DNA of 35,960 bases, taken from contig JADYXS010000034.1 of the NCBI GenBank assembly GCA_021772155.1, positions 1 to 35,960 on the forward strand, given 5' to 3'. The stretch is from Candidatus Obscuribacter sp. (GTDB taxonomy: Bacteria > Cyanobacteriota > Vampirovibrionia > Obscuribacterales > Obscuribacteraceae). Below are positions 1 through 35,960 of this stretch, in pieces (the first letter of the stretch is position 1; every line of letters begins with the position of its first letter). The notes under the pieces are model-generated. The model was not told the DNA's origin and searched no databases. It saw nothing but the letters and a program-made list of their open reading frames with translations. The translations under genes and the position numbers were made by a program.

Positions 1-1399
1 CATCAGCGAAGTTTTTCGCATTTATGACCGGCAAGTTGCTAACGTTGAAGCCGCCGCCAGTTGTAACCGTAGCACCAGAATTGTTAGTTACTAGATTATC
101 GTCGTTGTTGTCATCACGGTTGTCGCCGCCACGGTTGTCGCCGCCACGGTTGTCGCCGCCACGGCTGTCGCCGCCACGGTTGTCGCCGCCACGATTGCCA
201 CCATCACGGTAGCCTCCGCCACGATTGCCTCCGCCACGATTGCCACCATCACGGTAGCCTCCGCCACGATTGCCACCAAAATTGCCGCTTGTTGCTAACT
301 GTGTGTCCAGGCGAGTATTTATGCCGGACAAATCGCTGAGAAGTCGATCTACCTGGTGAGGTCTGATGCCACCTGCCGAAGTCTTATATGCTGTTGAAAG
401 CGAGGCGATTTGATCCAAATCATGATCCGCAACGGATGCTTCGGCATTAGTGATTCTTCCAGAAGCAACCAGTTGATTGATCCGGTTGGCGATCTGTTCA
501 CGCAACCTATCTACTTCTACGGTCGAAACTGTCGGGCTTGGGTTTGGCGTCGAAGACATACGCGCGGTGATGCGATCATCAACTTGGTCAAGACTCTGGG
601 CCAGTTGGTAGACTTGAGTACCAGTCAATACACCGGAGCCTGATTGAAAAGTCGCTTGTTGGGCGGCAATCCTTGCTAGATCCGACTTTAAATTCTCTGC
701 TTCTCCGGCGCTGATTCGTCCTGTCGTAAAGGCTGACTGAATCTTCGTTTCAATTGCTGTACGACGATCATTCAGGGCCGGTATAGCAGATTGTCCGATC
801 CTGACCTGTTGGTCGATATTCGCTTTTGCGGTGGCCAATTTCCCCGACAACAATTCTATCTGTCGAGGCGTGAGATTCGAACCAGTGTCGGCCCGATAGG
901 CAGCTTCGATGACAGCAATTTGCTGCATTTCTGCTTTAAGTGTAGTGGCGGTCGCCGCGCTTATTTGGCCAGCTGCAACTGCTGTATCGATTTGAGTATT
1001 CAATTGCAACTGCAGTGCGTTGATATCAGGAAGCGAAGCTACTTTATGTTCGATGGCGCCACCGAGTGCTCCTGCAAGGACGTTTATCTTGTTGCTAAGT
1101 GATATGGACTGACTGATCCCAAGTCTTCGTCCATCGACTTTGGCTGCATTGATCTGCTGGGTGATTGTTGCAAGCTCTGTGCGAAAATCGGTGGCTTGTG
1201 CCGCATTGATCTTAGAAGTGCTTGCTGCCGAATTGATTTCGACTTCCAGTTGCGAGCGTCGAGATTCAAGATCCGACCAGGTCATTGCGTATTTCCCAGA
1301 CATATTTTGTATAAAGCTAAATACATCTTGAGATTGAGCAGGTACTGCAGACACCAAATATAGTGCCGCCAATAAAGAGACGGTGTGAGCGCGTTTCAT
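1..1399 (-). CDS. Secreted helical-repeat protein with RGG-rich tail (C-terminus beyond window)
   Basis: I translated this frame by hand: it stays open from an ATG at 1399 to the window edge, giving 466 residues and no stop. A GGGGGAG ribosome-binding site lies just upstream of the ATG. Residues 1-24 look like a Sec signal peptide. Residues about 44-372 hold four related units of about 80 residues (44-125, 126-207, 208-293, 296-372). Each is predicted helical, with a G-(Q/R)-I-(S/T) turn in units 2-4 and a pattern of a leucine-rich helix, a G-x-L/I-x-x-x-Q segment and another helix. Residues about 374-430 are Gly/Arg/Asn/Asp-rich, built from NRGGG, YRDGG and NRGGD units. After them comes an ordinary-looking segment to residue 466. 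I do not recognise a named family. The role is unknown; an extracytoplasmic structural or binding protein is the simplest inference. Confidence 0.8.
   Translation of the reverse strand, partial: MKRAHTVSLLAALYLVSAVPAQSQDVFSFIQNMSGKYAMTWSDLESRRSQLEVEINSAASTSKINAAQATDFRTELATITQQINAAKVDGRRLGISQSISLSNKINVLAGALGGAIEHKVASLPDINALQLQLNTQIDTAVAAGQISAATATTLKAEMQQIAVIEAAYRADTGSNLTPRQIELLSGKLATAKANIDQQVRIGQSAIPALNDRRTAIETKIQSAFTTGRISAGEAENLKSDLARIAAQQATFQSGSGVLTGTQVYQLAQSLDQVDDRITARMSSTPNPSPTVSTVEVDRLREQIANRINQLVASGRITNAEASVADHDLDQIASLSTAYKTSAGGIRPHQVDRLLSDLSGINTRLDTQLATSGNFGGNRGGGYRDGGNRGGGNRGGGYRDGGNRGGDNRGGDSRGGDNRGGDNRGGDNRDDNNDDNLVTNNSGATVTTGGGFNVSNLPVINAKNFAD
118..274. repeat. In-frame 15-bp minisatellite encoding RGG repeats
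   Basis: The + strand shows tandem 15-base units of the type gtcgccgccacggtt, roughly from 118 to 190. Next come two copies of a 39-base stretch at 191-229 and 236-274 (period 45) containing accatcacggtagcc. All units keep the minus-strand reading frame, so they lengthen or shorten the Gly/Arg-rich tail of the 1-1399 protein without breaking it. Copy number is likely to vary between strains. Confidence 0.75.
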
Positions 1400-1481
1400 T
1401 TCTCCCCCTAACCGGAAATGATTCTGACAGTGGCGAATAATCACCTGACTCATTTTAAGCATACGCGGGCAGTGCAAATAC

Positions 1482-1497
1482 CCCTATAACGGTAGGG
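1482..1497 (-). terminator. Weak hairpin after the transglutaminase gene
   Basis: On the minus strand, 16 bases past the stop at 1513, CCCTA and TAGGG form a 5-bp stem with a 6-base loop, followed by GTATTT. It is short and the U-tract is poor, so it may be only a weak terminator for the moxR operon. Confidence 0.3.
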
Positions 1498-1512
1498 AAA
1501 TGCAGAGCAATG

Positions 1513-4173
1513 CTAGCGTTTGGTTGGAGCAGAACTTAACAGGATCTTAATTTCGCGGTCCAGCTCCTTAAGCTGTTCCATCTTGTCTTCTTGTCCGAAG
1601 TAGACTGCGTTATACGTGTCCATGAAGGCCGCCAACCGCTTTGCCAGAGTTTCGTCACTCTGTTGGTCGCGTAACTTTTGCAGTAATTTGGTGACGATAT
1701 CACTGCCGGTATCAGCGGGGGTCTTTGCAACACCGAACTTCGTCAGGCTTTTCACGATTCTGTCCTTCATCTTCGTTGCCGGATGGCGATGAGCCATCGC
1801 ATGAATTGCAGTCCGTATGACACCGTTGGCAGCTTGTAACCCTAGATAGAGTGCAAATGCTGCAACAGCAAGTGAAATTGCACCCAAGATTTTGCCGACC
1901 CAAGACAGAGCTGTTGTTACAGCATTCACGGAGGAAGATTTGGCCTTATCCGTGTAGGCCGTGATTTCTCGCTGTATCCGCTGGTAGTTGTAATAGCTCT
2001 CCTCTGGGCGTGACGGTAATTGCCCGCCTGGAGTAGGGTCAAACGGCACCCAGCCGTATGGCGGCATGTAGACTTCCGCCCAGGCGTGTGAGTGCTTTCT
2101 CTTGACGTGTGTTGCACCAGTCACGGGGTCAAAGTCACCTGGTAAGTAACCGGCAACAAATCGTGCCGGAATCTCTACAGCGCGGCACATCATTACAAAA
2201 GCGGAGGCAAAGGCTTTACAGTCACCTTTCTTTGCGTCGAACAGGAATGCATCAACGAAGTTCGTTTTTGTCGGCGTATCAACTGGTTGTATCGAATACG
2301 CGTAGCTTTTTCGCAAATGTAGCAGCAGGCGTTCCGCTCGTCGGAATCGGTTGCCATCTTCTCCTGCAAGCTCTGACGACAATTGAAACAACTTTTGACT
2401 TTGGTTGTCTGGGATTTCCAAATAGTTATCGATACCGTCCGGTTCCAGTTCGGTGACTGGTTTCGCAGTTCTCATGTCGTCGAGAGCATAGACCGGCAGC
2501 TGAGCCAGCACCGAGTAGTTTGTGCCAGCCAACAATGGGTTAGATGCTTTGATGCTGCCGAAGGCATCCACTGTCACCCGTTGAAGAAGTGAGAGGTGCT
2601 GCGGGATGCCGGCGACCGGCACGTAGTAACCAAGGTTCGACTCAACTTTATACGTCTGCACTAAATCCATGATTGGTACAGCGTACGAAAATTTTAGAGG
2701 AGCACACTCTAGGGCAACACCGTTCGAATTTGGATCAAATTCCCAAACATTTCCGGTGCCTTTACGCGACCACTTGCGCCCATTGAATGTGTCCATCGCC
2801 ATAAATTTTGTATATACCTTTCGTGTGCAAGCAAGAGAAAACATCGGCTCCTCAGGGTCCTTCATGGCCTGACTTAGGGAAATCGAACTTTCGTCCAAAA
2901 CCTCCGTGCGATTTTTGCTTGTTTCATTTTGTCTGGCTTTGTTGGCGGTTTCTTGGGGCGCGACATCAACCTTGGATTTCTCTCCACCCATTGCTGAATC
3001 TTTCGGGTCGGCACCGTTTTTGCTCGCTTTTGCTGTTTCCGTTTCAGCAGAACTAACCGACGGCTTAGTAGTTTCTTTAATTGTTCCGGTTTTTGTTCCT
3101 TTTATTGTTGAAGCCTTTTCCCCTTTCTTAGGCTGGTTCGATGCCCGTTGCATCGAGGCTTTCGACTGTTTGAGATCGTGCGGCCGTTTGTTGGCAGCAG
3201 TGGGAGTTTTGCCTCCACGGTGCTTGTGTGTATTATCGTTGCCCACCGTTGGTGTGGCTGATGATCGAGCATTTTTTTTCTTAGGTGGTGAAGGATCGGT
3301 TTTGTGTTCAGTAGTTTTCTGTGATACTTTGTTCCGTCGTGCTGCTTCTCTTCGACGAGCGCCGTCGAGTTGATTCGGTCCGGGCGAACGGGCAATCGGA
3401 TCCTGGTTGGGCAACAGGTTCACAGTTTGATTCTTTCTCATCTCGTAGATAGTTGCGGTTGCAGAAGCTCTGACTCTGGCAGAAACGCTGTCAGCTTCGT
3501 TATCCAACCTTGGGATGATGCAAAATAGAGCGATGCTGATCAGGGGCAAAAGTAGGATAGTCAGCGCGACGGCACTATTAGTAGTGCCTTGAGTTGTTCG
3601 CTTTATAAATGTTGGCTGCTCTGATTGTGTGGCTTCGTTTCGTGCCTGCGACTGACAGCTGAGCATCAGTAGCACTCCGCCAAGGCAGATGTATAGAAAA
3701 ACTATGCCGCCGAACAACATGCTCTTACCGGAAGTGGCAGCAATGCACAGAAGCAGCAGTCCGAAGGTGGCAGACGCAATGATGTCCGATCTTGTGCGTA
3801 GCTCAAACGAAGTGAGAACGCTCGTCGCCACGAGCGAGTGCATCAACGGTCGCAAAAACTGAAACTGCAATGCATAAAGATTATCTATCCAGAGTTCTTT
3901 TGTTAGGTTCACAACGATCAGTAACACGCCTAGCTTGATCAGTTTAGTTACGACCGGTGGCGTCGCCAGCATGTAGTGGTAACTGAAAACACCGCCGCCG
4001 ATACAAAGCCAAACGCACAGCACAAGCACTGCCATTTGCATGGGATCGAATTGAATTACTGGTACAGCGGATTCGCCAAAGATGAAACTTGCTGTGATAG
4101 CGATAATCGCCATCAAGCAGCAAATGACGCGCAGAGCAATGGAGCTTTCTGGTGGTGCTTTCTTCTTTTCCAC
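1513..4173 (-). CDS. TgpA-type membrane transglutaminase-like protein
   Basis: An 886-residue integral membrane protein with a transglutaminase-like (papain-fold) domain. Hydrophobic segments lie at about 12-33, 46-66, 73-91, 134-150, 152-173 and 200-221, and one more follows the catalytic domain at 756-778. The catalytic triad is visible: Cys652 in GDCKAF, His697 in SHAWAEV and Asp712 in FDPTPGG. The C-terminal 90 residues resemble the DUF4129-type cytoplasmic tail of this family. Residues about 224-425 form a Lys/Thr/Ser/Asn-rich, probably disordered linker, much longer than I expect in TgpA proteins. By topology it should be extracytoplasmic. The start is GTG at 4173, overlapping the DUF58 stop by one base (TAGTG), so translation is probably coupled. 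It is last in a moxR-DUF58-transglutaminase operon. The family is tied to envelope functions, but its substrate is unknown. Confidence 0.9.
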   Translation of the reverse strand: MEKKKAPPESSIALRVICCLMAIIAITASFIFGESAVPVIQFDPMQMAVLVLCVWLCIGGGVFSYHYMLATPPVVTKLIKLGVLLIVVNLTKELWIDNLYALQFQFLRPLMHSLVATSVLTSFELRTRSDIIASATFGLLLLCIAATSGKSMLFGGIVFLYICLGGVLLMLSCQSQARNEATQSEQPTFIKRTTQGTTNSAVALTILLLPLISIALFCIIPRLDNEADSVSARVRASATATIYEMRKNQTVNLLPNQDPIARSPGPNQLDGARRREAARRNKVSQKTTEHKTDPSPPKKKNARSSATPTVGNDNTHKHRGGKTPTAANKRPHDLKQSKASMQRASNQPKKGEKASTIKGTKTGTIKETTKPSVSSAETETAKASKNGADPKDSAMGGEKSKVDVAPQETANKARQNETSKNRTEVLDESSISLSQAMKDPEEPMFSLACTRKVYTKFMAMDTFNGRKWSRKGTGNVWEFDPNSNGVALECAPLKFSYAVPIMDLVQTYKVESNLGYYVPVAGIPQHLSLLQRVTVDAFGSIKASNPLLAGTNYSVLAQLPVYALDDMRTAKPVTELEPDGIDNYLEIPDNQSQKLFQLSSELAGEDGNRFRRAERLLLHLRKSYAYSIQPVDTPTKTNFVDAFLFDAKKGDCKAFASAFVMMCRAVEIPARFVAGYLPGDFDPVTGATHVKRKHSHAWAEVYMPPYGWVPFDPTPGGQLPSRPEESYYNYQRIQREITAYTDKAKSSSVNAVTTALSWVGKILGAISLAVAAFALYLGLQAANGVIRTAIHAMAHRHPATKMKDRIVKSLTKFGVAKTPADTGSDIVTKLLQKLRDQQSDETLAKRLAAFMDTYNAVYFGQEDKMEQLKELDREIKILLSSAPTKR

Positions 4174-5543
4174 TACAGAGCCTCCAGATCGTCTTCGCTG
4201 TAAATGGTGGCAACGATGTCTCCAGTTATCTTGGCGGTGCTAAGCTCGTGTCCTTCGGCTGTGAACACAGAAACTAGGTTGACCGGACTTGTTACCTGAT
4301 CGCCAGATTTCTGGCTTCGGAGGAGTCGTTCCGTGGATGGTACCAATGCCAGTAATTGGCGATTCGTCTGGATCTCCGGCACTGGAAGGTTTCTACTAAT
4401 TGGCTCGACCCGGGCGAGAATCTCGGACAACATTTCGATTGGCGGCCTCGCCAGAGGTAGATCCTGCATCAGCGTTTCCAGTTCCGCCGAGCCGAGTGCC
4501 GGCCTCAAATACAGTTCCGGAAGTATGTCGCGGTCGTATCCGAAGTGCACCAGAGAGTGGGCGAGGCACACTGCCAGCTCGAACTGTTCGCGGTTCTGCC
4601 AGTTTGCCGTAAGGTCTAAATACAAATCAAAGATCGGCAGTGTCTCTGAGTCAAATTGACGCACCAGGAGTTTAGACTGCTTTGCACTAGAGGGCCAGTG
4701 GATGTGCCTTAGGCTATCTCCGACACGAAACTCTCGCAGCCCGCGAACACTAGTTGATTGAGTGAAGGCCAAGACTTCCGAGAAGGCCATGCCCATGGTC
4801 GACAGCATACCTTTTATCTGAAGCAGAAAGTTCCCTCGCATGGAGCAGGTTCGCGGATAGACGACGATGGTGTCTGCATGGTGCACGCTCTTTGCCGGCG
4901 TGATTTTGCGACTCCACCAGACCAATCCGAACGGGAATGCACTGCAGACCGTCACATGGCTCATCTTGAACACACCACGTTGTAAACGTGGCACAGACAA
5001 TGATAATGTGGTGCCTTGCCCGGCGGAATCAAGCCAAATTGATTGTTCACTAAGGTCTTTATTTGCCTGAAACCCGGTTACTTCGCGACGCGCAAGAATT
5101 ATGCGCGCCCGCAAAGCATTGATCGGCACAAGATATCTGCCTGAACCGATCCATCGGACGTGGCGAATCACGACAGAAATAAAGGCATCATCCGCGGCGA
5201 TTCCATTATCCGGTAACCAACAATCGACTGCGATTGTGGAAATGATCAAAAATGGCAGGATTGCGCCTAATACTGCAACAACGAACATTGCGCAGGACAG
5301 CAGATAAAGCCACTCGTTAGCTAAAAAGGCTGCAAGCAAGTAAAGAATAACACCAGCAAATATTGAAGTAATTAATTTTGAATCAACTGAAGCACGCCAT
5401 GAGTTACCGAACGAAATGCTGAATGCATGCGCGACACCTAGGCCCGAAGGATCGTGATCCTCCTGCGTCAGCGGTTTGTTCCTGAGCCGGAAATTAGCCG
5501 GGAACGGCCACCGAGTCCAGAACGCTTTGAATGAGGTCTGCAT
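4173..5543 (-). CDS. DUF58 domain-containing membrane protein
   Basis: A 456-residue protein. Two adjacent hydrophobic segments lie at about 57-73 and 79-105. A DUF58 (von Willebrand factor A-like) core follows, with the family signature near 270-297: REFRVGDSLRHIHW and then LLVRQF. DUF58 proteins are regularly encoded beside MoxR ATPases and are thought to be their partners or clients. Here the gene sits between moxR and the transglutaminase gene, as in the classic cluster. Its ATG at 5543 lies inside the end of moxR, a 50-base overlap, and the ribosome-binding site is weak (GGAT). That fits translational coupling, although a later start cannot be excluded. The family is firm; the biochemical role is not known. 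Confidence 0.9.
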   Translation of the reverse strand: MQTSFKAFWTRWPFPANFRLRNKPLTQEDHDPSGLGVAHAFSISFGNSWRASVDSKLITSIFAGVILYLLAAFLANEWLYLLSCAMFVVAVLGAILPFLIISTIAVDCWLPDNGIAADDAFISVVIRHVRWIGSGRYLVPINALRARIILARREVTGFQANKDLSEQSIWLDSAGQGTTLSLSVPRLQRGVFKMSHVTVCSAFPFGLVWWSRKITPAKSVHHADTIVVYPRTCSMRGNFLLQIKGMLSTMGMAFSEVLAFTQSTSVRGLREFRVGDSLRHIHWPSSAKQSKLLVRQFDSETLPIFDLYLDLTANWQNREQFELAVCLAHSLVHFGYDRDILPELYLRPALGSAELETLMQDLPLARPPIEMLSEILARVEPISRNLPVPEIQTNRQLLALVPSTERLLRSQKSGDQVTSPVNLVSVFTAEGHELSTAKITGDIVATIYSEDDLEAL

Positions 5544-6480
5544 GACTGATCCGTTTCGCCTTCACTTTCGGCACGATTCTATGTCCAAGTACACTCGGCG
5601 CAATTTCCTTAATATCCTCGGGCGTTACATAGTTTCGCCCGGCGATAAATGCCGCAGCCTGTGCCGCTCGAAGCAGAAGCTGGCTCCCGCGAGGGCTTAC
5701 TCCAAGCACGATCGATGGATGTTGCCTGGTTGTATTCACGACGGCTATGATGTATTTAATTAGCGTCTCATGTACAAAGACCTTTCGTGCCGCCAGCTGA
5801 GCCATTTCTACTTCTTCCGTCGTAAGTATGGGCTGTGCCGTAAAAGTGTCTTCGCTGAGAGTTTTGGCCAGAATGAGTGCTTCTTCGTCCGGCTTGGGGT
5901 AGCCCAGTGACAATGCAATCATGAATCGGTCCAGTTGCGCCTCCGGCAAGGGGAACGTGCCTTGTTGCTCAATCGGATTCTGCGTGGCCAGCACGAAGAA
6001 AAGTTGCGGCAATTTTCTGGTGATACCGTCTGTGGTGACCTGTCGCTCTTCCATTGCTTCCAACAAGCTTGATTGTGTTCGCGGCGTTGCTCGATTAATT
6101 TCGTCGGTCAGCAGAATGTTAGTAAAAATGGGACCGGGCATGAACTTAAAGATGCCTTCCTTCTGTTCAAACACCGATACTCCGGATACGTCGGAAGGCA
6201 GCAAGTCCGGAGTACACTGAATGCGCTTGAATGTCCCCATGATGGATAACGCAAGACTCTTCGCCAGAAGCGTCTTTCCCACTCCGGGGACATCTTCGAT
6301 GATCACATGCCCACCCGCAATCAAGGCAATCACTGCTAGTCTTGCAGCTTTCGATTGACCGACGAGTACGTTGTTTATATTGTTGAGCAGAGCCTGAGCC
6401 TTCGCGCTCAGTGCCAGATGCTCGGGTGATTTTTCAAGGGTACCGGCTGGCTTCACGCCCTCAATGACCTCAATTAGCAT
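5494..6480 (-). CDS. MoxR-family AAA+ ATPase
   Basis: A 328-residue MoxR-type AAA+ ATPase, a chaperone-like ATPase that remodels partner proteins in the cytoplasm. Walker A is at 64-71 (VPGVGKTL). Walker B is at 122-128 (ILLTDEI), followed by NRA. Sensor 1 is LATQNP at 164-169 and the sensor 2 region is SPRGSQ at 262-267. The C-terminal lid reads through GRNYVTPEDIKEIAP, typical of the family, and the length is normal. It is the first gene of the operon with DUF58 and the transglutaminase. I infer that it activates or assembles the DUF58 or transglutaminase membrane proteins. The start is ATG at 6480 with only a weak ribosome-binding site. The 189 bases upstream, to the glucosidase stop, should contain the operon promoter, but I cannot fix a -35/-10 pair there. 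Confidence 0.93.
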   Translation of the reverse strand: MLIEVIEGVKPAGTLEKSPEHLALSAKAQALLNNINNVLVGQSKAARLAVIALIAGGHVIIEDVPGVGKTLLAKSLALSIMGTFKRIQCTPDLLPSDVSGVSVFEQKEGIFKFMPGPIFTNILLTDEINRATPRTQSSLLEAMEERQVTTDGITRKLPQLFFVLATQNPIEQQGTFPLPEAQLDRFMIALSLGYPKPDEEALILAKTLSEDTFTAQPILTTEEVEMAQLAARKVFVHETLIKYIIAVVNTTRQHPSIVLGVSPRGSQLLLRAAQAAAFIAGRNYVTPEDIKEIAPSVLGHRIVPKVKAKRISHADLIQSVLDSVAVPG

Positions 6481-6669
6481 CCAATAGTGGCTCTATTCCC
6501 GCGTCCATGGCGGCTTAATCCCGAGCCAGTCGCATCTTGAACAGCGATGACCAATTCCCTTTTGCCAGCCTGGCTTCCACCTTCAGCTTTTTTAGCTGTC
6601 CCGGTGGACAATATCAGTCAACAGTATTAATCAGAAACGTATGGGCTAATGGCAAGCAGTGGGAGTTAT

Positions 6670-8424
6670 TTATCGAACGGCAGCCATGTAAACCGAGTAT
6701 GGTGGCAAGGTGATGGCATCCAAGCTTTCAATTTTTGACTGCGAACTGCCGCTGGTCAACAGAGTTTTCGCCTCGGATGACTTGATTCCGTGTTGTGTCA
6801 AGTCAAAGCGCACTTGTTTTGCAGCGGCAGTCATATTCATTGCCACAAGCACGTTAGTTTGGTCTTTTCTCCTCAAATAGGAAACCACATTCTCATCACT
6901 CTCGTTCAAAGCTATGTACGCGCCTGTTCTGAGCGCTTCATTGGCGGCTCGAAGCTCAGCCAGCTTTCGATAAAAGCTAAGCACAGAGTTTGGATCCTTT
7001 GATTCTGTTTCGACATTGTGCGTTTTAAAATTTGCTCCGACAGGTAACCACGGTTCTTTCGAACTAAAGCCGGCGTTCGCCTCGGACGTCCATTGCATTG
7101 GGGTTCTTTCGCCATCTCGACCTTTTTCCTTGGGCCAACCGAGTTTCCCAATCGGATCTCGTACGTCTTCTATCCGCGTAGGATCATTGTTCGCCATTCC
7201 GAGCTCTTCGCCGTAATAAAGAATGGGCGTGCCTCTTAGAGTATAAAGAAGAGTTGCTAGAATTTTGGCAACGTGATCGTTGTTTCTGCCGTCTCCATAA
7301 CGATTGTAGGCGCGAGTTTGATCGTGGTTGCTGAACAAATAGACCGGCCACCCGTTTGCAGGATTATTATCAGCTTGACCTATTTGCTTGCGGAATTCAG
7401 ATGCAGATAGCTTGTCGATGTTCGCGAACATGAAGTTCATTGGCAACTGAATTTCGTCGTGATTTTTTCCATACATCCGCGCGAGATCCGCAATGCTTCT
7501 GCTATCGGTTGTCTCGCCAATCATTACCCGGTGATTCGGATAGGTATTGAGCACCGTTCGCAACTCTTTCAGAGAGTCGTGGATTTCGGGCAGCAGATAA
7601 TTGTATTTGTTTTCCATGTCCGCATCGCCAAAGCGATTCTTAGCAGCGGATTTGATCGGATTATCTTTTAGCTCCGTGTCTTCGAACAAGGTATTGACTG
7701 CATCCAGGCGAAATCCAGCAACTCCCTTGGCGAGCCAGAACTGTGCCGCATCATACATCGCCTTTCGCACTTCCGGGTTACGCCAGTTCAGATCGGGCTG
7801 CTCCGGATAGAAAAAGTGATAGTAGTATTGCTTGGTTTTTCGGTCGAATTTCCAGGCTGAATGACCAAACAATGCTTGCCAGTTATTGGGTGGGCCGCCG
7901 TTCTTACCATCGCGCCAGACAAACCAATCTCGTTTTGGATCTTTGCGCGATGACCTTGAGGCTTTGAACCAGGCGTGTTTGTCTGATGTGTGATTCATCA
8001 CGAAATCCAGCACGATTTTGATGTCCCGCTTCTTAGCTTCATCTAAGAGCTTGTCGAAATCAGCCATCGTTCCGTATTCAGGGGCAATTGCTCGATAGTC
8101 GGAGATGTCGTACCCGAAATCCACTTGTGGCGATGGGAAGAAAGGAGTTATCCAGATTGCCCCGACGCCAATGCTTTTGAGGTAGTCGAGCTTTGATGTG
8201 ATGCCGGGGATGTCTCCCATGCCATCGTCAGTACCATCAGCGAAACTCCGCGGGTAGAGCTCATAGAAAATCGCTGTTTTCCACCACGGTTCCTGCGTTT
8301 GACTGGAAGCTAGCGGCTGCGTTGAGTGCTTCTGAAGCCCGGATTCCGTCTGTGGGTTTGCGTTAGTGCCCATTGAGGACAGCACCAAGCATAGTATTGA
8401 GGCCGATATGGTAAGCCGTTTCAT
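6670..8424 (-). CDS. Secreted GH13 alpha-glucosidase (oligo-1,6-glucosidase subfamily)
   Basis: A 584-residue protein. Residues 1-22 are a signal peptide ending TNA, so the enzyme is exported. It is a GH13 (beta/alpha)8 hydrolase: region I is DFVMNHTSD (140-148), the nucleophile is Asp241 in GFRLDAVN, the acid/base is Glu304 in MIGETTD, and the third acid is Asp368 in FSNHDQTR. The QPDLNW motif at 209-214 places it in the oligo-1,6-glucosidase group. In that group the residue after the nucleophile influences linkage choice; alanine here (position 242) is usual for alpha-1,4-acting enzymes, so a maltose/maltodextrin glucosidase is likely (inference). The start is ATG at 8424 behind GCGGAG. It stands alone between the moxR operon and a divergent small gene. 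Confidence 0.9.
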   Translation of the reverse strand: MKRLTISASILCLVLSSMGTNANPQTESGLQKHSTQPLASSQTQEPWWKTAIFYELYPRSFADGTDDGMGDIPGITSKLDYLKSIGVGAIWITPFFPSPQVDFGYDISDYRAIAPEYGTMADFDKLLDEAKKRDIKIVLDFVMNHTSDKHAWFKASRSSRKDPKRDWFVWRDGKNGGPPNNWQALFGHSAWKFDRKTKQYYYHFFYPEQPDLNWRNPEVRKAMYDAAQFWLAKGVAGFRLDAVNTLFEDTELKDNPIKSAAKNRFGDADMENKYNYLLPEIHDSLKELRTVLNTYPNHRVMIGETTDSRSIADLARMYGKNHDEIQLPMNFMFANIDKLSASEFRKQIGQADNNPANGWPVYLFSNHDQTRAYNRYGDGRNNDHVAKILATLLYTLRGTPILYYGEELGMANNDPTRIEDVRDPIGKLGWPKEKGRDGERTPMQWTSEANAGFSSKEPWLPVGANFKTHNVETESKDPNSVLSFYRKLAELRAANEALRTGAYIALNESDENVVSYLRRKDQTNVLVAMNMTAAAKQVRFDLTQHGIKSSEAKTLLTSGSSQSKIESLDAITLPPYSVYMAAVR

Positions 8425-8462
8425 AGGTGCTCCGCCAATGCATTAGTCGATAAGATATCAAC

Positions 8463-8489
8463 TTGACATCACCCCAGCGGCAATATAGT
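8463..8489 (+). promoter_or_regulatory. Candidate sigma70-type promoter for the 8528 gene
   Basis: TTGACA at 8463-8468 and TATAGT at 8484-8489 are separated by a short 15-base spacer; a TAGTCT hexamer gives 17. They lie 39 bases before the ATG at 8528. The exact -35 hexamer makes this the best-looking promoter in the window. Confidence 0.45.
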
Positions 8490-8527
8490 CTTGCATCGAG
8501 CCGATCATTTTTACTATTGAGGTCTTC

Positions 8528-8833
8528 ATGCGCCATAGGTTAACTGGCATCGCAGTGCTTGCTGTTTTTGTTTTGGCCGCGTCGATAGCAACAAGCGACG
8601 CTAAAACTAAGTCATCTGCAGGAACTAGCTCCGGCAATGTAACGTACAAAGCCGCGCCTGAGGCTACGTTAAAGTACCCAGACGGAGTAGTTGTGCATCG
8701 TCACGCCGACGGTTCGGTGGAGGTCAGCGACCCTGACAGCGTAGAGTCCGTAACTCCGGTTCATCGCCCCGTGAAACGTGCCGTTAAGCATCGAACAGTC
8801 GTTAGGAAAGCGGTCAAAAGCAAACACAGGTAA
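8528..8833 (+). CDS. Small secreted basic protein, unknown function
   Basis: A 101-residue protein. Residues 1-25 form a signal peptide (MRHRL start, hydrophobic core, cleavage near SDA/KTK). A Ser/Thr/Gly-rich spacer follows, then a short region at about 48-68 with YPDGVVVHRHADGSVEV that looks like a beta-hairpin. The tail (79-101) is strongly basic, rich in Lys, Arg and His. I do not recognise a family. The basic tail could bind an anionic surface polymer (inference). It is a monocistronic unit, with its own promoter candidate at 8463-8489 and a good intrinsic terminator at 8861-8890. It converges on nfo with 3 bases between the stops. Confidence 0.7.
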   Translation: MRHRLTGIAVLAVFVLAASIATSDAKTKSSAGTSSGNVTYKAAPEATLKYPDGVVVHRHADGSVEVSDPDSVESVTPVHRPVKRAVKHRTVVRKAVKSKHR

Positions 8834-8836
8834 GCG

Positions 8837-9703
8837 TTAGCCAGCCAGACGCCTCAAAATGTCCAGGTTTTTCCTGTCTGGACCTTTTTTGTCAAATCCA
8901 GGCACTTCCAAAATCCAGGGAAGGTGCCTTAGTCGCGGATGGTTCAGCATACGGCGGAAGCCATCTTCGCCGATGTGACCTTCTCCGATATTCTCGTGTC
9001 GGTCCCGTCGTGCACCGAGCGGCGTCTTCGAGTCGTTGGCATGTATGGCATAAAGCCAATCGAAACCGACTTCCTTCTCAAACTCTTCCACAGTTCGCTC
9101 CAATCCATCTGCTGACGCCACGTCGTATCCAGCGTTGAATAGGTGGCACGTGTCCCAGCAAACGCCCAACCTGCGGTCGTGCCCCATCGCAGATAGAATG
9201 TCTCGAAATTCCGAAAAGCGATCGCCAATGGTTTGACCTTGACCGGCGCAAACCTCAAGGAGCAATTTACACTTGCCGTCGTATCCCGTCATCACGTGCT
9301 CCAATGCCGCAAGCACCCGCGTTAGCCCTTCTTCGTAAGTTGCTTGCCCGGCGGAGCCGGGATGGAAAATTAGCCCATCTGCGCCCGTTTTTTCAGCCAT
9401 GCGAAGGGCGTTGTGCAGGTTGTCCATGGACTTTGCCAGGTTCTCGAGGTTTGCGGAGGCCAGATTCACCAGGTAATTGCCGTGTACGAATACTGGACCA
9501 AGTGCTTCCTTTTCCACTCCTTGCCGGAATGCTTGAATGTCCTGTAGCGCAGGTGATGGTTCTTTCCAGGTCTGGGGCGAGCCAATGAAAATTTGAATCG
9601 TCTGGGCGCCTATTTCCGTCGCTTTTGCAACAGCGCCTTTAATTCCGCCATTTACGTGAGCTCCAACGGTTATTGCTGCGACCTTGGTCTTCTTTGCCGG
9701 CAC
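8837..9703 (-). CDS. nfo: Endonuclease IV (AP endonuclease)
   Basis: A 288-residue deoxyribonuclease IV that cleaves DNA 5' of abasic sites in base-excision repair. It has the TIM-barrel trinuclear zinc site with all nine expected ligands: His74 (VHGNYLVN), His114 (IFHPGS), Glu150 (LLEVCAG), Asp184 and His187 (CWDTCH), His221 (IHANDSK), Asp234 and His236 (RRDRHENIGEG) and Glu266 (LEVPG). The length matches E. coli Nfo (285). The start is GTG at 9703 behind GAAGAGGAT; the nearby ATG at 9710 is out of frame. It is divergent from the first kinase gene (97 bases between starts). Its last codons overlap the terminator of the opposing gene. Confidence 0.95.
   Translation of the reverse strand: MPAKKTKVAAITVGAHVNGGIKGAVAKATEIGAQTIQIFIGSPQTWKEPSPALQDIQAFRQGVEKEALGPVFVHGNYLVNLASANLENLAKSMDNLHNALRMAEKTGADGLIFHPGSAGQATYEEGLTRVLAALEHVMTGYDGKCKLLLEVCAGQGQTIGDRFSEFRDILSAMGHDRRLGVCWDTCHLFNAGYDVASADGLERTVEEFEKEVGFDWLYAIHANDSKTPLGARRDRHENIGEGHIGEDGFRRMLNHPRLRHLPWILEVPGFDKKGPDRKNLDILRRLAG
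8861..8890 (+). terminator. Intrinsic terminator of the 8528-8833 gene, inside nfo
   Basis: GTCCAG (8861-8866) pairs with CTGGAC (8878-8883), extended by a G-U pair, with a U-rich loop. Six Ts at 8885-8890 follow on the + strand. It lies 28 bases after the TAA at 8831-8833 and wholly within the 3' coding part of nfo on the other strand. Confidence 0.7.
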
Positions 9704-9736
9704 AGTTCATCCTCTTCGTTAGGAGCATGATAATAA

Positions 9737-9761
9737 CAATTAAGCCCGTGCTTGTCCCTCC
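9737..9761 (+). repeat. Leader element shared by both kinase genes, copy 1
   Basis: A block starting caatta and ending gcttgtccctcc lies 39 bases before the TTG start of kinase 1. It recurs at 11810-11833 before kinase 2. The last 12 bases are identical, and the rest differs by a few substitutions and one indel. It could be a regulatory site or simply the edge of the duplicated unit. Confidence 0.6.
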
Positions 9762-9800
9762 TCAAGAGCCGGTGGGTATATCCTGCTAGAGGTTTTAACG

Positions 9801-11795
9801 TTGAGCAAACTGCTTCCCGGAACGATCATTGATGGCAGCTTTAAGGTTATCGGCGAGATCGGTAGTGGTGGCATGGGTGTTGTGTATCGTGCTTTGCACT
9901 TGATCATGCAGCGGGAAGTTGCAATCAAAGTGTTGAAGTCCGAACATAACTGCACGGTGGACAAACTACAGCGGTTTCGTCGTGAAGCCCAAATCATCAG
10001 CTGTCTTGATCACCCGAATATAGTCAAAGTCTATGCAATTGGCATGGTTACAGACGAACAGCCGTACATCGCAATGGAGTTTCTCGATGGAAAACAGGTC
10101 AGCGAGATCATTGGTTGCGAAGGACCACTTCCCTGGCAAAAGGCCCTGCCGTTGTTCAAGCAAATTTGCGAAGCTCTGGAATATGCACACAGTATGCAGA
10201 TCATTCACAGAGACATAAAGCCCAGTAACATCCTGCTGTTGCCGCATGAGTCAGATAAACAGTTCAAGGTCAAGTTGCTAGACTTTGGAATTGCAAAGTC
10301 ATTAATCGAATCTGGTCCGAAGCTCACGCTAACCGAAATGGTTCTCGGCAGCATTTCCTATCTCAGCCCCGAACAAATCAAGGGACTGCCTGCAAATAAA
10401 CACTCGGACATGTATTCTTTGGGCTGCACATTCTTTGAGATTTTGGCCGGTCAAGCCCCATTCATCGGGGATACCGTGTTTGAAACCATAGCAAAGCAAT
10501 GTTCTGATCTGCCACCGGCAATCGGGCAGATAAACCAAAGCGCCACTTGTCCGTCGGACTTGGAATACATTGTCCAATTCATGTTGCGGAAGGATCCGAA
10601 AGAACGTCCAGAATCGATGAGTTGCGTTCTGAAAATGCTCGAGCAAATTGAGCAAGGAAAGAGTGTCAGTCGAACTCCATCGAAACCGCCCCAGTCCCCA
10701 AGGCAGTTTTGCGCGCGATTGATAAAAGCTGTACCGCTGATGGTGTTTATATTTGCGCTTCTCGGATTAGTTGCCATCGGTGTCAGTCAAGCCTATGCAT
10801 TCTTGCAAGCGCCAGTAGTTTCTATATCTGTCACGGACAAAGAAGCCGTACGACTTTGTGAACGAGTCAAAAGTCTGAAAAAAAATCGTGATGAACGCAT
10901 CTACCGACACTATAGCGAGCTTCAAAGCTATTATTTCAAGCGCGCTCAGTATATGGAAGCGCAAATCGTTGGAGAAGCCGCTGTGAAGTGGATGTCGGAA
11001 GTTGCTCCTGAGCACGTGTGGCGCGAAAGGATTTTGCGGATTCTTGGAGCCGCTTACTGTGCCACAGGAGCTTACGACAAATCTCTGAAATGTTCTCAGG
11101 AGATTTTAGATTTGCCAACTGGCAGGAGAATAGATCCGAAATTCTCAGCGTATTACGGGAAGCTTGGTGTATACGCTGCACAAGGGCAATGGGAAGAGGC
11201 TAACAAGTATATTCCGTTTCTAATAGAGCAAGCAGCCGACAGGCGAAAAAGCTTAACTGAGTGTTCGAACATATATAAATGGTCAGTTCTGGCAATGAAT
11301 GGCATGCAAAGGCAATGTGATGCGCTCGTTGCTGCACGACGCTATTTAGAAATGGCAAGGGAAGCCGATAATCGGCTTGCTATTCTTGAGGCCCGAGCGC
11401 TACTTCTGGATGTGGAAGATGCCATCGCGCCCGGTGCCAGCGTCACCAAGCAGCTCGACGAGCTTCGAAGAGAACTCGAATCAGCAGGAAGCAGTGAATC
11501 AGCATCAATTGGGTTCACTTCGCTGGCGCGCGTGAGCCAGCGAAATGGCGATAGGCACGATGCGACCCAGCTCTACAAAAAAGCTGCGGGTTTGGCTCTT
11601 CGCCCAGTCAACTCTAGTCCGGCCGAACGACTCCATGGCTACACCTTGGCGTTACAGATCTTGAAGGAGTGCCGGGGAATAGCTAGCACCTCGTATAGGG
11701 GCGAGCTCGCCCTCAAAAGTAAAGTATTGGACACCGATCGCAAAGAGTTTGAAACCAAGGCGAACTTGCGGACAAATGTCAAAGTGCCAATTTGA
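9801..11795 (+). CDS. Transmembrane Ser/Thr protein kinase with TPR-like sensor half (copy 1)
   Basis: A 664-residue Hanks-type (PknB-like) receptor kinase. The cytoplasmic catalytic domain spans about 14-275: Gly loop GSGGMG at 21-26, Lys43 in AIK, Glu62 of helix C, HRDIKPSN at 136-143, DFG at 161-163 and SPE at 189-191. All catalytic residues are present, so it should be active. A juxtamembrane segment and one membrane helix (308-330) follow. The outer half (about 335-664) is helical, with TPR-like pairs such as ATGAYDKSLKC and AAQGQWEEA. It ends in RTNVKVPI. The start is TTG at 9801 behind AGAGG at good spacing. It is tandem with copy 2, whose catalytic domain is nearly 90% identical over the first 200 residues by my count. 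The ligand and targets are unknown. Confidence 0.93.
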   Translation: MSKLLPGTIIDGSFKVIGEIGSGGMGVVYRALHLIMQREVAIKVLKSEHNCTVDKLQRFRREAQIISCLDHPNIVKVYAIGMVTDEQPYIAMEFLDGKQVSEIIGCEGPLPWQKALPLFKQICEALEYAHSMQIIHRDIKPSNILLLPHESDKQFKVKLLDFGIAKSLIESGPKLTLTEMVLGSISYLSPEQIKGLPANKHSDMYSLGCTFFEILAGQAPFIGDTVFETIAKQCSDLPPAIGQINQSATCPSDLEYIVQFMLRKDPKERPESMSCVLKMLEQIEQGKSVSRTPSKPPQSPRQFCARLIKAVPLMVFIFALLGLVAIGVSQAYAFLQAPVVSISVTDKEAVRLCERVKSLKKNRDERIYRHYSELQSYYFKRAQYMEAQIVGEAAVKWMSEVAPEHVWRERILRILGAAYCATGAYDKSLKCSQEILDLPTGRRIDPKFSAYYGKLGVYAAQGQWEEANKYIPFLIEQAADRRKSLTECSNIYKWSVLAMNGMQRQCDALVAARRYLEMAREADNRLAILEARALLLDVEDAIAPGASVTKQLDELRRELESAGSSESASIGFTSLARVSQRNGDRHDATQLYKKAAGLALRPVNSSPAERLHGYTLALQILKECRGIASTSYRGELALKSKVLDTDRKEFETKANLRTNVKVPI

Positions 11796-11809
11796 GGTAG
11801 GTCACGCAA

Positions 11810-11833
11810 CAATTAGGCCACGCTTGTCCCTCC
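11810..11833 (+). repeat. Leader element shared by both kinase genes, copy 2
   Basis: This is the counterpart of 9737-9761. It lies 36 bases before the TTG of kinase 2 and 14 bases past the kinase 1 stop, so copy 2 may have its own promoter or control site instead of relying only on read-through. Confidence 0.6.
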
Positions 11834-11869
11834 ATCGGTCCTACGGTATTTTCAGCAAGAGGTTTAACA

Positions 11870-13834
11870 TTGAGCAGCCTGCTTCCTGGAACGATCATTG
11901 ATGGCAATTTTAAGGTTATCGGCGAGATCGGTAGTGGTGGCATGGGCGTTGTCTATCGTGCTTTGCACATGATTATGCAGCGGGAAGTTGCAATTAAAGT
12001 ATTGAGGTCTGATCATAACTGCGAGGTGGAAAAACTCCAGCGGTTCCGGCGTGAAGCCCGAATCATCAGCTCTCTTGACCATCCCAATATAGTCAAAGTC
12101 TATGCAATTGGCATGGTTACAGACGAACAGCCGTACATTGCAATGGAGTATCTGGCTGGAAAACAGGTCAGCGAGATCATCGGTGGCGAAGGACCATTTC
12201 CCTGGCGGAAAGCCCTTCCGCTGTTCAAGCAAATTTGCCAAGCTCTAGAATATGCGCACAGCATGCAGATCATTCACAGAGATATAAAACCCAGTAACAT
12301 CCTGCTGTTGCCGCATGAGTCAGATGAACAGTTCCGCGTCAAGTTGCTCGATTTTGGAATCGCGAAATCATTGATTGAATCTGGTCCGAAGCTCACTCAA
12401 ACGGAGATGGTTTTGGGAAGTGTTGTCTATATTAGCCCGGAGCAAATTCAAGGACTGCCTGCGAGTCAGCACTCGGACATGTATTCCTTGGGCTGCACGT
12501 TCTTCGAGATTTTGACTGGTCAACCTCCTTTCATGGGGGATACCGTATTTGAAACCATAGCCAAGCAGTGCACTGATGCGCCGCCGGCAATCCGCCAGAT
12601 AAATAAGAGCTCCGATTGTCCCTCCGACGTGGAGTATGTCGTTCAATGCATGCTGCAGAAGGATCCCCAAGACCGTCCAGAATCGATGACTTCTCTTCTG
12701 CAAATGCTTGATCAAATTCAAAAAGGTAAAAGCATTAGCCATGCCGCATTAAAACAGCGACTCCCGCAAAAACAGTTTTCGGCGCGGATCTGGGCAGCAG
12801 TAGCAGTATTAATTGTGGTGCTGGTGGCAGTATCGTGGGTTGGCTACACCACAACTGCAAAGGGTTCGCTCGGGTGGATTCAAGCAAATCCTACGACCAA
12901 AGCAGACGGTGAAGCACAACGCCTTGGTGCGTTAATAAAGAGTCTGGCTGACAGTAACGACACGATCATTTACAGGCACTACACCGATCTACAGAAGCAT
13001 TACAAGCTCCACCAGCAGTTCCTGAAAGCACAACTGGTTGCCGAAGCGGCTCTAAAACGGATGTCCCCGCGTGACAACGTGTGGCGCAGGCCGATGTTAG
13101 CCGCTCTCGGCGAGGACTACTGTGCCACCGGCCTTTTCGACAAGGCCGCGCAATGTTTTGCTGAAAGTGCGCAGATAAAACCAGACGGACAGAACTACGG
13201 AATGCTTCATGTCTATGCTGCTCAAGGACAATGGGAAAAGGCTGCTCCGTTCATTCCTGTAGAAAAAGCGGACTTCAGAAATAGGGACACAACTGGGCCG
13301 CCATATGTCATCAGGTGGTCAACACTGACTTTGAACGGTTTGGGACGTTATCCGGAGGCGTTGAAGTGGGCGCGACGTAACTTAAGCCTTGTGGGCGAAG
13401 AACATCGCAAAGCCAGAAGCTTACTTGAAGCAAGAGCGTTACTGCTTGATGCTGAAGAGGCAACTGCAAAAGGTGTTGATTACAGCAAACAAGTCGACCA
13501 ACTTCGAGCCGATGTCCAACAGGCAGCAGGCGGTGAAGCGACGGCAATCGCCTTTATTTCGCTGGCGCGCATTAAAGAGAGAAATGGTGACATTCGCATG
13601 GCGACACATTATTACAGGAAAGCCGCCGACCGAGCGGTCGCTCAAGAAGGTGCAAATCCGGCTGCGCGTCTTCGTAGCTACCTTTTGGCCTTACAGTCTT
13701 TGCACGAGTGCAAGCCTATTGCTCGCTCAATGGAAGTGCCCACGATTGATTTCAAAATTGGCGAATTTGAGAAACAAGTGAAATTGTTGAAAGACGCGGC
13801 CAACGACCGGACGAATGTTGCTATACCAATCTAA
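11870..13834 (+). CDS. Transmembrane Ser/Thr protein kinase with TPR-like sensor half (copy 2)
   Basis: A 654-residue paralogue of the preceding gene with the same architecture. The kinase domain spans 14-275: GSGGMG 21-26, Lys43, Glu62, HRDIKPSN 136-143, DFG 161-163, SPE 189-191. One membrane helix lies at about 307-326, followed by an outer helical half with TPR-like units such as ATGLFDKAAQCF and AAQGQWEKAAPF, ending in RTNVAIPI. Over residues 1-200 I count about 24 differences from copy 1. The outer half is far more diverged, with gaps, apart from islands around LEARALLLD and the C-terminal RTNV-x-x-PI. The start is TTG at 11870 behind AAGAGG, the same arrangement as copy 1. The gap to copy 1 is 74 bases. 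Likely outcome: the same output with a different sensed signal (inference). Confidence 0.93.
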   Translation: MSSLLPGTIIDGNFKVIGEIGSGGMGVVYRALHMIMQREVAIKVLRSDHNCEVEKLQRFRREARIISSLDHPNIVKVYAIGMVTDEQPYIAMEYLAGKQVSEIIGGEGPFPWRKALPLFKQICQALEYAHSMQIIHRDIKPSNILLLPHESDEQFRVKLLDFGIAKSLIESGPKLTQTEMVLGSVVYISPEQIQGLPASQHSDMYSLGCTFFEILTGQPPFMGDTVFETIAKQCTDAPPAIRQINKSSDCPSDVEYVVQCMLQKDPQDRPESMTSLLQMLDQIQKGKSISHAALKQRLPQKQFSARIWAAVAVLIVVLVAVSWVGYTTTAKGSLGWIQANPTTKADGEAQRLGALIKSLADSNDTIIYRHYTDLQKHYKLHQQFLKAQLVAEAALKRMSPRDNVWRRPMLAALGEDYCATGLFDKAAQCFAESAQIKPDGQNYGMLHVYAAQGQWEKAAPFIPVEKADFRNRDTTGPPYVIRWSTLTLNGLGRYPEALKWARRNLSLVGEEHRKARSLLEARALLLDAEEATAKGVDYSKQVDQLRADVQQAAGGEATAIAFISLARIKERNGDIRMATHYYRKAADRAVAQEGANPAARLRSYLLALQSLHECKPIARSMEVPTIDFKIGEFEKQVKLLKDAANDRTNVAIPI

Positions 13835-13954
13835 TCTTAGGCGCTATTGTGACATGAACTGGCTTGCAAGTATTTGACAGAACATGCACCACAGAGTAGT
13901 TTACGGGTAATAGGTTTGCCATTTCAGCAAGCAACTTAGAGTAACGGGTGCATT

Positions 13955-14521
13955 ATGGAAAAGCAGTTGGAACCGACCCCCAGCTCGACGGCCAATATTT
14001 TGACTGAGACGATTGAAACGTTTAAGGCCATTATCCTGTCACCGTCCGAATTTTTCCAAAACATGCCTCTGGACGGTGGCTTGCAAAAGCCTGTTGTGTT
14101 CTTGTTGATAGCCTCTGTGGTCTCGTCGCTTGGAATACTGGTCATCTCGCAACAGCCGCTGCAGGCTGTGCAAGAATTGGGTGTGAGGCTAGTTACCAGT
14201 TTCGTAAGCGCTGCTTATTTGTTCCTGATTTGTCGTGGAGTGGGCGGGCAGGGCACGTTTGAAGGCACATTCCGAGCTTTTGTCTATGCGTCGGCTCCGG
14301 CGATCTTTTCATGGGTTCCGCTGGTCAATGTGCTGGCGGTTATTTACACGCTGTTCCTGCTAAAAATGGGGCTTGAAAAGGCACATGATTTGAGCCCACA
14401 AAGGTCTATGACCGCAGTTGGCATTTGGCTTGTGACTCTAATTGTCTTGATTGTAATTGTAACCATGGCGACTACTGCAGCAGTGTTCAAGCCAAAGGAA
14501 AGCGGCATTCCTGGTATCTAG
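13955..14521 (+). CDS. Yip1-family membrane protein
   Basis: A 188-residue protein with an N-terminal amphipathic stretch carrying the Yip1-type motif LSPSEFFQNMP (28-38). Hydrophobic segments lie at about 46-64, 76-93, 112-137 and 152-175. Bacterial Yip1-domain proteins are poorly characterised multi-pass membrane proteins. It follows the kinase pair on the same strand after 120 bases, so it may be co-transcribed and could be a membrane partner or substrate (inference). It converges on the receiver-kinase gene with 8 bases between stops; CTTGG/CCAAG at 14522-14539 could form a small hairpin there, but no U-tract follows on either strand. The start is ATG at 13955. Confidence 0.75.
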   Translation: MEKQLEPTPSSTANILTETIETFKAIILSPSEFFQNMPLDGGLQKPVVFLLIASVVSSLGILVISQQPLQAVQELGVRLVTSFVSAAYLFLICRGVGGQGTFEGTFRAFVYASAPAIFSWVPLVNVLAVIYTLFLLKMGLEKAHDLSPQRSMTAVGIWLVTLIVLIVIVTMATTAAVFKPKESGIPGI

Positions 14522-14529
14522 CTTGGACC

Positions 14530-15783
14530 CTACGCCAAGGTAAAGACCAATCGTTCAAGTTCTGTTTTGACTTCAAGCATCGTTTGATATCTATCGGCAA
14601 CATCCCGAGCTAAGGCCTTGAAAACGATGGCTTCAAGCGCCTCCGGGCAATTGAGCTGCGGATTGATTGATGCAAATGGCTTTGCGTCTTCCACCGTGCG
14701 GCGATACATGGTGTCCAATACGTTTGCTCCAACGAACGGCTCCTTGCCCACTAGCGTCATGTACATCACGCAACCCAGAGAGAAGATGTCCGTTCTGCAA
14801 TCGAGTTCTGAACCCATGCATTGCTCGGGACTCATGTAGAGGGGGCTTCCCAGCACATCGCCATTTTGAGTTATATGCATGGCTGGATTACTTTCCACTA
14901 CTTTAGCAATACCAAAGTCGACGAGTTTCAGGCTCTCTACTCCAGAGCTGTCTTCGATAATCAGCAAATTGCTTGGTTTTACATCGCGATGAATCACACC
15001 CTTTGAATGTGCATGTGCAAGAGCGTCGCAGGCATCAATGAAAAGTGGAATTGCTTCAGCTGCAGTAATGATGTTACGGCAGACGATGCGGTTCATCAAC
15101 GTTGTTCCGCCAGCATAGTCCATTACTAAATACGGAAGTCCGTCCGCGTTGATACCAAAATCGTAAATTGCAACGATGTTAGGATGAGAAAGAGCGCTCA
15201 CAGCCTGGGCCTCGCGCTTGAAACGAGCTACGCTTTCGGTTTCAGAAACCAATTGAGGGTGCAGTACTTTGAGTGCCACCATGCGACTTAAGTAGAGATG
15301 ATTGGCTTTGTAGATAACGCCGGTACTGCCGCGACCCAGTGTCATTACAATTTCGTAGCGTTCTGCGAAAACTGTTCCTGCTGGTAATTCGCCGATAGGA
15401 ATGCCACCACTGCTGGTGGACTGCGATCGGCGAAGCAATGCTTTGATTCTTGCAAGCAATTCCTTTGGATGAAAAGGCTTGGTCAGATAGTCGTCGGCCC
15501 CGGCGTCAAAGCCCGCCTCCTTTTCTGTCACAAGCTTCTTGCCGGTGAGCATGAGAACCGGAGTATTGCCACCACTGGCGCGATAACGTTTGCAAATGTC
15601 GATGCCCAGAACCTTGGGCATCTCCCAATCTAGGATAATCAGGTCGAAGTTGCGCTGCATTAAGGTGTTCTGGGCATCTTGACCGTTGTCAAATGCTTCG
15701 ACGACGTGCTCATTGGTGCGCAACAGTTCAGAGATCATGTCGCGCAGATCGTCGTAGTCTTCAGCCAGCAGAATCCTTGCCAA
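14530..15783 (-). CDS. Receiver domain-Ser/Thr protein kinase fusion
   Basis: A 417-residue soluble protein. Residues 1-118 are a CheY-like receiver: acidic pocket at 8-9 and 11-12, phospho-acceptor Asp52 in LDWEMP, Thr80 in MLTG and Lys102 in TKPF. A short linker leads to a Hanks-type kinase (about 143-415): Gly loop GRGSTG 150-155, Lys172 in ALK, Glu191, HRDVKPSN 265-272, DFG 289-291 and SPEQ 318-321. Both halves keep their key residues. Two-component phosphorylation could therefore gate Ser/Thr phosphorylation. No histidine kinase is adjacent; the nearest, at 33512-35788, has its own regulator. There is no membrane segment. The start is TTG at 15783 behind GAGG. Confidence 0.92.
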   Translation of the reverse strand: MARILLAEDYDDLRDMISELLRTNEHVVEAFDNGQDAQNTLMQRNFDLIILDWEMPKVLGIDICKRYRASGGNTPVLMLTGKKLVTEKEAGFDAGADDYLTKPFHPKELLARIKALLRRSQSTSSGGIPIGELPAGTVFAERYEIVMTLGRGSTGVIYKANHLYLSRMVALKVLHPQLVSETESVARFKREAQAVSALSHPNIVAIYDFGINADGLPYLVMDYAGGTTLMNRIVCRNIITAAEAIPLFIDACDALAHAHSKGVIHRDVKPSNLLIIEDSSGVESLKLVDFGIAKVVESNPAMHITQNGDVLGSPLYMSPEQCMGSELDCRTDIFSLGCVMYMTLVGKEPFVGANVLDTMYRRTVEDAKPFASINPQLNCPEALEAIVFKALARDVADRYQTMLEVKTELERLVFTLA

Positions 15784-15884
15784 TTAGAAACCTCGTAAGG
15801 CAGGCTCCCTCGACGATCCCAAATACGGGTCCATCACCTGATCAATACCCTAAGAGAGTCCCCAAATAACCGTGCCCGGCTGAT

Positions 15885-16160
15885 TTAGATTACAAGCGTC
15901 GGCAGCGGCCGATGTGAAGTGTCTTCGATAAGCTTAGATTTACTGGCTTTGGTCAGATTTTTGACTTTCCATTCAAACTTCATCGCTTCTGACTTGCTGC
16001 AGAATTCCCAGCAAGCAACCAGAGAAACAGGCCCAAACGAGCGCGTGTACTTAGCGCCTTTACCTTGATTGTGCTTCTGTAACCGTTGGCCGACATCATC
16101 TGTCCAGCCGGTATAAAGGGAGCCGTTAGAGCATTCCACGATATATGTGAAGTACGGCAC
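15885..16160 (-). CDS. GIY-YIG domain protein (UPF0213/YhbQ-like)
   Basis: A 91-residue protein consisting of a single GIY-YIG nuclease-type domain: FTYIVECSNGSLYTGW supplies the two GIY-YIG strands (Tyr6-Ile7-Val8 and Tyr16-Thr17-Gly18). KHNQGKGAKYTRS follows with the conserved basic region, and EAMKFEWKVKNL carries the conserved Glu. The length fits the small stand-alone family. Members have the nuclease fold, but their physiological role is unclear; DNA processing is possible. The start is GTG at 16160. The 101 bases to the receiver-kinase start hold that gene's ribosome-binding site and probably its promoter. Confidence 0.88.
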   Translation of the reverse strand: MPYFTYIVECSNGSLYTGWTDDVGQRLQKHNQGKGAKYTRSFGPVSLVACWEFCSKSEAMKFEWKVKNLTKASKSKLIEDTSHRPLPTLVI

Positions 16161-16224
16161 GTCCTACGCCCTCAAAGCCGGACATAAATATACCATTAAG
16201 GAATCATTAATGGAGCATCCGCTT

Positions 16225-17037
16225 TTAATTTAAGCCCGAATATAGCTGCGAGATAGTACGGGCATCCCGTGGCCCGAGTGCTGACACTTGGCCGCCATTC
16301 GATTGCCAGTACATTATGTCGCCACTGTTTGAGCAATGGCGCAAGCCAAGAGCATGACCGATTTCGTGCAGACATATCTTCTTCATCTCGTCGTCGGATA
16401 CCGGTCCACCATTGCTAGTTGAGACGATTGTGATGTCTGAGTGAACGATGTATCTCATGCCATTTGGGCCCCGAGAATATCGTGACCGCGTTTCTCCTGA
16501 TTCCGGTTCGGAGGACGCTACAGTCGGTTGCCACGACACTGTGATATCGGCATCATCGGGGTCGTTGGTCTGTGACCAGGTAATTCTTCTTTCACTGGCC
16601 GCGGACCATTCATTCATTGCTGTTGCGAACAATCCGCGATAGTTGCCCGCCCCACCGCCGATGAATACCATCAGCGGTAGACGATTTGGTGACCACCTTT
16701 CTCCGCCGCCTTCGAGCATCTCGTTAAGGTAATCGCCGGTTTGGTTAGTGTTTGGTCTGGCCGGAGCGGTCGATGTTTTTCTGCCGGGCAGAGTGCGCGG
16801 AATTCTACTACCTAACGCACTGCCATATGCTTTGTTGATAGCGTGTTGATAACTCGCCGACGCACCGTACCAATGCTGATTGCTCAGCTTGCCGGCCGGG
16901 CTTTTGATTTGAGTGGACATAGTCTTGATCTGTGCGCTATTGGGCATTTTCATTTCTGCTGCATAGCCGGTGGCAGAGGCTGGTGCAGCTAATCCTATCG
17001 CTGCTATAGCAACGCAAGCGAACATACCTTTTGGCAT
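16225..17037 (-). CDS. Secreted matrixin-like zinc metalloprotease
   Basis: A metzincin-type peptidase with the zinc motif HEIGHALGLRH (His224, Glu225, His228, His234 counting from the ATG at 17037) and a Met-turn DIMYW (Met242). Residues 1-23 form a signal peptide ending ASA. About 100 residues of propeptide or linker precede the catalytic domain; I see no clear cysteine switch. I chose the ATG at 17037 because an AGGGA lies 10 bases upstream and the signal peptide then starts naturally. An in-frame ATG at 17067 adds 10 residues but has no ribosome-binding site. In matrixins this fold cleaves proteins outside the cell; the substrate here is unknown. It follows the TPR-like secreted gene by 66 bases on the same strand. 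Confidence 0.88.
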   Translation of the reverse strand: MPKGMFACVAIAAIGLAAPASATGYAAEMKMPNSAQIKTMSTQIKSPAGKLSNQHWYGASASYQHAINKAYGSALGSRIPRTLPGRKTSTAPARPNTNQTGDYLNEMLEGGGERWSPNRLPLMVFIGGGAGNYRGLFATAMNEWSAASERRITWSQTNDPDDADITVSWQPTVASSEPESGETRSRYSRGPNGMRYIVHSDITIVSTSNGGPVSDDEMKKICLHEIGHALGLRHCSNSGDIMYWQSNGGQVSALGPRDARTISQLYSGLN

Positions 17038-17103
17038 TTTGGTTGATTCCCTGGTAATCGTGCCCATGCATTTTATGCACGAGAATCAGGAACACGCCCT
17101 TTT

Positions 17104-17736
17104 TCAATGGTGAAGTGTGTAGCTCAACTGGCTGTTCAAACGCTTCAGTTCAGATTGCGCCAAGCTAGCTTCGCGACTGTATCGCCCTTTGCTCGCGGCA
17201 AGAATTTCGATTTGCTTCTTATACATTGCAGCAGCCTTGGTCGGCTGTCCGGCACTTTCATACAATTTTGCAATGGTGGCGTACTCTGTGGCCAAATCCG
17301 ACTGCTTGTTCGCGGCAATTTCGGCTGCAATTGCTTGCTCCCAAGTTGTTGCAGTTTCGCTGACTTTTCCACATTGGCGGAAGAATGACGAGGCCTCTCG
17401 GTGAATACCAGCGCTGTGCAAAGCTAGTTGCTCCAATGCAGGAGCTGTAACGTCCTGCGACTGTTGCTGCAATTTTTCCTGGTATTGAGTAACTTCGACA
17501 GCGGCATTGTCCGAGGCTTGTCGATACCAGTGCGCTGCATCCATAAACATTCCGTTATTTCTAAATTCTCGCGCGATATTGCGATCGCTTTCAGATGGCA
17601 GGCGTCTTGCGGCTTCCGCTTCCTGTTTGCTGAACTGGTCTAAACTGATTTTGCCTTGACAGGCGCAGGCACTGGCCGACAGGTGCCCCATAAATAATGA
17701 GACCGCAAGCGAGGTAATAAGTGCAGGTTTGACCAT
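17104..17736 (-). CDS. Secreted TPR-like protein, unknown function
   Basis: A 210-residue protein. Residues 1-23 are an export signal; the SASACAC that follows could be a poor lipobox, so a lipoprotein is possible but not clear. The mature part is helical, with TPR-like pairs at about 53-76 (NGMFMDAAHWYRQA), 110-135 (FFRQCGKVSETATTWEQA) and 148-175 (ATIAKLYESAGQPTKAAAMYKK). TPR folds bind proteins. Its place directly upstream of the matrixin-like protease suggests the two may be co-expressed. The start is ATG at 17736 with GGAAGGAT eight bases upstream. The 142 bases between it and the ABC permease stop should contain its promoter. Confidence 0.75.
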   Translation of the reverse strand: MVKPALITSLAVSLFMGHLSASACACQGKISLDQFSKQEAEAARRLPSESDRNIAREFRNNGMFMDAAHWYRQASDNAAVEVTQYQEKLQQQSQDVTAPALEQLALHSAGIHREASSFFRQCGKVSETATTWEQAIAAEIAANKQSDLATEYATIAKLYESAGQPTKAAAMYKKQIEILAASKGRYSREASLAQSELKRLNSQLSYTLHH

Positions 17737-17878
17737 ATGATCAGATCCTTCCGAAGCTCTTCAGTTGAGACTGCCACAGCTACGGAAAGTTCCAATTGCG
17801 CAAGCGCGGGCGTCCGCCTACTACGTGGTGCCAGTGTACAATGGCGGGCGGGACACCTGAGATATCTTGAAGTAGGAA

Positions 17879-18670
17879 TCACAATGCAATTCTTGCCAGT
17901 AGCCCACGCTCCCTGGCGACGTTGAACATCTTGCGAAAGAAAAATCCGGACCCGAGCATGTAAAGCCCGTTCAATCCAAAAGCCATCCATAGCTGAAGGG
18001 GATCGACCGGGAGCCCTGACAGTGCGGCTCTCATGCCCTCAAATACGTAGGTTGCCGGCATCGCCATGGCAATCGGTTGCAGCCAGACAGGTAAAACCGC
18101 AACTGGATAGAACACAGCGGCCACTGGCTGGACTAGGTACGGAACTGCCCAGGCGAGCGCTTCTGCGGAATGTCCCCAGCGGATGATCAGGGCGGTGGTG
18201 ATCATTCCCATCCACCAACCCATCAACAGCAGATTGATGAAGTAGGGCACCAGCAGTGTCCCAATGGCGAACAGATTGAATGAATAAAAGACAATCGCCA
18301 ACACGGAAGTAAGGGCAAGGACGACCACAGCTTGCAGCAAGCCGACCAGATAGGTGGCGGCAATAAATTCACTGATGCGTATCGGGGCAACGAAAATATT
18401 GATCAAATTCTGCGACCAAATATCCTCAAGGAAGGAGACCGTTACTGCTTGTTGGGAACGATACAGTATGTTCCAAAAGATGATTGCCCCGATCAAAAAT
18501 GTCACAGTGGAAGGCACTGCATGCTGCATGGTTTGCATATACCGTGTGAGAAATCCCCAGACCAATAAGTCCATGACTGGCCAGAAAAATAGATCCAGTA
18601 AGCGGAATGTACTGCGCGAGTATAGATATCGATAGCGCAGAATTAAACCGCTGATACGATGCAGATTCAC
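17879..18670 (-). CDS. ABC-2 type exporter permease
   Basis: A 263-residue protein with about six hydrophobic segments (roughly 23-44, 53-70, 105-129, 132-158, 170-198 and 228-245) and the conserved ABC-2 stretch PATYVFEGMRAAL near 205-217. It is the membrane half of a drug, polysaccharide or lipid-type exporter; the substrate cannot be read from sequence. The start is GTG at 18670, overlapping the ATPase stop by four bases (GTGA), so the two halves are translationally coupled in the usual ATPase-permease order. Confidence 0.9.
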   Translation of the reverse strand: MNLHRISGLILRYRYLYSRSTFRLLDLFFWPVMDLLVWGFLTRYMQTMQHAVPSTVTFLIGAIIFWNILYRSQQAVTVSFLEDIWSQNLINIFVAPIRISEFIAATYLVGLLQAVVVLALTSVLAIVFYSFNLFAIGTLLVPYFINLLLMGWWMGMITTALIIRWGHSAEALAWAVPYLVQPVAAVFYPVAVLPVWLQPIAMAMPATYVFEGMRAALSGLPVDPLQLWMAFGLNGLYMLGSGFFFRKMFNVARERGLLARIAL

Positions 18671-19425
18671 GATTCAGCACCTATCTGCACGTTCCCACCC
18701 CGGGCGATGTTGATGAAAACATCTTCAAGAGATGTCTGACTGAACTGCTCGAGAATCATTTGCGGGGTGCCCTGCGCAAGTACCGCTCCCTTGTGCAAAA
18801 AGAAAACTCGATCGCAAAGTTCTTCAATGTCGCGCATGTTATGGGAGGTGTATAGAATAGTCATTCCTTGAGTGTCTTGCACTTGTCTGATCATCTTGCG
18901 AACTTTATCGGAGATGTCCGGGTCAAGGCTTGCAGTCGGTTCGTCGAGAAGCAAGAGCTCGGGCTTGTTCAGCATCGCCTTGCAAAGATTAACGCGAGTT
19001 TGCTCCCCGGAAGAAAGGAAGCTTGTCAGCTTCTTGCGCAGGTGGGCCACCTCAAAAAGTTCAATTAACTCCTCGATTCTCATTTTCGCATCTGGCACGT
19101 TGTATAACCGTGCAAAAACCATCAAGTTTTCCCACACCGTCAGGTTGTATGGAAGGCGAATATAGGCAGACGAGAAATTGCATCGTTGAAGAATTTCGAT
19201 GCGATGCTTGAGTATATCGAGACCGAGTATTTTTACGGTGCCGGTAGTTTGCGTCAGAAGCCCAAGCAATATGTGGATCAGCGTTGTTTTGCCGGCGCCA
19301 TTGGCACCGAGTAACCCGACTATCTCTCCGCGCTTGACCTCAAATGATACGTTTGCAAGAGCAACTGTACCCTGGAATTCCTTCCTGAGATTTGCCACTT
19401 CGATAATTTTGATCTCTTCATTCAC
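18667..19425 (-). CDS. ABC-2 exporter ATP-binding protein
   Basis: A 252-residue ABC ATPase with Walker A GANGAGKT at 40-47, signature LSSGEQ at 137-142, Walker B LLLLDEP at 157-163 and the switch His195 in YTSHNM. The Q-loop region (RCNFSSAYIRLP, 81-92) lacks an obvious Gln, which is somewhat unusual. The length and the EELCDRVFFLHKG tail fit the CcmA/DrrA-like class that drives ABC-2 permeases. It powers the permease encoded by the overlapping gene at 17879-18670. The start is ATG at 19425; 24 bases separate it from the upstream membrane-protein gene on the same strand. Confidence 0.93.
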   Translation of the reverse strand: MNEEIKIIEVANLRKEFQGTVALANVSFEVKRGEIVGLLGANGAGKTTLIHILLGLLTQTTGTVKILGLDILKHRIEILQRCNFSSAYIRLPYNLTVWENLMVFARLYNVPDAKMRIEELIELFEVAHLRKKLTSFLSSGEQTRVNLCKAMLNKPELLLLDEPTASLDPDISDKVRKMIRQVQDTQGMTILYTSHNMRDIEELCDRVFFLHKGAVLAQGTPQMILEQFSQTSLEDVFINIARGGNVQIGAES

Positions 19426-19449
19426 GGTACCTATAGTACCTGAAGCTTG

Positions 19450-19947
19450 TTAGGCGAGGTCGGAATTTGGCCGGTTTCGAATGTGGCCGTTGTAATCTCC
19501 ATTCCCGTTGCTTGTTCGCAAGTGGTGGTTGGCTATCTGTTCACGCAGTTCTCGTTTGGCATAATGGACAGCCGATTTCCGCATCTCGTTAATGATGATT
19601 GTCGCAACTGCGCTTGAGAATACCAAAAAACCATTCTGTTTTTGCCCGACTTTAGTCATCGAATCAGTTCTCATCAAATGTTTTTCCGAGTCAGGCTGTT
19701 CAGCGCTGTCTTTGCGCAACAGATCGATTGCGGCATTTGCAAGTGAACTGATGATGAACATTCCAATGGCAGTACCTGCGGCCATTCTTAGCGATTGTTT
19801 GCCTAGAGCGACAGCGTCTGCGCGACGGCGACGAAGTTCGTCCAACTCCTCAGATAAAATCTCACGCTTGCGCGTTATCTCGCCTCGAAGTTGCGCAACT
19901 CGGCTGTACCCGCCATTGCCCTCTATCTTATCTGCCGCTTCGCCCAT
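19450..19947 (-). CDS. Coiled-coil membrane protein, DUF3618/YqjD-like in style
   Basis: A 165-residue protein. A charged helical N-terminal half (17-45, REITRKREILSEELDELRRRR) resembles a coiled coil. A hydrophobic segment follows (55-75), then a variable stretch, a second hydrophobic segment (107-120) and a basic helix. It is the second gene of a pair with the holin-family protein; the genes overlap by 25 bases and a GGAGGAT site lies just before the ATG at 19947. E. coli yqjD-yqjE pairs similarly small membrane proteins, so an envelope or ribosome-hibernation-type role is conceivable, but the family match is only by pattern. Confidence 0.65.
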   Translation of the reverse strand: MGEAADKIEGNGGYSRVAQLRGEITRKREILSEELDELRRRRADAVALGKQSLRMAAGTAIGMFIISSLANAAIDLLRKDSAEQPDSEKHLMRTDSMTKVGQKQNGFLVFSSAVATIIINEMRKSAVHYAKRELREQIANHHLRTSNGNGDYNGHIRNRPNSDLA

Positions 19948-20354
19948 TCCACATCCTCCATTAACGTTGTCCGAGTTGTCCGCATTGGATCTGTTTCAGC
20001 TCTTTGCCAGCCGAATAGCGCAGCGCCAGCTGCGATGGCGATCAGCACGATACCGACCATTAGTGCCACCAGCCATGTCAGGTCCGGTGCAAGAGCAAAC
20101 ACCATACCAATCAGCAGCATGTTCAAGCCTAAGATTCCGCAAACCGCTCCAACCACTGCTCCTTTGGCCAGGTCAAGCTCAGCAGCGAAATCAACCTTAG
20201 CCTCGGCCTTTGCCAGTTCCACTTCCATCTGCACCAGCGATTTGGCGTCGGCACTAATTTGCTGAATCAGCTGCCCAGTTGGAAGTCCTCCTGGTCCTGT
20301 ATGAGCCGATAGCTCTTCTGCGCGCCTGATGAGTCTGTTATCCCTGTCGTCCAT
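19923..20354 (-). CDS. Phage-holin-superfamily (YqjE/DUF1469-like) membrane protein
   Basis: A 143-residue protein with an acidic/basic N-terminal helix containing LIQQISADAKSLVQMEVELAKAE, typical of the YqjE/Holin-X group. Two hydrophobic helices follow (about 62-86 and 91-112, ending AALFGW), then a charged tail. Despite the family name, most members are chromosomal proteins unrelated to phage lysis, and no phage genes are near. I chose the ATG at 20354 because GGGAG lies eight bases before it; the frame extends to a TTG at 20402 without support. It overlaps the next gene by 25 bases. Confidence 0.75.
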   Translation of the reverse strand: MDDRDNRLIRRAEELSAHTGPGGLPTGQLIQQISADAKSLVQMEVELAKAEAKVDFAAELDLAKGAVVGAVCGILGLNMLLIGMVFALAPDLTWLVALMVGIVLIAIAAGAALFGWQRAETDPMRTTRTTLMEDVEWAKRQIR

Positions 20355-20515
20355 AGCCCAGCTCCCGTTTCGTCTCACGCCCGAGACGAACGGAGCGCCC
20401 AAGCAGTTCCATTGTGAATGTCACTGAGTGCTCGACATTTCGAAGGCACGCTTATTGGCTGAAATGGAGCTCTTGCATTCGCCTTTAAATGTGGTAGCGC
20501 TTGCAATGGCTGACT

Positions 20516-20565
20516 TTTACAAAAGCAGCAAAACCACAGCTATAGCCCGCTGCTGATAAAGTCAA
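20516..20565. promoter_or_regulatory. Candidate divergent promoter region
   Basis: The palindrome GCTATAGC at 20539-20546 could serve as a -10 on both strands. On the minus strand TTGACT (20565-20560) stands 15 bases before TATAGC. On the plus strand TTTACA near 20516 is 19 bases away. Spacings are imperfect, so this is tentative. Confidence 0.25.
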
Positions 20566-20600
20566 CGTGCTAGAAAGAGCGGTATAAAGAGGCAACTGTT

Positions 20601-22346
20601 TTGAATCAATCCAATCGAGAGCTATGGGCGCGCTTCGTGCGCGTGGCAAAACCATTTTGGTTTGCCGAGGACAAACTCGCGGCAAGAGCGCTACTCGGCA
20701 TCTTGCTCTTCCTTATGATTGCGGTGAACGGTCTGAACGTCCTGATCAACTTTGTTGGCGGGGATTTTATGACTGCTTTGGCAGGAAAAGATTCCCCTAA
20801 GTTTTTCAATTTGCTTTGGATTTATGGTGGCGTATTTGTAATCGGTACACCTGTTGTGGTGTTCTACAGCTGGGTCAAAGACAAGCTTGCCCTTCGTTGG
20901 CGCGAGTGGCTGACGAACCATCTGCTTGCCAAATATTTGTCCAATAGAAATTTCTATCGCCTCAACCATAACAGCGAGATCGATAACCCTGATGAACGTC
21001 TGCATCAGGACATAAGCACGTTTACCTCAACGGCATTGACACTGCTACTTGCCTTGCTTGGCTCCTTAATCACTCTGGTTTCATTTGCTGGGATTCTCTG
21101 GTCTATATATAAGCCCCTTTGCGCGGTGCTAGTTGTTTATGCAGTGGGCGGAACCATTGCTACGCTTTTCTACGGCAAACGTTTGATCGGCTTAAATTTC
21201 AACCAGCTAAGAAAAGAAGCTGACTTCCGATATAGCCTTATCCATGTGCGCAAGAACGTTGAATCGATTGCCTTTTACCAGGGTGAAGAGCAAGAAGGCT
21301 TCCAGATTCGCCGCCGTTTTGTTGAGGCGATCAGTAACTTCAACGCCTTGATCGGTTGGCAGCGGAATCTGGGATTTCTGACTACCGGCTATAGCTATTT
21401 CGTTGTAATCATTCCGTCGCTAGTGATAGCGCCCCTTTACTTCGCCGGCACCGTTAAGTTTGGTGTGATAACGCAAGCAGACATGGCATTCGCTCAAGTA
21501 CTGGCATCACTATCTATTATTGTCAGTTCATTCGAAACGATCAGTTCCTTTGTCGCTGTGGTTAACCGGCTTGGTGGGTTTGTCGAAGCGTTGGACGAGT
21601 CAGAAAAACAGCAACCAGAGGAATCTCAAGTTAAGTTGCAGGCTGCGACCCAATTGAGTTTTGAAAAACTGACCGTAGCTACTCCTGATGCACTTCGAAC
21701 ATTGATCAGCGACTTGACTTTGGATTCCAATGCCACCAGTCGTCTGCTCATCGTCGGCAGTAGCGGTGTCGGCAAGAGTTCATTGCTGAGAACTATCGCT
21801 GGGTTATGGACGAATGGCAAAGGCACAGTGGCCCGCCCAGATCTCAAAGAGCTTGTGTTCATGCCGCAGAAGCCGTACATGAGTTTGGGGACTCTGCGTA
21901 GCCAGTTGCTTTATCCGCACGTAAATGCAGAATCTACTGATGAACAGCTTTTGACGGTACTGAGTAAGGTGAATCTCGGCGATCTGCCATTGAAAGTCGG
22001 TGGCTTGGATGCGGAACTTGATTGGAGCGAGTTCCTATCAGTCGGTGAACAGCAGCGACTAGCATTCGGTCGTGTGCTTATCCACAAACCCAAATACGCC
22101 ATCCTTGATGAAGCTACAAGCGGGTTGGACGTCGGCAACGAGAAGCACCTGTATCACCAGTTGCAACTGGCTGGTACCAAATTCATAAGCGTTGGGCACC
22201 GCACATCTCTGGCACAGTATCACGAAAACGTGCTTGAAATTTGCGAAAGTGGTGGCTGGAAAACACACACTGCTAAGGATTACGCGAGCAAACAATTTCC
22301 ACAATTCTTTGACTTGCCGGCTGTAGAAGCCGTTCCTGCCCGCTAG
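20601..22346 (+). CDS. SbmA/BacA-type ABC transporter (fused membrane and ATPase domains)
   Basis: A 581-residue half-transporter. The N-terminal membrane domain (about 28-320, six helices) carries the YddA/SbmA/BacA/ABCD-like pattern FYRL-x-(6)-DNPDERLHQDI (118-138). The ABC ATPase spans about 350-560: Walker A GSSGVGKS 386-393, signature LSVGEQQR 479-486, Walker B AILDEA 500-505 and switch His533. Such proteins work as homodimers and import or move peptides, cobalamin or lipids; which applies here is unknown. The start is TTG at 20601 behind AAAGAGG at eight bases. It stands alone, divergent from the holin-family pair. CCGCC/GGCGG just after the stop may terminate it. Confidence 0.88.
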   Translation: MNQSNRELWARFVRVAKPFWFAEDKLAARALLGILLFLMIAVNGLNVLINFVGGDFMTALAGKDSPKFFNLLWIYGGVFVIGTPVVVFYSWVKDKLALRWREWLTNHLLAKYLSNRNFYRLNHNSEIDNPDERLHQDISTFTSTALTLLLALLGSLITLVSFAGILWSIYKPLCAVLVVYAVGGTIATLFYGKRLIGLNFNQLRKEADFRYSLIHVRKNVESIAFYQGEEQEGFQIRRRFVEAISNFNALIGWQRNLGFLTTGYSYFVVIIPSLVIAPLYFAGTVKFGVITQADMAFAQVLASLSIIVSSFETISSFVAVVNRLGGFVEALDESEKQQPEESQVKLQAATQLSFEKLTVATPDALRTLISDLTLDSNATSRLLIVGSSGVGKSSLLRTIAGLWTNGKGTVARPDLKELVFMPQKPYMSLGTLRSQLLYPHVNAESTDEQLLTVLSKVNLGDLPLKVGGLDAELDWSEFLSVGEQQRLAFGRVLIHKPKYAILDEATSGLDVGNEKHLYHQLQLAGTKFISVGHRTSLAQYHENVLEICESGGWKTHTAKDYASKQFPQFFDLPAVEAVPAR

Positions 22347-22372
22347 TAGTCTGCTTTCACTGCTGTTGCAGT

Positions 22373-22400
22373 CCGCCAATGGGCGGCCTGCTTGATTTTG
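22373..22400 (+). terminator. Possible terminator after the ABC transporter gene
   Basis: CCGCC (22373-22377) and GGCGG (22382-22386) form a tight hairpin with a 4-base loop, 26 bases past the TAG at 22344-22346. A T-rich stretch (gattttg) follows only after about eight bases, so termination is plausible but not ideal. Confidence 0.35.
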
Positions 22401-22478
22401 GAACCTTACCGGAAAGGTGGCGTCGAAGTACGCCCATGGGACAGAGGCTCCTGTAAAAGGGATGCTAGGCAGCGCATT

Positions 22479-23186
22479 ATGATCAAAATAGCAGCTCCAA
22501 GAGCGTTCAGCAGGCGTGTGCAACTAGTGCTCGGCTGGACGTTGGTTTTGGGCATTTGCGCGAGCTTGAGCGTTTCGCGCTGCCCGTCCAAAGAAGGCAT
22601 GATGTGTCTTGACCGAGCTGTAGTTGCTCCGCCGGCCGGCTCACCGTCGGTGGTGCCATCTGTCGTGACAAGGGGTGCCTACGATCGAGCCGCGCCCGTT
22701 CCGCAGTCGAAAAACAGCATACCTGGGACTAAGCCTTCGTCCCAGCTTCCGCCGAAGCAACGCGTGGTGGCATGGTTCACACAGTACGATCAAATTAGAC
22801 GTGACGCGCACATGACCCGCGCCGAAAAGTCCGATGCCATTCGACTCTGGGCATCTAGTTATGTCCAAAGAAATGATCGTGACAGCCAAGATGCACGCGC
22901 TATTTTTTCTCGCATGGTGGTGCGCTATGACAGCGCGACTAAACATCTGACTGCCTTATCTCAGATACCTGAAACTCAGTCTCTGCAAAAAGGCTATCTG
23001 GAGTACTTCCGGCGGGCCCACGCGAACTTTCGACGCTATGTTGAGACCTTGAACAAGCAGTCAACTGGTGTGGCTCTTGCTCAGATGCATGAGGGGAGGC
23101 AGCAATTGTCAGCCTTGGATGCTCGAAACAAGAGTCTTGATCGACAGTTGAGACTGAAGCACAACATACCGGAATTCGTACGTTAA
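22479..23186 (+). CDS. Membrane-anchored or exported protein, unknown function
   Basis: A 235-residue protein counted from the ATG at 22479. The open frame extends to a TTG at 22392, but those 29 residues are not signal-like, while from 22479 there is a basic N-terminus followed by a hydrophobic segment (14-33). A Cys at 35 after SVSR does not make a lipobox. Residues about 45-95 are Pro/Ser/Val-rich linker. Residues 95-235 are helical and rich in Arg, Gln and aromatic residues (QYDQIRRDAHMTRAEKSDAIRLW, later YLEYFRRAHANFRRYVE). I recognise no family. It follows the ABC transporter on the same strand after about 130 bases and converges on the SRPBCC gene. Confidence 0.65.
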   Translation: MIKIAAPRAFSRRVQLVLGWTLVLGICASLSVSRCPSKEGMMCLDRAVVAPPAGSPSVVPSVVTRGAYDRAAPVPQSKNSIPGTKPSSQLPPKQRVVAWFTQYDQIRRDAHMTRAEKSDAIRLWASSYVQRNDRDSQDARAIFSRMVVRYDSATKHLTALSQIPETQSLQKGYLEYFRRAHANFRRYVETLNKQSTGVALAQMHEGRQQLSALDARNKSLDRQLRLKHNIPEFVR

Positions 23187-23204
23187 TGGTTCAAAGGTCT
23201 GATC

Positions 23205-23867
23205 TTAGCGAATCAGAGGCACTTCCACTGCAGCTACCTGGCCAGTCGCTGCGAGATGGCGGATTGCAGCAGGTAAGCCTTTCTTGCTGCAAATTTCAGT
23301 TACGCGATCACGCAATCCGATAAGTGTATGCGGTAACTCGCTCTTTATTGCTTGGCGCACGATCCATTGCGGAACGGGTACGCCAGGCTGAACATACATG
23401 GAATAAGTGACAACACTTTCCTTGCCACCGTCGCTGGGCTCGACTTCCCACATCCCGCGAAAATCTTTCAAGTCACCTTCTGTCGATCGAAATGTGATTC
23501 GACGATTGTTTTCGTACTTCGATTCGACCGTGTACTTGATCGGGGGCAAAAATCCCATGTCGACTTTGCACTGCATGACAGTCAAATCCGGGCGATCCAT
23601 AACTACCTTTGTAGTTTTGAATCGGGGAGAGATCGTCTGCTCAAACTCAAAGGGGTTTGCCAGTACCGGCCAGATCTTGTCCGGCGGGTGCGCAATAACG
23701 ATCTTCCCGACCACGTATTCAATGTCGCCATCTTTTTTATAAAAAACGCTTACGTCGCTCTGCTTGCTTGTCTTCACACGGATTTCGTCCGACGTGGCAG
23801 AAACCGGCTGTGTCATCGTGAAAACAAACGTCGCAACTACCGCGACTGCCATCCGCCAGATTTGCAT
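23205..23867 (-). CDS. Secreted SRPBCC/START-like (polyketide cyclase-type) protein
   Basis: A 220-residue protein counted from the ATG at 23867. Residues 1-24 are a signal peptide (ending SATSDE). Residues about 45-200 fit the SRPBCC/COQ10 helix-grip fold: HPPDKIWPVLANPFEFEQ opens the domain, strands follow through ITFRSTEGDLKDFRGMWEVEP, and a long C-terminal helix (VRQAIKSELPHTLIGLRDRV) closes the pocket. Such domains bind hydrophobic ligands; the ligand here is unknown and an exported form is less common. The frame stays open upstream to an ATG at 24131 (88 more residues). I prefer 23867 because of the signal peptide, but no good ribosome-binding site supports either start. Confidence 0.75.
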   Translation of the reverse strand: MQIWRMAVAVVATFVFTMTQPVSATSDEIRVKTSKQSDVSVFYKKDGDIEYVVGKIVIAHPPDKIWPVLANPFEFEQTISPRFKTTKVVMDRPDLTVMQCKVDMGFLPPIKYTVESKYENNRRITFRSTEGDLKDFRGMWEVEPSDGGKESVVTYSMYVQPGVPVPQWIVRQAIKSELPHTLIGLRDRVTEICSKKGLPAAIRHLAATGQVAAVEVPLIR

Positions 23868-24240
23868 CAACACACCAGAGAAATAAGGAGCAGTGGTCGG
23901 AACGACGTGACACGGAAGAGTAAGTTCCCAAGTAGGAGCCGCCACCCGAGGGTACGTCAGATTAACATTAACAGCAAATGAGGATTTATTTATATGCGCC
24001 AAGTATACGGCCGGTTTGTGGAAGATTCCGGCGCTCTTGGGCAATTCGTCTTGAAATTCTCCAAATGCGACCTTACCCGGATGGTTCCATAGGTTTTTCC
24101 GCTGGTGAAAATTGGTGGACGTAGTGTTCATGTTTCTTTTTGTTGGACATGGAGTGCATTCAATCGACTGTTATGTCTTAAACAGGCAGGCGCAGTGGCC
24201 TGACCGTAAAAAACAGTCGCAGCCGTTAGCATTTCTCTCA
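23868..24240. other. Intergenic or N-terminal extension region
   Basis: Between the preferred SRPBCC start and the LCP stop. On the minus strand the frame is open from 24131, so part may be coding. An A/T-rich stretch near 23985-24005 (TATAAATAAAT on the minus strand, after TATACT) could hold the SRPBCC promoter. Six Ts follow gcgactg on the minus strand at about 24208-24213 but without a convincing stem. Nothing else stands out. Confidence 0.4.
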
Positions 24241-25503
24241 CTAATGGTATTGGGTGGAGTTTTCTGCTGCTATATCCATGCGCATCATTGGCTCCATGTC
24301 ATCGGCCAGCAGCACCGTAATGCTGCTATAGATGTCGCCAATGGATGCATTGATAATTTCTCCGTGATTACCTAGGTCACTACGCACCATCTGCGCTTCG
24401 TCGTAATTGCCGCGTTGTGCAATTATTCGCGTTGTGCCGATAGACTTTTCGCCTTCACTGGGCCTTTCGTTTACAGCAACGGCGTAACCACTCCTGCGCA
24501 GAAGATTTGCCATTCGTACTGCCAGTGCCGGAAATGAACTGACGTTTTTCAGGGATATTGTCACGCTGCTGCGGTCCTGCGGTGCGTCCTGGGCACCATA
24601 TAGTCGGTCTATAAGACGACTGGTCTCAAATCTATCGGGCACCCAACTGCCGGAATCACCAAAGCGTCCGGGCAGCATGGTGAATCGAATCTGGTTACGG
24701 GGAATTGATCGGACAAAATTGAACGTTTGCAGGAGTTGAGCATCGCTCATGTCAGTAAGCATGCTCCGCTTGGCGATCTCAGTAAGATGGGGGAAATGTG
24801 GCCAAGAAAGCGGATTTAGCAATTTGTTGATCATTGCGTGAAGAAAAATTTGCTGGCGCTGAATACGTCCGATATCACCCATGTCATCATGCCTGAACCG
24901 GACAAAGCCCATCGCTTGATTCCCGTTGAGCGTGTGTACACCAGGCTCGAGATCTATTTTGAGCTTAGCTGTCCAATCCATGTAACTCATTTTCTTCGGT
25001 ACTTCGACGGTGACCCCGCCCACCTCATTTATGGCATCGACAAAACCCTGGACATTTAGAATCATGGAGTGGTTGACCTCCACGCCCAGCATCTTAGCGA
25101 CAGTTTTTTTTGCCAGCAAAGGTCCACCGATTGCATTAGCGGCATTCACTTTCTGCTTACCGTGGCCGGGAATCTCAGAGACGCTATCCCGCGGGATGTT
25201 TATTCCCTTTATCGTGCGGTGCTGTGGGTCCACCATAATCAACATCATGGTGTCAGACCGCCCCGAAAATGATTTGGGGTCGCCACGCTGAACCCTCGGT
25301 GCCGAGTGCAAATAGGAGATGTCTGTGCCCATTACCAGTACTGTAAATGGTTCATGCGGCACGCCCAGATGCGACCAAGAAGGACCGGTATGGCTGGGAG
25401 GCCATCGCAGGCAGTACCAGGCAAGGAACATTCCGCCTGCCAATACTATGGTACTAAGTGCAAGAAATCTCAGTAAGGTCATCGGGCCCAATTGTCGTTC
25501 CAT
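24241..25503 (-). CDS. LytR-CpsA-Psr (LCP) family protein
   Basis: A 420-residue protein with one N-terminal membrane anchor (about 9-31). The outer LCP domain spans roughly 53-235: VMGTD (57-61), GRSDTMMLIMVD (81-92) with Arg82 and Asp84, INIPRDS (101-107) with Arg105, KVNAANAIGG (118-127) and FVRFRHDDMGDIGRIQRQQ (200-218) with the conserved Arg and Asp residues. A LytR_C domain follows at about 312-401. LCP enzymes transfer lipid-linked glycopolymers to peptidoglycan or other acceptors. The start is ATG at 25503 with AAAGGG upstream. It is divergent from the MFS gene (75 bases). Which polymer it transfers is not evident from the neighbourhood. Confidence 0.93.
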   Translation of the reverse strand: MERQLGPMTLLRFLALSTIVLAGGMFLAWYCLRWPPSHTGPSWSHLGVPHEPFTVLVMGTDISYLHSAPRVQRGDPKSFSGRSDTMMLIMVDPQHRTIKGINIPRDSVSEIPGHGKQKVNAANAIGGPLLAKKTVAKMLGVEVNHSMILNVQGFVDAINEVGGVTVEVPKKMSYMDWTAKLKIDLEPGVHTLNGNQAMGFVRFRHDDMGDIGRIQRQQIFLHAMINKLLNPLSWPHFPHLTEIAKRSMLTDMSDAQLLQTFNFVRSIPRNQIRFTMLPGRFGDSGSWVPDRFETSRLIDRLYGAQDAPQDRSSVTISLKNVSSFPALAVRMANLLRRSGYAVAVNERPSEGEKSIGTTRIIAQRGNYDEAQMVRSDLGNHGEIINASIGDIYSSITVLLADDMEPMMRMDIAAENSTQYH

Positions 25504-25578
25504 AGAATGCCCTTTCGTCTGTTGCAGTCTCGATGAACGACGGCTCTTCCGTGCTCCTGTTCCTGTAGTATTTTATGG

Positions 25579-26913
25579 ATGAGTCAGCAGCCAAGTAATC
25601 TGAGCCAGATAGCCGACGACGCCTTTGCTACCAAAGGAGAGATAGCCGCCTGGGCAATGTATGACGTGGCAAACTCCACTTATACAACCATTGTCACAAC
25701 AGCTGTTTACAACGCCTATTTTGTCAAAGTAATAGCAGCATCGTTGGCTGGAAGCCAAGGTACCAACGGCTTACCTACACTCTTGTTGAGCGTTGTTGTC
25801 TGCGTATCGAGCCTGCTGGTCGTCGTCTCAGCTCCCATAGTCGGCACCATCGGCGATGCTAGCGGCCGCAAGAAGTTATTGCTCTTCTATGCAACGGCTG
25901 CCTGTGTGCTGGCGACGGTTGGCCTGGCATTTGTCGGTCCGGGCTCATTTCTCATTGCCATGGTTCTTCTGGCTATCGCAAACACGGCATTTGGCACTGG
26001 TGAAGATCTAATCGCAGCATTCTTGCCTGAGCTTGCACCAGCGGAAAAACTCGGACGAATTTCCGCTTTCGGATGGAGCGCCGGCTATGTTGGAGGGTTG
26101 GTATCTCTTGCTGTGGCCTATCTTTATGTCCGCTGGGCTCAGTCTCTCGGGCAAACCAGCCAGCAATTTGTGCCTATTGTTATGTTGATTTGCGCCGGGC
26201 TTTACACTTTGGCGGCAATCCCGACCTTTGTCTGGATGAAGGAGCGCGCTCTACCGGATGCCACCATGGCCGGGCAAAACTATATTCACATCGGATTTTC
26301 GCGATTGAGGGAAACTTTGGAACACGCGCGCCACTATCGAGATCTCTTTCAATTACTACTGGCAATTCTGGTCTATCAGTGCGGAGTCGGCACGGTTGTT
26401 TATCTTGCTTCGATTTATGCTCAGCAAGTCTTGAAGTTCACTGAATCTGACCTGCTTATTATGATTCTCGTTGTGAATGTGACCGCCGCTGTCGGCGCTG
26501 TAATCTTCGGATTCATTCAAGATAGATTGGGTTCGATAAAGACTTTGTGCATCACAATGCTTCTGTGGATGGTGGCCATTGGCTTGGCCTACGGAGCCCA
26601 ACAGAAGATGGATCTTTGGCTTGCCGCCAACATTGTTGGTCTATCAATGGGTGCCAGCGGCTCAGCCGGGCGGGCTTTGGTTGGCAAGTTCTCCCCTCCT
26701 GGCCGTTCCGGCGAGTTTCTTGGACTTTGGGGAGTTGCCGTTAAGCTCGCCACCGCCATTGGTGTTCTTACTTTTGGTCTGGTTTCATTTGGCACGAGCG
26801 ACTACCGGTTGTCGTTACTGCTGACCGGGGTTTTCTTCGTAGTTGGATTTGGCTTACTGTTGCGGGTAAACGAAAAGCGAGGCCTGAAGGCCGCGCATGG
26901 TTCGTCTGAGTAA
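25579..26913 (+). CDS. UMF1/Atg22-like MFS transporter
   Basis: A 444-residue polytopic protein with about twelve hydrophobic segments. The N-terminal AMYDVANSTYTT (26-37) is the hallmark of the UMF1 family (related to vacuolar effluxer Atg22). GTIGDASGRKK follows helix 2-3, the usual MFS loop motif. Helices 7-12 include GFIQDRLGSIK. Family members are predicted effluxers, often of amino acids; the substrate here is unknown. The start is ATG at 25579; an out-of-frame ATG lies four bases upstream, and the ribosome-binding site is weak. It converges on the CHAP-like gene with 25 bases between stops and no obvious terminator. Confidence 0.9.
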   Translation: MSQQPSNLSQIADDAFATKGEIAAWAMYDVANSTYTTIVTTAVYNAYFVKVIAASLAGSQGTNGLPTLLLSVVVCVSSLLVVVSAPIVGTIGDASGRKKLLLFYATAACVLATVGLAFVGPGSFLIAMVLLAIANTAFGTGEDLIAAFLPELAPAEKLGRISAFGWSAGYVGGLVSLAVAYLYVRWAQSLGQTSQQFVPIVMLICAGLYTLAAIPTFVWMKERALPDATMAGQNYIHIGFSRLRETLEHARHYRDLFQLLLAILVYQCGVGTVVYLASIYAQQVLKFTESDLLIMILVVNVTAAVGAVIFGFIQDRLGSIKTLCITMLLWMVAIGLAYGAQQKMDLWLAANIVGLSMGASGSAGRALVGKFSPPGRSGEFLGLWGVAVKLATAIGVLTFGLVSFGTSDYRLSLLLTGVFFVVGFGLLLRVNEKRGLKAAHGSSE

Positions 26914-26938
26914 ATTGAGTTTCTACAAGTTCTAATGC

Positions 26939-27634
26939 CTAATGGCTCAGAATCTCAGGCGCCACATTAGCCAAGGCGGCAGTCAAATTCAAATGTGCCG
27001 TCTGTGCGACAGGCAGCATCTTCGTCAAAGCGCTGGTCAAATCTAGAAAACGAGCCTTTGCCGGCACTGGCTTTGCTACGGCAATTGCAGGAGCTGCACT
27101 GGGCTGCAAGGCTACTGCAATGATCGGTGAGGCGGATTTGGTGTTGCGTTCGGCATTGGCAATTTGGCTTGTGTTCTTCACGCGGAAAATGGTTGTGCCA
27201 CCATATCGACGACCGGTGACGAGCTTGCCGATGTGGTCACTTGCTTCCCGTCCGTTACCCAGATAAACGGCTATGTGCCCGTGAGGGTGAGCAGATGATC
27301 TGCCGTGAACCAGAATGTCTCCGGTTACCAGACTCTTCATCGGCACTTTTTTGAATCGATGGTCTTGTTCCAATTGGCGCTTGGCCATGAAGGCAGAGCT
27401 GCCGCTTAGGGCGATACCGGCCCCTTTCAATGCTCGCTTCACACCGCGATAGCAGAAGCCGACGCTAGACATCGATGATGCGACGCGATTGGCTTGTCTG
27501 ACAATTTGCTGGGACAATGATGCGGTTTTGTGTTTAGGGGCTACAGACCCGGCGGCAAGCGCTTCGCCTGGAGATGTACTGGTGACTATGAACGTAGTAA
27601 CTGCTACGAACGCAGCATAAGATAGGCGTTTCAA
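26939..27634 (-). CDS. Secreted CHAP/NlpC-like cysteine peptidase-fold protein
   Basis: A 231-residue protein from a TTG at 27634, chosen because GGGAGG lies five bases upstream and the product then begins MKRLSYAAF with a clean signal peptide (1-28). The frame runs further to a TTG at 27658 without support. The domain spans about 45-150: GFCYRGVKRAL supplies the candidate nucleophile Cys61, PMKSLVTGDILVHG is the usual mid-domain strand, and HPHGHIAVYLGNGREASDH supplies the candidate His120. This matches the CHAP/NlpC-P60 pattern of peptidoglycan amidases or endopeptidases. The C-terminal 80 residues are Ala/Pro/Val-rich with no domain. A wall-remodelling role is inferred; the exact bond cleaved is unknown. 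Confidence 0.78.
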   Translation of the reverse strand: MKRLSYAAFVAVTTFIVTSTSPGEALAAGSVAPKHKTASLSQQIVRQANRVASSMSSVGFCYRGVKRALKGAGIALSGSSAFMAKRQLEQDHRFKKVPMKSLVTGDILVHGRSSAHPHGHIAVYLGNGREASDHIGKLVTGRRYGGTTIFRVKNTSQIANAERNTKSASPIIAVALQPSAAPAIAVAKPVPAKARFLDLTSALTKMLPVAQTAHLNLTAALANVAPEILSH

Positions 27635-27873
27635 GGAAACCTCCCTCACGCGAAACAACGACTCCTTTCTTCTAACATGGTCCTGGCCGGCGCTGTTAGT
27701 AGATACCCCTGCTCTTCTGTTGGTAACAGCTGTTCAAAACGTCCGAAAGGACCAATAGGGTGGCTATTCGGGGGGGATCGCTTTTGTTAAGAGAATGTAA
27801 GAAGCCTCGGGAAATCCCGATCGTAAGCCCCTCTATGGATGAGCTTATGGTGCCGATTATGGATAACGACAGT

Positions 27874-27912
27874 ACTTGCAGGGATGACATGAATGATGTC
27901 ATCACTGCAAGT
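27874..27912. other. Long stem-loop, possible small RNA or leader structure
   Basis: ACTTGCAGGGATGACAT (27874-27890) pairs with ATGTCATCACTGCAAGT (27896-27912) at 16 of 17 positions around a 5-base loop. No T-tract follows on either strand, so it is not a standard terminator. Confidence 0.7.
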
Positions 27913-28061
27913 GCGACTACACGGTGATGGGCGAATGTGCTGCGAAAGGACGAGTGCATAGCTACGAAGACCCGAACGAAACATGAGCGATGGTTGCAAG
28001 TGAGCACCTGTAAAGAAGCAACATAAGCGCACAAGTGGTTCTGTTGCGGATTGAGGAGCTC

Positions 28062-28067
28062 TATAAT
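28062..28067 (+). promoter_or_regulatory. TATAAT -10 box immediately before argS
   Basis: A perfect TATAAT lies eight bases before the ATG at 28076. If used, transcription would begin at or near the start codon (a leaderless mRNA). A GAGGAG at 28053-28058 is 17 bases from the ATG, too far for normal spacing. No good -35 is placed 17 bases upstream. Confidence 0.35.
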
Positions 28068-28075
28068 TACGAGCC

Positions 28076-29833
28076 ATGAGGCACGTAATAAACGATATTC
28101 AAACGCGTCTGAAGGACGCCACGGTCAAGGCTTTCGGTACTGAGGTCGATGACATCCAGCCGGTGGTGGATCACGCCAGCAACCCGACCTTTGGTGATTT
28201 TCAAAGCAACGTCGCTTTGACATTGTCCAAACAGCTCAAACGGCAACCGCGACAGATTGCTGAGCTGATAGTTGACAATCTTGTGGTCGATGGCGTCTGC
28301 GAAACTCCAACGATTGCCGGGCCAGGATTCATTAACATCCGCCTCAAGCGTGAGTTCTTGGAATCTCAGATCAATCAGTTAAAGAATGACCGTCGGTTGG
28401 GAGTTTCTCTGCCTGTAAAAGTGAAAAATGTCGTCGTTGACATGTCGAGCCCTAATATCGCTAAAGAAATGCATGTCGGGCACTTGCGCTCGACAATTAT
28501 TGGCGATTCCATAGCGAGAACTTATAAGTTCCTGGGTCACAATGTTCTCAAGCTCAACCATATCGGTGACTGGGGAACGCAGTTTGGCATGCTGATTGCC
28601 GAACTGAAGGAAAAATTTCCTTCGGCGTTAACCACACCAGACTCTCTCGATCTAGGCGATCTTGTGGTCTTTTACAAACAGGCAAAAAAGCATTTTGATG
28701 AAGATCCGAAGTTTCAGGAAACTGCCAGACAAGAGGTAGTGCGTCTACAATCCGGCGATACGGAAAGCGTAAAGGCTTGGCGTTTGCTATGCGTGCAAAG
28801 TCGAAAAGCCTTCGATCACATTTATCAAATGCTCGATGTTCAAGAATTGGTTGAACGTGGAGAATCGTTCTACAACGACATGTTGGCTGATACCGTGAAG
28901 GAACTCGAAAGCAAGGGACTTGTCGTTGAAAGCGACGGTGCTAAATGTATTTTCCTCGATGGTTACGTGAATGAAGATGGTAGCCCTTTCCCCTTGATAG
29001 TGCAAAAGAAGGACGGTGGATACAACTATGCCACCACCGATCTGGCGTCAATAAAATACCGAATCAACAACGACAAAGCAGACGAGCTTATCTACGTTGT
29101 TGATGCCGGACAGTCTCTGCACTTTGAGATGATCACTAAAGCTGCTCGGCTGGCTGGTTTTATTCCGGAACACGTGCATGTTGAGCACGTACCCTTTGGC
29201 GTAGTTCAGGGCGAAGATGGAAAGAAACTCAAGACCCGCTCTGGCGATGTTGTGCGGCTACAGGACCTATTGGATGATGCTATTGTGCACGCCAGAGCAG
29301 ATCTTGATCTGCGGTTGAGTGAACGTGGAAAAGATGAGCCCGAGGAGTTCAAGGCTGAGCTTGCGAAAGTGACTGGCATCGGCGCAGTGAAATATGCCGA
29401 TCTCAGCTTGAACCGCATGACCAACTATATTTTTAGTTTCAAGAAAATGCTCAGCCTACAGGGCAATACTGCACCATATATGATGTACGCCTATGTGCGC
29501 GTCCAAGGCATCAGCCGTGAAGGCGAGATTGACTTTGATAAGCTCCGCAATGTCTCGGTTAGCTTGGATGAGCCTTCCGAACTGGAACTGGCTAAGCAGC
29601 TTCTGCGCCTCGATGATGTATTGCAATCTGTTGTTGAGGATTTCTTGCCGAACAGAATCTGCGAGTATCTGTTTGATCTCGGGCAGAAATTCAATCAATT
29701 CTACGAAGTCTGCCCGGTGCTAAATGCTCCGGAACCCCGCAGGACATCACGCTTGATCCTATGCGATTTAACGGCCCGGGTTTTGCGTCAGGGATTAACT
29801 CTACTGGGAATTCCAATTGTAGAGCGGATGTAA
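28076..29833 (+). CDS. argS: Arginyl-tRNA synthetase
   Basis: A 585-residue class I aminoacyl-tRNA synthetase that charges tRNA-Arg. The N-terminal Arg-tRNA-synthetase additional domain spans about 1-88 ([13 protein letters not shown] at 36-48). The HIGH-type motif is HVGH at 133-136, in the family context [27 protein letters not shown] (161-171) follows, then [14 protein letters not shown], and the KMSK-type loop is KKLKTRSG (383-390), as usual for ArgRS. The C-terminal DALR anticodon-binding domain covers about 460-585 and ends [11 protein letters not shown]. The length is normal. The start is ATG at 28076, with the unusual upstream arrangement noted separately. It converges on the GH1 gene, with 99 bases between the two stops. 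Confidence 0.97.
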
Positions 29834-29932
29834 AAGCCTTTCTCGACTGGAGTAGGCTCGGTCGTGATCAAAACCAATTCGCCGACAGTATTTATTGCTA
29901 CTGCGATTCCTAAGCTCTACAGATTATTGCTG

Positions 29933-31315
29933 TTAGAGGGCAGATGTAAGGGCATTTCCTCTACCAAAGCCAACTGGTTCGTAGTCCAGTTCCAATTGCT
30001 TGCTCTCGGCCACTTTCGCGTACCAATTGCCGCTTTTCTTGATGGTGCGCTTTTGGGTTATGTAGTCTACATGAACGATACCGAATCTCTTTGAGTAGCC
30101 GTGCGCCCATTCAAAGTTATCTAACAGGGACCAGGCGAAATAACCGCGTACATCAACGCCATCTTGAATTGCCCTGTGGACGGCGTAGAGATGATCACTT
30201 AGGTATGATCGCCGCTTCTCATCGTCAATTGTGCCGTCTTCTGCGACCGTATCGCGGAAAGCAGCTCCATTTTCTGTGATATAGATAGGCGGTAACGTGT
30301 TGTAGTCCCGCTTCAAGCGGTTAAGGAGCCGATGAAATGCTGGGGCGTGGACTTCCCAACCCATATCTGTATATTCGCTGCCGGGGATTTGTTTAATCAC
30401 ACCATTGCCGCCGACGACGTCGCGGAAGTAATAGTTGATACCGACAAAGTCCATCGGCGCAGAGATGGTTTTCATGTCTGCCGCTTCGAATTTCGGAGCG
30501 TTTTTTCCGTACTGCCACAGTGACTCTTCCGGGTAATTTCCCTTGAACAGAGGATCTAAGAACCATTGGCCATTCTGCTGCCACGCTTTTTCGGCGATTC
30601 GAAAGTCGAAGGCTGAGTCGGTTTCTGGTTCCACCGCACTGAGACTGAGCACGATACCGCATTTGGTATCGCTCCTCGAATCCTTAATAGCCGCCATAGC
30701 TTTGCCGTGTGCAAGGAGCAAGCCGTGAGCGACTTGCAGAGTGGTTCGTTCGTCGCGAATGCCGGGTGCGTGCACTCCTGAAAGGTTGCCTAAGAAAGCC
30801 ACGACCCACGGTTCGTTGATCGTCATCCAGTTCTTGACGCGATCGCCAAATTTTTCTGCCATCTGAAAGGCGTAATCAGCAAAGTAATTTGCTACGTCTC
30901 TATTGGCCCAACCACCCAACTCTTGTAGCTCATATGGCAAATCCCAGTGATAAAGTGTGATCCAAGGGTCTATGCCTTTCTTGAGCAGTTCATCGATCAG
31001 GCGCGAATAGAAGTCGACACCCTTTACGTTCAAAGAACCCTTTCCGGATGGAATCACACGCGGCCAGGAGATTGAAAATCTATAGGCGTCAAGATGCAGT
31101 TGCTTCATCAACTCGACATCAGCGGCGTAGCGATGATAGTGATCGCAAGCCAGGTTCCCGGTATCACCATTGAAAACTTTGCCCGAGTTGTGGCTGAACC
31201 GGTCCCAGATCGATTCGCCCTTGCCGTCTTCATTCCAAGCGCCTTCGATTTGATAGGCGGCTGTAGCAGACCCGCACACGAAACTCGCAGGCAACTCAAT
31301 GATCTGTCCAGCCAT
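29933..31315 (-). CDS. GH1 beta-glucosidase
   Basis: A 460-residue family 1 glycoside hydrolase without a signal peptide, so it is probably cytoplasmic. The acid/base is Glu168 in MTINEPW and the nucleophile is Glu348 in YITENGA. The N-terminal signature FVCGSATAAYQIEGA is at 12-26 and the C-terminal AWSLLDNFEW is at 394-403; the latter contains sugar-binding residues. It should hydrolyse cellobiose or other beta-glucosides. The start is ATG at 31315 with GAGGATGAG directly upstream. It follows the frameshifted SGNH gene on the same strand by 23 bases, so it may be the second gene of that transcript. A weak AGCCT/AGGCT inverted repeat lies in the 99 bases between its stop and that of argS. 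Confidence 0.95.
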   Translation of the reverse strand: MAGQIIELPASFVCGSATAAYQIEGAWNEDGKGESIWDRFSHNSGKVFNGDTGNLACDHYHRYAADVELMKQLHLDAYRFSISWPRVIPSGKGSLNVKGVDFYSRLIDELLKKGIDPWITLYHWDLPYELQELGGWANRDVANYFADYAFQMAEKFGDRVKNWMTINEPWVVAFLGNLSGVHAPGIRDERTTLQVAHGLLLAHGKAMAAIKDSRSDTKCGIVLSLSAVEPETDSAFDFRIAEKAWQQNGQWFLDPLFKGNYPEESLWQYGKNAPKFEAADMKTISAPMDFVGINYYFRDVVGGNGVIKQIPGSEYTDMGWEVHAPAFHRLLNRLKRDYNTLPPIYITENGAAFRDTVAEDGTIDDEKRRSYLSDHLYAVHRAIQDGVDVRGYFAWSLLDNFEWAHGYSKRFGIVHVDYITQKRTIKKSGNWYAKVAESKQLELDYEPVGFGRGNALTSAL

Positions 31316-31338
31316 TTCTCATCCTCACTTCCGGAGGC

Positions 31339-31929
31339 TTAAATACTATCAGGTGCTGTCGGCGATTGCTTTAAGTGGCGCAGAAGTAAGTTCGCAAGCA
31401 GCTTGTGTCCTGCCGGTGCAAAATGTACATCGTAAAATACGCGCTCTCCACGCCTTGCTGCCGAGGCAAATTCTTCATCGGTTTGAATCAGGTCGATATT
31501 GTGCTTCTTCGCTGTTTGAGCCAACAGAGCCGTCTCGATCTTGTTTTCGCATACGCCGCTGGCCGGTAGGCGCACCAGCACTAGTTTGGCACCGATGTGT
31601 TTGCACTCCTCCCGTGTAAGCAGTATGAGCGACTCTGCAAGTGGCCAGTAGTAATTAGTGGCAACGACTTTGTTTTCTTCTTGCGAAAGCTGCTTAGGTG
31701 CAACATCGGTTTTGGCTGTTGAGGCGCTTGTGGCAGCACTGGTAGTGCCTGGTTTGGTTGGAGGTGGCGCGGCCTGCCAGCGCTGGCTTAAACAGTTCTT
31801 GCAACCCTTTGCTGAGGTCCTGCATGGCGATGCTGACGACACCCCAGATGCGGCTGTGTTCGCGCAGCCAGGAAGTTGCGCGCACCCTCTTGCCGTCTCG
31901 CGACTTGAGCCATTGTTCTTGCAAGGCAC
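31339..31929 (-). CDS. C-terminal part of a frameshifted SGNH-hydrolase-like protein
   Basis: This frame carries the end of the protein that starts at 32536. Only codons after about 31785 look genuine: a Pro/Thr/Ala linker, then a helix (ATNYYWPLAESLILLTREE), a strand with LVLVRLPASG, and the closing SGNH block YDVHFAPAGHKLLANLL, with Asp and His where the catalytic pair is expected. The first 48 or so codons overlap the other half and are Cys-rich nonsense in this frame. There is therefore probably no independent gene start here. The intact family acts as a membrane-anchored esterase or acetyltransferase-associated hydrolase on surface polymers; the substrate is unknown. Confidence 0.65.
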   Translation of the reverse strand: MPCKNNGSSRETARGCAQLPGCANTAASGVSSASPCRTSAKGCKNCLSQRWQAAPPPTKPGTTSAATSASTAKTDVAPKQLSQEENKVVATNYYWPLAESLILLTREECKHIGAKLVLVRLPASGVCENKIETALLAQTAKKHNIDLIQTDEEFASAARRGERVFYDVHFAPAGHKLLANLLLRHLKQSPTAPDSI

Positions 31930-32536
31930 TATCTACGGCCAATTCGCTCTTGCTGTTGAGAAAGAACGTCGGGCGAGCAGCTAAAAAGCCACCATTAACG
32001 TCAGGCACCAATCCAAAGACCGCTTGCGGGCGGATAGCCAGAATCACAATGTCCGGCTTGAACGCACTTGCCTGATTTTTCAAACGCAAATATGACTGTC
32101 CGAGGTTGTATGCCGAGGCACCAAAGTTGAGGACTTCATGCTGAGCCAGCGCGTTTTCTGTCATCGAACAGAAATTTTGCGATGGATCAACTTGCAGTGC
32201 CTCCACGAATGAATCGCCCAGCACCGCAATTCGTCTAACGCCCGGCAATTTCGCCAAAGTCCGTTCGCGATCGTGCATGCCGAAGCTGTTGAAAGACGAG
32301 CGAGAAAACCCTTCACTGCGCCATGTAACGTGTTTGCGCTCCATGCCGATGAAGCCGATGTTCTTATCCGGCCTCAAATACTCTTGTTCGCCAATCCCGC
32401 CCAGTGCGAAGGCGCCTTCCAGCGCGCCAATAACGGCGATGCTGAATGCGCAAATTGTTAGGAATCCACGAGCTATTCCAACCGGTGAGCTGCTGGTCTG
32501 AACTGAAGGGATTCGTACTGCCTGAATCGTGGGCAA
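31694..32536 (-). CDS. N-terminal part of a frameshifted SGNH-hydrolase-like membrane protein
   Basis: This half reads from a TTG at 32536 behind GAGG six bases upstream. It has one hydrophobic anchor (about 24-46). SGNH block I follows at 105-110 (VLGDSF, nucleophile Ser109), then block II near NFGASAY (137-143) and a strand ILAIRP (165-170) where block III would be. The expected GxND is not evident. After about residue 255 (LFKPALAG) the frame turns into Cys-rich, unrelated sequence and stops at 31694, while the catalytic C-terminus continues in the +1 frame. A single extra base near 31760-31790 would explain this. It is either a real pseudogene, a sequencing error in a GC-rich stretch, or programmed shifting (least likely). 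Confidence 0.7.
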   Translation of the reverse strand: MPTIQAVRIPSVQTSSSPVGIARGFLTICAFSIAVIGALEGAFALGGIGEQEYLRPDKNIGFIGMERKHVTWRSEGFSRSSFNSFGMHDRERTLAKLPGVRRIAVLGDSFVEALQVDPSQNFCSMTENALAQHEVLNFGASAYNLGQSYLRLKNQASAFKPDIVILAIRPQAVFGLVPDVNGGFLAARPTFFLNSKSELAVDSALQEQWLKSRDGKRVRATSWLREHSRIWGVVSIAMQDLSKGLQELFKPALAGRATSNQTRHYQCCHKRLNSQNRCCT

Positions 32537-32583
32537 CGAGGACCTCGCGCGCGAGATGAGTTGCCAATGGTATCAGGCCGCCG

Positions 32584-32612
32584 GTCCGGATTGATTAATT
32601 ATTTATCCGGAC
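32584..32612. promoter_or_regulatory. Perfect inverted repeat upstream of the SGNH gene
   Basis: GTCCGGAT (32584-32591) and ATCCGGAC (32605-32612) are exact inverse complements around an A/T-rich 13-base centre. The site lies 48-76 bases before the TTG at 32536 and 164 bases after the response-regulator stop. With no T-tract it looks more like an operator than a terminator. Confidence 0.5.
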
Positions 32613-32775
32613 AGGATGGGAGGGGCTCTTTGCACAGCCACGTTGGACAAGATGGGCTGTCCCTGTTCGAAGCTTTCAGCAGGGAAAATTTGCCTACAAA
32701 TCTGACCTTCATGGACAGAATACGCTGTTCGAACGTTATTCAGAAAAGCCAACTGATAGAGAAGGTAATGACGGA

Positions 32776-33507
32776 TTAGTCGGTTAATCCGACCAGATTG
32801 GAATCTCTGTGATGCGCATTCCCTTGCCCAAGACGAGCTTTCCATCTTTCAAGGGCCTTGTGGCGCTTGCGTTCGCCATCTATGTCCAGTGCCTGACGGT
32901 CGTTTGGTGTGAGCAGCTTGTCGAAGACGCGATAACCTATGTTAGCTGCCGCCTTGGCAGTCTTGTAGCCGAGTTCTTTGGCCACATCTGCCCATGAATG
33001 ACCGGAGTTAAGTAAATCCATCAGGCGAGCCTCTTTAATCGAGAATTCTTCGCGAATAAAGACATGGCGCATTTCTCGTGAAACAACCATGACCTCGCCG
33101 CGAAGCGCTATCTTTAGCTCGGATAGCATTGCTGGAATTTCGGACATCGGCGCATGCTTGCAAAGATAACCGTCACAACCTGCAGCCAGTGCACGTTCTC
33201 CATCAGCAAAGTCTCGGGAATTAGTCAGTACCAGGACTGTGCCGTTGAACCGGCGCGTCTGGCGAATTTCTGGCACCAATCTTAGTCCTGCCAAAGTGCT
33301 GACTTCAGTTGCGCCACGCCATATAGGCATTTGCAAATCGACAAGGGCGCAGTCGACCTGATCTAGTCCACCCGCTTTGATCCAGTTCATGGCATCTTCT
33401 TCGTTCCAGTGAGTTGCCACCACATTGAAAGCCGGATCCTCTTCAAGGCATTCCTTGAGAATTTGGGCGAAATCTCTATCATCTTCAATTATGACGATAT
33501 TAGGCAT
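32776..33507 (-). CDS. Response regulator with receiver and HTH-like C-terminus
   Basis: A 243-residue regulator. The receiver covers about 1-135: acidic pair Asp9-Asp10, phospho-acceptor Asp57 in LVDLQMP, Thr95 in VLTNS and Lys117 in LCKHAP. Residues 154-200 (FSIKEARLMDLLNSGHSWADVAKELG, then a second helix) resemble a LuxR-like helix-turn-helix, so it probably binds DNA. The tail (210-243) is basic and unstructured. Its ATG at 33507, with GAGGAT upstream, lies four bases after the histidine-kinase stop, so the two form a cognate pair. Targets are unknown; the inverted repeat at 32584-32612 just downstream is a possible candidate (inference). Confidence 0.88.
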   Translation of the reverse strand: MPNIVIIEDDRDFAQILKECLEEDPAFNVVATHWNEEDAMNWIKAGGLDQVDCALVDLQMPIWRGATEVSTLAGLRLVPEIRQTRRFNGTVLVLTNSRDFADGERALAAGCDGYLCKHAPMSEIPAMLSELKIALRGEVMVVSREMRHVFIREEFSIKEARLMDLLNSGHSWADVAKELGYKTAKAAANIGYRVFDKLLTPNDRQALDIDGERKRHKALERWKARLGQGNAHHRDSNLVGLTD

Positions 33508-33511
33508 AACT

Positions 33512-35788
33512 TTATCCTCGGCGCGAAACTGCTAGGGCGTTGAGAGGCAGCACATTGGGGTCTGCTACGGTTGTAGCGACGGAACTTGCTGGGAGTGAAA
33601 CTGTGAAAGTGGTGCCAACATCGTGCTCGCTTTCGACGGTGATAGTGCCGCCAAGACGGTCTACCAGAGTCTTAACGATGCTAAGTCCGAGACCTTCACC
33701 GGCGGAAGACGTGGTGAATCCGGAGTTGAAAATGTTTGCCATGTTTAGTTGCGAAATGCCAGACCCATTGTCAGAAACCGAGATTTGATGATGGTTTGCT
33801 CGTGTGCGAGCGCTTACCTCTACGATTGTTCCGGCGGGGTTATGCAATATGGCGTTACACAGCAAATTGTCAACGATCCTTTCCAGTTCAAGCCGTGAAC
33901 AGGAAGTGACCATTGGATAAGTTGGTAGATGGAGCAATATGACGCAATTTTGCATCTCGCCGACGGATCGCTCCATCTGCACGCTATTAGTTAGAACTGT
34001 GCAGATGTCGGAAAGCGCCTGACGAGGAGGTTGCTGCAGGCTGACTTCCTGGTTTGTCTGGCAGTAGCAGTGAACGAGTTCGGCAATCAGTCCAAATAAT
34101 CGATCGGATGTTCTTTCGATGTGCTCGATACGATCTTGGGCGGTCACCGAATGCAGTCCTTCCCTCTTGAGTTTGGACAGAGTCCAATTTAGCACCGTAA
34201 CTGGTGCTTTGAGATCATGGTTGATTCGGCGAACAAACTCGCTTCGTCGTTGTTGATCGAGAGCTAATTCTTTGGCTTGACTTTCCGCAGCTTGAATACG
34301 TAGTTGTGATTCGTGTGTTTCTCTATTGGCTCGGATACTCGCTTCCATAGCCATTATGCGGGTAAGCATCGCGTCTAGCCGCTCGCGCTCGCGTTCGTAA
34401 AGCACTCCGGCAAGGGTTCCGACTGCCACAGCTATTGCCGGGACTACAACCGGTACGATAAGACCAGCAAAGGCAAACCAGAGGAATCCGGCAAAGTACG
34501 CCGCGCACGAAAGAAGTATACAAAGGCACCAGTCAGCCCAAAGTCTGTAAGCCGGATGGCACTTCAAAGAGTTATTCTGCTTGCGAGTCAAGCTGAACAC
34601 AGTGGCAGCTATAATGCAGCAGGCAATCAGATAAACTGCCTGCGCTGGGGCGCTTAGTCGCTGCAGCCAACTTGTGCGCGAAATCGTGTCGATGGAATGG
34701 GCGAGAATTTCAGCGCCACTCATCAGATTGACGCCGACGTTGGTTAGGGGCGTGGCATAAACGTCTTGTACGCCGTCTCCCAGTATCACTACGGCATCAC
34801 CAACGGTGACATCCTCGGAATTTGCGGACGTAATCTCCTTTTGCTTTTCCGGGTCAAGCAAATACGAAAACGGTCGTACTGGATAGGTCTCACTGTTTGG
34901 AGGTGAGGCAAAGTCAATATCGATCACCGATGGCAGTGCTTTTGCCGGCGGCTCTGCCATAGACCTCAAGGCCTTGACCGCGATCGACTCGCGGTCACGT
35001 TCCGCATTTGGCAGGTTACAGGCAATCCTGCGCACCACTTGATCTTGATCGAGAAGTACAGTGGTAAGTCCGGTGTACTTTTCGGCGGTATCCGTTCCGG
35101 GCTCCAGCTTTTGCAGCTGCGATAAAATGCCTACCGGCATTGTCATCGCGTCAAGTTGCATTCCGCCGTTAAAGCTTCGTCTGTTGATGGTTGAGGCCAT
35201 GAGGACTGGGATGGATCTTCCACTGAATTTGCCTGTGCTGCAGTCATGGATTGCAGCGGCAAGATCTTTGTCGTGGTCTGAATATTGTGGGAAATCGTTG
35301 TCCAGAATTATCAGACGAGCGCCGTTTTGCGCAAGGAATCGGACTGCCGCGGCTACTGTCTTGCGCGATACAGGATGTCGCAACAGAGGCTCCATCCACG
35401 GATGCTCGGCTACCGCATCTGGTGGCGGTTCATCTTCCAAAAGGTGATTGAAGATGATGAATTTGTGCTTTACCGGAGCGTGGTTATCGGCTATCGCCCA
35501 ACTGAGCGTGTAGTCCCAAGCCCAGATCCGGTGAGGGATTTCGTGCGCCTCATGATATTTCCAAAGGGCAACCGGATTCAGTCGATGAAGTCCGGTTTGA
35601 GACCATTTGAGCCACGGGCGAGCTTCGAACATACGATTGGTCGACTGCAGTTCGACGCGATCAAGACAGCCGCTAAAGTTGAGCGCCAACGCGCTAAAGC
35701 TCGCAACGATAGCGCAAAGAGTGAACAATCGAAGTCTATTTTGCCCTTGATGTTGCTCTGTGCAGCTTATCGCTATATCGCTGTCCAT
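33512..35788 (-). CDS. CHASE2-domain sensor histidine kinase
   Basis: A 758-residue protein from the ATG at 35788. A membrane helix at about 20-38 leads into an extracytoplasmic CHASE2 sensor (roughly 40-375, including LIILDNDFP and DAVVILGDGVQDVYATP). Three membrane helices follow (383-401, 418-436, 440-463), then a coiled linker. The HisKA phospho-acceptor is His524 in RINHDLKAP. The HATPase has an N-box at about 640-651 (VDNLLCNAILHN), G1 DNGSG 673-677 and G2 GEGLGLS 697-703. I chose 35788 because the upstream glycine-rich gene ends four bases before it; a GTG at 35845 would add 19 residues and overlap that gene. It phosphorylates the regulator encoded four bases downstream. The ligand is unknown. 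Confidence 0.92.
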   Translation of the reverse strand: MDSDIAISCTEQHQGQNRLRLFTLCAIVASFSALALNFSGCLDRVELQSTNRMFEARPWLKWSQTGLHRLNPVALWKYHEAHEIPHRIWAWDYTLSWAIADNHAPVKHKFIIFNHLLEDEPPPDAVAEHPWMEPLLRHPVSRKTVAAAVRFLAQNGARLIILDNDFPQYSDHDKDLAAAIHDCSTGKFSGRSIPVLMASTINRRSFNGGMQLDAMTMPVGILSQLQKLEPGTDTAEKYTGLTTVLLDQDQVVRRIACNLPNAERDRESIAVKALRSMAEPPAKALPSVIDIDFASPPNSETYPVRPFSYLLDPEKQKEITSANSEDVTVGDAVVILGDGVQDVYATPLTNVGVNLMSGAEILAHSIDTISRTSWLQRLSAPAQAVYLIACCIIAATVFSLTRKQNNSLKCHPAYRLWADWCLCILLSCAAYFAGFLWFAFAGLIVPVVVPAIAVAVGTLAGVLYERERERLDAMLTRIMAMEASIRANRETHESQLRIQAAESQAKELALDQQRRSEFVRRINHDLKAPVTVLNWTLSKLKREGLHSVTAQDRIEHIERTSDRLFGLIAELVHCYCQTNQEVSLQQPPRQALSDICTVLTNSVQMERSVGEMQNCVILLHLPTYPMVTSCSRLELERIVDNLLCNAILHNPAGTIVEVSARTRANHHQISVSDNGSGISQLNMANIFNSGFTTSSAGEGLGLSIVKTLVDRLGGTITVESEHDVGTTFTVSLPASSVATTVADPNVLPLNALAVSRRG

Positions 35789-35792
35789 GCCG

Positions 35793-35960
35793 TCAGTGCC
35801 CGAATAACGAGCCGGCCAATCCACCGACTGTTCCGCCAAGCCCACCTATTGCCCCGCCCAATCCGCCAAGCAGGCCGCCGGCTGTTCCGCCCACAGCTCC
35901 CCCAACTCCGCCAACAGTGCCGCCCAGTCCACCGACTACACCGCCCAGTCCGCTGACAAG
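35793..35960 (-). CDS. C-terminal end of a glycine-repeat hydrophobic protein (N-terminus beyond window)
   Basis: On the minus strand a frame open at the window edge gives 55 residues and stops at TGA 35795-35793, four bases before the histidine-kinase ATG. It is a run of short GG-x-h-GG units (GGLGG, GGTVGG, GGVGGAVGG, GGLLGG) ending SLFGH. Such Gly/hydrophobic alternation resembles glycine-zipper or filament-forming surface segments. Tight spacing suggests one operon with the CHASE2 kinase and its regulator. The opposite strand is also open here as a Pro-rich frame, so the call relies on context. Confidence 0.6.
   Translation of the reverse strand, partial: LVSGLGGVVGGLGGTVGGVGGAVGGTAGGLLGGLGGAIGGLGGTVGGLAGSLFGH

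Follow-up and report, generated by a model that had tools for sequence, protein, structure and literature searches.

The analysed stretch of DNA (35,960 nucleotides, hereafter the window) lies on contig C721 of a Candidatus Obscuribacter sp. genome (7.0 Mb, 730 contigs, 88% complete, 7% contamination). Two adjacent genes with TTG starts, present where an earlier note on this DNA had placed them, encode the receptor Ser/Thr kinases A (9801..11795, + strand, 664 aa) and B (11870..13834, + strand, 654 aa). Each product contains a full Pfam Pkinase domain (residues 15-275 of A, E=1e-55; residues 15-277 of B, E=7e-59), with scores of 189-200 bits against a cut-off of 31.7. The kinase domain (residues 1-285; 9801..10655 in A and 11870..12724 in B) possesses the G-loop, VAIK, HRD and DFG elements, and the motifs VAIK, HRDIKPSN and DFG are visible in both translations. 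On its 3' side, hydropathy only predicts one transmembrane helix, at residues 310-328 of A (10728..10784, Kyte-Doolittle 2.71) and residues 307-325 of B (12788..12844, Kyte-Doolittle 2.64). Beyond the helix, about 310-320 residues form a putative TPR-like helical-repeat ectodomain in each protein (10830..11792 and 12890..13831), in which the Pfam TPR matches are weak and sub-threshold. By sequence, A and B are predicted to be Hanks-type (PknB-like) transmembrane Ser/Thr kinases with a single helix; because the kinase half is taken as inside, the TPR-like part is probably located outside the cytoplasmic membrane, in the periplasm.

In a two-sequence AlphaFold model, the ectodomain of B is all-helical with a mean pLDDT of 64; a full-length model was set aside at a pLDDT of 45. 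Structural similarity search using Foldseek gave TPR superhelices as the best, albeit weak, matches (E 6e-4, TM about 0.36), and structure comparisons of the same model gave Z of 11-13.8, values that are common among helical repeats. No relative of the ectodomains was found at E<=1e-5 in 49 genomes of the same family.

The kinase/transmembrane/TPR architecture is already known. One report describes, for Candidatus Uabimicrobium amorphum and other Planctomycetota, an expansion of membrane Ser/Thr kinases that carry TPR domains in the periplasm, and mentions large expansions of kinases with periplasmic TPR arrays for myxobacteria (PMC11032199). As predicted for A and B, the Uabimicrobium kinases have the kinase inside and the TPR outside, and they belong to a large lineage-specific expansion, with tandem duplications noted for such bacteria; they differ in coming from another phylum, and the passages on them mention duplication and/or recombination without using the term gene conversion (PMC11032199). 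The PASTA kinases PknB/Stk1 also share the order of kinase, single transmembrane helix and C-terminal outer domain, and the kinase of A/B aligns with the PknB structures 3orm and 1mru. A and B are not PASTA kinases themselves; no PASTA repeats were detected, and the NCBIfam model PknB_PASTA_kin scores 295-314 against a cut-off of 450, on the kinase part only. An anti-phage kinase identity was likewise rejected, as PADLOC matches to PD-T4-6 and MAD6 cover the kinase domain only, a few of them with the transmembrane stretch, the MADS6 equivalog scores 172-175 bits against a cut-off of 460, and no partner gene of an anti-phage system was found among the annotated neighbours.

The duplication extends upstream of the coding regions. 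The leader of A (9718..9800, + strand) contains a shared element at 9737-9761 and a Shine-Dalgarno-like AGAGG site at 9788-9792, which correspond to 11810-11833 and AGAGG at 11858-11862 in the leader of B (11796..11869, + strand). Local alignment of the two leaders scores 67, compared to 32.7 +/- 4.4 for shuffles (maximum 51.5, n=2000) and 31 +/- 4.3 for random 74-mers of the window (maximum 49). The proposal that control sequence had been duplicated together with the genes is thus borne out, with a score far over both backgrounds, although the identity is partial and interrupted by several indels. Further genomic copies of the leader, which the earlier note had suggested searching for, did not turn up. 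The pattern CAATT-N(1-8)-GCTTGTCCCTC has three matches in the 7.0-Mb genome, namely both leaders and a site on contig C18, whose surroundings contain no recognisable kinase leader; the pattern was found at no other kinase. No Rfam element was detected in the window, and a sigma-70 promoter scan under a strict rule gave no + strand site in either leader; TTGTCC paired with TATATC/TATTTT can be read as a promoter by eye only.

At the other end, both proteins keep the tail RTNVxxPI (RTNVKVPI of A, 11769..11792; RTNVAIPI of B, 13808..13831; both + strand), as had been noticed before. Its proposed role as a functional end motif fared less well. The tail is absent from the rest of the 85 kinases checked, and the C31/C482 array has a C-terminal tail of its own, PEPELFK, which is common to most of its members; being private to the pair, RTNVxxPI therefore looks like shared descent.

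Pairwise comparison of A and B revealed 88.0% identity over residues 1-200, without any indel, and 85.1% over residues 1-275, compared to 22% in the juxtamembrane/transmembrane stretch and 40-44% in the ectodomain, the latter varying with the alignment. The earlier estimate of nearly 90% identity over the first 200 residues with patchy similarity beyond is therefore accurate. The closest other kinase of the genome is only 51% identical to the pair. A search for orthologues of A and B gave no relative at E<=1e-90 among 98 related genomes, and none in the genome_contigs database. At nine tandem kinase loci shared by the congeneric genomes G027 and G035, orthologous kinases are 85-98% identical and their ectodomains 50-100% (for example, 0.87/0.50 and 0.93/0.57), and the ratio of log identities ranges from 0 to about 9, compared to about 5 for A/B. 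As single-copy orthologues of related species show the same contrast, the amino-acid pattern alone demonstrates neither conversion nor adaptive diversification, and a conserved kinase next to a diverged sensor is, at the protein level, an ordinary rate difference.

Synonymous sites present a different picture. Among degenerate codons with identical amino acids, synonymous differences between A and B amount to 18% over residues 1-160 (9801..10280 in A and 11870..12349 in B, + strand) and rise to 43-45% afterwards. The breakpoint at residue 160 adjoins DFG and lies inside the kinase domain; the 5' edge of the tract may reach into the leader. The step is significant by permutation in the whole gene (p=0.001) and in the kinase only (p=0.014), as repeated in a second run, and four-fold sites differ between kinase and ectodomain (p=0.0056); p-values here and below are per pair and carry no correction for multiple tests. 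The longest identical run is 53 bp at 10017. By NG86, dS rises from about 0.5 over residues 1-200 to about 1.55 for the ectodomain, rough values since the latter is near saturation, and even divergence along the whole length, the outcome that would have contradicted the earlier note, is thereby ruled out. A stretch with lower synonymous divergence than the flanking coding DNA, by which gene conversion is recognised, is accordingly present in A and B. Omega is 0.14 in the kinase, about 0.33 in the ectodomain and 0.47 in the juxtamembrane region. All windowed values stay below 1; a single one, from a juxtamembrane segment of poor alignment, comes near 0.9. Because omega is below 1 throughout, positive selection is not claimed, and the higher value of the ectodomain would reflect relaxed constraint. 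A diversification of sensed signals remains plausible, though no omega above 1 was obtained.

Comparison with other kinases showed that the step is not a general property of this family of genes. The genome encodes about 150-190 kinases, of which 85 were fetched by array membership or similarity, hence non-randomly. In 120 pairs from different contigs of this genome, the contrast between N and C parts within the kinase averages 0.018 +/- 0.08; that of A/B is 0.20, which is matched by 0.8% of them. The amino-acid identities of the N and C parts are 0.59 versus 0.63 in dispersed pairs, and 0.89 versus 0.78 in A/B. Since dispersed pairs show almost no such contrast, a low 5' divergence is not intrinsic to the N-lobe. 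The mean log ratio of ectodomain to kinase synonymous divergence is 0.28 in tandem pairs (n=17), compared to 0.04 in orthologues taken from another genus of the same family (p=0.007), and the ratio of A/B, 1.79, exceeds the top orthologue value of 1.38. A significant low-5' step was found over the whole gene in 10/22 tandem pairs (all ten among the 20 pairs of this genome) versus 4/21 orthologues, and inside the kinase in 8/22 versus 2/21. In tandem pairs, the mean synonymous profile starts at 0.22 and reaches 0.35-0.40; those of dispersed pairs (0.38-0.45) and orthologues (0.33-0.37) are flat. Adjacent pairs whose kinases are at least 70% identical have kinases of 71-88% and ectodomains of mostly 28-58% identity. 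Several close tandem pairs display no step, which is also absent from two tandem pairs of a second genus (G040/G033; kinases 75-79%, ectodomains 23-29% identical).

Sister arrays of the same genome provide sharper tracts. In the array on contig C591 (L024), the kinases at 3098 and 5702 are 95% identical over 271 bp, from -7 to +263, with strongly diverged flanks; a pair on C263 shows near-identity between the start codon and about +108. In the alignments, the 5' edge of these tracts lies at the start codon or about 25 bases before it, and the 3' edge falls within the N-lobe. They represent two of the ten low-5' pairs, near-identical with sharp edges and divergent upstream DNA. Bounded tracts of this kind are the expected trace of gene conversion, and that of C591 appears to be the clearest conversion tract seen. 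A blastn screen for shared tracts returned mostly overlapping flanks of neighbours, an artefact, with only the C591 tract being real. The assembly is fragmented, but the tracts are short. Homogenisation of the 5' end is not universal, as in nine arrays compared between G027 and G035 the orthologues pair consistently in both halves without conversion. Further arrays, each with three to eight kinases in the same orientation, occur on C192, C447, C31 and C178 (L016-L021). In a first look with the P0002 query, kinase candidates numbered 15-311 per genome in the 49 further members of the family that were screened, versus 0-7 in genomes from other orders of the class.

Altogether, we favour a tandem duplication followed by recombination, most likely gene conversion, that re-homogenised the 5' part, with a probability of roughly two in three (0.65). 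The whole gene was duplicated together with its leader to give the A/B pair; the ectodomains would have diverged first, and recombination between the copies would then have overwritten about 0.5 kb of 5' sequence, covering the N-lobe to about DFG and perhaps some of the leader. Being less constrained, the ectodomains would continue to drift and may sense different ligands. Re-copying of the 5' part would preserve the sequence similarity of the kinase halves, and presumably also similar substrates and output. The earlier suggestion of gene conversion acting on the kinase halves is thus supported by the step within the kinase domain and has to be narrowed, as the tract spans about 160 codons rather than the entire half. 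From the sequences, A and B may plausibly act as receptors that have similar cytoplasmic halves but each its own sensor; that conversion rather than crossover was at work, that the output is shared and that the ligands differ, we infer.

The closest competitor invokes an unequal crossover, by which a chimera joined the leader and 5' end of one copy to the ectodomain of the other, with a copy being lost later. It would likewise produce low 5' and high 3' divergence, the leader is shared too, and the array setting is favourable. Such an event predicts an equally young leader and 5' end, however, whereas the leaders differ by many indels and residues 1-200 by none; in addition, the tracts of C591 and C263 set in no more than a few bases ahead of the coding region, with divergent DNA upstream, which fits conversion better. 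Because the leader alignment is gappy, a chimera is kept for A/B as an unlikely origin. Unequal rates in an ordinary duplication, with strong purifying selection on the kinase, weak selection on the ectodomain and no recombination, would account for the amino-acid contrast shared with orthologues and for omega of 0.14 versus 0.33, but leave unexplained why synonymous differences jump within the kinase domain and why the sister arrays have near-identical bounded tracts; disfavoured also by the 120 dispersed pairs, this explanation seems doubtful for A/B and slightly harder to accept than the chimera. Least credible, and very improbable in our view, is a constraint on synonymous sites near the 5' end, imposed by hidden signals, mRNA structure or translation initiation, that holds the first codons alike. 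The lower 5' divergence of some orthologue pairs (4/21 whole-gene steps) points in this direction, but the mean profiles of dispersed pairs and orthologues are flat and the tract extends over 160 codons.

Recombination between tandem copies, as favoured here, has a counterpart in the mammalian receptors TLR1/TLR6, in which conversion homogenises the transmembrane segment, the TIR domain and neighbouring repeats while the distal sensing part diverges (PMC2077338). Both cases comprise tandem receptors with a homogenised signalling part and a diverging sensor part; in contrast to A and B, TLR1/TLR6 are unrelated animal proteins, with independent conversions in nine species (PMC2077338). In the literature covered, which was partial, we found no report of 5'-biased homogenisation in bacterial receptor-kinase arrays, and nothing relevant on kinases in Obscuribacter, Melainabacteria or Vampirovibrionia. 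More tentatively, the tandem arrays might constitute a diversification system, in which recurrent 5'-anchored conversion keeps the leader and N-lobe uniform and the TPR-like ectodomains diversify, a bacterial form of TLR1/TLR6-like concerted evolution over several arrays of one genome. Two things that are usually merged come apart here: the unequal conservation of the proteins is ordinary, and the homogenisation at the DNA level is real. If 5'-biased conversion were general in kinase-rich bacteria, kinase-domain trees would show paralogues as too young, and recombination would be a bacterial route to one signalling module with varied sensors.

Further signalling and membrane genes surround the pair. 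Directly 3' of kinase B lies a gene for a Yip1-domain membrane protein (13955-14521, + strand), followed by a gene convergent with the pair (14530-15783, - strand), whose product fuses Response_reg (residues 4-114) to Pkinase (residues 143-400) and unites two-component and Ser/Thr signalling in a single protein. A CHASE2 sensor histidine kinase is encoded at the end of the window (33512-35845, - strand), and a gene set for a MoxR-type AAA ATPase, a DUF58 protein and a TgpA-like transglutaminase occupies 1513-6480 (- strand). In keeping with a non-photosynthetic, Obscuribacterales-like relative of cyanobacteria, the argS gene in this DNA most resembles that of Cyanobacteria bacterium REEB67 (69%), followed by those of photosynthetic cyanobacteria (about 60%).
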